DNA of 64,000 nucleotides from positions 124,001-188,000 of the forward strand of contig JALDRB010000009.1 of the NCBI GenBank assembly GCA_031316155.1. The letters run 5' to 3'. This DNA comes from Candidatus Scalindua sp. (GTDB lineage Bacteria; Planctomycetota; Brocadiia; Brocadiales; Scalinduaceae). Positions 1-64,000 of this stretch are shown here, one piece after another. Made by a program: the position numbers and the translations under genes. Below the pieces are notes generated by a model that saw only the letters and a program-made list of their open reading frames with translations, had not been told where the DNA came from and did not search any database. Positions within the stretch are counted from its first letter, which is position 1. Each line of letters begins with the position of its first letter.

Positions 1-383
1 TGGTAAACGGTAAAATCAATCGGAATACCAGGAATGAAAACATTTTTCTCAGCGGGAAAATAGTTTAAGTAGATATTAAAATACTTTTCCCTTATATCTG
101 GTTGGTCGTATGGAGGAGTGAAGGTCTTTGTTGAAATATTTGACTTGTTTGGATCGTTATGTTCATGGTAGTATTTTTCAAAGGCTGCCATATCTTCTTC
201 TGATATGTAGACTGTCGTCACCCTATTTGCAATAAGCCTGTATAACGTTTCTTCCGAAAAGGGATGATTGCCCTTACGAAACAAGACAAATTTGTTATTC
301 GTTTGTATATAAATTCTAAAACTGAGTATCGTATCAACTTGGAGGTTCTCGGTAGAAACTGGAAAAAATTTTTTATTACCCAT
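1..383 (-). CDS. N-terminal part of a probable HD-GYP-type regulatory protein (cut by window edge)
   Basis: An open frame starts with ATG at 383 and runs off the left edge without a stop, giving about 127 residues beginning MGNKKFFPVSTENLQ. The first 65 residues (LQVDTILSFRIYI, then VLFRKGNHPF, then a leucine-rich helix and TVYISEEDM) align by eye with residues 210-290 of the protein at 383-2035 and with the fragment at 4650-4907. This module commonly sits in front of HD-GYP domains. The start codon overlaps the stop of the upstream gene (TAATG), so translation is probably coupled. The catalytic part, if any, lies outside the window, so the HD-GYP assignment is inferred from the N-terminus alone. 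Confidence 0.65.
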   Translation of the reverse strand, partial: MGNKKFFPVSTENLQVDTILSFRIYIQTNNKFVLFRKGNHPFSEETLYRLIANRVTTVYISEEDMAAFEKYYHEHNDPNKSNISTKTFTPPYDQPDIREKYFNIYLNYFPAEKNVFIPGIPIDFTVY

Positions 384-2035
384 TACACAGTTTTATATGC
401 AGGTTGTAAAATTTCTCGATTTGACAATGAACCATAAGCATCTTTTCCCAACTTTGAATTAGCAGACCATAAGAATTCGAAAAAACCATCAAGTACTTCT
501 CTATCAAATACACCCTCCATTTCTTCTTTCATCACGCTATATGCCTTTTCACTGCTTATGGAATTGCCATATGGCTTATGAGATATAAGTGCGTTATATA
601 CATCAACAACACGCGAAATTCTACTGCTATATTCAATATCATTTCCTTCCAGGCCGTAAGGGTAACCACTACCATCAAAATTTTCATGATGGAGCATTGC
701 AAGGATGCATGATTCCATCGGCACATTTCCTGTATCTTGCAGGATCTGGTACCCAATCTCTGGATGTTTTTTTACATTTGCAAACTCTTCTTCACTTAAT
801 TCGCCCGGTTTGTTAATTATGGATGGAGCCAGCCTTCGCATACCAATATCTTGAAGAAACAAACCCAAACCGAATTCAAGTAATTCCTCGTAACTTATCC
901 CTATATAATTTGCATAGCTCAGTCCGAGCACTGTTACATTTATCGGGTAAGTTTCACTATGATTATCATGCTTCAGAACTTTAATCAGATCAAAAATACT
1001 CTCTCTATTATTCAGAATAAAATCGGTTACAACACCTACCAGATGTTTGGATCTTTCGATATCGCATATTCCATCAGATGCAGTACTTGAATCGTTGATG
1101 ATATTGATGGCAATATCATTAATTACTTTAAATTTCTCAATCGGCCTGATAGAGTTGTCCTCAACAATTTTTCCCATATTTGTCTCAATAAAACGTAAAT
1201 ATTGTCTTTTCCCTTCCTTAGGAACAAACAACTTATTAACATTCCTTCTGATGAATTCTTCTCTTTTTTCATTGACAAACAAATTTTTACCGCCCTTCCA
1301 ATATAAAATATAACTTTTCATACCATTATTTTTATTCTCAAGATAGAGCTCGCTAGTCTTAAACGGTCCCGATTTAAGACTTTGCAGAGTTACCGGTAGA
1401 AACTTATTTGAACAATTGTGGTAAAATTTATCAAGTTCTTCGATAATTGAACGTTTCTTTGATCTTTCTATCAGTAGGATATTACGGATTGCGAGGGTAG
1501 AATATTTTGAAATAACCTGAAGGATTTCAACATCATTATCCCGAAAAGGTTTCTTATCGTACTTATCACTCACGTTAATAACACCTACTACTTCTTTGTT
1601 ATAAACAAGCGGCATAGACAAAAGCGATTTGCACATATATCTGTTGCTATTTTTTTTCCCAAACCTCATATCCTCTTCTATATCTTCAATAAGCAGATAT
1701 TTTCCCTTTAAGGCTACGCTACCAGATATCCCCTCTCCCACTTTTTGCCTGGAGTGTTCCATGATATCTTTTGTAAGATGTTTCGATTCCCTTATACGAA
1801 GAACATCTCCTTCTAAAATCATTATGGAAGCATTTCTCACCCGGAGAGACTCTGTTGTCATTTCGATTATTAACTGATAAAGTCTCTTGAGATCAAATAC
1901 AGAAGTCAGCACTATACCAATTCTCTGTACTTCTTTACTGCTGAGAAAAGATTGATTGACCTTTAACACATCAGCACACAAACTATCTTTATCGTTACTT
2001 TTTGAAGACCAACACGAGTTTTTAATTGTTATCAT
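383..2035 (-). CDS. GAF domain plus degenerate HD-GYP domain protein
   Basis: This 550-residue protein has a GAF domain (about 35-190, with the SLLSMPLVYN and GVINVSDK strands), a linker module shared with two neighbours (about 210-290) and an HD-GYP domain (about 335-500). Intact HD-GYP proteins hydrolyse cyclic di-GMP. Here HHENFDGSGYP (449-459) is conserved, but the signature HDIGK reads QDIGM (395-399). The upstream histidine, present as THS in the paralogue at 3880-4707, is also absent (YPINV). Loss of metal ligands suggests a c-di-GMP sensor or scaffold rather than an active phosphodiesterase (inference). It lies 4 bases after the small gene at 2040-2246 and overlaps the next gene by one base. 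Confidence 0.85.
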   Translation of the reverse strand: MITIKNSCWSSKSNDKDSLCADVLKVNQSFLSSKEVQRIGIVLTSVFDLKRLYQLIIEMTTESLRVRNASIMILEGDVLRIRESKHLTKDIMEHSRQKVGEGISGSVALKGKYLLIEDIEEDMRFGKKNSNRYMCKSLLSMPLVYNKEVVGVINVSDKYDKKPFRDNDVEILQVISKYSTLAIRNILLIERSKKRSIIEELDKFYHNCSNKFLPVTLQSLKSGPFKTSELYLENKNNGMKSYILYWKGGKNLFVNEKREEFIRRNVNKLFVPKEGKRQYLRFIETNMGKIVEDNSIRPIEKFKVINDIAINIINDSSTASDGICDIERSKHLVGVVTDFILNNRESIFDLIKVLKHDNHSETYPINVTVLGLSYANYIGISYEELLEFGLGLFLQDIGMRRLAPSIINKPGELSEEEFANVKKHPEIGYQILQDTGNVPMESCILAMLHHENFDGSGYPYGLEGNDIEYSSRISRVVDVYNALISHKPYGNSISSEKAYSVMKEEMEGVFDREVLDGFFEFLWSANSKLGKDAYGSLSNREILQPAYKTV

Positions 2036-2039
2036 CCAT

Positions 2040-2246
2040 TCACCTCTTTCTCACAATAATCTTTACGTTGCTGACATTTTTTTTTATATAGTCGCTTAAT
2101 GATTCCAAAGCAATCTTTTTTGCGATACTCTGATCCTTACAAATAGCGTTTGACTCATCCATAAATATGGCAACCAGGTCCATTATTGTCAGACCAATAT
2201 GGTTATGCTGAGAAATCGGATTTATTTTACCTATTCTTGTGGGCAT
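2040..2246 (-). CDS. Small hypothetical protein (68 aa)
   Basis: This short gene begins MPTRIGKINPIS and has a predicted helical remainder with a basic C-terminus (IIVRKR). I do not recognise the family. It is supported as a real gene by a strong AGGAGG ribosome-binding site 9 bases before its ATG, by its position 4 bases ahead of the GAF/HD-GYP gene, and by a sigma-54 type promoter about 250 bases upstream. It is the first gene of that promoter's transcript. A role in flagellar or c-di-GMP regulation is only guessed from context. Confidence 0.65.
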   Translation of the reverse strand: MPTRIGKINPISQHNHIGLTIMDLVAIFMDESNAICKDQSIAKKIALESLSDYIKKNVSNVKIIVRKR

Positions 2247-2729
2247 TATGTAAACCCTCCTGTTCTGTTATATCCTCAACCAATTCTTTTCTTCACATCA
2301 TCGTTAAGGATTGTAAAACCCTAAGCATTTACTACACTCATCTTATAATGGTTTTCGGATATCCATTCTGCAAATAATGAAACCGTATCATTTGACAACC
2401 GATAACCCGGGTAAATAATGTGCAACGCGAGTTTATTTTGTCATATTTCTACCATAACCAGTTAAAAGAATTATGCTTCTATTAATGGTATAGGTCGCAA
2501 ATCCTGAACCAAACATTCTTTTAACAATACAACTAACTCCTCAATAAACATAAAATACAACAATTACGTAACTTACAACCTTTCATTTAATGAAACATTC
2601 TACACATAATAACTTACGGAAAGTTATTGTTTAACTATATAAGCTAATTTTTCTACACCAATCGTTACATTTTTCCCTTTGCACCGAATTCTAATCTCCT
2701 TTATTCTTACCATAACACGCGGATTTTAT
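2247..2729. other. Intergenic region with a sigma-54 promoter
   Basis: About 480 bases without a convincing gene. It contains the sigma-54 type site at 2497-2511 reading toward 2246. The rest is AT-rich, and I saw no strong stem-loop or small gene. Confidence 0.6.
2497..2511 (-). promoter_or_regulatory. Sigma-54 (-24/-12) promoter, TGGTTCAGGATTTGC
   Basis: On the minus strand the site reads TGGTTCAGGATTTGC, with GG and GC separated by exactly 10 bases and a TTTGC -12 element. Transcription would start near 2485, giving a leader of about 240 bases before the gene at 2246. The same 15 bases recur at 25488-25502 upstream of flgB, which argues against chance. Confidence 0.7.
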
Positions 2730-3692
2730 CTAAGATTTCATGAGGTTGTTGTCTTTCCGATTCAGTTCCGATAAATAATAATGATAGTTATTCTTCCCTT
2801 GTCTCTTTGCAATGTACATGGCAAAATCGGCATTTTTTACGAGAGTCTCTATATCCAGGCTGTCATGCGGGTAAAGGCTGATACCAATGCTTGCAGTAAC
2901 AAAAAGTTCTTTACCCTCCAGAAGAAATGTTCCGGATATTTCCTTAACTATTTTTTCGGATACTTTTGTAACATCTTTTACCGAATGAATGCTATCTACT
3001 ATGATAACAAATTCGTCACCGCCAACACGGGCAACCATATCACTCTCTCGCATACAGTTTTTTAACCGTTCTGCGACAGACTGAAGCAAGAGATCTCCCA
3101 CCATATGCCCGAAATCATCGTTTACCCTCTTAAAACCATCAAGATCCAGAAAGAGAACAGCAACCATCTTCCCTTCCCGGTCAGCTCTTGCAACAGACTT
3201 ACCAAGTATATCCAAGAATAACTGACGATTTGGCAAATTTGTGAGTTTATCGTGATGAGCCAGATGTTGCATCCTCAGCTGAGCTTTTTTCAACTCTTTC
3301 AATGTTCGATGCCGTTCAATGGCATATCGAATAGAACGAACGAGTAAGCTGCTATCAACACGCCCCTTGACCAGGTAATCCTGGGCTCCTTCCTGTACCG
3401 CCTTTACTGCAAACGTTTCATCATCCAAATTGGTCATCACCAAGATTGGCACATCAGGAAACTGTGTGTAAACCTTGGTGAAGGTCTCCAGACCGTGGCT
3501 ATCCGGCAAAGTAATGTCAAGGAGTACAACATCAGTCTCTCCTCGATCAAGAATCTTCAGCCCGTTTGAAAGTCTGTCTGCGTGTTCAAATTCAAATCCG
3601 TTAGAATACGCATCCATTAATTGTTCGCGTAAAAGCTCTACGCTGTCATAGCAGTCTTCTATAAGTAAAACTCTTATACATTTGAATTTCAT
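2730..3692 (-). CDS. Response regulator with GGDEF domain (diguanylate cyclase)
   Basis: This 320-residue protein joins a CheY-like receiver domain (about 5-125; phospho-acceptor in VVLLDITLPDSHG) to a GGDEF domain (about 150-310). The active-site motif VGGDEF is intact. A product-inhibition I-site, RESD, sits five residues upstream of it as in allosterically regulated cyclases. The enzyme should make cyclic di-GMP from two GTP in the cytoplasm when phosphorylated. No kinase is adjacent. It lies between two HD-GYP-type genes, so synthesis and turnover of the same messenger are encoded together. The ribosome-binding site is weak. Confidence 0.9.
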   Translation of the reverse strand: MKFKCIRVLLIEDCYDSVELLREQLMDAYSNGFEFEHADRLSNGLKILDRGETDVVLLDITLPDSHGLETFTKVYTQFPDVPILVMTNLDDETFAVKAVQEGAQDYLVKGRVDSSLLVRSIRYAIERHRTLKELKKAQLRMQHLAHHDKLTNLPNRQLFLDILGKSVARADREGKMVAVLFLDLDGFKRVNDDFGHMVGDLLLQSVAERLKNCMRESDMVARVGGDEFVIIVDSIHSVKDVTKVSEKIVKEISGTFLLEGKELFVTASIGISLYPHDSLDIETLVKNADFAMYIAKRQGKNNYHYYLSELNRKDNNLMKS

Positions 3693-3879
3693 TTTGTATT
3701 CTTATGATTAACTAAATTTTAAGTCTCAAACCAGATACGTTTGAATTCTCTCCAGCAAAACGAACCATATTTTTCCCAAAACTATTCTGTTGCGGTCAAC
3801 GTAATCATGACATGAACCCCTTTTCATTCATTTAATATTCTAGGTATTCTTCCCTTCACCACGTAATCGGATACAGCAA

Positions 3880-4707
3880 TTACTCTATCAATTTATTAAA
3901 ACCGGAAACATATAAGAAGTCTTCTTTTCTTCGCTTTCTCCGTGGATCGTGGGGTCCTAGAAATGATATGAATTCTTTTAACAGTTCCAATTCAAAGCAA
4001 TTTGACATTTGATCTTTCATCTCTTTTAAGGCTGCAAAAGGCCTCTTCGCAGCCGCATAAACCCTATTTGTTGTCATTGCATCATATACGTCAATTATAC
4101 GGGCAATCCTTCCGAATAAATGAATATCTTTTCCTCCAATTCCATTCGGATATCCGGTACCATCAAAATTTTCATGATGTTCTACAACTATTCTTAACGA
4201 TCCATCCTCCACGTTTTTATCTTCCAGAAGATTTTTCCCGGCTGCGGGATGTTCCATCACTATCTCAAATTCTTCTTTCGTGAGTTTGCCAGGTTTATTA
4301 ATAATCTCTAACGGAATTTCAATCTTACCGATATCATGCAATAATAAACCAGTACCAAAACATTTCAGTTCATATGGGTTAAAAAAAAGATACTTCCCAA
4401 AAAGCAAACCGAAGACTGACAAATTTACAGAATGTGTATACGTATAGTAGTCATGGGATGTTACCCTAACCAAACCGGAAAATGCATTTTGATCATGAAA
4501 TATGAAATTAATGGTACTATCAACCCATTTTGTAACTCTCCGCAGATGAGTGCCAGATCTCGGATCATTTGCAAGGTCCATAGCCAGGTATTTTGCAACT
4601 TGATAAACCGTTTGAGATTTTTCTTCCGAACTTTTGTTTCTGTCACTAATTATTGTTTGCAGGTTTTTCTCTGATAATTGAAATATTTTTGAACATCCTC
4701 TGTACAA
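3880..4707 (-). CDS. HD-GYP domain, C-terminal part of a frameshifted gene
   Basis: This frame encodes a canonical HD-GYP domain: THSVN, LLHDIGK, an HP pair, HHENFDGTGYP and RIIDVYDAM are all present, so the metal site for c-di-GMP hydrolysis looks intact. The nominal start is a TTG at 4707, and the first 15 residues overlap in another frame with the fragment at 4650-4907. Adding one A to the five-A run (4664-4668 on the plus strand as T's) fuses the two frames into one protein that aligns with the 550-residue paralogue at 383-2035. The listed start is therefore probably an artefact of a one-base deletion. The domain call is sure; functional integrity in the cell is uncertain. Confidence 0.85.
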   Translation of the reverse strand: MYRGCSKIFQLSEKNLQTIISDRNKSSEEKSQTVYQVAKYLAMDLANDPRSGTHLRRVTKWVDSTINFIFHDQNAFSGLVRVTSHDYYTYTHSVNLSVFGLLFGKYLFFNPYELKCFGTGLLLHDIGKIEIPLEIINKPGKLTKEEFEIVMEHPAAGKNLLEDKNVEDGSLRIVVEHHENFDGTGYPNGIGGKDIHLFGRIARIIDVYDAMTTNRVYAAAKRPFAALKEMKDQMSNCFELELLKEFISFLGPHDPRRKRRKEDFLYVSGFNKLIE

Positions 4708-4907
4708 ATAAAAAGCTTTTTTATATTCTGCCTTATTAATTCTTCCCGTCTGTCATTACCAAAGACTTCATCGCCACGATAAAAGAGTACATATCTCGGG
4801 ACACCTTTAACATAAGTCTTCAAATACAAGTCGTACCCTAATTTTGTATTGTCCAATAAAGTATCATACGTTATTGACATATATTTATTCATCTCATACC
4901 TCAGCAT
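4650..4907 (-). pseudogene. N-terminal fragment of the frameshifted HD-GYP protein
   Basis: This 85-codon frame encodes the module that precedes HD-GYP domains (DLYLKTYV, VLFYRGDEVF, then a helix and KKLFICTED). It ends at a stop shortly after the A5 run where the HD-GYP frame takes over. The likely start is the internal ATG of MNKYMSITYD at 4892, preceded by GAGG, rather than the ATG at 4907. The upstream gene stops at 4894 and overlaps this start region. Read with the next segment, the intact gene would span about 3880-4892. Confidence 0.75.
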
Positions 4908-5163
4908 CTATAATAGTCCCACAAGTATCATCTGAAACCGAACTCTTGTCATGCGTTGCAGCATTTTTATTTTCTCTTAAGAGATCTCCTGTTCTCTTCT
5001 GTGCAATGTTTATTGGTATCTCCCCTTCACCTTCTTCATTCTTTAAAAACCGCGAAAATTTCTTCTGCTTATCACTTTTTTTTCTTTTATCATGAGGAGA
5101 ACCATTTTGCCTAACATGGAACATCTCAATTCCATACTGTACCGCTTGCATGCCAACACTCAT
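4894..5163 (-). CDS. Small charged hypothetical protein (89 aa)
   Basis: The protein begins MSVGMQAVQYGIEMF and is followed by a very polar, lysine- and glutamate-rich segment with no membrane span. I do not recognise it. It starts 29 bases after the fliA stop behind a TAAGG-type ribosome-binding site, and its end overlaps the start of the HD-GYP gene. This spacing fits an operon member. A role near the sigma factor is possible but unproven. Confidence 0.55.
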   Translation of the reverse strand: MSVGMQAVQYGIEMFHVRQNGSPHDKRKKSDKQKKFSRFLKNEEGEGEIPINIAQKRTGDLLRENKNAATHDKSSVSDDTCGTIIDAEV

Positions 5164-5192
5164 AATCCTTACCTTACTTTCTGCTAAGCCAG

Positions 5193-5966
5193 CTAAGAAG
5201 TTTTAACGGTGTTCATTTTATTTACTTTTGTCCTGATTGCCAGTAATGCTCTATGATGCAATTGTGACACCCTTGACTCAGAAAGATTCATAACTTCTGC
5301 TATTTCTCTTAAAAGCATTTCCTCATAATAATAGAGGGTAATGACCAACCTCTCTTTCGGTTGAAGTTTCGCTATAGCATGCTCCAGTTGCTTCTGTTCT
5401 TCATCTGATTCCAATACATCGAGTGCACATTCTGTTTTACAATCCTGAATATTATCGTTCATTTTTGAATACTCATCATTTCCAGGATTCACATCATCTA
5501 AGTAGAGCAACGAGCAAAAACCGATATCTACTAATATCTTGTGAAGTTCAGAATAAGGAATCCCCAACTCATCAGCCATCTCCCCTTGTTGAGGAGGGCG
5601 TTTTAGTCTCTGTTCGAGAGTATTATAAGTTTGTTTAATGAGATTATCCTTCTCTCTGACTGATCGAGGAACCCAGTCTTGTAACCTCAGATAATCCAGA
5701 ATAGAACCTCTTATCCTATGAAATGCGTATGTCTTAAACTGTACCTGTTTTTTAATATCGAATTTTCCGGCAGCTTCAATTAACCCTAATATACCGGATT
5801 CAATAAGATCTTCCCTGTCAATATGCGAAGGAACATTAACCATAAACCTTCCGACAACATACTTTACAAGAGGAAGGTATTCTATTATAAGCTTGTCCCG
5901 TCCCTTGGTATCACTTTCGTTTTTGTTATATTGTGATAATTGTCTTTTTATAACAGCCGGTTGCAT
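5193..5966 (-). CDS. fliA: Flagellar sigma factor FliA (sigma-28)
   Basis: At 257 residues this has the usual length and motif order of FliA. Region 2 includes YLPLVKYVVGRF, DLIESGILGLIEAAGKFD and FKTYAFHRIRGSILDYLR. A region-3 linker follows, starting with the DWVPRSVR motif typical of FliA. Region 4 contains the helix-turn-helix MNLSESRVSQLHHRAL. It directs RNA polymerase to late flagellar and chemotaxis promoters and is held inactive by FlgM, which is encoded at 37323-37661. A GGAGG ribosome-binding site precedes the ATG. It follows flhF and a small membrane protein gene, a common position for fliA. Confidence 0.95.
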   Translation of the reverse strand: MQPAVIKRQLSQYNKNESDTKGRDKLIIEYLPLVKYVVGRFMVNVPSHIDREDLIESGILGLIEAAGKFDIKKQVQFKTYAFHRIRGSILDYLRLQDWVPRSVREKDNLIKQTYNTLEQRLKRPPQQGEMADELGIPYSELHKILVDIGFCSLLYLDDVNPGNDEYSKMNDNIQDCKTECALDVLESDEEQKQLEHAIAKLQPKERLVITLYYYEEMLLREIAEVMNLSESRVSQLHHRALLAIRTKVNKMNTVKTS

Positions 5967-6075
5967 TCTGAATCCTCCGGGTAAAGAAGAAAATGTTAAA
6001 CTCTATTACTATATTTCAACAGGTTATGAGTATAAAAAATCTGTAACAATTTACCGTAATCTGCCCCAACTTACA

Positions 6076-6354
6076 CTACGATGAATCCACAGTCGTTTGC
6101 TCTTGAGAATCGTTACCATTACCGCTCTGTTTTTCGTTCTCTTTAAATATCGAATCAGGAATCAACCTTGTCAAGATCCTCATCATGACAAAGAATACAG
6201 AACTAAAAAGACAACCGACAATAACAGACTTCTTTACAAGCGTATCAATTGATACGTGAGAGGCATAACCAAGAATACTTGCAAAGAAAAAAAAGAAAAT
6301 GCCAATATATATACTCCACCTACAGGTTATTATCACCAAGTTCCTCTTTACCAT
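6076..6354 (-). CDS. Small two-span membrane protein between flhF and fliA
   Basis: This 92-residue protein has two hydrophobic segments (about 10-30 and 42-62) and a polar C-terminal tail rich in N, Q, S and E. No family is recognised. It occupies the position between flhF and fliA where flhG (a MinD-like ATPase) often sits, but it has no Walker motif and is not FlhG. It starts 39 bases after the flhF stop, without a clear ribosome-binding site. Same orientation and tight spacing support an operon member. Confidence 0.55.
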   Translation of the reverse strand: MVKRNLVIITCRWSIYIGIFFFFFASILGYASHVSIDTLVKKSVIVGCLFSSVFFVMMRILTRLIPDSIFKENEKQSGNGNDSQEQTTVDSS

Positions 6355-6393
6355 AACAGTAAGCCACCAACATCTTCCATTACCCTTTAATAA

Positions 6394-7470
6394 CTAGTTC
6401 AAAATCATTTCTGCAATTGTATTTGCCGTAGCAGGGTTGATATCTTCCGACAATCCTTTTCCACCAGCAATATAGGAAACCGGTATCTTTGACTTCATCA
6501 CTACATTAAGCAATGCCCCATAAGCATCGGCTTCATCAACTTTGGTAAAAAGCAAACTGTGGATAGGGAAGAGTAAAGGTTCCTCAATAAGTGTATGGAT
6601 ATCTTTCAATCGGGTAGTCGCATCAAGTACAAGATGAATCTCTGAATTTGGTATGGTATTCATATACTCCTTTATTGCTAATAATTTCGAGTTATCCTTG
6701 CAACTCACTCCCGGGGTCTCAATAAATATATGCGATGAGCCTCTAAATTCATCTTTCACCAATCTTAATTCCTGAGGTGTTGTAACAACCGCCACAGCTG
6801 CCCCGATAACTCTTGCAATCTTATTTAACTTCTCCACACAATCGTCTTCAATACTTATTAAGACTATTTCATTCCCTGAAGACAATCTTGTTTCTGTTGC
6901 TAATTTCGAAATGGTTGTAGTTTTACCTACCCCGGTTGCACCGATAAACACCATCGTCCTGTTAGTTTTATCTTTTGAGTGGCAAGAGGGAAATATTTTG
7001 ATTCTCCGAACCATTATCTCCTTGATTTTCTGCCTCTGTAAGTCTTTTCTTCCAAGTTCTTCTATTTCCAACTCAGCCAACATCTCTCCGATGAGTATTT
7101 TTGCATATCTACTTTCTACCTGCTGTTCACAAAGCAGAGAATACCATTCTTTACATGTTTCCGGCCATTCATCATCTAGCAAATCAGTTTCTTGGTGAAA
7201 AGAGAAACTCTCTTCATCATTATCAACCTCTCCATTGTTAATTTCTCTGTTTTCATCACATCCGGAATCCGAATCTTTCTCTTTATAGCATACTTTTTCA
7301 GCGAAATTTTCAGCTGCCACGATCTCAACCAAACTCTGCCCAGTTTTTCCTTTTATGTCTTCATCGTTTATGTTCCTGGTATCCAGGATAATGGGAGATT
7401 CCCCCATTTCACTTTTTATTTTTGACAACGCTTCCTGTATCGTCGATGCTATAAAAGATTTAATTCTCAT
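6394..7470 (-). CDS. flhF: Flagellar biosynthesis SRP-type GTPase FlhF
   Basis: The N-terminus MRIKSFIASTIQEAL is typical of FlhF, which goes on to say 'DTRNI' at the end of this small domain. A charged variable linker follows (about 55-100), then an NG GTPase domain with P-loop GATGVGKTTT (about 177-186), the TPG-like ETPG and a TKVDEAD specificity motif. FlhF positions new flagella at the cell pole, normally with FlhG. No flhG is seen in this window. The start overlaps the flhA stop by 11 bases, so the two are probably translationally coupled. Confidence 0.93.
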   Translation of the reverse strand: MRIKSFIASTIQEALSKIKSEMGESPIILDTRNINDEDIKGKTGQSLVEIVAAENFAEKVCYKEKDSDSGCDENREINNGEVDNDEESFSFHQETDLLDDEWPETCKEWYSLLCEQQVESRYAKILIGEMLAELEIEELGRKDLQRQKIKEIMVRRIKIFPSCHSKDKTNRTMVFIGATGVGKTTTISKLATETRLSSGNEIVLISIEDDCVEKLNKIARVIGAAVAVVTTPQELRLVKDEFRGSSHIFIETPGVSCKDNSKLLAIKEYMNTIPNSEIHLVLDATTRLKDIHTLIEEPLLFPIHSLLFTKVDEADAYGALLNVVMKSKIPVSYIAGGKGLSEDINPATANTIAEMILN

Positions 7471-9571
7471 TTGTTATGCTCACCACTCCAAGAGATTCAA
7501 TTTTAATGCCAGGTGCAATTTCTTTATAAGATAAAACTGGTAAATATGGCAATGGGTTCTCTGTAAGTTTCCGAATATGATTCCTTATCGTAGAAGAGGT
7601 TAGAAAAACAATATTGCTGCTGGATGTATATGTTTTCTTCATAGTTGTTGCAATTGCGTCTATTATTTTTTGAGCATAGCTTGGTTCCAGGGCCAATACT
7701 GATTTATTCCCCGTTTGTTTAATAGAATTAATTATCTCCTGCTCTAATCTCGGATCAAAAGAGATTGTACTAATCTTGTTTTCTTCATCCTGGTACTGGC
7801 CACACAATGTTCTGCACAATTTTTGCCTCACAAATTCCGTCAGTGCTTCCGGATCTTTGGTACCGGAAGCATAGTCAATAAGTGTTTCAAGGATAGTAGA
7901 AAAATCTCTTATCGACGTTCTCTCTCTGAGAAGATTCCTGACTACCTCATGCACAACACTCATGGTGAGAACGTTTGGTGTCAATTCATTCACCAAAGTA
8001 GGAGAAACCTTTTTTAAATTATCAATTAATTTCTGCACATCTTCTCTCGTCACTATTTCGTGACTATGTGATTTGATAATCTCTGTCAAATGAGTCATTA
8101 ATACGGATGTCGGATCAATTACCGTATAGCCTAAAGATACCGCATCTTCTTTTTTTGATTCGGATACCCATACACTGGGTAAACCATAAGCAGGATCTGT
8201 CGTAATAATTCCTTCTATCGGTTTTTGTCCGTCTCCTCCCAATGCCAAAAGACTATCGTGCATCAACTCTCCCTTTGCAACTGTTTGTCCCTTAATTTTT
8301 ATATGATACTCATTTGGGTTAAGTTGCAGATTGTCCCTTAAACGTATCGGAGGTACAATTATGCCCAATTCACGAACAAGTTGTTTTCTCAACGTACCGA
8401 TCCTGCTCAAAACTCCCCCCTTCTTCCTCGGATCTACGAAATTAACCAATTTATATCCCACTTCAATTCCCATTCTATCAACCTGGAGCAAAGCTTCGAA
8501 ATCGTCTTCCGCTTCTTCCTTGTCTTTCGTTTTTATAGCCTTTTGCTCTTTGACATCACTTTCCGCCATAGTCTTCATTGATACCTTTCTTGTTATAAAG
8601 AACAGTGAACCAAATACTAGCGACATCATGATAAAGGGTATTTTGGGAAGACCCGGTATCAAGCTAAAAAAACCCAGCACAACTGCCGCAAATCCGGTAG
8701 CCCTTGGTACTGTCAGCAATTGTGAAGTCAATTCCGTAGCCAGATTTTCCTTGGATGATGCCTTCGTAATGAGCAGCGCAGCAGAGGTAGCATTAATGAG
8801 TGAAGGAATTTGTGATACCAGTCCATCTCCAACGGTCAAAATTGTATAGGTAGACAACGCATCTGTAACCCTCATTCCCTGCATTAACCCACCAATTATC
8901 ATACCTCCGGCAATATTGACGAACGTAATAATTATTCCTGCTATGGCATCACCACTTACAAATTTACCGGCACCATCCATAGATCCATAAAACTCGGCCT
9001 CATGTGCAATATCCTTTCGTCTTTTCCTCGCTTCATCTTCGGTTATTAACCCTGAATTCAAATCGGCATCGATACTCATCTGCTTTCCCGGCATTGCATC
9101 CAAAGTAAATCTGGCAGCAACTTCTGAAACACGGGTAGCACCCTTTGTGATTACGATAAACTGGATAACCGTCAATATCAAAAAGATCACCATTCCAATT
9201 ACTACGTTACCTCCTACAACAAAATTACCAAATGATTCTATTACACCACCAGCATCCGCATACATAAGGATAAGACGTGTTGATGCAACATTCAAGGCAA
9301 GACGGAAAAGTGTAAGAAATAACAAAAGGGAAGGGAAAGATGAAATCTCCAGCGCCCTTTTTACGTGTAATGAAACCAAGAGAACCAGAAAAGATAGTGA
9401 AATATTCACCGTCAGTAATATATCAAGGAGAAAAGTAGGAAGAGGAACAATAAGGAGAATTAATATACATACAACCCCAATTGCCAAACCGTACTCGCCA
9501 TGCTTGAATATCGACTTCATGGTAATCCCGTTTACATTGAATTCATCTGTTTTCATGTTACCTTTTTTCAT
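7460..9571 (-). CDS. flhA: Flagellar type III export protein FlhA
   Basis: This 703-residue protein is full length for FlhA. The N-terminal half holds about eight membrane spans (about 25-330) with the conserved cytoplasmic loop SIDADLNSGLITEDEAR. The C-terminal half is the soluble docking domain for export substrates and chaperones (about 360-690). FlhA forms the nonameric export-gate ring and couples proton flow to secretion. It follows flhB by 11 bases and overlaps flhF. Confidence 0.97.
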   Translation of the reverse strand: MKKGNMKTDEFNVNGITMKSIFKHGEYGLAIGVVCILILLIVPLPTFLLDILLTVNISLSFLVLLVSLHVKRALEISSFPSLLLFLTLFRLALNVASTRLILMYADAGGVIESFGNFVVGGNVVIGMVIFLILTVIQFIVITKGATRVSEVAARFTLDAMPGKQMSIDADLNSGLITEDEARKRRKDIAHEAEFYGSMDGAGKFVSGDAIAGIIITFVNIAGGMIIGGLMQGMRVTDALSTYTILTVGDGLVSQIPSLINATSAALLITKASSKENLATELTSQLLTVPRATGFAAVVLGFFSLIPGLPKIPFIMMSLVFGSLFFITRKVSMKTMAESDVKEQKAIKTKDKEEAEDDFEALLQVDRMGIEVGYKLVNFVDPRKKGGVLSRIGTLRKQLVRELGIIVPPIRLRDNLQLNPNEYHIKIKGQTVAKGELMHDSLLALGGDGQKPIEGIITTDPAYGLPSVWVSESKKEDAVSLGYTVIDPTSVLMTHLTEIIKSHSHEIVTREDVQKLIDNLKKVSPTLVNELTPNVLTMSVVHEVVRNLLRERTSIRDFSTILETLIDYASGTKDPEALTEFVRQKLCRTLCGQYQDEENKISTISFDPRLEQEIINSIKQTGNKSVLALEPSYAQKIIDAIATTMKKTYTSSSNIVFLTSSTIRNHIRKLTENPLPYLPVLSYKEIAPGIKIESLGVVSITNEN

Positions 9572-9582
9572 TTTTTAACTGT

Positions 9583-10647
9583 TTACCTACCCATCATATT
9601 ACGTAATTGATAGACGTAAGAAAGTACCTTCGCCACTGCCTGGAACAGTTTTGGAGGAATTTCCTGATCGATCTCTACGGTGCTATATAAAATACGTGCC
9701 AAAATCCTGTCTTCAACTGTTGGAACATCATTTGCTTTAGCAATCTCTATTATCTTTAATGCCAGAAAATCAACGCCCTTCCCGATAACCTTTGGCGCGT
9801 TCATTTTTTCCGCATCGTACTTGAGCGCAACAGCGTAATGTGTCGGGTTTGTAACAACTACATCAGCTTTCGGTATTTCATTCATCATTCTCTTATTTGA
9901 CATCTGGCGTTGAACGTTTTTAATCCTGGATTTTACTAACGGATCACCTTCTGATTGTTTTGACTCCTGTTTTACCTCAGTCTTCGTCATTCTCAGATCT
10001 TTCGCATACTGCCATTTCTGATACATAAAATCGATGAGGGACAGGATTAACAGAATAACGGTTATTTTTAGTGTCATCGCAAAAATCAGACTGGATGCGG
10101 AAGAAAAGATGCCTTCTATTCTCATACTTAACAATTCCATCAACGGCTCTACATCTTTCCTGATGGAAAAATATGCGACTCCTCCCATTATGGATATTTT
10201 GACAAGTGACATAGTCAACTTTACCAGTGATTTCTTTGATACAATATTTTTTATGCCTGTTAAAGGGTTAAATTTCTTAAAATTCGGGATAAGGGCTTTT
10301 GGGCTGAAATTAATCCCAACCTGCGTAAACGAGCTTATTGCGCCAATTATCATAATACCTCCTAAAACGGGAAGGGCGCCTTTTATATTTCTGCTGGAAA
10401 TATCGATCATCAACGACTGTAGTGTACTCACGTCAAAGTTTTCGTAGAAGGATTTACCTAAATGAATACTCATGGTATCCTTCATATACTCCATCATTGT
10501 TCCACCCAGAAAATACACAATTACCATACCGAATAATAATATCATTGCAGTATTCAAGTCCTGGCTTTTTGCTACATTTCCTTTACCGCGCGCTTCTTTC
10601 AACCGTTTTGGTGTTGCAGCTTCTGTTTTTTCCTCAAAAGATGCCAT
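9583..10647 (-). CDS. flhB: Flagellar export switch protein FlhB
   Basis: At 354 residues this has the FlhB layout: the N-terminal EEKTEAATPKRL signature, four membrane spans and a cytoplasmic autoprotease domain. The self-cleavage motif NPTH is intact within VVTNPTHYAVALKY. Cleavage there changes export from rod/hook to filament substrates, so the protein should be switch-competent. It begins 3 bases after fliR, with an AGGAGG site spanning the fliR end. Confidence 0.96.
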   Translation of the reverse strand: MASFEEKTEAATPKRLKEARGKGNVAKSQDLNTAMILLFGMVIVYFLGGTMMEYMKDTMSIHLGKSFYENFDVSTLQSLMIDISSRNIKGALPVLGGIMIIGAISSFTQVGINFSPKALIPNFKKFNPLTGIKNIVSKKSLVKLTMSLVKISIMGGVAYFSIRKDVEPLMELLSMRIEGIFSSASSLIFAMTLKITVILLILSLIDFMYQKWQYAKDLRMTKTEVKQESKQSEGDPLVKSRIKNVQRQMSNKRMMNEIPKADVVVTNPTHYAVALKYDAEKMNAPKVIGKGVDFLALKIIEIAKANDVPTVEDRILARILYSTVEIDQEIPPKLFQAVAKVLSYVYQLRNMMGR

Positions 10648-10650
10648 TTA

Positions 10651-11421
10651 TCACATGCCTCCTACCAAACCAAACAAGTCCTTACGAAGTATATTCAATA
10701 AATACTCCATCGTCCGCACCATGAACGGAAAGGTAACTGCCAGTATCAGGAACCCGACGAGAATCTTCAGAGGAAAGACAACCATGAGAATACCGATCTC
10801 CGGCGTTGCCCTGCTTATTATTCCCGTTACAACAACGATCAGGGACATGATAATCATAATGGGTGCAGCCAATTTTATTGCAGATACAAATAACCCCTCA
10901 AACAGATGCATAAGCTTACCCATTGTAGCACCTGACCAAAAAAATTCTGATATTGGAACAGTTTTATAACTTAGAACCAGCGAATTAATTATCCAGTGGT
11001 GGCCATTTATTGACAATAGGAGAAGCAATCCAAGCATCTGTATCAATTGCGAAACCGGGTTTACCTCTCCTCCGAATAATGGATCAGACATTTCTGCCAT
11101 CTGCAAACCTATCTCACTACTTATTAAATCTCCAGCAACAACAAACGCGCCAAACATCAATGTAGCTCCGTAACCAACTACAAAACCAATTGCAATCTCT
11201 TTAAAGATAATTAAAACAAAAGCGATAATGCTTTCAGGTATCATATATGAGGCACTATTTACGACAGGAAATAAAACCAGTGAAACTACAACAGCCAGGC
11301 TTATCTTCACCATTACAGGCACACTTAACAGTTTAAAGAGCGGAGAAAAAAACAGCATACTGGCTGTTCTAAACAGTACTATCGTAAACAAAGGTAGAAC
11401 ATTAATCACGTTTATGAGCAT
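10651..11421 (-). CDS. fliR: Flagellar export gate protein FliR
   Basis: The 256-residue, strongly hydrophobic protein has about six membrane spans. It carries FliR-type segments such as the FRTASMLFFSPLF start region, the EIAIGFVVGYGATL span and the QMAEMSDPLFG loop. FliR forms the export gate with FliP and FliQ. It sits 6 bases after fliQ in the conserved fliOPQR-flhBA order. Confidence 0.95.
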   Translation of the reverse strand: MLINVINVLPLFTIVLFRTASMLFFSPLFKLLSVPVMVKISLAVVVSLVLFPVVNSASYMIPESIIAFVLIIFKEIAIGFVVGYGATLMFGAFVVAGDLISSEIGLQMAEMSDPLFGGEVNPVSQLIQMLGLLLLLSINGHHWIINSLVLSYKTVPISEFFWSGATMGKLMHLFEGLFVSAIKLAAPIMIIMSLIVVVTGIISRATPEIGILMVVFPLKILVGFLILAVTFPFMVRTMEYLLNILRKDLFGLVGGM

Positions 11422-11427
11422 TGTCGT

Positions 11428-11697
11428 TTAGAAAGTATAGGCAAAAAGGTTCTTCAGAAGTGCAGAAGTAAATGACATTATTTTTTGCAAAAACCAGGGC
11501 ATGGCGATGACAAATACCCCTAATACTGCAAAAAGTTTCGGCAAGAAGGTAAGTGTCTGCTCCTGGATACTTGTTGCCGCCTGAAATATTCCAATGAGAA
11601 GTCCAACCACAAGTGCTGTTCCTATAAGCGGGCCTATTAACATCAACGTAACCCATAACATTTGCCTGCCAAGATCAACTACAATATCCTGTCCCAT
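11428..11697 (-). CDS. fliQ: Flagellar export gate protein FliQ
   Basis: The protein has 89 residues with two membrane spans and the FliQ pattern GLLIGIFQAATSIQEQTLTF. That loop is highly conserved between the two helices. It builds the lateral part of the export gate helix with FliP and FliR. An AAGGGA ribosome-binding site precedes the ATG. It lies between fliP and fliR as in most bacteria. Confidence 0.95.
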   Translation of the reverse strand: MGQDIVVDLGRQMLWVTLMLIGPLIGTALVVGLLIGIFQAATSIQEQTLTFLPKLFAVLGVFVIAMPWFLQKIMSFTSALLKNLFAYTF

Positions 11698-11749
11698 GAT
11701 CCCTTATCGTTTCTCCTTAAAATCTGGTAAGTATTGATGGCACTCTTCA

Positions 11750-12520
11750 TCATCTAATGCTCGAGACCAGTGACTGAATAATCAGATGCCACCCGTCAAC
11801 AAGCACAAACAAAACAACTTTAAAGGGTACAGAAATCATCATGGGAGGAAGCATAAACATTCCCATTGATGTTAAAACACTTGCAACAACCAAATCTATC
11901 ACAATGAAAGGTAAATAGACCACAAATCCCATCTGAAAGGAGGTTTTTAATTCGCTCATAACAAAAGCCGGTATCAGAATATGTGTGGGGACTACATCAA
12001 GAGAGCTCGGTCTATCAATCTTTGCTATATTATAAAAGAGCGCTATATCCTTTTCTCTCGTCTGTTTCGCCATGAAGCTTCTGATCAAATTCAAGCCCTG
12101 ATTCAATGCCTCCTTTTGCCCGATTTCCTCATTCATAAATGGTTGAATTGCTTTTACGTTAATCTGTGTAAATACCGGTTCCATTACGAAAAAAGTTATG
12201 AGAAGCGCCAGTCCAATTAAAATCTGATTGGGAGGCATTTGCTGAAAAGATAACGCTCTTCTTGCAAATGAAAGTACAATGATAATTCGAGTAAAAGACG
12301 TCATTACGAGTAACAAACCAGGCAAGATTGTAAACGACGTCATCAGCAAAAAGATCTTTACAATATTAACCAATTCCTTTGGTTTGTTCAGGTCACCCAT
12401 ATTTATGGTCATATTAACGGGAGAACCAGCAGTCTCACCTGCATCTATCAATTGCGGGAAAACAAGAAAGATACCACTAAAAATCATCAAGATCATTAAT
12501 ACCCATGGCACAGTTTTCAT
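11750..12520 (-). CDS. fliP: Flagellar export gate protein FliP
   Basis: The 256-residue protein starts with a probable cleavable signal sequence and has four membrane spans. The FliP signatures LPGLLLVMTSFTRIIIVLSF (about 64-83), PPNQILIGLALLITFF and the C-terminal PPMMISVPFKVVLFVLVDGW are all clear. Five FliP subunits form the core of the export gate. The start overlaps the fliO end by four bases. Confidence 0.96.
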   Translation of the reverse strand: MKTVPWVLMILMIFSGIFLVFPQLIDAGETAGSPVNMTINMGDLNKPKELVNIVKIFLLMTSFTILPGLLLVMTSFTRIIIVLSFARRALSFQQMPPNQILIGLALLITFFVMEPVFTQINVKAIQPFMNEEIGQKEALNQGLNLIRSFMAKQTREKDIALFYNIAKIDRPSSLDVVPTHILIPAFVMSELKTSFQMGFVVYLPFIVIDLVVASVLTSMGMFMLPPMMISVPFKVVLFVLVDGWHLIIQSLVSSIR

Positions 12521-13014
12521 GTTTTCTTTTTTTCAAAATATGATTTTTTAATTAAATTTATAAAGTCGCTTTTATTCACCGTATCAACAGTGAAATCTAC
12601 GTCTTCGTTTTCAACCTCAGTTATTAATCCTATCTTTTCATTCGTCACACCAAGTAATAAATGTTTACCGGGAATCTTAACAAGAAAAATAGACTTCTTT
12701 ACCCCTAATGTCAGATGTTCCAGGATTTGCAAGTGCCTCTTACCTTTTCCAATATTTGCCTTAAACCCGTAATTTTTCCTCAGAACAAACACCGTTGCGA
12801 TTATTAAGGCAATAAGCACAAGCAGAGTACTTATTATCTTTGTATATAAATTCAAATTACCAGAAGTCTCCTTCTTGGAAGCATTATCAAGAAATAACGC
12901 TGTATCATTTTCACCTGCAAAGGTACTATTCTGTACTTTTGGTATAGAAAAGAAAACACACACCAGGATTAAGACACAGATTGCTACCGTAATAAAATTA
13001 AAATTTTTTTTCAT
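12517..13014 (-). CDS. fliO: FliO-like flagellar assembly protein
   Basis: This 165-residue protein has an N-terminal hydrophobic segment, a periplasmic stretch, one strong membrane span (about 58-80) and a cytoplasmic domain with the FliO pattern KRHLQILEHLTLGVKKSIFL and LLLGVTNEKIGLI. FliO helps assemble FliP. Identification rests on this motif and its place directly before fliP. It is the first gene after a 360-base gap from fliN. Confidence 0.88.
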   Translation of the reverse strand: MKKNFNFITVAICVLILVCVFFSIPKVQNSTFAGENDTALFLDNASKKETSGNLNLYTKIISTLLVLIALIIATVFVLRKNYGFKANIGKGKRHLQILEHLTLGVKKSIFLVKIPGKHLLLGVTNEKIGLITEVENEDVDFTVDTVNKSDFINLIKKSYFEKKKT

Positions 13015-13374
13015 TATTAACCTTCTGAAGAATGAACCAGGTACTTACCCTGCTCATAAAAGAATAATCAAAAATAGAAATAGCAAATCAGATACCATCT
13101 TATTCAAATGAAAGAACCACAAAGAACGAATCATGTTATGTTCTTAACAATTAAAGACATACCAATTCCCCATTTATTTTGATAGTAATTCTGAAATTTA
13201 ATTTACCGGTAAGTTAGCATGAAACAAACAATTGATGTGGTCTTTTCCTACTAATCGTGGCTTTCTTAGACATGTCATTATTTTGAAGAATGAAACATAT
13301 TTAAAGGAACCGAAAGAGAAACCAGAGAGAGCCCCTGAACGAGGATGAGGTAAAGCCCCGTTCCTTAAGAAACT
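13015..13374. other. fliN-fliO intergenic gap with an inverted repeat
   Basis: 360 bases without a gene. Just after the fliN stop, AAGGAAC (13304-13310) and GTTCCTT (13360-13366) could close a long stem-loop around a GC-richer 49-base interior. The remainder is AT-rich. No strict sigma-54 site was seen on the minus strand here, so fliO may be read through from fliN or have another promoter type. Confidence 0.4.
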
Positions 13375-13776
13375 TCATTCCATACTCTTTATTCTCTCCT
13401 CTTGTTCAGAAATTTTCGAAATTTTGACACCAAAGTTCTCATCGACAACCACTACCTCTCCAAGTGCAATTGTCTTTCCCCGAACAGTTATCTTTACCGG
13501 TTCTCCGGCAAGACTATCCAGTTCAATTATTGATCCTGGACTTAATTCCAGAACCTCACTTATCATCATTTCAGTTTTTCCCAGTTCTACGAGAACGGGG
13601 ATGTGAATATCCAGCAGCATATCGATATTCCTGTTTACTCTTTCCTGTTTTTCGGGTACAGTCTTCAATTGAGACAAGGTAACAGATTTTACCGTTTCTT
13701 TACTCTCTTCTTTTTGTCCTGATATTTCCTGCTCTTCATTTGTTTTTTCATCCATAAAACATCCTCCTTTTCTCAC
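13375..13776 (-). CDS. fliN: Flagellar motor switch protein FliN
   Basis: The 133-residue protein has a variable acidic N-terminus and a C-terminal SpoA domain (about 48-125) with the typical NIDMLLDIHIPVLVELGKTE start and LSPGSIIELDSLAGEPVKI strand. FliN forms the lower C-ring with FliM and affects export and switching. The first residues MRKGG precede an internal ATG (MDEKTNEE, at 13755), which is preceded by AGGAGG and is the more likely start. It lies 6 bases after fliM. Confidence 0.94.
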   Translation of the reverse strand: MRKGGCFMDEKTNEEQEISGQKEESKETVKSVTLSQLKTVPEKQERVNRNIDMLLDIHIPVLVELGKTEMMISEVLELSPGSIIELDSLAGEPVKITVRGKTIALGEVVVVDENFGVKISKISEQEERIKSME

Positions 13777-13782
13777 TTATTA

Positions 13783-14781
13783 TTATTTCTTAGAATAATT
13801 CTCTACAAACGAAGTTATCTGCATAGCTTTTTTAGAACCCAAAAGACCTAATTTCCCATAAAATTTATTCTCCCTCTCTACCGCAATTTTTAAATCATCG
13901 GAAATCTTACTACTCAATCTGATAACGTCACCCTTCTTTAGATTCGCCAGGTCATTCACGGTAATATTGATCTTGCCGAGAATCCCAACAACATCCACAC
14001 GCAATTCATTTACCACATTTTTCAGCATTTCACTATAATCCTTATCACCGCTGTTTTTAACATCATTCGACGAACTATTATGTTGTAACTGATTTATCGC
14101 ATTTTCCATACTTGCTACCGGTACACAAAATTTCATTTCACCAAAGGCGTAATCCAGGTTAACATTAAAGGAAACAACCAATACAACATCTGAATCAGAT
14201 GCAATATTAAGATAACGAGACTCTACTGAGGTCTCTGCCATTCTCCAGTTCATCGCATGGAATGGCTCCCATGCGCTTTTGAGTTTTTCCAATATTATTG
14301 ATACAATGTTACCGAGTATTTCTATTTCTATATCCGTCGGCTTTCGAATTTCATTCTGAGCCTTTGATGATCCCCCAAAGGCTACGTCTATAACAGTCAT
14401 ACACAAACCTGATTCCAATGTTATACATCCGAAACCTTGTAGCGGTTTTAATTTTACAGAATTGATTAAAATGATTTCCGGACACGTACTTTTAAATATT
14501 TCAAAGCTTAATTCGTCAATGGAATCCAGTGTAACTTTTACGGATGATCTCAGATAATTAGACATACCTCTGCTTATCTGATAGGCAGTGTTTTCATGCA
14601 ACTTATACAACAAACGCTTCTTTTCTCTTGATATCGTGTTAGGTCGCTTAAAGTCATAATATTTCGCCTTCCCTTCTTCAATTATATCAGTCTGCCCATC
14701 TGACAACTCATTTTCATTAAACGAGTTAAGCAGGCTTTCAACTTCTTCCGAGGATAGGATAGTGCTGCTCTTATCTTTCAT
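13783..14781 (-). CDS. fliM: Flagellar motor switch protein FliM
   Basis: The 332-residue protein carries the N-terminal CheY-binding motif ILSSEEVESLLNSF (about 7-20). A middle CheC-like domain follows (about 45-235, including YDFKRPNTISREKKR) and then a C-terminal SpoA domain. Phosphorylated CheY binding here reverses rotation, and several CheY candidates are encoded at 38879 onward. The gene abuts fliL (2-base gap) and fliN. Confidence 0.95.
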   Translation of the reverse strand: MKDKSSTILSSEEVESLLNSFNENELSDGQTDIIEEGKAKYYDFKRPNTISREKKRLLYKLHENTAYQISRGMSNYLRSSVKVTLDSIDELSFEIFKSTCPEIILINSVKLKPLQGFGCITLESGLCMTVIDVAFGGSSKAQNEIRKPTDIEIEILGNIVSIILEKLKSAWEPFHAMNWRMAETSVESRYLNIASDSDVVLVVSFNVNLDYAFGEMKFCVPVASMENAINQLQHNSSSNDVKNSGDKDYSEMLKNVVNELRVDVVGILGKINITVNDLANLKKGDVIRLSSKISDDLKIAVERENKFYGKLGLLGSKKAMQITSFVENYSKK

Positions 14782-14783
14782 TG

Positions 14784-15512
14784 TTACTGTATGATAAAAT
14801 CAGAAAAATACACTTTTTTAATCGTTTCACCAGTTCCTAAAACTTCATTGAGAATATTTTTAATCTCTAACCTTAACCCAAGCAAACTCCCTTCTTTCTC
14901 AATTTCTTTGGCAGTTTTCGAAGACAGAAATGAAATCATTTCGTCTCTCAGCATGACAATTTTTTCTTTTATCGCATCTTGAGCATCCCCATTCTCTACT
15001 TCAAGATTAATGAGCACCCGTAGATATCTCCCGCTACCGACTCCTCCGAGGTTCACAACAATACTTTCCAAAGGTACAATAATGTTACCCTGTACCGAAA
15101 CTTTTTCACCTCTTTCAGTATCTTTCTCACCCTTTTCACCTGCCATTGATCCATTTACTTCCTTTTCTCCATTCTTGTCAGAATCCCCCTTTTTTTCTCC
15201 CGTTTGAGAAAGATCAGCGTCTTTCACGACAGAAGTGCTCTCTTCAATGGGGTCTTTAGAACTCATATCATGTGAAAAGGAACCCATCTTTGAAACAAAT
15301 GCAAATGCACATACTATCGAGATCATGGCAATTACGGCAAAAAACAGTGTTGACTTTAAACCAACTTTACTTTCATTCTTCGTGTTACCGGAGGTTTCAC
15401 CACGATCATCAATCGAACCGGCAGCCTGTGTTTCCTCCGCAGGAGATGATTCTCCATTCTGTGCATCGAGTGTTTCCTCTTTTTTTTCGCCTTTTATCTT
15501 CTTTTTAAACAA
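14784..15512 (-). CDS. fliL: Flagellar basal body-associated protein FliL
   Basis: This has 242 residues, longer than the usual roughly 160. The extra length comes from a charged, low-complexity N-terminus (1-50) and a K/E/S-rich linker (about 85-135) after the single membrane span (about 54-74). The C-terminal domain has the FliL core PLESIVVNL, YLRVLINLEVEN and the KVYFSDFIIQ end. FliL supports stator function and torque. It follows the motB paralogue by 58 bases and precedes fliM. Confidence 0.92.
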   Translation of the reverse strand: MFKKKIKGEKKEETLDAQNGESSPAEETQAAGSIDDRGETSGNTKNESKVGLKSTLFFAVIAMISIVCAFAFVSKMGSFSHDMSSKDPIEESTSVVKDADLSQTGEKKGDSDKNGEKEVNGSMAGEKGEKDTERGEKVSVQGNIIVPLESIVVNLGGVGSGRYLRVLINLEVENGDAQDAIKEKIVMLRDEMISFLSSKTAKEIEKEGSLLGLRLEIKNILNEVLGTGETIKKVYFSDFIIQ

Positions 15513-15570
15513 AACGACACACCTCCTCCTCGTTTCTACAATCTTTCATCTTCAGGAACAGGGAAAGAAA

Positions 15571-16347
15571 CTAATTGTTAGAAACGATAATGTTTATTCG
15601 GTTATTAGCTTTGGCATTGGATGAAGATTCATCTCCCAATAATGGCCGATACTCGCCATACCCGATTGCAGTCAATCTCTTATAACTGATCCTCCCCACA
15701 GTATTGAGGTAACGTGTTACCACAACAGCCTGTTCTGCTGAAAACTGCCAACTGGTAGGGAACTCTTGCGTGGGTACAAAACCTCTGTCTGTAAAACTGC
15801 AAACAGTAACCTGACAATCCCTGTCCTTAATAGTTTTTATTAAACTGTCAAGATATCCTTTGCTTGAAACCGTAAGCTCCAAACCGTCATGCTCAAAATC
15901 AATCTTCGTTGGAAAGAACAGCTGTTGTTTCTTTCGTTCATATTCTACCGTAATATTTTCGTCAACAAGATTAGAAACATTTTTTTTAACGCTTATTGAG
16001 TTATCATCATTTAATTTTACCCCTAATTTCTTTAGTACGAGTGTCAAGTTGTCAATTGAATCACTTTTGCCCAATGACATTCTGTTGAGCCCGAAATTTT
16101 CTAATGCTGCTTTAAAGGATTGAATCGCCTCCTTCGCTCTCTCCTCGTCCGGTTTACCGGCAAAACTGGATAACATGATAAAGAATGCGAGGAGGATTGT
16201 CATCATTGATGCAAAGGCCATCATATCCATCTCAGGAGTTTTATCATCAGAATTCTTTTTCTTTTTCAACAGTTTGCTAACAGCCTGAGAGGCCTTAGCA
16301 ATTGCCGATCTTGTATCAGATGTTTCTGCATGTGTCTCATTAACCAT
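15571..16347 (-). CDS. MotB/OmpA-like stator paralogue without the ion-binding aspartate
   Basis: The 258-residue protein has a MotB-type single membrane span (about 44-62) and a C-terminal OmpA-like peptidoglycan-binding domain (about 130-255, with LTVSSKGYLDSL and RYLNTVGRISYKRLTAIGYGEYRP). Aligned with the neighbouring MotB, FGDLITLL becomes FASMMTIL, so the aspartate that carries the ion is serine (Ser47). It cannot act as a normal proton channel subunit alone. It may pair with true MotB in a stator or anchor other parts (inference). The start overlaps motB by 8 bases. The gene order motA-motB-this-fliL suggests co-production. Confidence 0.88.
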   Translation of the reverse strand: MVNETHAETSDTRSAIAKASQAVSKLLKKKKNSDDKTPEMDMMAFASMMTILLAFFIMLSSFAGKPDEERAKEAIQSFKAALENFGLNRMSLGKSDSIDNLTLVLKKLGVKLNDDNSISVKKNVSNLVDENITVEYERKKQQLFFPTKIDFEHDGLELTVSSKGYLDSLIKTIKDRDCQVTVCSFTDRGFVPTQEFPTSWQFSAEQAVVVTRYLNTVGRISYKRLTAIGYGEYRPLLGDESSSNAKANNRINIIVSNN

Positions 16348-17062
16348 CTTCTGGCCCTTTTTCCTTTATTATTATTTCAACCCTTCTGTTCTTTGAACGG
16401 TTTTCGTCATCAATATTTGGAAATAGTGGCCGGTGTCTCCCATATCCGGCAACTCCGAAACGTGCGGGATCTAGCGGCCCCTTATCTACTAAATAGGTAC
16501 ACACACTCGTAGCCCTGGCAACAGACATCCTGATATCTTCAAAAATATTTTCAGCATATCCGTCATCGGTGTGACCTTCAATTCTCACATCACTTGATAC
16601 TCGTTTCAACAAATCGGCTATTTCATCCAATAAATGTACATATTCATCTTTAGGTCTTGGGTCTCCCGGTTCGAAAAGAATATCAGTGCGTAACCGAATT
16701 ACGAAGCCGTCTTTTATTTTTTCTAAATCAATTACATTTGACAGACTGTTATCACTGATAAAGACAACGACCGCATTGTAGAGTTGTTCAATGTCGTCAA
16801 CCGGTGGGAGGAGTTCATTTTCTTCCATCAAAAGTTGTACCTTACTCATGACTTCATCATCAAAAAACCCGGTTTCCTTTAGGTCCGCACTGACGAGGTT
16901 GTCACCCAGACCCTTATTATCGTTAATGGCTTCAACAACATCATCCATCTTGATAGAACTCATTGAAATTATCAATACAAAGAACGTCATTAAAAGAGTT
17001 ATCAAATCACCAAAAGAAGCTATCCACGCATTGGGATCAGCCCCTTTTTCTTCATCACCCAT
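16340..17062 (-). CDS. motB: Flagellar stator protein MotB
   Basis: The 240-residue protein has a short cytoplasmic N-terminus, one membrane span with the ion-binding aspartate Asp19 in FGDLITLLMTFF, and an OmpA-like domain (about 125-235) with VRIEGHTDDGYAEN and the FGVAGYGRHRPLFPN peptidoglycan-binding region. It pairs with MotA and anchors the stator to the cell wall. The motA stop and motB start share a base (TAATG), indicating coupled translation. Confidence 0.95.
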   Translation of the reverse strand: MGDEEKGADPNAWIASFGDLITLLMTFFVLIISMSSIKMDDVVEAINDNKGLGDNLVSADLKETGFFDDEVMSKVQLLMEENELLPPVDDIEQLYNAVVVFISDNSLSNVIDLEKIKDGFVIRLRTDILFEPGDPRPKDEYVHLLDEIADLLKRVSSDVRIEGHTDDGYAENIFEDIRMSVARATSVCTYLVDKGPLDPARFGVAGYGRHRPLFPNIDDENRSKNRRVEIIIKEKGPEDG

Positions 17063-17868
17063 TATTGTTTATCCCTTATCTTTTCTTTCAGTTCTTCCAG
17101 TTTCTTTTCCTTCCTCTCTTTAGGAGCCAGAAAACTTTTCAACTTTTCTTCAACCAGGTTTGGAGCGTCTCCAGATTGTATTGCAACAATCCCTTCCAAC
17201 ACGAGTTCTTTTACAAGTGCTTCTTCCTTTGATCTCAAATCAAGTTTTCCTCCCATTGGAAGACAGAACAGGTTTGCAAGCAAAACACCATAAAATGTTG
17301 TTATAAGGGCTGTAGCCATACCTCCTCCTATCTTCGAGGGATCTTCCAGAGACTGAAGCATTAATACCAGGCCAATCAATGTGCCCAACATCCCAAATGC
17401 TGGAGCTGCTGCCCCCATCGATTCCATGATACCTTTCCCCAGAGTGTGCCTCTGTCGAACCTTGTCTATCTCCGATCCGAGAATTAAGCGGAGCCCGTCA
17501 GCATCTGTTCCATCTACCAGTAATTGAATACCTTTAGCAAGAAATGCGTTTTTAACATTCGCCACCTGGTTCTCCAACGCTAACAACCCTTCTCTTCGTG
17601 CAATCTTTGAATATTCTATAAGCCTCTGCATCTCTTCTTGTGGAGAATTCAATTTAATAAATATTGTTTTCATTATAATGCCAATTAACCCAATAACATT
17701 AGCCAGCGGATACCGAACAAGTGTTGCCGCCAGGGTACCACCTACAACAATCATAAGTGAAGGAATATCGATGAACGATCCGATGCCAGACACCCCTCCT
17801 GCTAATACTATCGAAACAATAAGCAGAATCATTCCTAATAACATACCTGCAGGTGTTGCGATGTCCAT
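17062..17868 (-). CDS. motA: Flagellar stator protein MotA
   Basis: The 268-residue protein has four membrane spans in the MotA pattern (about 4-22, 35-52, 148-168 and 180-200). It shows MotA signatures SFIDIPSLMIVVGGTLAATL and GAAAPAFGMLGTLIGLV. The proline of the third span and the cytoplasmic loop between spans 2 and 3 are as in the family. It supplies the rotor-contacting part of the stator. It starts just downstream of the MotE-like gene. Confidence 0.95.
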   Translation of the reverse strand: MDIATPAGMLLGMILLIVSIVLAGGVSGIGSFIDIPSLMIVVGGTLAATLVRYPLANVIGLIGIIMKTIFIKLNSPQEEMQRLIEYSKIARREGLLALENQVANVKNAFLAKGIQLLVDGTDADGLRLILGSEIDKVRQRHTLGKGIMESMGAAAPAFGMLGTLIGLVLMLQSLEDPSKIGGGMATALITTFYGVLLANLFCLPMGGKLDLRSKEEALVKELVLEGIVAIQSGDAPNLVEEKLKSFLAPKERKEKKLEELKEKIRDKQ

Positions 17869-17871
17869 AAT

Positions 17872-18816
17872 TTAAACTCCTTCCGTTCTTTGATTATCGC
17901 CTTGTATCTTTTTGATGTTGTTTTCCATCTCAAACTTTTTCCTGATCTTTTCTGTGATTTCCGAAGCCTCTTCTGCACCCATTAACTCCAGAATCTTGGC
18001 CAACTTCTTTTCATCCATATACGAAAGAATATTGACAACTGTTTCATTGTTCAGTTCTTTCAAGACAGACAAGGTTTTATTCGGTTCCATTTTCTGATAC
18101 ATTCCTGCAATGGCTTTAAGATTTCTCCGTTTCAGTGATTCATCTGTCAGGGAATTCACCGTTTCCAATTTTTTCATCTGTTCACTGAGCTCAGCTGCAA
18201 CATCAGGACCTATCTCTTCGAGTATCTTTGCAGATTTCTTTGATGGCATACTTGCCAAGACCTTGGCTCCCGTTTCACTACTTAACTGATGTAACGCCTT
18301 CGCAGACTTAGTTACATCCATGGACGCGTAAACTTCGGCCAAATTTTTTATATTCTTTTTTTCTATTCCTTCAAAAACCAAGAGATCTTTATCAAGGTCT
18401 GCCCGTTCCCTGGTTATCAACAGCAATGTTTCTGAATACTTGTCTCTCAGAGAAACAAGTTCCATTTTCTGAGTCTCTAAATCTGCCTTAAATGATTCTA
18501 ACTGCTTTTCCCTTTTATCAAGCAATCCAAACTTCTTTACATATAAATCCACTCTTTGATTTAGTTCTTCCAGAAGTCCGTTTGTTTCCTTGGGAGACAG
18601 ATCCTTCAGTATTCTCTGAGGCTCTTTTGATCCTCTATTCTTTAAAGTTTTTATTTCCAACTCCTTGAGTTTTACTGAAAAAATCTTCTGCTGATCCTTT
18701 TCAATCTTTTTCTTAAAAAAAGTCAGTAAAAGTGTCGATACCAGGAAAATTGAAAGGAACATGGCAACCAGAGGTAATTTCTGTTTTATATTAATATTCA
18801 TCTTAAACTTAAACAT
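17872..18816 (-). CDS. MotE/MgtE-N-like flagellar membrane protein
   Basis: The 314-residue protein has one N-terminal membrane span (about 12-32), a long coiled-coil region (about 35-160) and a C-terminal domain made of MgtE-N-type repeats. These are seen as KNLAEVYASMDVTKSA, KVLASMPSKKSAKILEEIGP and, in a second set, GMYQKMEPNKTLSVL and NILSYMDEKKLAKILELMG. Such proteins are called MotE-like and often sit between fliJ and motor genes; some chaperone the motility protein MotC. It overlaps fliJ by 8 bases and is followed 3 bases later by motA, so a role in stator function is likely. Confidence 0.82.
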   Translation of the reverse strand: MFKFKMNINIKQKLPLVAMFLSIFLVSTLLLTFFKKKIEKDQQKIFSVKLKELEIKTLKNRGSKEPQRILKDLSPKETNGLLEELNQRVDLYVKKFGLLDKREKQLESFKADLETQKMELVSLRDKYSETLLLITRERADLDKDLLVFEGIEKKNIKNLAEVYASMDVTKSAKALHQLSSETGAKVLASMPSKKSAKILEEIGPDVAAELSEQMKKLETVNSLTDESLKRRNLKAIAGMYQKMEPNKTLSVLKELNNETVVNILSYMDEKKLAKILELMGAEEASEITEKIRKKFEMENNIKKIQGDNQRTEGV

Positions 18817-19264
18817 TTCCCTCTCGCCTCTTCGAGAAGTTTAACATTGCGATTTCATCCATTTCTTTATTCAAAGACAACTGCATAGTATTCACATACT
18901 CACTCAACCCTTTTTCTTTCAGTTTCTCAAGGGCTTTTCTCCGTTTCATGATCCTGGACAGTTCTGCCTGTACTATTTCTATCTTCTGGGTCATCTGATC
19001 CAGCATATACCTACTATTGATCACTTCATTCTCAAGCTGTAAAAAATACTCTTCATACAACCTCAGCTCTGATATCTCAACATGAAATCCACGTCTTTTT
19101 TCCAGCTTTTTCTGGCATTCTTCCTGTTGTCCCTTAATTTTTTCTAATTTATCTTTTTCTTCCCGTAATATATTTGTAAGAGATTTTAAACCTCGTATAA
19201 ATTCACCCTCATAAATTCGTTCTTTATCAAGTAGCGGCTGAAGCTTAAAATGATACCTCATCAT
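18809..19264 (-). CDS. fliJ: Flagellar export chaperone-like protein FliJ
   Basis: The 151-residue protein is almost entirely coiled coil. It begins MMRYHFKLQPLLDKERIYE, matching the FliJ start pattern (F-F-L-x-L-L-x-x-x). FliJ is the stalk of the FliI ATPase complex and links it to FlhA. Sequence conservation in this family is low, so its place after fliI and before the MotE-like gene strengthens the call. Confidence 0.85.
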   Translation of the reverse strand: MMRYHFKLQPLLDKERIYEGEFIRGLKSLTNILREEKDKLEKIKGQQEECQKKLEKRRGFHVEISELRLYEEYFLQLENEVINSRYMLDQMTQKIEIVQAELSRIMKRRKALEKLKEKGLSEYVNTMQLSLNKEMDEIAMLNFSKRREGNV

Positions 19265-19350
19265 TAATTCTCACCAGCAAATATTCATTTAGTCTCTCAT
19301 TCAGACTACCTCCATGAATCGAGAGTCTTATCCAGACTTATCGGAATATC

Positions 19351-20715
19351 CTATTTTATACTTCTCACCTTTTCTTGTGTTTTGGCTTTTTCAGAATCTG
19401 ACATCATTTTCTCTAATCTGCGAACTTCCTCAACAAAGATACTTTGTTCCCCAACATCTTGCCGGAGATAATCCGTTATCATATCAAACATCTTAACCGC
19501 ATAGTCAATCTTAGAGTTTCTTCCTTCTACATAGGCCCCCACATTAATCATATCCTCAACATCTTTGTAAACAGAATACGTTGTCTTTAACTTTTGAGCT
19601 GCAACCATGTGATCTCGTGACACCACATCGATCATACACCTGCTAACACTGTTTAATATATCTATCGCAGGATAAAGGTTCTGAGCAGCTATCTTCCTTG
19701 AAAGAATAATATGTCCGTCGAGAATTCCACGTACTGTATCAGAAACAGGTTCGTTAAAGTCGTCGCCTTCAACCAGCACTGTATATAATGCAGTTATACT
19801 ACCTCTCGGGGTAACACCCGGCCTTTCTAACAATTTCGGAAGCAAAGAGAATACCGAAGGTGTATATCCTCTTGATGTAGGAGGCTCTCCTATAGACAGC
19901 CCAATTTCACGTTGGGCATTTGCAAGCCTGGTCACAGAATCCATCATAAGCATCACATCCATACCCTTATCTCTCAAGCTTTCAGCAATTGTTGTTGCAA
20001 CAAATCCCCCTTTTAATCTTACGATAACAGGCTTATCCGAAGTCACGACAACTACAACTGATTTTTTCAGGCCCTCCCCTCCTAAATTATACTCTACAAA
20101 CTCTCTCACCTCTCTTCCTCTCTCTCCGATCAAGGCAATAACATTTACATCTGCTTTGGAAGATCTCGCTATCTTTCCCAGGAGAGTACTTTTTCCGACG
20201 CCACTACCAGCAAAAATTCCCAATCTCTGTCCCTTTCCACATGTCAACAGACCATCAATTGTCCGAACACCAGTACTAATTGGTTCGGTAATGAGCCGTC
20301 GTTCCAGCGGATCAGGCGGTTCATTATAAACCGGTCTCATTTCATCGTATTCGATTGGCCCTTTATTATCTATTGGATTCCCTAATCCATCAAGAATCCT
20401 GCCAATCAATGATGTTCCAATCTTAACATGAAGTGGAAAACCGGTAGCAATTACCTCACTTTTCGGACTTATACCCTCAGTATCCCCAATTGGCATCAGC
20501 AATGTCCTTGTATCTTTAAACCCCACCACTTCTGCGAGAACAGATTTTTTCTGTGATTGTGTTGTCATACTGCACAATTCTCCCACTGAGACTTCCGGCC
20601 CCAGAGATTCTATCAACATACTCGTTGCCTTCGAAACAGTACCTACGAGTTTAATAGTATTAACGCATGTAAGTCTTTGAAAGTACTTTTCAAGTAAACG
20701 TTCTTCCTTTATCAT
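19351..20715 (-). CDS. fliI: Flagellum-specific ATPase FliI
   Basis: The 454-residue protein is full length for FliI and resembles the F1 beta subunit. It has the P-loop AGSGVGKST (about 169-177), GERGREVREF, a Walker B LMMDSVTRLANAQREIGL and the GEPPTSRGYTPSVF motif. It energises docking and unfolding of export substrates. The start overlaps the fliH stop by four bases. Confidence 0.97.
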   Translation of the reverse strand: MIKEERLLEKYFQRLTCVNTIKLVGTVSKATSMLIESLGPEVSVGELCSMTTQSQKKSVLAEVVGFKDTRTLLMPIGDTEGISPKSEVIATGFPLHVKIGTSLIGRILDGLGNPIDNKGPIEYDEMRPVYNEPPDPLERRLITEPISTGVRTIDGLLTCGKGQRLGIFAGSGVGKSTLLGKIARSSKADVNVIALIGERGREVREFVEYNLGGEGLKKSVVVVVTSDKPVIVRLKGGFVATTIAESLRDKGMDVMLMMDSVTRLANAQREIGLSIGEPPTSRGYTPSVFSLLPKLLERPGVTPRGSITALYTVLVEGDDFNEPVSDTVRGILDGHIILSRKIAAQNLYPAIDILNSVSRCMIDVVSRDHMVAAQKLKTTYSVYKDVEDMINVGAYVEGRNSKIDYAVKMFDMITDYLRQDVGEQSIFVEEVRRLEKMMSDSEKAKTQEKVRSIK

Positions 20716-21353
20716 CTTTCTTTTTCAACTTCAGAATTATTCTTTCCAAATGCTGCCACGATCTCATCCCATCGTGTTTCGACCCTTGCATCAACTGAAC
20801 CATGATCAGTAACAACCCTGCAACCACCCGGAGAAATATCATTATCTTTGACTATTTCACAATCTCCATTTATTCCAATTCTTTCCTTTAGCTTAAGACC
20901 TTCTACTTCAGCAGAATTCATACAAATTTTTGCAATCTTTTTTCCTTTAACCATATCAAGTGCTGCAGCAACCACATTCTCAGTTATTTTCTTACTTTCA
21001 TTCGAAATCTCAGTCCATGTCACCTTTTTCGCAATAGCAAGTACGAGTTTTAGAATTTCATTCTCACAATTTTTCCAGATATTGTTTCTTTCATTTTCCA
21101 GTGTCTCTATCGCTTTCTTCAAACCTTTGCATAAAAGCTCATTATCCTGAATGATCTTACTCTGCAACTTTGCCTCAGCATCATCCCAACCTTTTTGGTA
21201 TGATTCAAGCAACCTTGCCTCCAACTGTTTCTTTTCGTTTTCTGCTTCAATTTTTTTATCTCTTTGTATTTCTACCAGTGCTGAAGGTAAATCAGCTTTC
21301 AGTACCACTGTTTTCTCTACAACCGGTAACTTATAAACGATTTTTATACTCAT
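20712..21353 (-). CDS. fliH: FliI regulator FliH
   Basis: The 213-residue protein has a long helical middle (about 30-110) and a C-terminal domain typical of FliH/V-ATPase E-subunit proteins. That domain includes VLAIAKKVTWTEI and the terminal DISPGGCRVVTDHGSVDARV, where the G-G/C-x-V-x-T-x-x-G-x-V-D-A signature is clear. FliH dimers bind FliI. The gene overlaps both fliG and fliI by four bases. Confidence 0.93.
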   Translation of the reverse strand: MSIKIVYKLPVVEKTVVLKADLPSALVEIQRDKKIEAENEKKQLEARLLESYQKGWDDAEAKLQSKIIQDNELLCKGLKKAIETLENERNNIWKNCENEILKLVLAIAKKVTWTEISNESKKITENVVAAALDMVKGKKIAKICMNSAEVEGLKLKERIGINGDCEIVKDNDISPGGCRVVTDHGSVDARVETRWDEIVAAFGKNNSEVEKER

Positions 21354-22297
21354 ACTAATGGTCCGCTATCACTTCCCGACCCTCTAACGGTTTCTCCTTC
21401 AGCTTCCATTGTACTAAGTCTATCAACTATCTCTTTTTGTGCTGCCTCAACTTCGCTTAAGGGTTTCGGCCCCAGCAACTCCTGTTCTTCCTTAACCATG
21501 TCTCCCATACGTTTAGACATATTTCTATAAATTTTTTCACGTACTTGATTACTGGCAGTTTTCATGCACATGGCAATAGTTGTACTATTCGTTTCGCTCA
21601 GGACTTTTCTTAATGCTTTATCATCTACTATTGCAACATCCTCAAACACAAACATGAGTGTTTTTATTTCTTTTGCAATTTCCGGATTCTCTTCCTTTAT
21701 GCGTTGCATGATTGTCTTCTCCGTCATGGAATCTGCCTTATTAAGTATCTCCGCAATCGTTCTAAATTTTCTCTCATTTGGTGTATCTAGCCTATCCCCT
21801 AAAGAGAGAACCTTTGCTTCCAGTAACTCATCTATTTGTTTAATAATCTGAATAGGAGGCGATGAAGATGTAGCCATTCTGTTGATAATATCACACCTTG
21901 TTTCCTCTGGCATTAACGCAACAATTTCAGCAGATTGTTTTGGATCTAAATAAGATAAAACTAATGAAATCATCTGTGGGTGTTCTCCTGCAATTATAGA
22001 CATAATCTCATCAGTAATGAGATTCTTGAAATACATAAATGGCATTATGTTAGGCCTATGGTCCTTAATTACATCTATTATTTGTTCACTATCCCTCCAT
22101 GAATCATACTGCCCTACAAATTCGTTGAGCACTTTTGTCGAAGTTTCTTCATCTATATTTCTCATCCTTCCAATAATTTCACCTATTTCAGCAATTTCAC
22201 CCTCTCCAAAATTCTGGAGAACTTCTCCGGCTGCTTCTGCACCAAGATTTAAAAGAAGCACCGCCACCTTTTCTTTCGTAGTCAGACTACCCTTCAT
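21350..22297 (-). CDS. fliG: Flagellar motor switch protein FliG
   Basis: The 315-residue protein has FliG N, middle and C-terminal domains. It includes the EHPQMISLVLSYLDPKQSAEIVALMP segment (cited here by its ends, about 128-153) and a C-terminal torque helix region, FVFEDVAIVDDKALRKVL. It contacts FliF through its N-terminus and MotA through its C-terminus. It is a little shorter than typical FliG (about 335). Four-base overlaps with fliF and fliH indicate coupling. Confidence 0.95.
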   Translation of the reverse strand: MKGSLTTKEKVAVLLLNLGAEAAGEVLQNFGEGEIAEIGEIIGRMRNIDEETSTKVLNEFVGQYDSWRDSEQIIDVIKDHRPNIMPFMYFKNLITDEIMSIIAGEHPQMISLVLSYLDPKQSAEIVALMPEETRCDIINRMATSSSPPIQIIKQIDELLEAKVLSLGDRLDTPNERKFRTIAEILNKADSMTEKTIMQRIKEENPEIAKEIKTLMFVFEDVAIVDDKALRKVLSETNSTTIAMCMKTASNQVREKIYRNMSKRMGDMVKEEQELLGPKPLSEVEAAQKEIVDRLSTMEAEGETVRGSGSDSGPLV

Positions 22298-23856
22298 AGA
22301 TCATCCTCCCTCAACCATTTCCGAACGAGATTACCCGTGGTCTTTGGATCTTCCTTTGCGTTTTTAATGATTCCATCCCTAAGTTTAAGGCGTTGTTCAT
22401 TAGCTTTCTTTTTACTTGCCTCTTCTATACTAAAATCTTTTCCTCCTTGCGGCAGTTCTTGGGGAGAATACGATGCATATGCAGTTTGGTGAGACAATAG
22501 CTTTTTCAAGAACTTTAACGCAAACAAGAGAAAAGCAAGAACAGCTATAACCAGGGAACTATTTTTAACTACCTCTAAAATAAATTCTCTTTTTTTATCC
22601 TGCTCAAATGCAGACTCATCAATAAAATCCGTTTTTTGTCCCTTGAATTGTACGCACTGGATTTCAAATTTATCATTTCTTGGAGGTGTTTCATCAATTC
22701 CGATTGATTGTTTGACTATAGCTGATATCTGGGCCAATTCCTCATCAGATCTCTTAATAAATTTCGTCTTTTTCTTTCCTTCTTCTGTTTCACTGTCTTC
22801 ATACGTACCATCTACCAGTATAGCAACAGTCAATCTTTTTATTTTTACCACATGATCCGATACAGAACGCTCTGTTTTGCTGAGGGCGTATTGTGTCGTT
22901 TCTGTTTCTTCTGCCTCTTTTGAGCTTTTCAGTTGCTGGTCAGCTTTATCAACGTTCATCATTTGGGGCATTTCTGCTGACTGTGTTGTTATTGTCTGAC
23001 TGATCGGAACTTTATTGTCTTGATCATATGCTATCTGTTTTTCATCAAGATGCTTAAAATCCAAATCTGCACTTACCTTAACAATCGAATTACCCGCACC
23101 CGTTATCTTTTCAACGATGCTGAGAGCTTTCGATACATGATAATCTTCAATATTCTTTTTAAAATCAAGCTGATTCATCATCAATCCTGAAACAGTTGAA
23201 TCTCCAGTTCTTGACAGCAAATTTCCCAAACTGTCAGTAATAGTAACGTTTTCCGGCCTTAAACCTTCTACACTCGAGCTAACAAGGTGTGTAATACCAG
23301 AGATTTGGGACACGCTTAAACGTTGATTGTTTCTCGCTTTGATAACAACCGAAGCAGTTGAAGGCTCTTCTTCATTTATAAACAGTGAAGGTTCTGGCAT
23401 GACAATCTGAACCCTCACCCATTCTACCCCTTCAAGGTTTGAAATGGTTTTAGTTAATTCTCCCTGAAGAGCTCTTCTATAGTTAACTTTCTGTGCCATA
23501 TCAGACAAACCAAACTTCATCTGCTCAAACAACTCAAACCCTACATCACCTTTTGGCAAACCCTTTTTTGCAAGATTCATCCTTGTTTCATACACAATGT
23601 TTGAAGGCACCAGTATTGCTGTCCCTTTGTCTCTGATCTCGTATGGAATTCCATTCTCTTTTAAATTACCTATGATATCTGATGATTCCATTTGATCCAG
23701 GTTTCCATATAATAACTCAAAGTCTGGTTTTCTTATCCAATAAACAACACCGAGAAAGCCTATTATAAAACCTAAAAACAGAGCAAAAAATGTTAACCGT
23801 TGTACAAAACTGGTTCCTTTCCATATACCACTAATCTGCTCCATCAATTGATTCAT
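22294..23856 (-). CDS. fliF: Flagellar MS-ring protein FliF
   Basis: The 520-residue protein has two membrane spans (about 20-42 and 425-445). Between them lie a YscJ/FliF ring-building domain (about 45-225, with MNLAKKGLPKGDVGFELF and VEWVRVQIVMPEPSLF) and the FliF-specific periplasmic region. The C-terminal tail ends LVRKWLREDDL, which binds FliG. FliF is the platform for basal-body assembly. A sigma-54 type promoter lies 56-70 bases upstream, making this the first gene of the long motor operon. Confidence 0.96.
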   Translation of the reverse strand: MNQLMEQISGIWKGTSFVQRLTFFALFLGFIIGFLGVVYWIRKPDFELLYGNLDQMESSDIIGNLKENGIPYEIRDKGTAILVPSNIVYETRMNLAKKGLPKGDVGFELFEQMKFGLSDMAQKVNYRRALQGELTKTISNLEGVEWVRVQIVMPEPSLFINEEEPSTASVVIKARNNQRLSVSQISGITHLVSSSVEGLRPENVTITDSLGNLLSRTGDSTVSGLMMNQLDFKKNIEDYHVSKALSIVEKITGAGNSIVKVSADLDFKHLDEKQIAYDQDNKVPISQTITTQSAEMPQMMNVDKADQQLKSSKEAEETETTQYALSKTERSVSDHVVKIKRLTVAILVDGTYEDSETEEGKKKTKFIKRSDEELAQISAIVKQSIGIDETPPRNDKFEIQCVQFKGQKTDFIDESAFEQDKKREFILEVVKNSSLVIAVLAFLLFALKFLKKLLSHQTAYASYSPQELPQGGKDFSIEEASKKKANEQRLKLRDGIIKNAKEDPKTTGNLVRKWLREDDL

Positions 23857-24337
23857 TCGCCGTATACTCCAGTCTGATTAATCAACTATAAAATAATCTA
23901 TTTTATAAATCGCAAATAATATACCACACAACATGACTTTTAATTTAACACATCGTTTGTTTTCCGTTTGGCCTGATATCAAATCTAAACTGGTAATGCT
24001 TCAACCTGTTCGCGTAAGATGCCCTCTTACCTTAGTGGTCTTTTTAGACTTGACGTGCATATTTTATACAGGTATCTATTCTTTTTCAGTTACTCATTCT
24101 GGACTTCTCTATAGATTTGACAGATAAATAATGGAATGGTAAGTGGTATGAATATATACTCTCGGATTCTCAAGACTGTCTCTATCGCATCGTCTTTTCC
24201 TGAGCATTTCAACACTAACAAGGGAGGACAATCATTCCTTAAGAAACAGAGTTTCACTCTTATTTCGCATACACTTTTACGTGTTAGGAATCATAGGTTT
24301 GTAGCTCTTCGCTTTGTGATTTGATGGCAAAGGCTTC
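23857..24337. other. Intergenic region between fliE and fliF
   Basis: About 480 bases. It holds the fliF sigma-54 promoter at 23912-23926. Two short plus-strand open frames occur (23933-24127 and 24136-24324) but lack recognisable features and run against the operon, so I do not call them. No strong terminator was seen. Confidence 0.5.
23912..23926 (-). promoter_or_regulatory. Sigma-54 promoter of fliF, TGGTATATTATTTGC
   Basis: On the minus strand the site reads TGGTATATTATTTGC: GG, ten bases, GC, with TTTGC at -12. Predicted transcription starts near 23900, about 44 bases before the fliF ATG at 23856. A GGAG ribosome-binding site lies in that leader. Confidence 0.75.
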
Positions 24338-24637
24338 TCACACTTGCATCTGCATAATCTCTTTATACGCACTAACAAGTTTATTTCGAGTCTCCATCAT
24401 AAACTTGAAACTAACTTCAGCTTTTGTCATAGCGATCATTACTTCATGGACGTTTTCTGTCTTACCGCTGGCAAAATTTTCTATTGATTCTCCTGCCTTA
24501 ATTTGGAGGTCGTTTACTTCGTTAACAAAATTACTCAAGGTATCTTTAAAATCAGTTCCGGTTTTCTGTTCAATATTTTTTGTTAAATTTTTCCCGATAT
24601 TCTTATTTGTAACAGAATTTACTGAAGTAAAATCCAT
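24338..24637 (-). CDS. fliE: Flagellar hook-basal body protein FliE
   Basis: The 99-residue protein has the FliE pattern: a helical middle (TDFKDTLSNFVNEVNDLQIKA, given by ends, about 28-48) and the conserved C-terminal MIAMTKAEVSFKFMMETRNK with the LVSAYKEIMQMQV end. FliE joins the MS-ring to the rod. A strong AAGGAGG precedes the start, and flgC ends 5 bases upstream. Confidence 0.95.
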   Translation of the reverse strand: MDFTSVNSVTNKNIGKNLTKNIEQKTGTDFKDTLSNFVNEVNDLQIKAGESIENFASGKTENVHEVMIAMTKAEVSFKFMMETRNKLVSAYKEIMQMQV

Positions 24638-24642
24638 ACCTT

Positions 24643-25086
24643 TTACCTCCTTATAATATTAAGTGCCTTGTCACTCATCTTTCTAAAGGTAGTGACAACT
24701 GCAGTGTTAGCCTCATAAGACCTTGATGCTGCAATGAGATCCACCATCTCTTTTGATACACTTACATTCGGCATTTCTACATAGCCTTCTTTATTTGCCT
24801 TAGGGTGGCCTGGTATATAAACCATATTCGGTGATTCATTACTCTCCGAAATCCCATTCACTCTCACACCGTTCATTTCATCGTGATTTGACGATCTTCT
24901 CATCATAGATTGCCTGAATACATTTTTGAATTCAACCTGTTGTCTCTTATATGGACCACCGGCAGATGTTTCCGTAACCTGAGCATTTGCGATATTATTT
25001 GCTATAACCCGCATTCTCATTCTTTCAGCTGCAAGTCCCGAAGCACTAATATCCAAAATAGAAAACGACTTATCAAATACTGACAT
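24643..25086 (-). CDS. flgC: Flagellar proximal rod protein FlgC
   Basis: The 147-residue protein has the rod-protein N-terminus (LDISASGLAAERMRMRVIAN, then NIANAQVTET) and the C-terminal motif EMVDLIAASRSYEANTAVV, both typical of FlgC. It forms the proximal rod with FlgB and FlgF. An AAGGAGAAG ribosome-binding site precedes the ATG. It follows flgB by 28 bases. Confidence 0.96.
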   Translation of the reverse strand: MSVFDKSFSILDISASGLAAERMRMRVIANNIANAQVTETSAGGPYKRQQVEFKNVFRQSMMRRSSNHDEMNGVRVNGISESNESPNMVYIPGHPKANKEGYVEMPNVSVSKEMVDLIAASRSYEANTAVVTTFRKMSDKALNIIRR

Positions 25087-25114
25087 ATTTCTTCTCCTTT
25101 TTTATTAATTTTCT

Positions 25115-25474
25115 CTACTTTGATTCAATAGCGTAAATTAAATTTTTAAAATTCTTTGATAAAATTTCAAGATACACATTGTGTCTATCAGAACTCTTGA
25201 AAAATTCTATCATCTGCTTATCGATATCTACATTATTTCCGTCTTTTCCGTTACCTACATCCTTAGATAACTCAATTTTTTCTTTTACATTTTTAATTTT
25301 ATCAATGTTCCCTTTTTCAATAGCATCTCTTAGCTCCTTTTCAAACGTTACTTCCAACTTTTCATAACCAGGTGTATTAACATTTGCGATGTTATTGGCT
25401 ATTACTTTATTTTTTACTGAAGACAAATCCAACAACTTAGATAGGAGTTCTGTGTTTTTATCAAATGCAATCAT
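25115..25474 (-). CDS. flgB: Flagellar proximal rod protein FlgB
   Basis: The 119-residue protein has the FlgB/rod signature KVIANNIANVNTPGYEKLEV (about 22-41) and a C-terminal IDKQMIEFFKSSDRH helix region. It starts the flgB-flgC-fliE transcript. The start ATG at 25474 lacks a clear ribosome-binding site and lies only about two bases past the start predicted from the sigma-54 site at 25488-25502, so the message may be nearly leaderless. Confidence 0.94.
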   Translation of the reverse strand: MIAFDKNTELLSKLLDLSSVKNKVIANNIANVNTPGYEKLEVTFEKELRDAIEKGNIDKIKNVKEKIELSKDVGNGKDGNNVDIDKQMIEFFKSSDRHNVYLEILSKNFKNLIYAIESK

Positions 25475-25487
25475 AACTTTTAGTCTC

Positions 25488-25502
25488 GCAAATCCTGAAC
25501 CA
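25488..25502 (-). promoter_or_regulatory. Sigma-54 promoter of flgB, TGGTTCAGGATTTGC
   Basis: This is the same 15 bases as at 2497-2511; the identity extends to 17 bases. GG-N10-GC spacing is exact. With the -12 cytosine at 25488, the start of transcription would fall near 25476, next to the flgB ATG. Confidence 0.7.
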
Positions 25503-25609
25503 CACCATAAAATAACGCCGGCCTGGACTTGTTATTTGCTTTTTACAGCAATCCTTTTGAAAAAAATGTAAAGTTAAGACTCGTGAAAACGCCCGTATAA
25601 GGTAAAAAC

Positions 25610-27037
25610 TCACTGATGCCCGGAAAAACTTTCCTTTACTGCATAATCTCTATTGCAGATATCTGAATCAATCATAAAATCTGATTGTAGATTTTTATAC
25701 TTGTTCAGTTTATTCCTCAAAGTACGAGGTGTAATTTTCAGTATTTCTGCAGCCCTGGTCTTATTACCATCCGTTTCTTCTAATGTTTTGTATATCAACA
25801 CTCTTTCCACATCTTCAATTGCTTGCCCAGAAGATAACTCATATTCTTTTTGAGCAATATTTACATTCAGCATATTCTCAAAATGTTCAGGAAGTAATAT
25901 ATCAGAATCAATCATAACCACACATCGGTGAATGAGATTCTTTAGCTCTCTGATGTTACCCGGCCAATAATACTGACATAACATATCTTTTGCTTTATCA
26001 CTGATCTCTTTAACGGACGCATTAACTCCGCAAGAAAATTTCTTTAAAAAATATTCAACTAACTCAGGGATATCCTCCTTTCTCTCCCTCAAAGGAGGTA
26101 TGATTATGGGAATAACGTTTAACCGAAAGTACAAATCCTGCCGAAACCTGTTTTTTCCTATTTCAACAGGAATATCCCTATTTGTCGTTGCAATGATCCT
26201 GACATCAACTTTGAGTGTCTTGGAACCACCGACCCTCTCAAATTCTTCTTCTTCCAGAACTCTTAACAACTTAGATTGAATTTTAGGAGAAACTTCACTA
26301 ATCTCATCAAGTAACAAAGTACCGTTATTTGCCAACTCAAAACGACCCAATCTCTTCAAGTCTGCACCAGTAAAAGAACCCCTTTCGTGTCCAAACAATT
26401 CGCTTTCAAGTAAACTTTCAGATAAAGCGGCACAATTAACCTTAATAAATGGACCGGAATTTCTTTTACTTTGAGAATAAATAGATTGTGCTATAATCTC
26501 CTTCCCCGTACCACTTTCACCCTGAATGAGTACACTAGCTTTGCTTTGAGCAATTTTTTTCACATTCTGGTATATCTTATACATCTTGGATCTTTTATTC
26601 ATAATAGGTTCTTGAAGATCACCATTACCATCCACTTTTGATCGCCAGTAATTATTTTCATCTATTAATCTTTGGCGTTCCTGAACTTTCTTTAGAAGAA
26701 ATTCAATTTGATCAATTGATATTGGTTTTATAACATAGTCATAAGCGCCCATCCTCATCGCTTCAACAGCAGACTCTATACTGCCAAATGCTGTCATGAT
26801 AACAACAATAGTTTCTTTTGTATGTTTCTTGAGCTTCCTGAGAACCTCCAACCCGCTCAAACCCGGCATCTTTAAATCGAGAAAAACTATGTCATACCTG
26901 CAATTAAGAGCCATGGTTATCGCTTTGTGTCCATTCTCCGCATTTTCGACCACATAACCATTTCTCACCAACGCCTCACTTACATAGCTTCTGCTAAGAG
27001 CATCATCATCAACTACCAGAATCTTTTCAATTCTCAA
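25610..27037 (-). CDS. Sigma-54-dependent response regulator (flagellar NtrC-family activator)
   Basis: The 475-residue protein has a receiver domain (about 5-118; Asp in DIVFLDLKMPG), an AAA+ domain (about 145-380) with P-loop GESGTGKE, and a Fis-type DNA-binding helix-turn-helix near the C-terminus (TRAAEILKITPRTLRNKLNK). The sigma-54 contact loop reads GSFTGA in place of the usual GAFTGA. A TTG start at 27037 follows GGAGG. Placed between the flgB operon and a PAS histidine kinase, it is probably the FlrC/FlgR-type activator of the sigma-54 flagellar promoters here. Confidence 0.92.
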   Translation of the reverse strand: MRIEKILVVDDDALSRSYVSEALVRNGYVVENAENGHKAITMALNCRYDIVFLDLKMPGLSGLEVLRKLKKHTKETIVVIMTAFGSIESAVEAMRMGAYDYVIKPISIDQIEFLLKKVQERQRLIDENNYWRSKVDGNGDLQEPIMNKRSKMYKIYQNVKKIAQSKASVLIQGESGTGKEIIAQSIYSQSKRNSGPFIKVNCAALSESLLESELFGHERGSFTGADLKRLGRFELANNGTLLLDEISEVSPKIQSKLLRVLEEEEFERVGGSKTLKVDVRIIATTNRDIPVEIGKNRFRQDLYFRLNVIPIIIPPLRERKEDIPELVEYFLKKFSCGVNASVKEISDKAKDMLCQYYWPGNIRELKNLIHRCVVMIDSDILLPEHFENMLNVNIAQKEYELSSGQAIEDVERVLIYKTLEETDGNKTRAAEILKITPRTLRNKLNKYKNLQSDFMIDSDICNRDYAVKESFSGHQ

Positions 27038-27134
27038 TTATCTTTCCTCCAATACATTACATGCTAAACCTTCGATCTCATTCGAGAGTAATGCGCCTAT
27101 TCAATTCCCGTTACAAAAAAAAGTATGAACGAAA

Positions 27135-28445
27135 TCAAATGTCTGTGTAATTTATTAAATGTGCGTCAGAGAATGCTCTTGGAGCCCGATTTGGGTTACA
27201 GGGCAATTTAAGCAATATGGTTGCACCTTTTTTCTCCTTACTGCGAATAGATACTTCACCTCCATGGAGTTCTATAATTTTACGAACAACAACCAAACCC
27301 AGACCTGTCCCATTGGTCTTTGTGGTAAAAAATGGGTCGAAAATATTTTTCATGTCATGATTGCTGATCCCCTCACCTGTATCAGAAAAACCTATCTGTA
27401 TCCCACTTGTCCCTCCAATGACTAATTCTCGAGTAAAAACCGTAAGCTCCCCTCCCTCATGCATGGATTGAATGGCATTGAGTATAATGTTTAAAAAGGC
27501 TTGCTGTAAACGTTCCGGGTCACAGATAATGGTGGTTTTTCGTGAAACGTAATCTTTCTTTAGTTGAATATTTTTGCCACCTTTTTTCCTTAACTCCTGT
27601 GATACAAGCACAAGGCTTCTATCTAGAATATTTGAGAGTTCACATTTTCTCAGGTTTAATTCTATTGGGCGTGCAAGAAGCAACAGATCAGTAACTATTT
27701 TATTAATGTTTTTTGTTCCCAGAATAATATTATTTACCAGTTTGAGATTATCCCCCTCCACTTCCCGTTCGAGTAGAGACGCAAACCCTTCTATGCCATT
27801 CAAGGGATTCCTTATTTCATGAGCGATACATGCCGCCATAGTGCCAACTGAAACGAGATCATTAACACTATATAAGCGCCCTTTCAATTCGCGAATTTCA
27901 GATAAATCTTGAAATATTTCTACCAAACCAGTAGTACAACCATCTTTATCGTGAAGGATTGATATACTACTTTCTATATATCGAGAATTCCCGTCTTTTA
28001 ACTCTATTAGTCTTTTGAGATTAATGACTTTTTTTCTCGCTGTCAAAGATTCAATCAACAGATCATTGAAACCGTTGATTTGTGTTAATGCAAATCGAAC
28101 ATTTTTCCCTATAACGTCGCCTGCTTTTACGTGTAAAATTTTTTCTGCAGACCTATTAAACGTCTCAATCCTTCCTTGAATATCTATTGCAACAACACCA
28201 CAATACATACTTTCGAGGATACTGTTTAAATACATGGTTAAATTATTTAATTCCTGAACTTTTTTATTAAGACATTCATTTGTTTGAGCCATCTCTCGAT
28301 CGATTTCTCTAATCCTGTCCTGAAGCTGTTTATAAGAGGCTTCTAGCTTCTGCGCATTAGAATTAAAACTATCAAATATCGTTGAGAGCTCTGAAATTTT
28401 ATTTCGTTTTTTTTCTTTTAAATTGTGTGAAATCATATTCTTCAT
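27135..28445 (-). CDS. PAS-domain sensor histidine kinase
   Basis: The 436-residue protein starts with a coiled coil (about 10-70) and has a PAS domain (about 70-185). The HisKA domain has the phospho-acceptor in CIAHEIRNPLNGIEGF, and the HATPase domain has N, G1 and G2 boxes (NIILNAIQSM, FSDTGEGIS, TGLGLVVVRKI). No membrane span is seen, so it is cytoplasmic like FlrB/FlgS. It is most likely the partner of the activator at 25610-27037. Its start overlaps the stop of the TPR gene by one base (TAATG). Confidence 0.9.
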   Translation of the reverse strand: MKNMISHNLKEKKRNKISELSTIFDSFNSNAQKLEASYKQLQDRIREIDREMAQTNECLNKKVQELNNLTMYLNSILESMYCGVVAIDIQGRIETFNRSAEKILHVKAGDVIGKNVRFALTQINGFNDLLIESLTARKKVINLKRLIELKDGNSRYIESSISILHDKDGCTTGLVEIFQDLSEIRELKGRLYSVNDLVSVGTMAACIAHEIRNPLNGIEGFASLLEREVEGDNLKLVNNIILGTKNINKIVTDLLLLARPIELNLRKCELSNILDRSLVLVSQELRKKGGKNIQLKKDYVSRKTTIICDPERLQQAFLNIILNAIQSMHEGGELTVFTRELVIGGTSGIQIGFSDTGEGISNHDMKNIFDPFFTTKTNGTGLGLVVVRKIIELHGGEVSIRSKEKKGATILLKLPCNPNRAPRAFSDAHLINYTDI

Positions 28446-29314
28446 TATTCAACAACCATTTCCAATTTTTCTTTTCTCCCCGCATCCCATTCAATATTTT
28501 TAATATACCATTGCGACTGTTTAGCCCAATATGAATCTTTAAACTCAGACTGAACCTCTTTGTAGACATGTACAGCCTTATCAAATTTTTTCAACTTCCT
28601 ATAACAGTTTGCTATCTGATACTTAATCCACGATCTGTTCTCCGCATCAACATTCTCTTCCTCTATTAAAAGATAAATATCCAGAGAAAGCTCATACTCT
28701 TCCATTTTGTAAAGGTTTTCGGCAATTTCAAAAGGTTTTACGATTTCCTCTTTTTCCTTAATCTTAATTTTGCCTGTTTCATCCTTTTTAATTTCTTTTT
28801 CTTCAAAATCTTCACTTCTAATAGAACCTTCTTCACGATAGTTTCCTACACGAAAAACTTTATCTTCAGTCACAAAATTATCTTTAAGCTCTTTTTCTCC
28901 TTTTGTTGGAGTTTCTACTGCATGACCATTTGATTCTATAATCTTCTTACTCATTTGATTTATTTTCTCAAACTGATTCTTGAGTTTTTCTAATTCTTTT
29001 TTCTCGTCTTCTAACTTATTAACCATCTCCTCTATCACGCTTTCACCATCCCTGTCTTTAATTGCAACTGCACTTGCATCCTTCATTTGAGTTTGATCAC
29101 TCTTCACTGTCTCGTTTCCTCCAAAAGCGTCAGGAAAGGAGTGGGAATCAAATAACCAGGAGAAAACAACAACGGTAATAAGGAGGATGACATTCATAGT
29201 AAACCAAGAAGAAAACAAAAAGTCAGTAATTAGCTTTTTAAAACGATCCAGCTGAGAATTTCTTATCGCAAACCAAATGCCACCAACAGTGTGAGGATAC
29301 ATCACCATAAACAA
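28445..29314 (-). CDS. Membrane-anchored coiled-coil/TPR protein
   Basis: The roughly 289-residue protein has one membrane span (about 35-52), a coiled coil (about 90-125), a very charged low-complexity region and two or three TPR-like helices at the C-terminus (AENLYKMEEYELSLDIYLLI, YQIANCYRKLKKFDKAVHVY). The exact start is uncertain: TTG at 29314 or ATG at 29308 or 29302. Its coupling to the flagellar kinase gene suggests a motility role, but no family is recognised. Confidence 0.75.
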   Translation of the reverse strand: MFMVMYPHTVGGIWFAIRNSQLDRFKKLITDFLFSSWFTMNVILLITVVVFSWLFDSHSFPDAFGGNETVKSDQTQMKDASAVAIKDRDGESVIEEMVNKLEDEKKELEKLKNQFEKINQMSKKIIESNGHAVETPTKGEKELKDNFVTEDKVFRVGNYREEGSIRSEDFEEKEIKKDETGKIKIKEKEEIVKPFEIAENLYKMEEYELSLDIYLLIEEENVDAENRSWIKYQIANCYRKLKKFDKAVHVYKEVQSEFKDSYWAKQSQWYIKNIEWDAGRKEKLEMVVE

Positions 29315-29750
29315 AACAGTGATCCCTGTGCGTTTACGATTACGGACAAAAAAAGAATATGAGTTTACTCCATGAGTATAGAGGCAGACATAAACTCTTA
29401 TATTCCAGCAAGATAAATATTTAATGCTCGTGGATACTTTCTTGTAACGTGCAGTTTATAACTGATCAACCGGAAGGAAAATACAACTTAAAGAAGAGAA
29501 CAAATCATTTGTCTATACGGACAGGCGAACTTCTTTTTTTATACGATTTGTTTATTTTATTCACAATCCATTCATGATGAAAAATTCTCACTGCTACTAT
29601 GATATACTAAAACTGATTTGGTTTTCGGTTTTACTGGAAACCAAACCTTTGTTGCAGTTATACTCGCTCAATTCTATCTCGGATTTTATCCGAAAACTAT
29701 TATGAGATAAGTATAGCACCAAAATGGGGACACTCTTGAGATTCGACCGG
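29315..29750. other. Intergenic gap with a possible terminator
   Basis: About 435 bases without a gene. It holds the candidate minus-strand terminator near 29618. I saw no strict sigma-54 site for the gene at 28445-29314. Confidence 0.4.
29618..29646 (-). terminator. Possible intrinsic terminator after the STN/TPR gene
   Basis: TTTGGTTT and AAACCAAA form an 8-base stem with a 13-base loop. On the minus strand the stem is followed within about six bases by TTTT. It lies about 100 bases beyond the stop of the gene at 29751-31466. The stem is AT-rich, so support is moderate. Confidence 0.35.
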
Positions 29751-31466
29751 TCAAGGGAGCTCTTTTTGATATGCCCTTACGGCATTTGCCAATTCCCCAA
29801 GTTCAGTATAACAGTCACCAACCAATCCAAAAACCTTGTCATTCACGTGCAACCTGCCATCTACATCAATCGCCTTTCGATAGAATTCCAACGCTCTTCG
29901 ATACTGTTTTTCTCCACTGAGGCAGATACCCGCATACATATTCGCCTGAGCTGCAAAAACACTGTTTCTTTCGTCACGTGCAATTCCTTCAAAAACTTCA
30001 AAAGCCCGTTTAAAATTTTCATCCTCATAATAGCACAAACCAATCTCAAAATTCATACTCCCAGCGTACACGCTATCTGGATAGCTGCTTAATCCTTCCC
30101 GAAGAATTTTCTCAGCCATTCCAAACATATTTAACATTCGTAAGGATTTACCACTATAAAGTAATCCATAGGGAGTGAGGCTACTTTCATTAAATTCCGA
30201 CAGAGCACCTTTATACAATTTAAATGCCACTAAATATTCTTCCATCATAAAAAAACAATCTGCCAGCTTATAATACGCATCGTCCAGGAGATCATTTTCT
30301 TCTTTGTACATAACAAAATCATTAAACACACCAACCGCCTCAGAATACTCTCCCCTCAAATAATAACAAAGTCCTATTTGATAATCGATTTCATTCTGAA
30401 ATTCAGTAAACTGATCCCTCTCTTTCATACCTGAAAATGTGTCTAAAGCAGAAACATAATCTTCCATGTCAAAGTAAGTATACCCTAAACGCAACTCAGC
30501 CACGCTGGCTGTGTTTTTCTCAGGATATTCCGTAATTACAAACTTTAGAATTTCAATAGCTTTTTGGTAATCCTTCTGTTTTCTCCACAAATCAGCTGCT
30601 TTGAGAAATGCATCAACAACATGATCATCACGTGGATATTTCTTGGTGTACTGCAAATAACTTTGTATTGCGTTTTCAGTATCACCAAGCATTTCATAAC
30701 ACTTACCAATATTATACATTGATACATTTCCTTTCGGACAACCTTGATATTTCTCTGCGACAACTCTAAACTCTTGTAATGCTATTGCAGGCAGACCGGA
30801 AGCAAGATAAAACTCCCCAAGTTCGTAATATGCATTTGCAATGTTTTTATACTGCGGATATTTAATCATTGCCATCTGATACACCTGCACTGCCTTTTCC
30901 TGATAATAATCATAAGAAGAAATCAGATCCAATTTGGCCGGCACTGTTACAAAAACTATATCATCACTCATAACAGTTTCAAGACCTTGCGAACCAATAA
31001 GTATCTCTATTATGTCTGCGAATGGTGTATACTCCAGAGACACCGAAACAACGGAGGACATCGTTTTTTCTCCGATGTCCTCATCGATAATAATCTTTCT
31101 TCCGCTATATGAAGCTAATGCCTGTAATATATCATTCAAAGGCACAAAACGGGCATTGATTGTATATAAATTTATACCACTGTCACTGATTTCCCTCTTC
31201 ACCGTAAGATTTCCATTCTTGGAAATTAATTCTGAAGTCATTCTTTTATCAGGCAAAATCTCACGTTGCTTTAGGTCTAACAACTTTATTAACCCCTCCA
31301 AGAGTTTTTTTTCAAATAGTAATTTTTTTTCATAACCATTATTACAAAGAGTTGTTACTTGTTTCCCCTTCTCATCTTGCAAACCTGCCCTGCAATCTTT
31401 AATGATGAAGAGAGCGAGAAGAAACATCAATGAAACAGAGAGAAGAGAAAAATTTTTAATCTTCAT
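29751..31466 (-). CDS. Exported STN-domain plus TPR-repeat protein
   Basis: The 571-residue protein has a signal peptide (MKIKNFSLLSVSLMFLLALF, then a likely cleavage after CRAG). A secretin/TonB short N-terminal (STN) domain follows (about 95-170, with FVPLNDILQALASYSGRKII and VSLEYTPFADIIEILI). The rest is at least ten TPR repeats (about 185-570). STN domains are usually found in secretins and TonB receptors, but no secretin barrel follows here. It is probably a periplasmic scaffold. It is 11 bases after a membrane TPR gene and in the flagellar regulatory region. Confidence 0.82.
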   Translation of the reverse strand: MKIKNFSLLSVSLMFLLALFIIKDCRAGLQDEKGKQVTTLCNNGYEKKLLFEKKLLEGLIKLLDLKQREILPDKRMTSELISKNGNLTVKREISDSGINLYTINARFVPLNDILQALASYSGRKIIIDEDIGEKTMSSVVSVSLEYTPFADIIEILIGSQGLETVMSDDIVFVTVPAKLDLISSYDYYQEKAVQVYQMAMIKYPQYKNIANAYYELGEFYLASGLPAIALQEFRVVAEKYQGCPKGNVSMYNIGKCYEMLGDTENAIQSYLQYTKKYPRDDHVVDAFLKAADLWRKQKDYQKAIEILKFVITEYPEKNTASVAELRLGYTYFDMEDYVSALDTFSGMKERDQFTEFQNEIDYQIGLCYYLRGEYSEAVGVFNDFVMYKEENDLLDDAYYKLADCFFMMEEYLVAFKLYKGALSEFNESSLTPYGLLYSGKSLRMLNMFGMAEKILREGLSSYPDSVYAGSMNFEIGLCYYEDENFKRAFEVFEGIARDERNSVFAAQANMYAGICLSGEKQYRRALEFYRKAIDVDGRLHVNDKVFGLVGDCYTELGELANAVRAYQKELP

Positions 31467-31477
31467 TTATTTGTTCT

Positions 31478-32227
31478 TTACATATTTTTGTTTTCGCTGA
31501 ATACCTGGGTTTTGTCCTTATGTATCTTTGCTTGTGCAATGTAGCTTTCAGCAATTTTATAATAGGCTTCTATAACTTTAGCTTTATCTTCTTCTTTATC
31601 GTATTTTGCCTCCTGTCCAACCAACAAATACAAAATCCTGCGTGCTTCACCAAAATCTCCCGTCTGAATAAGACAATTGCCAATTCCCAATTGAGCATTT
31701 AACCTGTACGGTGTATTTAAGAAATCATTTAACACATTCCGATATGTTTCCAAAGCCATCTCATAATTCCCAAAATGGAAATAGCATTCTGCAAGGTTGA
31801 TACCCACCTTGTCTCCCTCTTCAAAAAAAATCTCTTGGTTATACAACTCCTGATAGATACCTTCAGCCTTTTCATACTGTTCAAATTCAAAATACAGATC
31901 TGCTTCTTTTATCTTTTTCTTTATAGCCAACAGCAAATCATCTTTTAAACGCAATTGTATCGGAGAATCTTGTTTTTGAAATTCATTGGACTTCTTCGTG
32001 CTTTCAATTTCTTTTTCATCTTTCTTTAAATTTTTACTCTTCACGATACTCTTGATGGCGATCTTTTCTTTGTTAATCCAATTCTGTTGCAATACTATAA
32101 GCACAACTATCAGTAACAGAATTCCAAGATTTATAAACACAAACATCTTATACCCACCGGAACCTTGTATGATGGAATCTAACCTCTCGGGCATAAATTT
32201 GAACTTCTTCGGTATAAATTTAAACAT
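31478..32227 (-). CDS. Membrane-anchored TPR protein
   Basis: The 249-residue protein has a basic N-terminus, one membrane span (about 28-47) and three to four TPR repeats (about 85-235, e.g. ADLYFEFEQYEKAEGIYQEL and AECYFHFGNYEMALETYRNV). A GAGGA ribosome-binding site precedes the ATG. It is the first gene of a pair with the STN/TPR protein. No known family is recognised. TPR arrays of this kind serve protein-protein contacts. Confidence 0.8.
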   Translation of the reverse strand: MFKFIPKKFKFMPERLDSIIQGSGGYKMFVFINLGILLLIVVLIVLQQNWINKEKIAIKSIVKSKNLKKDEKEIESTKKSNEFQKQDSPIQLRLKDDLLLAIKKKIKEADLYFEFEQYEKAEGIYQELYNQEIFFEEGDKVGINLAECYFHFGNYEMALETYRNVLNDFLNTPYRLNAQLGIGNCLIQTGDFGEARRILYLLVGQEAKYDKEEDKAKVIEAYYKIAESYIAQAKIHKDKTQVFSENKNM

Positions 32228-32559
32228 CCCGCAATTCCTCTATTACGCCCACAAAACCCTGTGCAGCGTTTACAACTTTAGGAAAAATTGTTCAATAAAA
32301 TTACCCCTGCTTACCTTTAGAACTCCAATTAATGCTCATAATTTGCATCACTTAATTGTGTATTGAATATGCTGTATAATTCCAATCAAGATCCATCAAT
32401 AACAATATTTCTCCATCAAAGAGCATATCCTTTCTGTCTATACACAGTGATTTTTAAGACTATTGAAATAAAATACAGCAAGCCATCTGGAGTCGATGGA
32501 GAATCCGTTTTCAATAATTGTTCACAATTTACCTTCTTGAACGGAAAAACATTCTACCT
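32228..32559. other. Intergenic gap
   Basis: 332 AT-rich bases between the response regulator stop and the TPR gene pair. I found no gene, strict sigma-54 site or strong stem-loop. Confidence 0.5.
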
Positions 32560-32934
32560 CTAGTTTTGCGACAAACCACACAGTATTCTTGTTATACCAT
32601 CTTTTATCTCTTGTAGTTTAAAAGGCTTATGAATTAATTCAATAACACCCAAGCTCATAGCTTCTTTTATTGTCTCTCCGGAACCATACGCAGTAATAAT
32701 AATAACATTTATATGCAAGTTATTTTTCTTTATCTCACGGATAAGTTGCAGGCCATCCATACCATGCATTCTTAGGTCTGTTATAAGCAAATCATACGGC
32801 GTCACCTTGAAACATTCTAACGCTTGAAACCCATCATTAGCAACATCGACGTTGTAGCCTTCTCCGGCGAGGCTCTCTTTTAAAACATATCTTAGTGTTT
32901 CTTCATCATCCACCAGTAAAATCTTGAAATTCAT
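32560..32934 (-). CDS. Single-domain response regulator
   Basis: The chosen start is the ATG at 32934 (MNFKILLVDDEE, preceded by AGGA), giving about 124 residues; an upstream ATG at 32997 would add an unrelated 21 residues that overlap the preceding gene. The receiver domain is intact: acidic pocket VDDEE, Asp in YDLLITDLRMHG, and the conserved lysine in IHKPFK. There is no output domain, so it acts by binding a partner. It follows a HisKA-only protein and an NtrC-type activator, suggesting a phosphorelay. Confidence 0.85.
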   Translation of the reverse strand: MNFKILLVDDEETLRYVLKESLAGEGYNVDVANDGFQALECFKVTPYDLLITDLRMHGMDGLQLIREIKKNNLHINVIIITAYGSGETIKEAMSLGVIELIHKPFKLQEIKDGITRILCGLSQN

Positions 32935-32959
32935 TTCATGGTTTCCTAGAGACAAAACA

Positions 32960-33442
32960 TTACCTGTGAGAGAAAGCCCTAAAAAGATCTTTCGCAACTC
33001 TTTCCAGATTATCTATTTCTTTAAAAATCATCTTAAAAAACTTTTCATTTGTATCACTTGTCTCAACCTTTTCTCTAAGCACCTCCACAGCAGCAGAAAT
33101 ACCGGACAATGGATTACGTATCTTATGCGTTATAACACCAATCAACTCATTTAACTCATTAAAGAATTCTGATTCTCTGTATTTATCTGCTATTTCTCTT
33201 ATTCTATCATCATCACTTATATTCATACCAAACTTGCTCTTTTCCTCTGTATACAGAAGTTGTCTATTCAACGCAAAATCCAAGTCATCTTTTGAAATCA
33301 AACTTAAATCTATTAATATCCCGCCTAAAAGTTTACGATGAGAAGACATCTTTTGCATTGATAAAGCCGATTCTAAATCCTCCAGACAAACCTTCCCTTC
33401 ATCAATCAGGATCTGTCCTAGTTTTTTCTCAAATGTATTCAC
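32960..33442 (-). CDS. MshEN-like plus HisKA protein lacking an ATPase domain
   Basis: The 160-residue protein starts at a GTG behind AAGGGG. Residues 5-60 contain two MshEN/GspE-N type motifs (KLGQILIDEGKVCLEDLESA and LLGGILIDLSLISKDDLDFA). Residues 95-155 form a HisKA dimerisation domain with the phospho-acceptor in VITHKIRNPLSG. No HATPase domain follows; the frame stops after FRAFSHR. It may receive phosphate from another kinase and pass it to the adjoining regulator, or be a truncated kinase. The same MshEN-like motifs occur in CheA at 44138. Confidence 0.78.
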   Translation of the reverse strand: MNTFEKKLGQILIDEGKVCLEDLESALSMQKMSSHRKLLGGILIDLSLISKDDLDFALNRQLLYTEEKSKFGMNISDDDRIREIADKYRESEFFNELNELIGVITHKIRNPLSGISAAVEVLREKVETSDTNEKFFKMIFKEIDNLERVAKDLFRAFSHR

Positions 33443-33526
33443 AATATCCCCTTTAGTTTAATTATCCCTTTCCTTTTAACTTTGTTAAATTTTCGGGGTT
33501 AATCATAGGTATTTACCAATTCAGTA

Positions 33527-34924
33527 TTATTGCTTAATATCATACTGTTTTATCTTATTGTATAAAGTTGTGCGATTAATATCCAAAATCTTTGCTGCTT
33601 TTGTCATTCTCCATGATGTTTCTTTGAGGATTTTCGTTATGTGTTTTTTCTCAATAGCTGAAATAGAGAGGTCTGTAACAGCATCTTCATCACCGTTTTT
33701 CTTACTAAACTCATTACCTAACAATATATGCTCAGCAGAAAGCGTATTGCTACTAGAAAGCAGTACAGCCCTTTCAACCACATTTTTCAACTCTCTCACA
33801 TTACCAGGCCAATCATAACTCACCAGTATACCTTCTATCTCGGAAGTAATAGTATTAACTTTTTTCTTAAATTCATTATTAAATTTGTGAATGAAGGACT
33901 TTGCAAGAGGCACAATGTCATCCTTCCTCTCCCTCAGAGGGTACAAGTATACGGGCAAGACTTTGAGGCGATAATAGAGGTCTTTTCTAAATTGACCCTT
34001 TTCCACTTCTTCCTCCAGATTCCGATTTGTAGATGCAATAATCCTTACATCCACATCTATATCATCTATTCCACCAACCCTCTTGAACCTTTTTTCCTGC
34101 AAAACCCTTAGCAATTTCGCCTGTAAAGGCATACTCATCTCACCAATTTCATCGAGAAAAATAGAACCTCTTTGCGCAACTTCAAACAAACCAGACTTCC
34201 CTGTTGTAGAAGCTCCCGTAAAAGAACCCTTTTCATAACCAAACAACTCGGCTTCAAGCAGATTGTCAGTTAACGCAGCGCAATTAATATCAACAAATCT
34301 GTAATTACTCCGAGAACTCATCGTGTGGATATAATTGGCAATCAATTCTTTACCTGTTCCACTCTCACCCTGAATTAATACCGTACTGGACGGACTCTTC
34401 GCTATTATCTTCACATGTTCAAAAACCTTTTTCATCTCTCTACTAACAGCAATAACATTTTCAAAGCCGATAATTCCGGATTTTGCCCGCAGTCTAATTA
34501 CCTCTCTCATCAAAGATTGTGTACTTAAAGCCTTTTCAACCACCACCTTTATTTGTTCTATCTTGAATGGTTTCTCCAAATAATCAAAGGCACCAGCCTT
34601 AATGGCAGTTACTGCTGTATCCACAGAACCATGTCCGGTTAAAAGTATCACGAGTATATTTTGATCAAGAGATTTTACCTCTCTTAACAAGTCTATACCG
34701 TTCATACCAGGCATTTTTAAATCCAATAAAACTAAATCTGGAATCACTCTTTTTATTAAACTTATAGAATTTTCCCCATTCTCTTCGATATATACCTTAT
34801 AACCCTCCCCCTCCAGAGCCTCTTTTAAACACGATCTAATGGTTTCTTCATCATCCACCACAAGAATTACCGGTTTTACACCTTCCTGGTTTTCAGACTT
34901 ATGTCCGTTCTTGTTATCACTCAT
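33527..34924 (-). CDS. Sigma-54-dependent response regulator (second NtrC-family activator)
   Basis: The 465-residue protein has a receiver domain (about 18-130; Asp in DLVLLDLKMPG), an AAA+ domain with P-loop GESGTGKE, and a C-terminal Fis-type helix-turn-helix (TKAAKILDINRTTLYNKIKQ). The sigma-54 contact loop is GSFTGA, as in the activator at 25610. A GGAGGAA site precedes the ATG. It heads a short run with the HisKA protein and the response regulator. Its target promoters are unknown; the sites found in this window are candidates. Confidence 0.92.
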   Translation of the reverse strand: MSDNKNGHKSENQEGVKPVILVVDDEETIRSCLKEALEGEGYKVYIEENGENSISLIKRVIPDLVLLDLKMPGMNGIDLLREVKSLDQNILVILLTGHGSVDTAVTAIKAGAFDYLEKPFKIEQIKVVVEKALSTQSLMREVIRLRAKSGIIGFENVIAVSREMKKVFEHVKIIAKSPSSTVLIQGESGTGKELIANYIHTMSSRSNYRFVDINCAALTDNLLEAELFGYEKGSFTGASTTGKSGLFEVAQRGSIFLDEIGEMSMPLQAKLLRVLQEKRFKRVGGIDDIDVDVRIIASTNRNLEEEVEKGQFRKDLYYRLKVLPVYLYPLRERKDDIVPLAKSFIHKFNNEFKKKVNTITSEIEGILVSYDWPGNVRELKNVVERAVLLSSSNTLSAEHILLGNEFSKKNGDEDAVTDLSISAIEKKHITKILKETSWRMTKAAKILDINRTTLYNKIKQYDIKQ

Positions 34925-35232
34925 TTCCCAGATTCCTCCAAATTTCTGGATACAAAAAAAGATTATTCGTTTATGATTAAGACAGCTTGCACTTATTCAT
35001 TCAATCAAACCCTGACCAAAACATTAATCCAAACTGCTACAAAATATTATTTAAAATACTTAAGATTTCGTAAAATCTGCGATAACAATCACAAGTCCAG
35101 TTTTCGATCTGATAGCATTTTACACAAATTGTTTAAAAAATAAACATTATATTTGGATCTTGATATGCATATACATGTCACCTCATTAGGAGAAGAGTAA
35201 TAGAATCCTCAGATACAAATCAGGATATTGAA
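34925..35232. other. Intergenic gap
   Basis: About 308 AT-rich bases between the activator start and the TPR protein stop. I saw no gene, sigma-54 site or clear terminator. Confidence 0.5.
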
Positions 35233-36474
35233 TTAATGAAATGAAACTTCCAGGTCGTTTATCTTCTCCTTTATCCGCTTCATTTCATCGGCATTCCTTG
35301 CAAACTTCATACACTCTTCAAGATGTTTTCGTGCTCTCCCTATTTGTTTATTTTTTTTCAATAATGCCACCAAAACGAAACGTAACTCGTTATCACTGCT
35401 ATTAATATCCAGTGAATTCTCTAAAGCCTGTATAGCCTCTACTTCCATTCCTTCCCGGATGTACAACATACCAATCTCTTTGTAGTGACTACCGAGGTTT
35501 ATAGGATAAAGACGAATAGTATTTTGGTATAATCCGATGGCCTTTTTTATATTCCCTCTCTTTACATAAATCTTTGCAACTTCTTCAAACGGATCAAGAC
35601 CAGATGAGATAAATACCTCAAGAAACTTTTCATCAAAGTTATTATGCAAAAGATTCAGGATTACCTCTCCCTCTTCTATAATCTTCTCTCCCATTTCATA
35701 AGAACTGTCTTGTTTAACCAACAGAGAATTTTTTTCAGTATTTGTTGATAGATAGAGTACTATGAGGACAGCATGAATTCCTATTGAATTCTGGACATTA
35801 GAAACTAATTCTTTCAGTTTTTTTTCAGCTACATGAAAAGTATATTGTCCCTGATTGTACTGTCCCAATATAAACAACGCATCATCATAAGCATTGAAAT
35901 TCCTGCAAAAGAGTGTTACTTCACTTGTCAACTCCTGTAAGATATCCGTTAACAGCGCTTCAGGTTTACCTTCTGCATCAACAAATCCCAAAATTTTATT
36001 GCCTTTCACATCTATAATTTCTGCATCAATTCTCAAATCATCTCCGAGCCGGGAGAGACTACCTCTTAAGGCATAATCTGCTCTCAGTTTCTTACAAAAC
36101 CGCTGAATGCTTTTCCTATCTAATCTGGAAATCAAATCTATCTGGTTTGCACTAAATTCCCCTTGAACTCTGGTCGCATTATCTACGATTATCAAGTTGC
36201 TTGGCAACACAGTGATCACGGTCTCATAAATCTTATCTCTATCCACAGATTGAAAATACCCTGTTTGTGTAACCATACTTCTCAATACATCAGAAATCAT
36301 CTCTCCCAGATTCATTTGTGTATTATCCCTGAATGGCAAGATAACAATCTCATATCTCTTTCCAGCCAAGCACACACAAGAAACATTAAACATGAAAACG
36401 AAAAAAACAGATAACCCCGTGATAGCAGGCCAAATTACACTATAAAAGTAAACACACTTGTTTATTTTTTTCAT
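35233..36474 (-). CDS. Exported FlgO/CsgG-like plus TPR protein
   Basis: The 413-residue protein has an N-terminal signal or anchor segment (about 12-36). A domain resembling the FlgO/TolB-N/CsgG type follows (about 40-195: VILPFRDNTQMNLGEMISDV, ADYALRGSLSRLGDDLRIDA). The C-terminal half holds TPR repeats (about 300-400, e.g. AIGLYQNTIRLYPINLGSHY). Proteins with this N-terminal fold act in the outer envelope of flagella in some bacteria. It has its own sigma-54 type promoter 60-75 bases upstream, which supports a flagellar role. Confidence 0.75.
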   Translation of the reverse strand: MKKINKCVYFYSVIWPAITGLSVFFVFMFNVSCVCLAGKRYEIVILPFRDNTQMNLGEMISDVLRSMVTQTGYFQSVDRDKIYETVITVLPSNLIIVDNATRVQGEFSANQIDLISRLDRKSIQRFCKKLRADYALRGSLSRLGDDLRIDAEIIDVKGNKILGFVDAEGKPEALLTDILQELTSEVTLFCRNFNAYDDALFILGQYNQGQYTFHVAEKKLKELVSNVQNSIGIHAVLIVLYLSTNTEKNSLLVKQDSSYEMGEKIIEEGEVILNLLHNNFDEKFLEVFISSGLDPFEEVAKIYVKRGNIKKAIGLYQNTIRLYPINLGSHYKEIGMLYIREGMEVEAIQALENSLDINSSDNELRFVLVALLKKNKQIGRARKHLEECMKFARNADEMKRIKEKINDLEVSFH

Positions 36475-36535
36475 ACTATCTCACTTTTCCAGATAAAAAA
36501 ATCCAGTAAAGAATACTACTAACCAAAATATCAAC

Positions 36536-36550
36536 GCATATTTGATGCCA
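36536..36550 (-). promoter_or_regulatory. Sigma-54 promoter of the FlgO-like gene, TGGCATCAAATATGC
   Basis: The minus-strand site has TGGCA at -24 and ATGC at -12 with exact GG-N10-GC spacing. Transcription would start near 36524, 50 bases before the gene. Confidence 0.7.
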
Positions 36551-36666
36551 AAAAAACATCAGTTATTGAGAATATAGTACATCTTTGTAGTATCTTCTTT
36601 CCAAGATTGAAGCGTGAATGAGAGAATCTCCTTAATCTCTAAGCCGACAATTTCTCACTTTTTTGA

Positions 36667-36719
36667 CTGTCCGCCCGTGACGGTACCCGCCTGACTTCCT
36701 CATTCAGGCGGGCGGACAG
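36667..36719. repeat. GC-rich imperfect palindrome
   Basis: CTGTCCGCCCG (36667-36677) and CCGCCTGA (36687-36694) are together complementary to TCAGGCGGGCGGACAG (36704-36719), with a 9-base bulge in the left arm and a 9-base loop. The base composition is far richer in GC than its surroundings, suggesting an inserted repeat element. Confidence 0.65.
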
Positions 36720-36837
36720 AAGGCTGGCGAACGGATTCATCCAGGCAGGGAAATCGTCGCCTTAAAGACTGTTTTATCACACTTTCAGTGTGGTGAAGAA
36801 AAATATCTCATAACAGAGTTAGGGAAAGTTTAAAAAC

Positions 36838-36936
36838 CGCCTGTCTGCCACCTGCCTTTGCGTGTCGCACCTGTTGTCTAACGTGCATCGAACAGGCAGA
36901 CGCTGACAGGTGTTCGGTACAGGTAGACAGGTTCTC
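36838..36936. repeat. GC-rich inverted-repeat element
   Basis: The outer arms AACCGCCTGTCTGCCACCTG and CAGGTAGACAGGTTCT are nearly complementary. The interior has related CAGGCAGAC and ACAGGTG blocks. It lies about 120 bases from the palindrome at 36667 and shares its unusual GC richness. It carries no gene and looks like a small non-coding mobile or structured repeat. Confidence 0.5.
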
Positions 36937-37195
36937 ATTTAAATCAGATAAAGGTGATATAGATGTTGACATGAAATTTTCAAATATTTTGAAGGATTAG
37001 CGAAACAAGCATATTATGGAAACAGACCAAAAATATGCAGCTTGCAAGAGAGATGTTGGGGAAAGTTAAGATAAGTATGATTGCAATACCTATTTACCTA
37101 CCCTTGTTGCTTATTACCTTGCAACACATTCAAAAATATGTGATGTCTATGATATGGCATTATAAGTGACGTGATGAATTAATTTGCTAATGAAA

Positions 37196-37223
37196 AGAGA
37201 AAAGGATTGAAATCTTTTTCTCT
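37196..37223 (-). terminator. Intrinsic terminator after flgM
   Basis: AGAGAAAAGGAT and ATCTTTTTCTCT form a 12-base stem (one G-T pair) with a TGAA loop. On the minus strand it is followed at once by TTTT. It lies about 100 bases past the flgM stop. Confidence 0.5.
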
Positions 37224-37322
37224 CCCTGTTGTCCGCTGATGATGTACAGATTAACCATTTCCGAAGAGGAAGTAGGTATGAAACTTTTTCTCGTAAAAAT
37301 TATGTGTCAATGAGTTTCGAAT

Positions 37323-37661
37323 TTAAGTAACGTCAATTATCTTCTTCTTTATTTCACTAGCAACCTTTCTAATTACATCCTCTTGGTCATAAAAACCGCT
37401 TTCCATACGTTTTTTAGCCTCTTCTACTTTCCCCGGACGAACATCGGGTATTTTTTCAAGCTCAGCCTTAAGATTCGATAACGTATTTTGTAAATCTTTT
37501 GCCTCGTCAGAAATTTCTACTTTATCAACCACACTAAGTTTATCATCCCCCTTCGCTACACCGGCAATAGGTTTAACTCCCTCGTTCTTCTGAAGAGGTT
37601 GATCACCCTTAATATTATCTACCTGTCCAGCGCCAATTCCTGAAATACCCTCTATAGACAT
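37323..37661 (-). CDS. flgM: Anti-sigma-28 factor FlgM
   Basis: With the ATG at 37661 (AGGAGG seven bases before it) the protein has 112 residues. An upstream start at 37688 is less likely. The C-terminal half has the FlgM pattern VEISDEAKDLQ, then LEKIPDVRPGKVEEAKKRME and the SGFYDQEDVIRKVASEI helix that binds FliA. FlgM holds FliA until the hook-basal body is complete, then is exported. It is expressed from its own sigma-54 type promoter, which fits control by the early flagellar class. Confidence 0.9.
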   Translation of the reverse strand: MSIEGISGIGAGQVDNIKGDQPLQKNEGVKPIAGVAKGDDKLSVVDKVEISDEAKDLQNTLSNLKAELEKIPDVRPGKVEEAKKRMESGFYDQEDVIRKVASEIKKKIIDVT

Positions 37662-37852
37662 TTTAAGACCTCCTGTTCGACAATGCAAGTAAAGGCTTAA
37701 TCTGTTATTTACTACCTCCTCTACCTTTTGTTTTATAAATGTATAACGTGTTTGATTACGATGTTACTTTATCCAAACATGTTCTTTATTCTGACAAATA
37801 CTTAATCAGACATACACCAAAGTCTTCATGATTAACAAACTTTGTGCCATAC

Positions 37853-37867
37853 GCAAACAAAACACCA
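37853..37867 (-). promoter_or_regulatory. Sigma-54 promoter of flgM, TGGTGTTTTGTTTGC
   Basis: Exact GG-N10-GC spacing with TTTGC at -12. Transcription would start near 37841, leaving a leader of about 180 bases before the flgM ATG. Confidence 0.7.
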
Positions 37868-38627
37868 TTTTATATTTGATATCAAACTCTTGATGATTGA
37901 CGATTGCCGCTTTAAAATTGATGGATAAATATCATCAAAAAACTCGTATTCTAATCCTTTCAATCTTAAACTCCTTATACAAAATTACAACAGTTTTCTT
38001 ATTAATATCGTCACACATCATGAAATCTTTACCTAAAAATCTTAAACACCAGCAACCGTTGTGCCATAGTATCGGGAAGTCTTCGAGGTCTGAGTGATTA
38101 CGTTTCTCTTTTGAACAGATTTAGCAGGAATGCTGCATCACTTCGATGTTCCTTTGATAAATGCTTACTAAAAGTAGATGGTAACGGTTTATTAACTTAT
38201 CAAAAACCAACATTGTTACAGGAAAATACTTATACCATAAACTAGTAAACCTTTTTAAACCTTTCTCTTAGAACTTTATTTCAATCATTTATGACCATGA
38301 AAATTTCTGTCTGTTTACGCTAAGCAAAAAAACCGATTTAGCTCTAACAGGAATTACATTAATTTGTAATACTATACAATAAAACAAATGTATATCGATT
38401 CAACAGTATGACCAAAATAACATCTTTGTAAAATACCCACATCAACAGAGAAACAATGAGTGATAAATACCACCAAATTACAAAAAAATATTCAAACAGT
38501 AAAAAAGCGAACAAAGATACTTAAAACCAGTGGCCTGTGCAGCCCATTTAATAAATACCGAATGATACTAAATGTTATATCTCACTCAGCTTCAGTTTCA
38601 GGTTTAATCAACATCATCTAATAAAAT

Positions 38628-38642
38628 TGGCAACCATTTTGC
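38628..38642 (+). promoter_or_regulatory. Sigma-54 promoter of the chemotaxis operon, TGGCAACCATTTTGC
   Basis: This is the best match in the window: TGGCA at -24, TTTGC at -12, and GG-N10-GC spacing. Transcription would begin near 38654 with a leader of about 225 bases before cheY. Confidence 0.75.
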
Positions 38643-38878
38643 GTATTATCGAGATTGAAAAATACAGGTTTTATCTTTGTGTATTCTTCTTAATGGTCCA
38701 AGAATCCACATAACAAACTTGTGAAACAATCATCTGTTAAGAATTTACATGGAACATATCATTAAATTTTTATCGACACATTCCGAAAATACAAGCACAT
38801 ATGATAAGTTAGAAACAGGTAAGAAAAAAACAAACAATAAATTTTAATTGCTCTTCAGGAGAAAGATGGAGGAAAAAA

Positions 38879-39256
38879 ATGTCAAAAGTGCTTTTAATTG
38901 ATGATTCTGCAGTAATGAGAAAGATTATACAAAGGAACATAAAAGAATCCGGTCTCATTGTTAATGAGTTTATAGAAGCTGGGGATGGTGCGCAGGCGTT
39001 AGAAAAAGTCTCTGCAAATGAATTAGATTTAATTTTGTGCGATTGGAATATGCCAAATATGTCAGGTATAGAATTTGTCAAGACATTAAGATCTTTAAAT
39101 CTTCCCCAAAAAGTACCTGTTGTCATGGTTACCACAGAAGGTTCAGATTCCAAGAAGTTAGAAGCAAAGAACAGTGGTGCCAATGATTATATTACCAAAC
39201 CATTTACCGCTGAGCAGTTACGAGACACACTAGGAAAATATCTTATGATAAATTAA
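38879..39256 (+). CDS. cheY: Chemotaxis response regulator CheY
   Basis: The 125-residue single receiver domain has the acidic pair in LLIDDSAVMRKII, phospho-acceptor Asp in LILCDWNMPNMSG, the threonine in VVMVTTEGS and lysine in ITKPFTAEQL. These match CheY closely, and the DWNMPNMSG sequence is characteristic. Phosphorylated CheY binds FliM to change rotation. The ATG follows GGAGG-like sequence. It is the first gene behind the 38628 promoter. Confidence 0.92.
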   Translation: MSKVLLIDDSAVMRKIIQRNIKESGLIVNEFIEAGDGAQALEKVSANELDLILCDWNMPNMSGIEFVKTLRSLNLPQKVPVVMVTTEGSDSKKLEAKNSGANDYITKPFTAEQLRDTLGKYLMIN

Positions 39257-39266
39257 ATTTATCATA
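39244..39266. repeat. Palindrome over the cheY stop codon
   Basis: TATGATAAATT and AATTTATCATA form a near-perfect 23-base inverted repeat around a single central base, spanning the end of cheY. It is AT-rich and has no run of T's directly after it, so it is not a clear terminator; it might bind a protein or protect mRNA. Confidence 0.4.
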
Positions 39267-39499
39267 GATATTTTCAGTATCTACTATAATTTTATCCACT
39301 TTTTCTGTAACCAAAAAAAATAAGACCTATTATTCACTTTTTATGATTGTAGTTAGATAGAAATGTACATACATTTTCTCTTCTCACAAACATGAGCTTA
39401 AGAAAACAGAATTACACTGACAAACAATATGCTCTCCAACAGCATTTTTTCAGACATAAAAGCAATTAATCTTTTGCTGGAAATACAGGGAGGATACGA

Positions 39500-40033
39500 A
39501 TGACAATAACAACCACGATGTATGATAATGTTATAAAAGAAATTGTAGATTCTACTCAGGAAATATTCGCAACTATGATACCGGTGGAGATTACAGCCGG
39601 AGAATCTTTTTACCAAAAGGAAGAAAACATAACGACTGACCTCATATCCCTCATCAGCTTCACAGGGGAACATTCAGGCATTATTGCACTTTTTTGCAAC
39701 AAGAATATTGCACTTAAAATCACTTCAAATATGTTGGGTATAGAGGTAACAGAACTACATCAGGACACAAAAGACGCTATCGGAGAAGTAACAAACATGA
39801 TAGCAGGCAGCCTTAAAAATAAAGTATGCGAAGACTTAGGCTCAATGCATCTTTCTATCCCGGTTGTCATAGGTGGAGCATCTCTCACAATATCTTCTAC
39901 ATGCAAAACTCATGCTGAGATATCTCTCCCTTCCGCAGTAACCTGTAATAGCCGGAGCACTTGGGTAATGTTGCCTTTTTCATCAGAAGGAGAAACCTTT
40001 AATGTCGGTCTTATAATCAAGAAGAACGATTAG
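39500..40033 (+). CDS. cheX: CheX-type phosphatase-like chemotaxis protein
   Basis: The 177-residue protein has a CheX/CheC fold pattern. It includes the catalytic E-x-x-N motif in AIGEVTNMIAGSLKNKV (about 93-109), preceded by SGIIALFCNKNIAL, and the final VGLIIKK strand. CheX proteins dephosphorylate CheY. A GGGAGG ribosome-binding site precedes the ATG. Lying between cheY and a CheC/REC fusion, it probably helps terminate the CheY signal. Confidence 0.85.
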   Translation: MTITTTMYDNVIKEIVDSTQEIFATMIPVEITAGESFYQKEENITTDLISLISFTGEHSGIIALFCNKNIALKITSNMLGIEVTELHQDTKDAIGEVTNMIAGSLKNKVCEDLGSMHLSIPVVIGGASLTISSTCKTHAEISLPSAVTCNSRSTWVMLPFSSEGETFNVGLIIKKND

Positions 40034-40095
40034 TAACTCCTTTGTAATAATAAAAAAAGGAATACGAATCCAAATCTTTATCATTACGTAATAAA

Positions 40096-41091
40096 ATGAC
40101 CTTATCTACAAAAACAATTAGCTGTCCACCAAGGGTAAAATCACTTATAGATACTACATTAAGTAAATTGAACCAGGATTGCACTAATCTGATTGGCAGA
40201 AATCTTGGTATCTCAAAACCTAATTTCGATATCATTACTCTTCAAAAATTTTTTGCAAATAATGAAGGAAAATTCTTCCTGATAAAATCAGAAATTGAGG
40301 ATTCGTACGAGGGAAATATCTGTACTATCATGCAGCTGCAGGACGGCATTAAGATTGGAGGAGCACTTCTCGGATACGATGACAGCCAGATAAAGGAGAA
40401 AATAGTAAAAGAAGAGCTAGATGAAGATTGCCTTGATGGTCTGAAAGAATTTGGCAACCAGTTTACCGGTATCATTGACAATGTATTTAGAAACAAACTA
40501 CCCAAGTCCGTACACATAAAGCTGTCAACATGCACACTCATAAACAAAGAAAACGCAAAGGATATTTTCCCAAATTTAATTAACGACGACTATATGCAAC
40601 TTTCCTCTCTCCTCCTCATTAAAGGCTTTGAAACAGGACAGTTCAACATATTTATACAAATAGACTTAATTGAAGATTTCTTTGGAGAACAGATACACGA
40701 AAAAACCACAAACGTTCTTATCTTAGACAATTCACCAACAGATATAAAAACAATTAAAAGATACCTAGTCAATACTGAATTCAAATCCCTCATTACCAAT
40801 AACGCAACTGAAACTTTCGCCCTTCTTCACAAGGAAAAGATACACTTGATTCTTATCGATGTAACCTTGCCGGAACAAAGTGGCATCGAAATATGCAAAA
40901 AAATAAAAAAGACACCGTATACAAAGAGCATTCCCGTCATAATGACTTCTTCCAAACCAACTGAAGCATCCGTAATCATGTCTTTGGAGGCAGGAGCAAA
41001 AAACTTCCTGGTAAAACCATTTACAAAACCAACACTCTTACAAAAAATAAACAAATATAAAACCAAAAAAAAACAAACAGTTTTATTTTAA
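40096..41091 (+). CDS. CheC/CheX-like domain fused to a receiver domain
   Basis: The 331-residue protein has an N-terminal CheC-like region (about 1-195) with one E-x-x-N motif in LKEFGNQFTGIIDNVF. A receiver domain follows (about 208-325; Asp in LILIDVTLPEQSG, lysine in FLVKPFTKP). The acidic pocket is LDNSPTD rather than the usual D-D pair. It may be a phosphatase whose own receiver is a substrate or regulator. The ribosome-binding site is weak. I know of CheX-REC fusions in general but not a named subfamily. Confidence 0.75.
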   Translation: MTLSTKTISCPPRVKSLIDTTLSKLNQDCTNLIGRNLGISKPNFDIITLQKFFANNEGKFFLIKSEIEDSYEGNICTIMQLQDGIKIGGALLGYDDSQIKEKIVKEELDEDCLDGLKEFGNQFTGIIDNVFRNKLPKSVHIKLSTCTLINKENAKDIFPNLINDDYMQLSSLLLIKGFETGQFNIFIQIDLIEDFFGEQIHEKTTNVLILDNSPTDIKTIKRYLVNTEFKSLITNNATETFALLHKEKIHLILIDVTLPEQSGIEICKKIKKTPYTKSIPVIMTSSKPTEASVIMSLEAGAKNFLVKPFTKPTLLQKINKYKTKKKQTVLF

Positions 41092-41254
41092 CGAGCTACA
41101 TATGAGTTTTCTCATTTCTCGCTACAGCTATTTTACATAAAACATTATTTATACCGTTTGCAGAAAAATAAGCAAAAACGATAAATCACCATCTATATTA
41201 ACTGGCAGTCGCAATACGCAAAATCTACGATAAATATTTTAAGGAGAAAAATAA

Positions 41255-43432
41255 ATGACTATAGGTAAAAAGTTTGTATTCGTTTTCTCAATATTTTTTA
41301 TAACCGTATTAACCGGCGCCTTTTTTGTTTTTACTTCTATTAGGAGGCAGGAAGAGGATAAAAAGATTGTTAATTTTGCAGGTAGGCAGCGCATGCTTAC
41401 ACAGAAATATACAAAGGAATACATCGATGAGCTGATTCCACTGCAGGTCCGCCATAGTACCCTAAAGGCTGCAGAAATCGCAACACTCCAGATCGTGGAG
41501 GATCGGAAGCAATACACGAAAAATATCGTCGCAAAATTGAAAAATGATGGCATTGTAAACGTTCATCCCAACAGGAATTACGCCAAAATCGATGGTGGCA
41601 TTCCCCTCCCCGCAACTTTTGTTCAGGAAGTGTCTTCCAACATAAATAAAAAAGGTATTTACAGCTATGACCTTTTAAGCAAATGGAATATAAACAAAGA
41701 AAAAGGGTTGAAAACAGATTTTGAGAAAGAGGCCTTTGACCATCTTTTTGCAAAGAAGGGAAAGACATTCTCCCGTTTCATGACTCATAATGGTCTTTAC
41801 GCACTTCGTTACGCAACCGCTGATGTCGCATCAGCAGAAGGTTGTGTAAGTTGCCATAATGCACATGAAGAGAGTCCTAAGGATGATTTTAAATTAGGAG
41901 ATGTCATGGGAATCCTTGTGGTCAACATCCCTATTGGCACGGTAAGTGCCGAAACAGAGGCTTTCTTTGCAGACTCCGGAGACAAGGATTTTGGTGCAGA
42001 CACTTTCCTTAAGACCAAAAAGGTATTTGATATGACACTTGCTGCACTTATGAACGGTGGTGAAGCGCCGCTAGATTTAGATATGTCCAGATTTACAACT
42101 CTACCTCCCACTACTGATCCTGAGATAATAAGTAAATTAGAAGAAGTTGAACAGTTGTGGTCCAAGGCACATGAAAATTTCAGTAAACTCACAAAAATAG
42201 AGCCAAATTCAACAGAATATGTCCTTGCATATGGAGTCGCTTACGACAGCGCAAATGCAACCATGAAAACCATGAACGAAGCAGTAGAGCTGTACCATGC
42301 ACATTCAGAGAAGAAATCCACAAAGTTGTTGTTGATTCAGGCTGGTTCTGTAGGCCTAGTCTGCCTGGTGATAGGACTCGGCTGGATTCTGTTTGCACGT
42401 CCTCTGATAAGGCTCTTGAAGGAGCTTACCGATAAATTAACGCAGAGTGCCGAGCAGGTTTCATCCGCCACAGTCCAGATATCATCATCGAGCCAGTGTC
42501 TTGCTCAGGGTGCTTCCGAACAGGCGTCTTCTCTCGAGGAGACTTCGGCATCGATGGAAGAACTATCATCGACGACAAAACAAAATACCGATAATGCAAA
42601 AGAAGCTAGCCAACTTGCAGCAGTATGCAATAGTACTGCAGAATCTGGCAACAAATCCGTTCGTGAGATGAATGATGCAATGCAGGATATTAATGAAAGC
42701 AGTAAAAAGATAGGAGACATTATCAAAGTAATAGATGGTATCGCATTCCAGACGAATCTTTTGGCTTTGAATGCTGCAGTAGAGGCTGCCCGGGCAGGAG
42801 AGCACGGCAAAGGATTCGCGGTTGTGGCAGAAGAGGTGAGAAACCTAGCCCAGAGGAGCGCAACTGCAGCGAAAGATACGACAAGTCTTATAGAAGATTG
42901 CGCAAGCAAGGCTGATGCAGGAACAAAACTCTCTGAAAAGTGTAATGAAGTTTTAAACAGTATTGTAACGAATGTCAAAAAGGTAACCACACTTATAGAA
43001 GAGATAGCAACGGCATCTCAGGAGCAATCAGACGGAATTAACCAGGTAAGCAGGGCTGTAAACGAAATGGATTCAGTTACCCAGCAGAATGCAGCCAGTG
43101 CAGAAGAGACTGCAGCTGCAAGCGAAGAGCTTGCAGCCCAGGCACAGTGTTTAATGGACCAGGTAATGGTCTTGTCAGACCAACTTGGTGGTAGCAGGGA
43201 ATCGAAAATCTCTCTTAAAACATCAAGTGATGAAAAAGGTCTGAAAAGAAAAGTTATCCCTAAGCACTCTCATACTTCATCGGCAAATTACAGGAAAAAG
43301 GCACCTCTGCAAAAAAGCAGATTAGAAACTGCCGATGATAAGGACGGAGGTCGTACTAAATATGCCGAAGCCATGATTCCGATGGGCAATGATTCAATAC
43401 AGGAACACACTGAGAGATTTATGGACTTTTAA
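41255..43432 (+). CDS. Methyl-accepting chemotaxis protein with heme-c (DUF3365/Tll0287-like) and PilJ-like sensor region
   Basis: The 725-residue receptor has a membrane span (about 7-28), a P-box-like helix ([20 protein letters not shown]), a DUF3365-type domain (about 75-230) with the heme-binding motif CVSCH, a PilJ-like second part (about 245-345, [17 protein letters not shown]) and a second span (about 355-378). The signalling domain (about 395-630) has the hairpin [20 protein letters not shown]. No HAMP domain is evident. The C-terminus ends ERFMDF, a likely tether for CheR/CheB. The sensor probably reads redox state, gas or nitrogen oxides through periplasmic heme c (inference). Confidence 0.88.
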
Positions 43433-43492
43433 GTATGAGGGCCGGATGTTAGGGAACGGTAATCCGAAAAACAGGAAGGAGCCAATTCAAAA

Positions 43493-44095
43493 ATGAACGA
43501 GAATAATAAGGAATGCCAGAATATCAATTCTGAAATTAATGATTTTGCATTAGACATTAAAGAAGATTCAGAAATATTCCTTGAGTTCTTATCAGAATCA
43601 CACGACCATCTTGAAGAATCTGAAAACAACATCCTTAACATAGAAGAAGGTTCATGTGACCAGGAACTGATTAACGCCATCTTTAGAAATATCCATAGTA
43701 TAAAAGGAAGTGCAGGCTTTCTCGGCCTGACCGATATGCAAAGACTTAGCCATGAACTGGAGACTCTTCTTGACAAAGCCAGAAAAGGAGAAATTAATAT
43801 TACCAAGGAAATAATTAGCCTATGCCTTGAATCAATAGACATTCTGAGAACACTAAGAGACAATCTGGCGCTAAAAGTTAATAAAGTCCTGAGAAAAGAC
43901 AATGTTTCGATTGCTATCTCGGAACAAGCTGTAGACATTCAACCATTAATAAATAATATTTTATCAATTATGAATGGGGAACCAAATCATTATTCTCAAA
44001 ATCCTGAAGCCCCTATCACTTCATCATCAGAAGAAACCGGCAACAAATCCACAGTTTATAAATCTGAAAAAGAATATTTGGAAATTTCTTACTGA
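43493..44095 (+). CDS. cheA: CheA, N-terminal part with Hpt (P1) domain (frame interrupted)
   Basis: The 200-residue frame encodes a CheA P1 domain (about 22-130) with the phospho-acceptor histidine in IFRNIHSIKGSAGFLG. A linker follows and ends in a stop at 44093-44095. The gene at 44138 is in the same frame. Between them the third frame (44071-44121) encodes an MshEN-like repeat, RIFGNFLLSKGIITQEQ. Adding one A in the A5 run at 44067-44071 and removing one C at 44122-44123 joins everything into one CheA. A separate Hpt protein is the alternative reading. Confidence 0.85.
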   Translation: MNENNKECQNINSEINDFALDIKEDSEIFLEFLSESHDHLEESENNILNIEEGSCDQELINAIFRNIHSIKGSAGFLGLTDMQRLSHELETLLDKARKGEINITKEIISLCLESIDILRTLRDNLALKVNKVLRKDNVSIAISEQAVDIQPLINNILSIMNGEPNHYSQNPEAPITSSSEETGNKSTVYKSEKEYLEISY

Positions 44096-44137
44096 GCAAG
44101 GGCATTATCACCCAGGAACAGCCTCGACAGGGCTCTC

Positions 44138-45574
44138 ATGCAAAAAGGGAGAAAAATAGGGCAAATTCTTGTAGAAAACGGAATATTAACGCAGGATGTC
44201 ATTGACAAGGCCATTGAGGAACAGAAACAGCAATTGTGGATACCTTTAGGAGAACTCCTTGTCCAAAAAGGAAAAATTACACAACATCAACTCAAAGACA
44301 CCCTGAAGCAACAAAAGAGGAAGTTGGGAGAGATATTGGTAGATAATGGCTATGCCACCCCAGAAAAAATTACCAATGCCTTAAATGCTCGACAGGCACT
44401 AAAAGGACAATCGAGGACAGTTAAGGTAGACACGAACAAACTTGACAATCTGTTTGACCTTGTAGGAGAACTCGTAATAGCTAATACCCTGATCTCCGGA
44501 GATATGAAATCGATTGGTAACAAGGGGAACGGTGCGAGCAAAAACCTTTCGCACCTGTCCAAGATAACAAAGGATATCCAGGATCAGGTGATGTCAATGA
44601 GAATGGTATCTTTAAAGCAGACATTCCAAAAGATGACAAGGCTGGTAAGAGACGTAGCCATGCATGCCAACAGAAAGGTAAAACTGATTATCTCTGGTGA
44701 AGACACAGAACTAGACAAGAACGTCATAGAAGAAATCTCAGATCCGCTCGTACACATACTCAGAAACTCAGTAGACCATGGTATAGAATCACCAGAGTCG
44801 AGGATTGCTTGTAATAAACCAATAGAAGGAACGGTCAAGTTAAGCGCTTATCATAAAGGTGGAAACATAATCATAGAAATTGAAGACGATGGAAAGGGAT
44901 TACAAAGGGACAAGATATTAAGGAAAGCTGTAGATAAAGGTATCATAAAGGAACAATCGGCATTAAGTGATCATCAGATCATCAATTTAATTTTCTCTCC
45001 GGGCCTGTCTACTGCAGAAAAAGTGACCAACATCTCGGGACGCGGCGTAGGTATGGACGTAGTTAAGAAAAATATAGAAAAGCTTCGCGGCAAGGTAGAA
45101 GTTACTTCAAGAGAAGGAAAAGGTTCTACATTTACCATAAAGCTACCGCTGACTCTCGCTATTATTGATGGCATCGTCGTCAACGTGGGAAATACAAAAT
45201 ACATTATACCGACTGTCAATATAGAAGAATCATTACGCCCAAAAAAAGAAGAAATATGTACTATTAAGAACCAAGGTGAAGTCGTCAACATGAGAGGAAA
45301 ACTGTTCCCTCTTGTTCGACTGCATAAGATTTACAATATTGAAACAACTAAGACAGATCCATGGGAAGCCATCGTCGTTGTTGTAGAATCAGAAGACGGC
45401 AAATTCAGTATCCTGGTTGATGAACTTGTAGGCCAGCAACAGGTTGTAATAAAGAGTCTTGGAGACAAATTTAAGGGTATAAAAGGTATTTCAGGAGGTG
45501 CTATCCTGGGCGACGGGAAAGTAGGCCTGATCTTGGATATTAGCGGAATAAGAGAAGCATCCCTTGCCGCATGA
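44138..45574 (+). CDS. cheA: CheA, MshEN-like repeats plus kinase and CheW-like domains (frame interrupted upstream)
   Basis: The 478-residue frame begins with three MshEN-like repeats (RKIGQILVENGILTQDVID, IPLGELLVQKGKITQHQLKD and RKLGEILVDNGYATPEKI, within 1-90). It continues with the CheA P3 dimerisation helices (DNLFDLVGELVIANTLI), the P4 ATPase domain with N box (LRNSVDHGIESP), G1 (EDDGKGLQ) and G2 (GRGVGMDVVKKNIEKLRG), and a P5 CheW-like domain (about 345-470). The ATG at 44138 lies inside a repeat, so it is probably not the natural start. MshEN domains are known to bind c-di-GMP, so the kinase may respond to it. Confidence 0.88.
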   Translation: MQKGRKIGQILVENGILTQDVIDKAIEEQKQQLWIPLGELLVQKGKITQHQLKDTLKQQKRKLGEILVDNGYATPEKITNALNARQALKGQSRTVKVDTNKLDNLFDLVGELVIANTLISGDMKSIGNKGNGASKNLSHLSKITKDIQDQVMSMRMVSLKQTFQKMTRLVRDVAMHANRKVKLIISGEDTELDKNVIEEISDPLVHILRNSVDHGIESPESRIACNKPIEGTVKLSAYHKGGNIIIEIEDDGKGLQRDKILRKAVDKGIIKEQSALSDHQIINLIFSPGLSTAEKVTNISGRGVGMDVVKKNIEKLRGKVEVTSREGKGSTFTIKLPLTLAIIDGIVVNVGNTKYIIPTVNIEESLRPKKEEICTIKNQGEVVNMRGKLFPLVRLHKIYNIETTKTDPWEAIVVVVESEDGKFSILVDELVGQQQVVIKSLGDKFKGIKGISGGAILGDGKVGLILDISGIREASLAA

Positions 45575-45766
45575 CAAATTAGATTGAGGGTTTCGAGTTA
45601 AGGAAGCCATTATGCACATTCACTTTAAACACAATATTTTTAAAGTTGATAGAGATAAAATATCATTCCTTCCAAACTTATTCAATGAATCAGTAAACAC
45701 ACAAAATATTTAACTATGTACAAATAGAAAGGAAACAAAACTCATAATTCAGAAAAGGAGAAAGAA

Positions 45767-46249
45767 ATGGAATCAATAACAACAGATAGAACTGTTGATG
45801 AAGGTAAGTTTTTGACATTTGTCTTAAGTAATGAAGAATATGGTATTGAGATACTCAAGGTGAGAGAAATCATCGGCATTATCGGCATTACACCCGTACC
45901 ACAGACTCCCAATTACCTGAAAGGCGTAATTAATCTGAGAGGAAAGGTAATACCCATAATAGATCTGAGACTGAAGTTCTCCCTGCCGGAGGAAGAGTAT
46001 ACACAAGAAACATGTATAATAGTTGTAGAAGTCCACAATGCACAGATCGGTGTCGTGGTTGACAAAGTCTTTGAGGTCATTGATATTAAGAGACAAGATT
46101 TGGAAGAAACTCCTCAATTTGGTCAGGAGATGGATACAAATTTTATTATGGGATTAGGCAAGGTAAAGGAAAAGATAATCATCCTGCTCGATATTGACAA
46201 GGTGCTATTATCTGAAGAATCAGAGATGATTGATGAATTAACGAAATAA
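45767..46249 (+). CDS. cheW: Chemotaxis adaptor CheW
   Basis: The 160-residue CheW domain protein has [20 protein letters not shown], the [20 protein letters not shown] core and the final [15 protein letters not shown] strand. CheW links receptors to CheA. An AAGGAGAAAG site precedes the ATG. It lies 192 bases after cheA and is followed by the second receptor gene. Confidence 0.95.
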
Positions 46250-46326
46250 CATATCTAGTGAATTTTTATGATATGTATATTGTGCAGTCATTTTTGTCAG
46301 TTACTTTTGAAAGGAGTAAATACAGA

Positions 46327-48702
46327 ATGAAAATGGGAATGGGGGCAAAGGTAATCATTTTATTTCTTGTAGCAGGTATAATACCATTTGCCGTAATGGG
46401 TATCCTGGGTCACAGGAGCGCAAGTACGTCATTACAGAAACAGGCCTTTAACCAACTGGTTTCCATTAGGGAAACGAAGAAGAAGCAGATTGAAGACTAC
46501 TTCTCTGGCATAAGAAAACAGGTCCGTACTTTTTCTGAAGACAAAATGGTCATAGAGGCAATGAAGGAATTCAAAGTAGCCTTTAAAGATTTCCAGAAGG
46601 AAAATGAAATAAGAGACTCCCAGTTAGATGAATATCGTTCCTCCTTAAAGACCTATTACACAGGAGATTTCACTACCGAATACAAAAACCAGAATAGTGG
46701 AAGAACTCCCCAGGCAGTCAGTTATCTGAATCAGCTCGATGATGATTCAATAGCACTGCAGTATACGTACATAAAGAAAAACAATAATCAACTCGGTGAA
46801 AAACATAAACTCGATTACGCTGATGACAAATCTACCTATAGCAAGATACACGCCAAATATCATCCCATCATCAGGGATTATCTCGAACAGTTTGAATACT
46901 ATGATATATTTCTTGTAGACCCTGACAGCGGTGACATTATTTATTCCGTCTTTAAGGAATTAGACTTTACCACCTCTTTGAAGGATGGCCCTTATGCAGG
47001 AACCAATTTGGGAAGAGTATTCCGGGAAGCGAATAACAGTAATGACCCACACTTCGTAAGACTTGAAGAATTCGAACCTTATCCTCCATCATACGAAGGT
47101 GCAGCCAGCTTTATCGCATCACCCATTTTTGATGGTTCTGAAAAGGTGGGGGTTTTGCTATTCCAGATGCCCATAGATAAAATCAATCAGGTTATGACGT
47201 CTAATTGTGACTGGATGAATGTGGGTCTGGGCGAATCAGGAGAGACGTATATTGTCGGCAATGATTTTGCCATGAGGAGCCAATCACGTTTCCTAATCGA
47301 AGACAGTGCAGGCTATTTTGCAATGATGAAGGGATTAGGCATAAATCAAGGTTTGTTAGACACCATTCAAGCAAAGAATAGCACTATACTTTTACAAAAG
47401 GTAGAGACGAGGGGAACGCATGCGGCCGTTTCTGGTAGTACCAATGTAGAGATCTTTCCTGATTACCGTAATGTATCTGTCCTGAGTGCCTATGCTCCTC
47501 TGGATATTGAAGATGTAAAATGGTCAATTATGGCAGAAATAGATGCAGAAGAGATATTACGTCCGGTAACGGCATTGGCAAGACAAATGTATATAATCTC
47601 TGGTTGTTTGATAGCCTTTATCGCAGGTTTGGGTTACCTAGTTACCAGGATTACGGGTAAGGTTACCGATGTTATCAAAAAAATGATTGGCAACCTGACA
47701 GAGTGTTCTGACCAGATAGCATCAGCTTCTGGACAGGTTTCTTCCTCAAGCCAGAACCTCGCAGAGGGGACATCAGAAAATGCATCTTCCATCGAAGAAA
47801 CATCTGCATCTATGGAAGAAATATCCTCCATGACAAAACAAAATGCAGACAATGCAAAGGAGGCTGCTCAGCTTGCATCGCAATGCAACCAGACTGCCGA
47901 GTCAGGTAGTGAATCAGTGAGTAACATGAATATGGCGATGCAGGACATTAATTCCAGCAGTAAGAAGATTGGTGACATCATAAAGGTAATAGATGGTATA
48001 GCATTTCAGACCAATCTTCTGGCCTTAAACGCAGCAGTAGAGGCTGCCAGAGCCGGAGAACACGGAAAGGGTTTTGCTGTGGTTGCAGAAGAAGTAAGGA
48101 ACCTCGCCCAGAGAAGCGCAACAGCAGCAAAAGACACGACAGAATTAATTGAGGATTGTGTAAGTAAGGCGGATGCGGGCACACGACTTTCCGGAAAATG
48201 TAATGAAGTTTTAAATGACATAGTTACGAATGTGCAAAAGGTTAAAACCCTCATAGAAGAGATCGCCACGGCATCGGAGGAACAGTCAAACGGAATCAAC
48301 CAGGTCACGAAAGCTGTAACCGAAATGGGCAATGTAACCCAGCAGAACGCAGCCAGCGCAGAAGAAACAGCAGCTGCCAGCGAGGAGATGTCTGCTCAGG
48401 CACAGAATCTGATCGAACAGGTAAATATCCTTTCTTCACAGATAGGTAGTAGTGCAAAGAATGAGGAGTTCACTGTTGACCATCACGTATCAACCCCTAC
48501 CAAAAGGGTGAAGAGTAAATACCGGAAGAATGAAATGGGAATCTACCATGGAAAACAGTCAGTAGGCAAAACCAAGTCATATCGTGCCTGTAACAATGGA
48601 GGGATTATGGGAGAGGTTTCATCCAATGAAGTAGCAGAGGAATTAATTCCAATGGGTACCAACTCAATCCAAGAACATGATGAGAAATTCAGAGATTTTT
48701 AG
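46327..48702 (+). CDS. Methyl-accepting chemotaxis protein with large periplasmic sensor
   Basis: The ATG at 46327 is chosen (GGAG ten bases upstream, followed by a positive start and a membrane span), giving about 791 residues. An in-frame ATG at 46258 would add 23 unconserved residues. The periplasmic region spans about 35-410 and looks like a double-Cache type sensor, with no heme motif. A second membrane span (about 418-440) leads, without an evident HAMP domain, into the signalling domain, with the same tip [20 protein letters not shown] as the first receptor. The C-terminus ends EKFRDF, again a likely tether. Confidence 0.88.
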
Positions 48703-48781
48703 GATTTTCATTTTCAGTATTCTCCTCAACAAAACAAATTCTAAAATCTGAAGGAAACCAGAATGACAAACAGATATCACG

Positions 48782-49270
48782 ATGATTCATAATAACAGCG
48801 ACAATATTATTACCGTAGGTGTTGGAGACTTAAAAATAGCTAATTTTCCTAAGACATTACAGACAAGTCTTGGCTCATGTGTGGGTGTTGTATTGTATGA
48901 TAATACAAAAAAAACTGGAGGCATACTACATCTTATGCTGCCAAAGTGTAAAAATAGAAATGGTAGATTAAGCAAATACGCCGATACTGGAATACCTTTA
49001 TTAATTGACTTAATGGTAAATAAGGAAAGGGTAAACAGAAATTTCTTGACAGCAAAAATCTTTGGTGGAGCAAAGATGTTCAGTGTAAACAGTGATATGT
49101 TTGATATTGGAAAATCAAACATCATAGAAACGAAAATAATCTTAGAAAAAATGAACATAAGGATTGTTGCAGAAAGGACAGGTGGTGCAAATGGCCATCA
49201 AATCTCCTTAGATACAACCACTGGCATCGTCCAAAGTCGTATATTTGGACATCCTACACTGAAATACTAA
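48782..49270 (+). CDS. cheD: Chemoreceptor glutamine deamidase CheD
   Basis: The 162-residue protein has the CheD catalytic pair: cysteine in TSLGSCVGVVLYD and histidine in GGILHLMLPK. The family-typical AKIFGGAKMF and RTGGANGHQISLD follow. CheD deamidates receptor glutamines and in many bacteria is controlled by CheC/CheX proteins, two of which are encoded upstream. It begins 79 bases after the receptor gene. Confidence 0.93.
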   Translation: MIHNNSDNIITVGVGDLKIANFPKTLQTSLGSCVGVVLYDNTKKTGGILHLMLPKCKNRNGRLSKYADTGIPLLIDLMVNKERVNRNFLTAKIFGGAKMFSVNSDMFDIGKSNIIETKIILEKMNIRIVAERTGGANGHQISLDTTTGIVQSRIFGHPTLKY

Positions 49271-49375
49271 CTGCCAATTGAGAAATTCGGATAAAAGATT
49301 ACGGAATAGAAGAATTTCGTTTTAAATGATGAATATATCAAAAGAACACGTGAGGATTTTGGATATCATTTTGAA

Positions 49376-50227
49376 ATGGACAAGGAAAATGCAATGCAAC
49401 CTATCTTATCAAACAGAGAATTTGAACTTTTCAGAAACCTGATTTACAAGACTTGTGGAATAAACCTCGCACCATCTAAAAAAGAATTAGTGAAATCGAG
49501 ATTATCGAAACGTCTTACACATACAGGAATCAATTCATTTGAGGAATATTACAGGTTTGTAACAAAGATTGACAAGTCCGGACAGGAAATGATCCACCTT
49601 CTTGACAGTATATCAACAAATAAAACAGACTTTTTTAGAGAAAAGAAACACTTCGAGTTTCTCAACACAAAACTCTTACCGGAGTTGATTACAAAAAAGG
49701 AAAAGGATAGAAATAAAAAACTCCGCATTTGGTGTGCGGCATCTTCTTCAGGAGAAGAGCCTTACACCCTGGCTATGACTGTATTAAACCATGTAAATCC
49801 CGAAAACGGGTGGGACATAAAGATTCTCGCTACAGATATCTCTACAAAGATTTTACAAAAGGCCATAAGTGGTGTTTACAAGAAAGAAACGGTCAGAGAT
49901 GTCCCACTAAGATTACTGGCCTCACACTTTGCACGAGTGTCCGTTAACAATTCTACCTATTATAAGGCAAGAGATCATCTCAAGCAGCTCATAACATATA
50001 GAAGATTTAACCTTATGACTCCAGAATTTCCATTTAAAAATCCTTTTGATTTTATCTTTTGCAGAAATGTAATGATATACTTTGACCCTGAAACCCAGCA
50101 AAGACTGGTTTCTAAATTCTACGATTGTTTACCAAAGGGAGGCTATCTTTTCATTGGCCACTCCGAAACATTGTCAAGAAGGGTAAGTAAATTTAACTAT
50201 ATTCAACCCGCACTTTACCAGAAATAG
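49376..50227 (+). CDS. cheR: Chemotaxis receptor methyltransferase CheR
   Basis: The 283-residue protein has the CheR N-terminal helical domain (EFELFRNLIYKTCGINL) and the methyltransferase domain with the S-adenosylmethionine motif WCAASSSGEEPYTLAM, ILATDIS and FIFCRNVMIYFDPETQ. It methylates receptor glutamates, and the C-terminal FMDF/FRDF motifs of the two receptors could recruit it. It stops 18 bases before the GGDEF gene. Confidence 0.95.
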   Translation: MDKENAMQPILSNREFELFRNLIYKTCGINLAPSKKELVKSRLSKRLTHTGINSFEEYYRFVTKIDKSGQEMIHLLDSISTNKTDFFREKKHFEFLNTKLLPELITKKEKDRNKKLRIWCAASSSGEEPYTLAMTVLNHVNPENGWDIKILATDISTKILQKAISGVYKKETVRDVPLRLLASHFARVSVNNSTYYKARDHLKQLITYRRFNLMTPEFPFKNPFDFIFCRNVMIYFDPETQQRLVSKFYDCLPKGGYLFIGHSETLSRRVSKFNYIQPALYQK

Positions 50228-50245
50228 AAAGGGGAGCATATAAAA

Positions 50246-51799
50246 ATGAAATTCATACTCCCGTTAATAGTGGTTGCTACGCTTTTCAACATCGGTATTT
50301 ACCTCTTAAACAGTTCATCTCCGGCAAATAACGCCCAAACAAAGGGAGACTATTATACCTACAAAACACCCGATAACACTATCTGGCTTAATACGGACAA
50401 AGAGGCTTTGCGCCGATTGAGAAGCCATTATATTCGAGAAAACAACAATAAAAACAATATAGTCATAAGCCTGGAAGCCGAAAAAGAACAGATAATACCT
50501 TATGACCTCCTTGATCCTCAAACACAAAAAAAAATCGCCTCAACCTACAATCTTTGCATCAGAGAAAGCGGTGCTGGAGAGCGCAGGAGCTTTCATTTTA
50601 TTATTTGCATGATATTTAACACCTTAATTATTTCTACAGGTTTTATACTTTCTTATATATTCTACACTAAACGACCTACTGAAAATCCCAATAAAACTTC
50701 TAAAATCAGAATCCCAGAAAAAAGTAAAGACAGTCTCGAACATCCGAAAGAGACTCAGAAAAACATTCAGGTTCTCAATAAGGCTAAAGAGATTATATGT
50801 GAAATACTTCAGAACATAACCAGATATTCCGATAACTGTTTCATACCAAAGAGTAAGAAACTTGAAGAATTTACCAACAATCAAATCCCAAAGATCGGGT
50901 CTTCGTTGACCATAGAAGAATTTCTTACTCTTGAAGATGAAATAAATAAGATAATTCCATCACATTTTGAAACAGTAAGAAAATTAATACAAACAAAATT
51001 TGATGAATTAAAGACATTAATTAATAGTTTCGCCGAAGACTTGGGAGCAATAACCAAGGACAATACCGATTTTTCAGGCCAAATTAAATCCAGTATCTCT
51101 CACATTGAAAAAGCAATTGAGCTGGATGAAATAATAGAAATACGCCGGAATATAACAAAAGAAGTTGTTAAAATGGGGAAAAATATCATACATAAACAAG
51201 AAAGAGACTGTAAAATTATCAAGACATTAACACGCAAGGTACAATCACTTGACAAAGAACTTGTCATCGCTAAAGAAGAAATCCTGATTGACGGACTTAC
51301 TCAAATCGCAAACAGAAAAGCCCTTGACAGAAAGTTAGCAGAAGCCATCAATTCTAAATCAAAAACCAGAAAAACCTTTACACTGGTTATGGCCGACATA
51401 GATTATTTTAAAAATATCAATGATACCTATGGGCACATAGTGGGTGATCAGGTTCTGAAGAAGGTATCAGCCACCATTACAAAAAATTTCAGATTAAATG
51501 ATTTTGTAGCTAGATACGGGGGTGAAGAATTCGCAATCATCCTAGACAGGATTAGTAAGCAACACATACAATATCTGTGTGAAAGGCTTCGGTCTGACAT
51601 TGAATCCCTTGACTTCAGGATCAACTCCGAGACAATTCCAATTTCAATAAGTATTGGTGTGGCGTTTTGCGGAAGTGCAGACACAATAGAAACGTTATTA
51701 TATCGAGCCGACAAGACACTGTATTTAGCAAAGAAAAGTGGAAGAAATAATGTAAAGACAGAAGAACAACTGATGCCAGCGGCGGCTGTTAACATTTAA
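50246..51799 (+). CDS. Membrane diguanylate cyclase (GGDEF) in the chemotaxis operon
   Basis: The 517-residue protein has an N-terminal span (about 3-22), a short periplasmic part (about 23-115), a second span (about 117-137) and a helical region (about 180-340). A GGDEF domain (about 350-505) carries the active-site motif YGGEEF and an RLND I-site five residues before it. It should make cyclic di-GMP under feedback control. A GAAAGGGGAG site precedes the ATG. Placed between cheR and cheB, it links chemotactic signalling with c-di-GMP, which fits the MshEN repeats on CheA. Confidence 0.9.
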   Translation: MKFILPLIVVATLFNIGIYLLNSSSPANNAQTKGDYYTYKTPDNTIWLNTDKEALRRLRSHYIRENNNKNNIVISLEAEKEQIIPYDLLDPQTQKKIASTYNLCIRESGAGERRSFHFIICMIFNTLIISTGFILSYIFYTKRPTENPNKTSKIRIPEKSKDSLEHPKETQKNIQVLNKAKEIICEILQNITRYSDNCFIPKSKKLEEFTNNQIPKIGSSLTIEEFLTLEDEINKIIPSHFETVRKLIQTKFDELKTLINSFAEDLGAITKDNTDFSGQIKSSISHIEKAIELDEIIEIRRNITKEVVKMGKNIIHKQERDCKIIKTLTRKVQSLDKELVIAKEEILIDGLTQIANRKALDRKLAEAINSKSKTRKTFTLVMADIDYFKNINDTYGHIVGDQVLKKVSATITKNFRLNDFVARYGGEEFAIILDRISKQHIQYLCERLRSDIESLDFRINSETIPISISIGVAFCGSADTIETLLYRADKTLYLAKKSGRNNVKTEEQLMPAAAVNI

Positions 51800-51861
51800 G
51801 TGAGAAAATAAAAATAGTAAATGCTCAATTTACCTGTTGAATTGAATTAAAGGATAGACCA

Positions 51862-52938
51862 TTGGAGAACAAGACAAAAGTATTGATAATCGACGATTCT
51901 GCAGTAATCAGAAAGATACTGTCTGTTTCCCTAAATAAATATAAAGACATTGAGGTAGTTGGAACTGCGCCAGATCCATTTATAGCCAGAGACAAAATCT
52001 TAAGCCTAAAACCTGACGTCCTCACCCTAGATGTAGAAATGCCAAGAATGGACGGACTTACCTTCTTAAAAAAGATAATGACATTTCACCCCATACCAAC
52101 AATCATGGTAAGTTCATTATCACAAGATGGCGGTGATGTAACCCTAAAGGCATTAGAAATTGGAGCTGTAGACTATATTGCAAAACCAAGTAACAGACTT
52201 TCTTGTGATGTAAAAAATATAATACATGATTTATACCAAAAAATCAAAACAGCATCCACAATAACAATGAGGAGAAATGATAATACAAAAATAAACCAGC
52301 ACAAGAGAACTGCTAACCAGACTTTCCCACCTAAATCAACACAGCCGCATTATACCATGTTTAAAGGAACAAACAAGATAATCGTAATCGGCGCGTCAAC
52401 AGGGGGCACAGAAGCTCTCAAAGAAGTATTGGTGCAAATGCCGGCAGATTCTCCAGGTATCGCTATTGTTCAGCATATGCCGGAAATTTTTACAAAAGCA
52501 TTTGCACAAAGACTTGATTCACTTTGTGCAATCAAGGTAAAGGAAGGAAAAAACGGAGACAGCCTAACACAAGGACAGGCAATAATAGCACCGGGTAATT
52601 ACCACATGAAACTGAGAAGAAATGGTTCAATGTATTACATAGAAACAAGTCAGGAAGAACGTGTACACCATCAACGACCTGCTGCTGATGTTTTGTTTGA
52701 CTCTGCTGCAAGATTTGCTGGCTTAAATGCAGTAGGCGTAATCATGACCGGTATGGGAGCAGACGGAGCCAGAGGCCTCTTAAAGATGAAAGAATCTGGT
52801 GCCAAGACAATAGCGCAAGACGAAGAAAGTTGTGTAGTATTTGGTATGCCAAAGGAAGCCATAAAACTGGGGGCGGTAGATAAAACAGTGACACTACATA
52901 AAATCCCGGAGACTATTTTTAGTTTCATACACAATTAA
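51862..52938 (+). CDS. cheB: Chemotaxis methylesterase/deamidase CheB
   Basis: The 358-residue protein uses a TTG start at 51862 behind AAAGGA. It has a receiver domain (about 4-120; Asp in VLTLDVEMPRMDG) and a methylesterase domain (about 170-355). The catalytic residues are serine in IGASTGGTEAL, histidine in VQHMPEIFTKAF and aspartate in GMGADGARGL. Phosphorylation by CheA activates demethylation of receptors. It is the last gene of the operon, ending 48 bases before a convergent kinase gene. Confidence 0.95.
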   Translation: MENKTKVLIIDDSAVIRKILSVSLNKYKDIEVVGTAPDPFIARDKILSLKPDVLTLDVEMPRMDGLTFLKKIMTFHPIPTIMVSSLSQDGGDVTLKALEIGAVDYIAKPSNRLSCDVKNIIHDLYQKIKTASTITMRRNDNTKINQHKRTANQTFPPKSTQPHYTMFKGTNKIIVIGASTGGTEALKEVLVQMPADSPGIAIVQHMPEIFTKAFAQRLDSLCAIKVKEGKNGDSLTQGQAIIAPGNYHMKLRRNGSMYYIETSQEERVHHQRPAADVLFDSAARFAGLNAVGVIMTGMGADGARGLLKMKESGAKTIAQDEESCVVFGMPKEAIKLGAVDKTVTLHKIPETIFSFIHN

Positions 52939-52986
52939 AAATGTCTCTCAACTCCCTACTTTTCGACACACAGGGTATATTCAAAA

Positions 52987-54921
52987 TTATTTTCTATCCA
53001 CATCCATCACAAGATTACCAATCAATTTTTCCAACTCTTTAAAATCAACAGGTTTCTTAAGGACAAAATCCACACCTTCCTTTTTGTAATCAATACTTTC
53101 TGTATCCAATTCGTAACCCGTAATCAATATTACAGGGGTTTTACTCGTCTTTCTAATAGCGTCAAGATTCTTAATAAAATTGGCTACTTTCCATCCATTT
53201 ACTTTTGGCATTGCAAGGTCACATAACACAACATCAAATTGATGATTCTCGTACATTTCCAAACCATCATTTGCATCTTTTGATACGCAAACTTTATGCC
53301 CTTTCCCTTCAAGGATGATCTTCATCATGTCAAGAATCACCTCTTCATCTTCTATTACCAGTATATTAGCCTTAAGCTCAGGAATTGATCCTTTTTCTTT
53401 CTCACGCTTCATTGTCTCTTTAGAATACAAAGGCATTTTTATATGCACTGTTGTGCCTTTACCTGACTTACTATCAAAACTAATCACACCACCGTATCTT
53501 GTTATAATACTATACGATACACTCATACCAAGCCCGGATCTCTTTACTCCCTTTGTTGTAAAGAATGGATCAAAAATCTTATCTTTAATTTCTTCCTCAA
53601 TCCCTATTCCTTCATCCGAAATGGAAAGAACCACACTTTCTATATCGGTTATTGCAGAAAATTCGATTACCCCACCATCCGGCATGGCATCGATACTATT
53701 ATTAATAATGTTTACGATCACTTCTCTCAGTTCTGTCGGGTTACTCCTGACATTGAGCCGTAAGTCGTTCAAATTATTGTTAATGGTAAATTCAATCCCC
53801 TTAGTTTGCGCTTCTCGTTTCCACCTTGGCATGGTAAATTCTATCGCTTCATGAACTATTTTTACAAGGTCTGTCTGCTTTGCACCTGAATAACTTAATT
53901 TGGTTTTTGAGAATTGCTGAATTTTATCCACAATTGTCGCACCATCTCTAGCCGCTTTCTCGATTATATTTATGGTATCCAGAACCTGTTGGTTACTTCC
54001 CTCTAACCTCAGTTTTAAAATATCCAGATATCCTAGGATTATCCCCAGGACATTATTAAACTCATGAGCTATACCACTAGACTGTAATCCTAATGCATTC
54101 AACTTGTCTATTTGAAATAATTTTTGTTCGATCTTTTTCCTCTCTGTAATATCTCTGATTATGCCTTCAGTCAGCACCATATTATCACATTCAGAATAAG
54201 TCACTTTTGCATTCAGCTCTACGTGTTTGATTTTCCCACTTCGTGTCCTTATTCTGAACTCAAGCCCCTCAACCAATTCTCTTTTACTTGCAAAAGCTCC
54301 TTTTAAACAATCAACTATTTTTTCTCTATCTTCATCATATACTAACTCATAGAGGCTAAAGCTCAAGGCTTCTTCTCTCGAACATTCAAATACCCTCTGA
54401 CAGGCGAGGTTAATAGACAGAATGTTTAATTCCTTGTCAGCAGAAAAAACTACATCAATAATGTCTTCAATTAACATCCTGTATCTTAATTCAGACTCTT
54501 CCAGTTTTCTCTCAATCTTTTCAGTCTCATTCCTTAAACGGTATTCGCTACATACCTTTAGAACAATTGCTGGCAATCTTTCCAAATAGCCTTCAGATTT
54601 TACAACGAAACCACAAACACCAAGCACCATGGTCTTTTCACCGTCATTCTTACTGTCATCAGCCATTACCATTATTATGGGAACCTGATTGTTATATTTA
54701 TTTACCTTATACAATAAATCAAAAACTACCATATCGGAAATCTGCAAATCTACGATTATTACATTATATCGTCTTTTTAACAACTTCTTGAGACAATCCT
54801 CACCTGTATCTGAAAAGTGTATCTGTATATCATTTATAGTTCCTCTTAAAGATTCCATCATTAGTTGTTGATGGTCTTTATTACCATCAACAACTAATAC
54901 ACTTAAAGCTCCTGTGTCCAT
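52987..54921 (-). CDS. Hybrid histidine kinase (REC-PAS-HisKA-HATPase-REC)
   Basis: The 644-residue cytoplasmic protein has a receiver domain (about 6-125; Asp in NVIIVDLQIS), a PAS domain (about 140-265), a HisKA domain (histidine in SSGIAHEFNNVLGIILGYLD), an HATPase domain (NIINNSIDAM, DEGIG, SGLGMSVSYSI) and a C-terminal receiver (about 520-640; Asp in DVVLCDLAMPKVNG). GGGGTAA precedes the ATG. It is convergent with cheB and has no nearby response regulator gene, so its target is unknown. Confidence 0.9.
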   Translation of the reverse strand: MDTGALSVLVVDGNKDHQQLMMESLRGTINDIQIHFSDTGEDCLKKLLKRRYNVIIVDLQISDMVVFDLLYKVNKYNNQVPIIMVMADDSKNDGEKTMVLGVCGFVVKSEGYLERLPAIVLKVCSEYRLRNETEKIERKLEESELRYRMLIEDIIDVVFSADKELNILSINLACQRVFECSREEALSFSLYELVYDEDREKIVDCLKGAFASKRELVEGLEFRIRTRSGKIKHVELNAKVTYSECDNMVLTEGIIRDITERKKIEQKLFQIDKLNALGLQSSGIAHEFNNVLGIILGYLDILKLRLEGSNQQVLDTINIIEKAARDGATIVDKIQQFSKTKLSYSGAKQTDLVKIVHEAIEFTMPRWKREAQTKGIEFTINNNLNDLRLNVRSNPTELREVIVNIINNSIDAMPDGGVIEFSAITDIESVVLSISDEGIGIEEEIKDKIFDPFFTTKGVKRSGLGMSVSYSIITRYGGVISFDSKSGKGTTVHIKMPLYSKETMKREKEKGSIPELKANILVIEDEEVILDMMKIILEGKGHKVCVSKDANDGLEMYENHQFDVVLCDLAMPKVNGWKVANFIKNLDAIRKTSKTPVILITGYELDTESIDYKKEGVDFVLKKPVDFKELEKLIGNLVMDVDRK

Positions 54922-55249
54922 ATCTATATTACCCCAACCCGGTTGAACCAGTAGTAAAAAGAGGAAGATATCTAAGCAAAGCTGAGCTTATCTCACGCAT
55001 GTTTCAACTCAAAGCAGTTGTTAAAATGAAAGCCTATCTATCTGTACCAAACACGACAAACAGGCGGTTTTCAAACTTTCCCTTATTAATATTGTTTTTG
55101 AGAATAAAGAATAGATGAATTATAAATATGTTTGATTCTGGATCAACGTATTTGTTACTAAAAAAACTCTTATAATCAAAAGAATCTTTCCATTCATATT
55201 TTTCCATTAATGGCTGATTATTTTGAAATGAATACAAATACAACCCGTT
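54922..55249. other. Intergenic gap
   Basis: About 330 bases between the thioesterase stop and the hybrid kinase start. A 69-codon minus-strand frame (55034-55243, TTG start, no ribosome-binding site) is possible but has no recognisable feature. Confidence 0.4.
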
Positions 55250-55687
55250 TTATACTAGATCAGTAACAGGTGGTGAGTTATGAGAATCGATGGCCTTTAC
55301 GACCTTATCCGGTATGATCAAGGGTTTTCTATTTGCATCTAGGCAAGCGAGCATCGTAGAACCTTCAGCAATTAGTTTCTCTTCATCAATGTGCCTAATC
55401 TTGTAACAAAACTCAACCCTGGTATATTTCAATTTAGATATGCAGGTATTTACTACGAGGAGATCATCAAATCTTGCCGGTGATCTGTATTTGCATTGAG
55501 CATCCACGACGGCCAGAAAAATATTTTCCTTTTCAAGTTGTGAATAAGAAATGCCTAGATTACGTAAAAGCTCTATTCTCCCCATCTCAAAATAAACAAA
55601 GTAGTTTGAATAATACACAATACCCATCTGGTCAGTTTCCTGATATCTCACCCGAATCGTAAAGTCGCAGCTTTTCATTTTTTTCAT
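55250..55687 (-). CDS. YbgC/4-hydroxybenzoyl-CoA-type thioesterase
   Basis: With the ATG at 55687 the protein has about 145 residues, a usual length for the hot-dog fold family. The signature RVRYQETDQMGIVYYSNYFV contains the catalytic aspartate, and YFEMGRIELLRNLGI follows. It hydrolyses an acyl-CoA thioester; the substrate cannot be read from sequence. It is the last gene in the direction of the acs operon, about 50 bases after acsE, so it may be co-transcribed. Confidence 0.85.
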   Translation of the reverse strand: MKKMKSCDFTIRVRYQETDQMGIVYYSNYFVYFEMGRIELLRNLGISYSQLEKENIFLAVVDAQCKYRSPARFDDLLVVNTCISKLKYTRVEFCYKIRHIDEEKLIAEGSTMLACLDANRKPLIIPDKVVKAIDSHNSPPVTDLV

Positions 55688-55737
55688 ATCACCATTGGAT
55701 AAACACATATTAATAGATACGAGGTTATCTGAAGTAC

Positions 55738-56523
55738 CTATTTCCTTGCTGCCTTAAGGAACGAATCGCTATAAATTTGTTTATTCATAACCATTTCTGA
55801 GCAGATTGCCGCATCCATTAAGTCTTTATCAAGAACATCCATAAGTGCCGTATCCAAACCCGCAGTTATCGCCATTGTCAAAAAAGTCCTGTTTAATAAA
55901 GATTTTTCCTTTGTCCCCTGGGAGAAATTGCTTAAACCAACCGTTATATGTGGAGGCGGATCAGAAAGAAGTTTAATCTGGTTAAAGACTTCCAGCATAT
56001 AAGCGGGTTGCTTTTGGTCTACATTTACCCCTAAGAGAATCGGATCAATAAATATCTTGTCCATATCCATTCTATACTCAGTTGCCTTTTCGACAATTGT
56101 TACTGCAATCTCTACACGTGTATCCACATTTTGAGGTACCCCGTCCTTGTTCATAGTAAGACATATTAAAGCTGCATTATGCTTCTTGGCAAGCTCCATG
56201 TATATGTCAAGGGTTTCAGGATCTCCTTGCGCTGAATTAATCATAACATCGTTCTTGATTACTTCGAGGCCAGCCTTAATAACTTCCAATTTCTGGCTAT
56301 CCAAAGCAATAGGTGTCTTAACCGCTTCTTGTATTACCTCTACCAACCATTTCATGGTATTCAGCTGATCGGCAGCAGCAGTACCAACATTAACATCTAA
56401 ATAGGTAGCACCGGCATCAGTTTGACGTTTCGCAAGCTCCTGTACTACCTTGGCATCTTTATTTTTAATAGCATTCTTTACATCCGTAAACATTCCGTTA
56501 ATTCTTTCTCCAATCGTTATCAT
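55738..56523 (-). CDS. acsE: Methyltetrahydrofolate:corrinoid/iron-sulfur protein methyltransferase AcsE
   Basis: The 261-residue protein is a pterin-binding TIM barrel: MITIGERINGMFTDV at the start, then GATYLDVNVG, the PIALDSQ strand, VMINSAQGDPE and the GLSNFSQG motif. AcsE moves the methyl group from methyltetrahydrofolate to the cobalamin of the corrinoid iron-sulfur protein (acsC/acsD products). A GGAGAAGGGG site precedes the ATG. It follows acsD by 83 bases. Confidence 0.94.
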   Translation of the reverse strand: MITIGERINGMFTDVKNAIKNKDAKVVQELAKRQTDAGATYLDVNVGTAAADQLNTMKWLVEVIQEAVKTPIALDSQKLEVIKAGLEVIKNDVMINSAQGDPETLDIYMELAKKHNAALICLTMNKDGVPQNVDTRVEIAVTIVEKATEYRMDMDKIFIDPILLGVNVDQKQPAYMLEVFNQIKLLSDPPPHITVGLSNFSQGTKEKSLLNRTFLTMAITAGLDTALMDVLDKDLMDAAICSEMVMNKQIYSDSFLKAARK

Positions 56524-56606
56524 TCCCCTTCTCCTCTATATGTTTTTCCAAATTTACTTCTTATCATTTCCATACCTCAGACTTTCTGTCTTCTCTGCCT
56601 CACTTC

Positions 56607-57575
56607 TTAAACCTTCATGGCAAGCTGGTCTATATGGTCTTTTACTATGGAAACAGCCTTAGGATGGTACATCCTGATTATGTCAACACCTGACTGCAGC
56701 AAAGTTGTGGCAGTAATTGTTTCCCACATAATCCCTCTCTCAGCGAATGATCCCCATTGAGGCGCCTCTTCATCTGTAGCCTTTGCCTCCTTTGCTCTCC
56801 AAGCCTCATGACCTACATCACAAATAACAGGTGTCGACATCTGTCCATCTCCCGACAATGCTGCAACTCTCCCTCTCTCATGGATTGAATAGCAATATTC
56901 GATGCCATAACCCAATGCTCCTGTTGTCTGAAACATTACGATCCTGTCAAGAGGAAAACCTAAATCAGTCACCAAGATATTAACCTGTTTCCCAATATTA
57001 ATGTCAACGGGAGCTTGAGTTATTAGATTATGGCCATCCGCAAGACATACGGCAGTAATGGTTTTGTAATTTTCTTGGGTTGCTACACCTAACAGACATT
57101 TCTCTCCTGCCGCTGCCTGGCTAACTTTTGGCATCACCTCATTATCCCTTTCATCATTTTCACAACCCCAAATAATTAAGGGAATACTTACAGCTTCCAG
57201 GATAGATTTAACCGTTTTTATCGCATCATTACTACTCCTATTTCCCTTATCAGGGTGTATACCGTCAAGCTTTAAACAAATCAAATCTGCTCCATACTCC
57301 TCAGCACATTTTTTCGCCCAACTTGCAGGATCGTTCATAACGTCTTTATAGTGTTTCAAAAGTGGTTCAGGTAAATTTTCCGGTGGAAGATCATAAACAT
57401 CCATTGCAATTACAGGCCTGTTACCCTGATCGCCATCAAAATCCATGAAAGGTATGCATCTCGCTCCACCAACAGTTACCACACTCTCTCTCGTCCCTCC
57501 ACTCTCTTTGGTTGCTCCAATAGTAACTTCTTTTACAGCACCTGCCCATTTTTCTTCAATACTTGCTATTTGCAT
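56607..57575 (-). CDS. acsD: Corrinoid iron-sulfur protein small subunit AcsD
   Basis: The 322-residue protein has the CdhD/AcsD pattern: VVTVGGARCIPFMDFDG near the start, the ADLICLKLDGIHPDKGNRSS segment, PLIIWGCEN and the end VDIIRMYHPKAVSIVKDHI. With AcsC it carries the B12 methyl group to acetyl-CoA synthase. It has no iron-sulfur cysteine cluster itself, as expected. GGAGAGTG precedes the ATG. A 396-base gap separates it from cooC. Confidence 0.95.
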   Translation of the reverse strand: MQIASIEEKWAGAVKEVTIGATKESGGTRESVVTVGGARCIPFMDFDGDQGNRPVIAMDVYDLPPENLPEPLLKHYKDVMNDPASWAKKCAEEYGADLICLKLDGIHPDKGNRSSNDAIKTVKSILEAVSIPLIIWGCENDERDNEVMPKVSQAAAGEKCLLGVATQENYKTITAVCLADGHNLITQAPVDINIGKQVNILVTDLGFPLDRIVMFQTTGALGYGIEYCYSIHERGRVAALSGDGQMSTPVICDVGHEAWRAKEAKATDEEAPQWGSFAERGIMWETITATTLLQSGVDIIRMYHPKAVSIVKDHIDQLAMKV

Positions 57576-57971
57576 TCTTCACTCTCCGTTAACGATAAAA
57601 TATTATATCGAGGATCTGATTTTTATTGTGAATCTAGAGATAATAAAACTAGTAAGTTAAGGTAAAATAAAAACTTGAGCTATTAATGTAAAGCCGGATT
57701 ATAGCAAAATCGAAGCTTGTGTCAACGCATTTCCAGCTTTGATTTCAATAAAAACGGAACGATAAGCGGGATTAAAAACACTACGCCCTACACAAAGATT
57801 GACAAGGTGAGATATGAAAATGTGCAGTTAACAGTTATGAATAAAAAAAGAGATAAAAATACATCCGAAATGGATAGTAACCATTTCAACTATTTTATCA
57901 AAAACAGCAATTGGTTTGTCAGATGAGAGGCTGAACAACATTTTTAGCAAGAAACCGGAAACGTCAACCTT
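57576..57971. other. cooC-acsD intergenic gap
   Basis: About 396 AT-rich bases. A plus-strand 69-codon frame (57717-57926) has no supporting features. No terminator or clear promoter was seen, so acsD-acsE may be read through or separately promoted. Confidence 0.4.
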
Positions 57972-58724
57972 CTATAGAGGAAGCGATGAGTTTTTTACCC
58001 CGTCATAAACAATGTTGCCTCTCTCTATTTGCAACAATGATTCTCCAGAAGTAATGCTTTCATATATTTCATCATCAAATGGCAATCTTGCTGATACTTC
58101 AATCCCAAAACTTTCAAGTTCAGACTCAACTTTTCCACTAACCCCTTTTTTGGGAACCTTGCACATTACGTATACTTTCTTTTTTATCTTGATGGGCAAC
58201 TTTCCTATTAAGTCAGTAATCCTCATTGCCGTATGTACACCAATAATTGATGATTCAAATGCAATGATGAGCAAATCTACATCGTTAGTAGTCCTCCGGG
58301 ACAAGTGTTCCATACCGGCTTCATTATCAATAACGATAAATGGATAATTTTTTTCAGCTTTATCGAGATACTTCCGAAGCAGATTATTGGCATAACAATA
58401 ACACTTAGGGCCTTCAGGCCTTCCCATCGTTAACAAATCAAATTTCTTTTCTTCAACAATCGAATTTTCAATTGCATACTCAATATATCTATCCTTAGGC
58501 ATGGTTACAGGAATATCCACTTTCTTCTCAACAACATCCTCACGTATATCAGCAATTGTTCTGTCCACTTTTACCCCCAGCGACAAACCAAGAGTTGAAT
58601 TAGGATCTGCATCAACTGCTAATGTAGACTTTCCGAGTTCTTCCGTAAGGTAACGGATAATAAGGGTGGCAACGGTTGACTTTCCCGTACCTCCTTTCCC
58701 CGCTAAAGCAATTGTATAAGACAT
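57972..58724 (-). CDS. cooC: CODH/ACS nickel-insertion ATPase CooC
   Basis: The 250-residue protein is a MinD-type ATPase with the deviant Walker A GKGGTGKST, the VDADPNST motif and the CooC-specific CYC pair in GPKCYCYANNLLRK. The CxC cysteines bind nickel at the dimer interface in this family. It matures the nickel site of carbon monoxide dehydrogenase or acetyl-CoA synthase. AGAGG precedes the ATG, and the gene follows the corrinoid activator by 26 bases. Confidence 0.92.
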   Translation of the reverse strand: MSYTIALAGKGGTGKSTVATLIIRYLTEELGKSTLAVDADPNSTLGLSLGVKVDRTIADIREDVVEKKVDIPVTMPKDRYIEYAIENSIVEEKKFDLLTMGRPEGPKCYCYANNLLRKYLDKAEKNYPFIVIDNEAGMEHLSRRTTNDVDLLIIAFESSIIGVHTAMRITDLIGKLPIKIKKKVYVMCKVPKKGVSGKVESELESFGIEVSARLPFDDEIYESITSGESLLQIERGNIVYDGVKNSSLPL

Positions 58725-58750
58725 GTCAAATTTACCTCTTTAAAGATAGC

Positions 58751-60676
58751 CTAACTGGATAACTCTTCTACAACAGATGGAAATTCACTCAGATTTGTAT
58801 GCGGAAGGAAGTTTGCAGACATAAAAGCTTCCATATACTTTGGATTTCCCATCAGATCGAAATAGGTCATTTGAGAAGCAATATTGTGAACAGTTTCAAA
58901 TGCTTCTTTTGAAATCAAAGCCATTTTGGCACCTATTAAGGATGTATTACCTACAAATTTTATTCGAGACGTAGGCATGTCAGGTAACATGCCTATCGTT
59001 ATAGCGTTTCTCACATTCAGGTAATTACCAAACCCCCCGGCAAGATAAAGCAAGCTGACATCATTTATTGATAACCCCATAGATTCAATAAGGATTGAGA
59101 GAGCCGCATATATTGCTCCCTTTGAGCGTACAAGGTTAGAGATATCGGCCTGAGTTATTACGATATCCGTTTCAATACCGGATTTCTCCTTTTCAATCAA
59201 TACAAATTCATATTCATCACCTTTTTTTCTCAGTCTTTCACTCTTTATATCTTGCTGGAAGTTACCAGATCTGTCAACTATGCCGCAACGCAACATCTCA
59301 GCTATACAATCTAAAAGACCTGAGCCGCAGATCCCCTTAGGTTTAACGTTACCAATAGTGGAATAGCTAACCTCATAATCTCTGGTAATATGAATTATTT
59401 CAACAGCACCTTTGGCAGCTCTCATTCCATGACGAACACCGCTTCCCTCAAACGCCGGGCCAGCTGAGGCAGAACAACAAACCATCCAGTCCTTATTACC
59501 AAGTACTATCTCTCCATTCGTACCGATATCAATAAACAAACAGTTAAGTTCCTCTTTATCCAATCGGATAGCAGCTGCCCCTGAAGTTATATCTGCACCC
59601 ACATATGCCGACACACTAGGAAGAGCATAAAGAATACAGCGCGGGTTTATATCTATGCCTATTTGAGTTGCCCTAAAAGGGGAAACAAAATTGGCTGTAG
59701 GTATGTATGGCTCTTTCCTAATATTTTCCGGATCCAGACAGAGGAGAAAATGAATCATTGCAGTATTGCCAGCACATACAACCGACGTAATATTATTGAG
59801 ATCAATTTCATGCCTCTTAACCAATGTGTGAATAGTCTTATTTATGTCTGAAACAATGGTCTTCTGCATTTCATTCAGGAAATCATTCTGAATTGCGTAT
59901 ATGATTCTTTGAATATAATCTTCACCAAACTTCATCTGAGAATTGTAAACAGCCTCAGAATCAATCACCTTCGAGGAGGTTAATTCCATTAAACAAGTCA
60001 CAACCGTGGTTGTTCCAATATCTATGGCTATTCCATAGTTGTTCTGGGTTGTATCACCGGTTTCAATTTCAACAACTTCAAGGACTGGGCCACGATGAGC
60101 CACTGTGACAGTTACCGACCAATTTCCCTGTCTCATAATTCCCGGCAACTTTTTCAGAATGCTAATATCCGTTTGTATTACATTCAGTTCCACCCCCTGA
60201 TCCATCATTATCGCCTGACATAAACGCTCATGATCAGCAATATTGTCATCCATTGTGGGAGCTTCCATAGTAAGAAATAATTTTTTCGTCAACGGATTAT
60301 GGGTAAAATGCGATTTGTCAAGTACAGCCGCCCAGGTCAGCGAATGCTGCTCATGCTGGTCTAAGAGTATTTTTTTCCCCTCTAACCTTGTTTCCTTGGG
60401 TACCAGAATTTGCAAATCTTCTATAATCTTCGCCTCACAGGCAAGAATATAGTCATTCTCCGATTCCTCACTGCTAATCAAAGTCGTTGGAGGAGCATCA
60501 ACCTTACCCTTTGAAAGAACCACTTTACATTTTCCGCATATACCATCCCCACCGCAAATACTATTTATATAAATATTCGCACTATGTGCAGCATCGAGAA
60601 CAGTGTTCCCCTCCTCAATATCCACGTATATATCATGAGGAAGAAAATGTATCTTATGCGTTTTATTTTCTGACAT
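58751..60676 (-). CDS. Ferredoxin-like [2Fe-2S] plus ASKHA (DUF4445) corrinoid-protein activator
   Basis: The ATG at 60676 (MSENKTHKIHF) is chosen over a TTG at 60688. The roughly 641-residue protein starts with a plant-type [2Fe-2S] domain: CGGDGICGKCK plus a later cysteine in ILACEAKI. A sugar-kinase/Hsp70-type ATPase domain (DUF4445) follows, with IAIDIGTTTVVTC, FIDIGTNGEIVLG and the phosphate loop KPKGICGSGLLD. Such RamA/AcsV-like enzymes reduce inactive Co(II) in corrinoid proteins with ATP. Here it should reactivate the AcsC-AcsD corrinoid protein. It lies between acsC and cooC. Confidence 0.9.
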   Translation of the reverse strand: MSENKTHKIHFLPHDIYVDIEEGNTVLDAAHSANIYINSICGGDGICGKCKVVLSKGKVDAPPTTLISSEESENDYILACEAKIIEDLQILVPKETRLEGKKILLDQHEQHSLTWAAVLDKSHFTHNPLTKKLFLTMEAPTMDDNIADHERLCQAIMMDQGVELNVIQTDISILKKLPGIMRQGNWSVTVTVAHRGPVLEVVEIETGDTTQNNYGIAIDIGTTTVVTCLMELTSSKVIDSEAVYNSQMKFGEDYIQRIIYAIQNDFLNEMQKTIVSDINKTIHTLVKRHEIDLNNITSVVCAGNTAMIHFLLCLDPENIRKEPYIPTANFVSPFRATQIGIDINPRCILYALPSVSAYVGADITSGAAAIRLDKEELNCLFIDIGTNGEIVLGNKDWMVCCSASAGPAFEGSGVRHGMRAAKGAVEIIHITRDYEVSYSTIGNVKPKGICGSGLLDCIAEMLRCGIVDRSGNFQQDIKSERLRKKGDEYEFVLIEKEKSGIETDIVITQADISNLVRSKGAIYAALSILIESMGLSINDVSLLYLAGGFGNYLNVRNAITIGMLPDMPTSRIKFVGNTSLIGAKMALISKEAFETVHNIASQMTYFDLMGNPKYMEAFMSANFLPHTNLSEFPSVVEELSS

Positions 60677-60881
60677 GTTTACTCGCAAGCGGTAATAAAG
60701 AGATGCAGAACCGATAATAACTCAACAGGCAGCAAAACTTCAAACCCAAGATCAATACTACCAGATAAACTCTAAATGGCGCATTATTTCAGATGCTATA
60801 ATCACGTGTTTTTTTACCCCTTTTCACTAGAATTTACCGGTCTTTCCGAATTGGGCAAACTGGTAATTTAGATCTAATGTG

Positions 60882-62219
60882 CTAACGCCAAGTTGTTTTT
60901 AAGTATGTGGGGAGTCCCGAAGCTTCTTTTGGACCAACAAGTACTTCCCAATTTGTTTTTTCCTGTATCTTTGCCGATAACACTGCGACAAGACCGGGAA
61001 TAATCAGCTTTTTGTGTTTTACCTTTTGTTCTATCTGCGCACTTGCCATTGCCTTTGCAACAACATCCTCATTGAGTTTGTCACCTGAATACGCCGTCAA
61101 GACAGAGGTTCCTCCAGTTTCTACCGCCAAGATATAGGAAGACACACGACTCGCTTCCACTTCGCCCTCGACAGTATAGTAAGTCAATGAAAAATTTGTT
61201 GTGAACAGGACAGGTGAATCTTCATTAGGTTGCCCAACTTCGTAAAGTTTCGGTTGAACCTGGACAGGTTTTTGCGGATCAGTGTAGATGTTTTGCCGAA
61301 CAGTTAATAATGGCATAATCTGCCACGGTTCACAGGCGTTAACGACAACAATACCGGCATATTTCGCGATAAAAGCGCTCGCACTCGCAATCTCTCTTCC
61401 AGGATCACCGTTAGCCATATTGGTTAAAACCGGAAAACCCAGCGGACGAAAAGCCTTTCTCAATGCTGCTCTACGGATCTTGGTAAGTCCTTGCAGAACT
61501 TCTTTTATATTGGAGGACGATTGATGCAATACCAGATTTTCAACACCAACCCCCTTGATCTTTTCAGTCAAGTCAGCTATCTCTTCAAGACTTGGCGCGC
61601 TGACGGATAAAGGACACCCCTTTTCCTTTGCAAGTTGAGCCATCGGCTCCCAGTTTTCAGAATTTGCCCCATGAATCAGAGGTCTCTTGTCTGCACAAGA
61701 TTCTAACGCCGCTTTCATAGTATCAACCGACTTACTCTCAAGGATAATAGACAGGTGTGTATTGTTACACACCTCCTTAGCCTTTTCAGAAAATTTTGAA
61801 GCGTCCCCACTTTTATCCTGCAATGCTATAAGGTCTATCTCAATATCTGTTCCAACACGCGTAAACTTGAAATTATTTATCTTTCCCAATCTTTCCTTAA
61901 ACGCACTGTCATCAAGATCATCGCCAATGGTAACGGCAATTCCTGTGGGATTATAGAATTTCTCATCATGCCTGAAGAGCACGTTTTCTTCACCAATTTT
62001 TACCTGTTTGTCTCCATTTCCAATAGTCACTAGTTTTATTGGTGGAGCAGAAGCCTCACCAAGCTTGCTTTTGGCCTCTTCACTAACATCTGGACACTCT
62101 TTCAAATCAGCTTTTTTCTGTGCTAACTGCATTGCAAATGCCAAGCACGTTGCTCTTCCACATTTTTTACAGTTGGTCTTCGGTAACAGTTTATAGATTT
62201 CAAGCCCTGTTAATGCCAT
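60882..62219 (-). CDS. acsC: Corrinoid iron-sulfur protein large subunit AcsC
   Basis: The 445-residue protein has the N-terminal [4Fe-4S] motif CKKCGRATCLAFAMQLA with a fourth cysteine in LKECPDV, then a TIM barrel. The C-terminal B12-binding domain includes the VLTAYSGDKL and KKLIIPGLVAVLSAKIQEK segments. It accepts the methyl group from AcsE and passes it to AcsB. A GAGGGTTTG site precedes the ATG. It follows clpP by 60 bases. Confidence 0.95.
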   Translation of the reverse strand: MALTGLEIYKLLPKTNCKKCGRATCLAFAMQLAQKKADLKECPDVSEEAKSKLGEASAPPIKLVTIGNGDKQVKIGEENVLFRHDEKFYNPTGIAVTIGDDLDDSAFKERLGKINNFKFTRVGTDIEIDLIALQDKSGDASKFSEKAKEVCNNTHLSIILESKSVDTMKAALESCADKRPLIHGANSENWEPMAQLAKEKGCPLSVSAPSLEEIADLTEKIKGVGVENLVLHQSSSNIKEVLQGLTKIRRAALRKAFRPLGFPVLTNMANGDPGREIASASAFIAKYAGIVVVNACEPWQIMPLLTVRQNIYTDPQKPVQVQPKLYEVGQPNEDSPVLFTTNFSLTYYTVEGEVEASRVSSYILAVETGGTSVLTAYSGDKLNEDVVAKAMASAQIEQKVKHKKLIIPGLVAVLSAKIQEKTNWEVLVGPKEASGLPTYLKTTWR

Positions 62220-62279
62220 ATCAAACCCTCTTTTTTATAGTAAAATTAGTGATAATATTTAATATCTGAAGCACTCTTT

Positions 62280-62882
62280 TTATTGCCCATCAAAATCATC
62301 ATGTGTCTTAATGATTTTTCTCAGCAAGCCATAGGCAACCGCTTCTTCAGCAGACATCCAGTAATTCCTTTTTGTGTCATTCTCAACCTTCTTTAACTCC
62401 TTGTTCGTTTCTTTTGCTATCAAAGAGTTAATCTTTTCACGACACTTCAATATCTCACTTGCCTCTATTTGGATATCAGATGCGGTACCATGAACACCGG
62501 TAGAAGGTTGATGAATAAGAATCCTTGCATTCGGGAGGCTGAATCTATTTTCTTTTCCTGTGCCGATGAGAATTATTACCGCAGCGCTTGCAGTAACACC
62601 TGCACAGATAGTCTTTATCTTTGGTTTGACAAATCTCATCATATCGTATATAGCAAAACCTGCATCAGCATCACCTCCGGGCGAATTTATATACATTTTA
62701 ATCTCATCTTTGTCGCTCTCCTGCTCTAAAAGAAGTAACTGGGCTGTTACCCTTTGAGCCAATTTTTTTGTCACCTCTTCTGCAATCAATATGGTACGGC
62801 TTTTCATCAGCATTTCAGAAAGGAGATCAAGCCGCTTGTCATCTTTTCCCTGATTATTTTCCTGATATCTCATAGTATTCAT
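62280..62882 (-). CDS. clpP: ClpP-type serine protease inside the acs operon
   Basis: The 200-residue protein is a ClpP family peptidase. YINSPGGDADAGFAIYDMM is typical. The catalytic serine lies in GVTASAAVIILIG, where the usual GQAASMGA is altered, the histidine is in ARILIHQPS and the aspartate is in ENDTKRNYWMSAEEA. All three catalytic residues are present. No Clp ATPase is encoded beside it. An AAGGAAAATTA site precedes the ATG, and the acsB stop is only 9 bases upstream, so it is very probably co-transcribed with acsB and acsC. It may be a paralogue rather than the housekeeping ClpP. Confidence 0.9.
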   Translation of the reverse strand: MNTMRYQENNQGKDDKRLDLLSEMLMKSRTILIAEEVTKKLAQRVTAQLLLLEQESDKDEIKMYINSPGGDADAGFAIYDMMRFVKPKIKTICAGVTASAAVIILIGTGKENRFSLPNARILIHQPSTGVHGTASDIQIEASEILKCREKINSLIAKETNKELKKVENDTKRNYWMSAEEAVAYGLLRKIIKTHDDFDGQ

Positions 62883-62891
62883 TAATTTTCC

Positions 62892-64000
62892 TTAAAACAT
62901 TGGTTCCATTGCAAGAACGGGATGGTTAACTTTTTGTAAGTGCTCAAAAACTTCTTCTTCTGTCACCGCTATTGTTTCGTCAGCAATCTTATTTACGAAA
63001 TCTTCCAAACCCGCCTTTCCCGCAGCTTCTGCAAGCGCTTCACCGATCTCTTCTTTCAGCTGTTTTGGCATCCAGACCAGTCTGGCAAGACCTCCGTCAC
63101 CTGAAATAAATTTGCTGCTTCCCATGTAAAACTTACTGTGCCCTACAAAGCCCGGTGTCTGTATACCGCCTCCAACGGTTCCGGCAAGTGTGGAAAATTT
63201 CATCCCGCACGGAGTCATGCCTGTATAATCTCTATCCACTGTCATTATCCCGTTTGTCATCGGCAACATGGCAGAAATACATTCGAAACAGCCGCAACTT
63301 GTCATGGGATTCGTTACCATGCTGTACATGCTTACCTGCTCAAACTCTCTGTTGGAAGCCTGGTACAGAAATCTATTTGTCCCCTCCCAAAGCCCCAGCT
63401 TTTCATCTAGTAATTTGCCTTTTTCAATAGGCTGATTAGGGCCTGTTGGTGTTATTTCAAATCCCGCCTTTCCGTCCAGCCAGCTGACTGCTCCGCATAA
63501 ACCTGAACGTTCTGGCGATATGATACATACATGGCTGGGTGCAAAACTCTGACACAGAGTACAGCTGTAAAATTGGTTTACTGATGCATCTGTCATCCCG
63601 AGAGCCCTTTCGTCTCTCTCTGTGAATGCCGCTTTCACTTCATCCAGTTTCTTCTCGACTTCTTCCTTTCTCGTATACAATGTTACCTGAACTTTATCCA
63701 ATAACGCACCATATTCCTCATGGTATTTGGAGTGAATTATTTTACCTATGTGGAGCAGCCTGAATCCTTTATTAAAAGCATCCTTGCTGATCCGGTGCCG
63801 GATAATATCTCTCTGACCCATATGAAAAAACCCCTGCGCCTCACCTAGAAAGTGATGAGTTCTTCTTTCAAAGATCGGTTCAAACTCACTCTGCATCTTA
63901 CGTCCTGACACCTCAACATAGATCCCCAATGATTTACCCGGACCCGGCTCCATTTCATCCATATCCGGACCAACCACCTCCACCTTACCATCTTCAATTT
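62892..64000 (-). CDS. acsB: Acetyl-CoA synthase AcsB, C-terminal portion (cut by window edge)
   Basis: The frame stays open to the right edge, and its upstream residues (IEDGKVEVVGPDMDEM) match the interior of AcsB, so the GTG at 63983 is not a start. The A-cluster ligands are visible: cysteines in SCTLCQSFAPSHVC with another in RSGLCG, and the CGC motif in TSCGCFECI that holds the distal nickel. The enzyme joins CO, a methyl group and CoA into acetyl-CoA. About 370 residues are in the window. It is the most upstream acs gene seen here. Confidence 0.96.
   Translation of the reverse strand, partial: IEDGKVEVVGPDMDEMEPGPGKSLGIYVEVSGRKMQSEFEPIFERRTHHFLGEAQGFFHMGQRDIIRHRISKDAFNKGFRLLHIGKIIHSKYHEEYGALLDKVQVTLYTRKEEVEKKLDEVKAAFTERDERALGMTDASVNQFYSCTLCQSFAPSHVCIISPERSGLCGAVSWLDGKAGFEITPTGPNQPIEKGKLLDEKLGLWEGTNRFLYQASNREFEQVSMYSMVTNPMTSCGCFECISAMLPMTNGIMTVDRDYTGMTPCGMKFSTLAGTVGGGIQTPGFVGHSKFYMGSSKFISGDGGLARLVWMPKQLKEEIGEALAEAAGKAGLEDFVNKIADETIAVTEEEVFEHLQKVNHPVLAMEPMF

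Follow-up and report, generated by a model that had tools for sequence, protein, structure and literature searches.

A candidate c-di-GMP input to chemotaxis: MshEN-type repeats in a Scalindua CheA

In the CheA of a Scalindua-type (anammox) bacterium, four MshEN-type repeats of 24 residues lie between the Hpt and dimerisation domains, and control of the kinase by cyclic di-GMP (c-di-GMP) is the likeliest function of this region, where we infer that the messenger is bound. The gene is located in a stretch of 64,000 nucleotides from Candidatus Scalindua sp., which is referred to here as the window. The first-pass annotation had described four repeats at 44071-44420, and these were confirmed; repeats 1-3 stand in an open frame (44153-44392), and repeat 0 is obtained when two reading frames are joined (Table 1). 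Three lines of evidence agree, namely a curated profile, the search of a profile against the PDB and the comparison of folds, and the contact residues are largely kept, so that the MshEN-type identity is supported at the level of sequence and model, with a similarity far exceeding chance. The architecture is real, conserved and more common than was first thought, and it is already on record.

Table 1. Positions in the window of the cheA parts, the MshEN-type repeats and other che genes
Feature	Position	Strand	Evidence
cheX	39500..40033	+	Pfam CheX E 7.7e-21
N-terminal cheA part	43493..44095	+	ORF list; Hpt (P1) with HSIKGSA phosphorylation motif; stop TGA 44093-44095
MshEN-type repeat 0	44075..44146 (approx.)	+	(Y/I)(L/F)GNFLLSKGIITQEQ/LDRALMQK; three-frame translation, sister-species DNA alignment, intact in relatives
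C-terminal cheA part	44138..45574	+	478-aa ORF: repeats 1-3, H-kinase_dim (P3), HATPase_c (P4), CheW-like (P5)
MshEN-type repeat 1	44153..44224	+	KIGQILVENGILTQDVIDKAIEEQ
MshEN-type repeat 2	44243..44314	+	PLGELLVQKGKITQHQLKDTLKQQ; fold match to 5HTL
MshEN-type repeat 3	44321..44392	+	KLGEILVDNGYATPEKITNALNAR; 2-residue linker to repeat 2
cheW	45767..46249	+	Pfam CheW E 8.5e-40
cheD	48782..49270	+	Pfam CheD E 1.9e-24
cheR	49376..50227	+	Pfam CheR E 3.6e-61
Diguanylate cyclase gene between cheR and cheB	50246..51799	+	Pfam GGDEF E 9.4e-45
cheB	51862..52938	+	Pfam CheB_methylest E 8.7e-64

The kinase gene belongs to a che cluster of about 38.9 to 52.9 kb, which encodes in order a CheY-like REC protein, CheX, a REC protein, an MCP, CheA, CheW, another MCP, CheD, CheR, a GGDEF protein and CheB. 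Because FliM is encoded in the genome, the che system has a flagellar target. Across the interruption of the cheA frame, Pfam recovered the CheA domain order of Hpt (E 4.3e-17, residues 29-117 of the N-terminal ORF), H-kinase_dim, HATPase_c and CheW, and a genome-wide search for H-kinase_dim gave this match and no other, so that no second CheA was found. The CheY-binding P2 domain between the Hpt and dimerisation domains is optional in CheA; no match to it was obtained in the window cheA ORFs or in an intact relative (L007). Among the closest relatives that have a name are Ca. Scalindua sp., Ca. Scalindua rubra and Ca. Brocadiaceae S225, and a search of plasmids returned distant kinase cores only. 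Two further observations concern the cluster itself. Beside cheX, positions 40096-41091 of the forward strand encode a protein of 331 aa that ends in a REC domain and whose N-terminal part matched nothing in Pfam; this protein is present in all Brocadiales che clusters examined. Between cheD and cheR (49270-49376) there is no REC gene, and relatives (L127-L137) have one at this place.

The profile search against the MshEN family that the first-pass annotation had suggested was positive. NF053729 (c-di-GMP_motif, MshE-related), a 53-residue NCBIfam model of c-di-GMP-binding MshE-related sequences with a cut-off of 38 bits, scored 74.6 bits in the 478-aa ORF and 79.4 bits in a 100-aa fragment, with its best stretch (residues 36-83) spanning repeats 2 and 3. 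A phmmer search of the PDB with the 100 residues already found PilF, PilB and MshE, and a profile built from 29 CheA repeat regions returned PilF with E 4e-28, PilB with 1e-10 and MshE (5HTL) with 5e-9. Pfam PF05157 gave no match to CheA and matched five other proteins of the genome. In those proteins it lies beside the 53-residue motif model and does not cover it, so PF05157 is the wrong yardstick and was rejected as a criterion of membership. Matches to DUF4388 and FumaraseC_C were also rejected, as their scores fell below the respective cut-offs.

Structure prediction, likewise proposed at the outset, led to the same family. An AlphaFold model of 44138-44560, which is of moderate confidence (mean pLDDT 74; residues 41-80 at 86-89), had as its top PDB match in Foldseek the structure of MshE with c-di-GMP (5HTL, prob 1.00). 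Chain A of 5HTL was matched with an rmsd of 1.0 A over 56 columns and 32% identity; the Foldseek E of 0.22 is not significant alone, which may be expected with so small a domain. The next matches were also MshEN domains, those of PilB and PilF, and compared with 5HTL the predicted model has the four-helix bundle fold of MshEN_N. For the four-repeat region of L007, 5HTL was again the top match, with weak support from a low-confidence model (pLDDT 57).

According to the main text of Wang et al. (2016; PMC5013675), each motif of MshE contacts c-di-GMP through its first Arg, an LG pair, two later Leu and a final Gln, and the linker of the motif pair is 5 residues long. The two-motif contact pattern of MshEN_N (R/L/G/L/L/Q) was found in the window CheA. 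Its linkers measure 2 residues between repeats 0 and 1, 6 between 1 and 2, and 2 between 2 and 3, and therefore only pair 1-2 comes close to the geometry of proven binders; in the other MshEN pairs that the genome was found to encode, the linkers are of 5-7 residues. The contact positions of pair 1-2 read K-I-G-I-I-Q and P-L-G-L-L-Q. Each of the six hydrophobic contacts is filled by a hydrophobic residue, and R9 is replaced by K and R38 by P. When the exchanges of R9 to K and of L to I are treated as conservative, one of the 12 contact positions (R38) departs. Pair 2-3 departs at two contacts, with Pro for R9 and Arg for Q61. Pair 1-2, the closest to the proven geometry, is thus the best candidate for a c-di-GMP site as judged from sequence. 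The c-di-GMP input envisaged in the first-pass annotation is favoured for the middle pair by its contact residues and near-standard linker, and is less certain for pairs 0-1 and 2-3 with their linkers of 2 residues. In most other Scalindua-family CheA proteins, outside the genus of the window, all linkers are of 1-2 residues, so that c-di-GMP binding is less certain there. A separate observation was made in Brocadiaceae CheA loci (L106, L110 and others), where the inter-motif linker of this putative ligand-binding module is Gln/Gly-rich (QGQGQG) and apparently polymorphic in length.

Considering these results, we have proposed, with moderate confidence, a model in which an MshEN_N module in CheA would serve as a c-di-GMP receptor controlling kinase output. 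The receptor module would occupy the site where many CheA proteins carry P2. Repeats 1 and 2 (44153-44314) would fold as an MshEN four-helix bundle and bind one c-di-GMP, and repeats 0 and 3 may extend this bundle. Binding would close the bundle and change the access of the P1 phospho-acceptor to the kinase core P4, and the c-di-GMP level would therefore set how much phosphate is passed to CheY and CheB. The messenger could possibly be raised locally by the cyclase of the operon, and the cell could in this way lower or freeze its flagellar steering on committing to a surface or an aggregate. Sequence does not predict whether the effect would be activating or inhibiting. Several points stand against the model: the short linkers 0-1 and 2-3, the Pro at R38, the Arg at Q61 of pair 2-3, the absent PF05157 part, the interrupted frame, and the lack of the cyclase in one Scalindua-family locus (G009) and outside that family despite the presence of repeats. 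A more elaborate version, in which the four short-linked repeats, in contrast to an MshEN pair standing alone, would form a continuous solenoid with half-sites shared between neighbours or between the chains of the CheA dimer, giving a cooperative switch with several c-di-GMP molecules fed by the operon cyclase, is in our opinion a long shot.

The diguanylate cyclase that the first-pass annotation had placed in the operon is real, with a YGGEEF active site and an RLND I-site just upstream of it, and is conserved in most Scalindua-family genomes. It lies between cheR and cheB in seven of eight Scalindua-family loci (the window, G001, G004, G006, G010, G012 and G015) and is absent from G009 and from the four Brocadiales loci examined outside the family, where repeats are present. 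The architecture with four repeats and the cyclase in the operon both belong to this one family, which may reflect a single evolutionary event; the two are separable, because G009 has no cyclase. Genome-wide, 11 GGDEF and 11 PilZ matches were found, and other c-di-GMP sources and receptors therefore exist. These matches, together with the missing cyclase in repeat-bearing che operons of G009 and of other Brocadiales, are consistent with a cyclase that is unrelated to CheA and serves PilZ proteins and pili, with CheA following the global c-di-GMP pool or nothing. We regard this reading as a credible contender, against which stands the conserved placement of the gene between cheR and cheB.

It is also possible, if rather doubtful, that the repeats are a retired MshEN module, which would be a structural or docking helical spacer between P1 and P3 that replaces P2 (for example in CheY/CheB docking) and does not bind c-di-GMP. 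The linker of the P3-proximal pair ranges from 1 to 8 residues across relatives, and with the linkers of 1-2 in most Scalindua CheA proteins this suggests that the pair geometry is not strictly kept. The failure to find P2 in the window CheA or the intact relative fits such a spacer as well, and the main text of Wang et al. (PMC5013675) documents that binding has been lost in relatives of MshEN, XpsE among them. However, in a count over the P3-proximal motif pair of 44 CheA proteins, the c-di-GMP-contact Gly residues were kept throughout (G11 and G40, each 44/44) and the contact Gln residues in 80-91% (Q32 35/44, Q61 40/44), beside freely varying positions, the two preceding the Gln having an entropy of 2.4-3.0 bits versus 0.5-1.0; XpsE has lost such residues. 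In addition, the fold match is to c-di-GMP-bound MshE, and the middle-pair linker of the window appears to fall within the proven range.

The frame interruption raises the question of whether the gene is intact. Both cheA ORFs are in one frame, and what separates them is the TGA at 44093-44095 plus a short stretch in a shifted frame. Repeat 0 is broken by two compensating frame shifts, at about 44068-44082 and about 44118, some 40 nt apart; in three-frame translation the joined frames rebuild it as FGNFLLSKGIITQEQ (frame of 44062) followed by LDRALMQKGRKIGQ (frame of 44060). In the sister species (G001), the homologous cheA is one 675-aa ORF with repeat 0 intact, to which the N-terminal window ORF is homologous over 171 aa, and a DNA alignment showed that part of the shifted stretch is identical in the two. 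Comparison of about two dozen further genes with the sister species showed nearly all of them to be unbroken, and the assembly is therefore not generally error-rich. Either a local error or a recent lesion may have caused the break. Among the records examined there was no near-identical strain with an uninterrupted cheA, the sister species being at 80% protein identity. The in-frame TGA, the two nearby shifts, the otherwise unbroken genes and the own ATG at 44138 of the 478-aa ORF, which would keep repeats 1-3 and the kinase core, could point to a recent pseudogene or a split kinase (a P1 protein and a P3-P5 protein), but we consider this improbable: no other CheA was found in the genome, the operon is otherwise intact, and partial DNA identity in the shifted stretch is what one would expect if the sequencing or the assembly were at fault, or if the lesion were very recent. 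If it were so in this strain, the c-di-GMP question would be absent here or differently shaped.

Some observations were made elsewhere in the window. A 160-aa protein encoded on the reverse strand (32960-33442) has an MshEN pair at its N-terminus (linker 7; NF053729 at 40.7 bits against a cut-off of 38) and, behind it, a HisKA dimerisation domain, without an ATPase domain. It is conserved in the sister species, and its gene adjoins NtrC-type and REC genes. A 145-aa REC ORF at 32419-32949 (reverse strand) resembles a 384-aa ORF of the sister species, and the similarity extends past the window stop; it may be another gene that is broken or truncated. At about 29600-29719 lies a dispersed repeat, about 113 bp long, with about 40 matches in the genome, most of them at 84-95% identity, and about 45 in the sister species; Rfam had no match to it.

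NF053729 matched 60 of 102 CheA interdomain regions, which were collected by similarity to the window protein and are thus not a measure of prevalence. Judged by the titles of their records, the matches belong to Planctomycetota, Desulfobacterota, Nitrospirota, Zixibacteria, Omnitrophota and others. A repeat-plus-P3 profile gave matches reaching into the repeats in 19 of the 147 Planctomycetota genomes drawn. CheA has four repeats in the Scalindua family, mostly two in other Brocadiales and three in one outgroup. The first-pass statement that no CheA with such an arrangement had been described did not hold, since many relatives carry the fusion and the main text of Wang et al. (2016; PMC5013675) names CheA, along with CheX, among the partners of MshEN; the MshEN-CheA fusion is therefore not new. 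There the same domain combination was recognised by sequence, and the main text contains no functional test of it. No experiment on an MshEN-CheA protein was found in the literature searched, which covers few subscription journals. What is new is in the detail: four repeats, linkers of 2-6-2, a middle pair that alone comes close to the proven geometry, the lack of P2, and the operon cyclase.

The MshEN domains of ATPases of the MshE, PilB and GspE type, as presented in the main text (PMC5013675; 5HTL), have 24-residue repeats of the form RLGxx(L)(L)xxG..xxxxLxxxLxxQ with equal contact residues, and the predicted four-helix fold of the window protein superposes on 5HTL. In contrast to these domains, the window CheA has four repeats instead of two and linkers of 2-6-2 instead of 5, lacks the PF05157 part, and is fused to a chemotaxis kinase. 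The closest worked-out parallel is NfrB of E. coli, an MshEN effector to which one diguanylate cyclase, DgcJ, is dedicated (PMC8669469); NfrB, however, is a glycosyltransferase with a C-terminal MshEN and not a chemotaxis protein. In the available text of the respective reports, c-di-GMP also enters chemotaxis through the chemoreceptor Cbp1 with PilZ (PMC6454048) and through CheY-like motor regulators (PMC5677366), but at the level of the receptor and of the response regulator, with other folds and not in CheA.

Should the repeats bind c-di-GMP, this messenger would have a point of action at the kinase, where the phosphorelay starts, in addition to those at receptors, CheY-like proteins and the motor. 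As several phyla have CheA proteins of this architecture, a binding result from one fragment would inform a broad class. Furthermore, the che-operon cyclase of the Scalindua family would offer a natural case of local c-di-GMP signalling.
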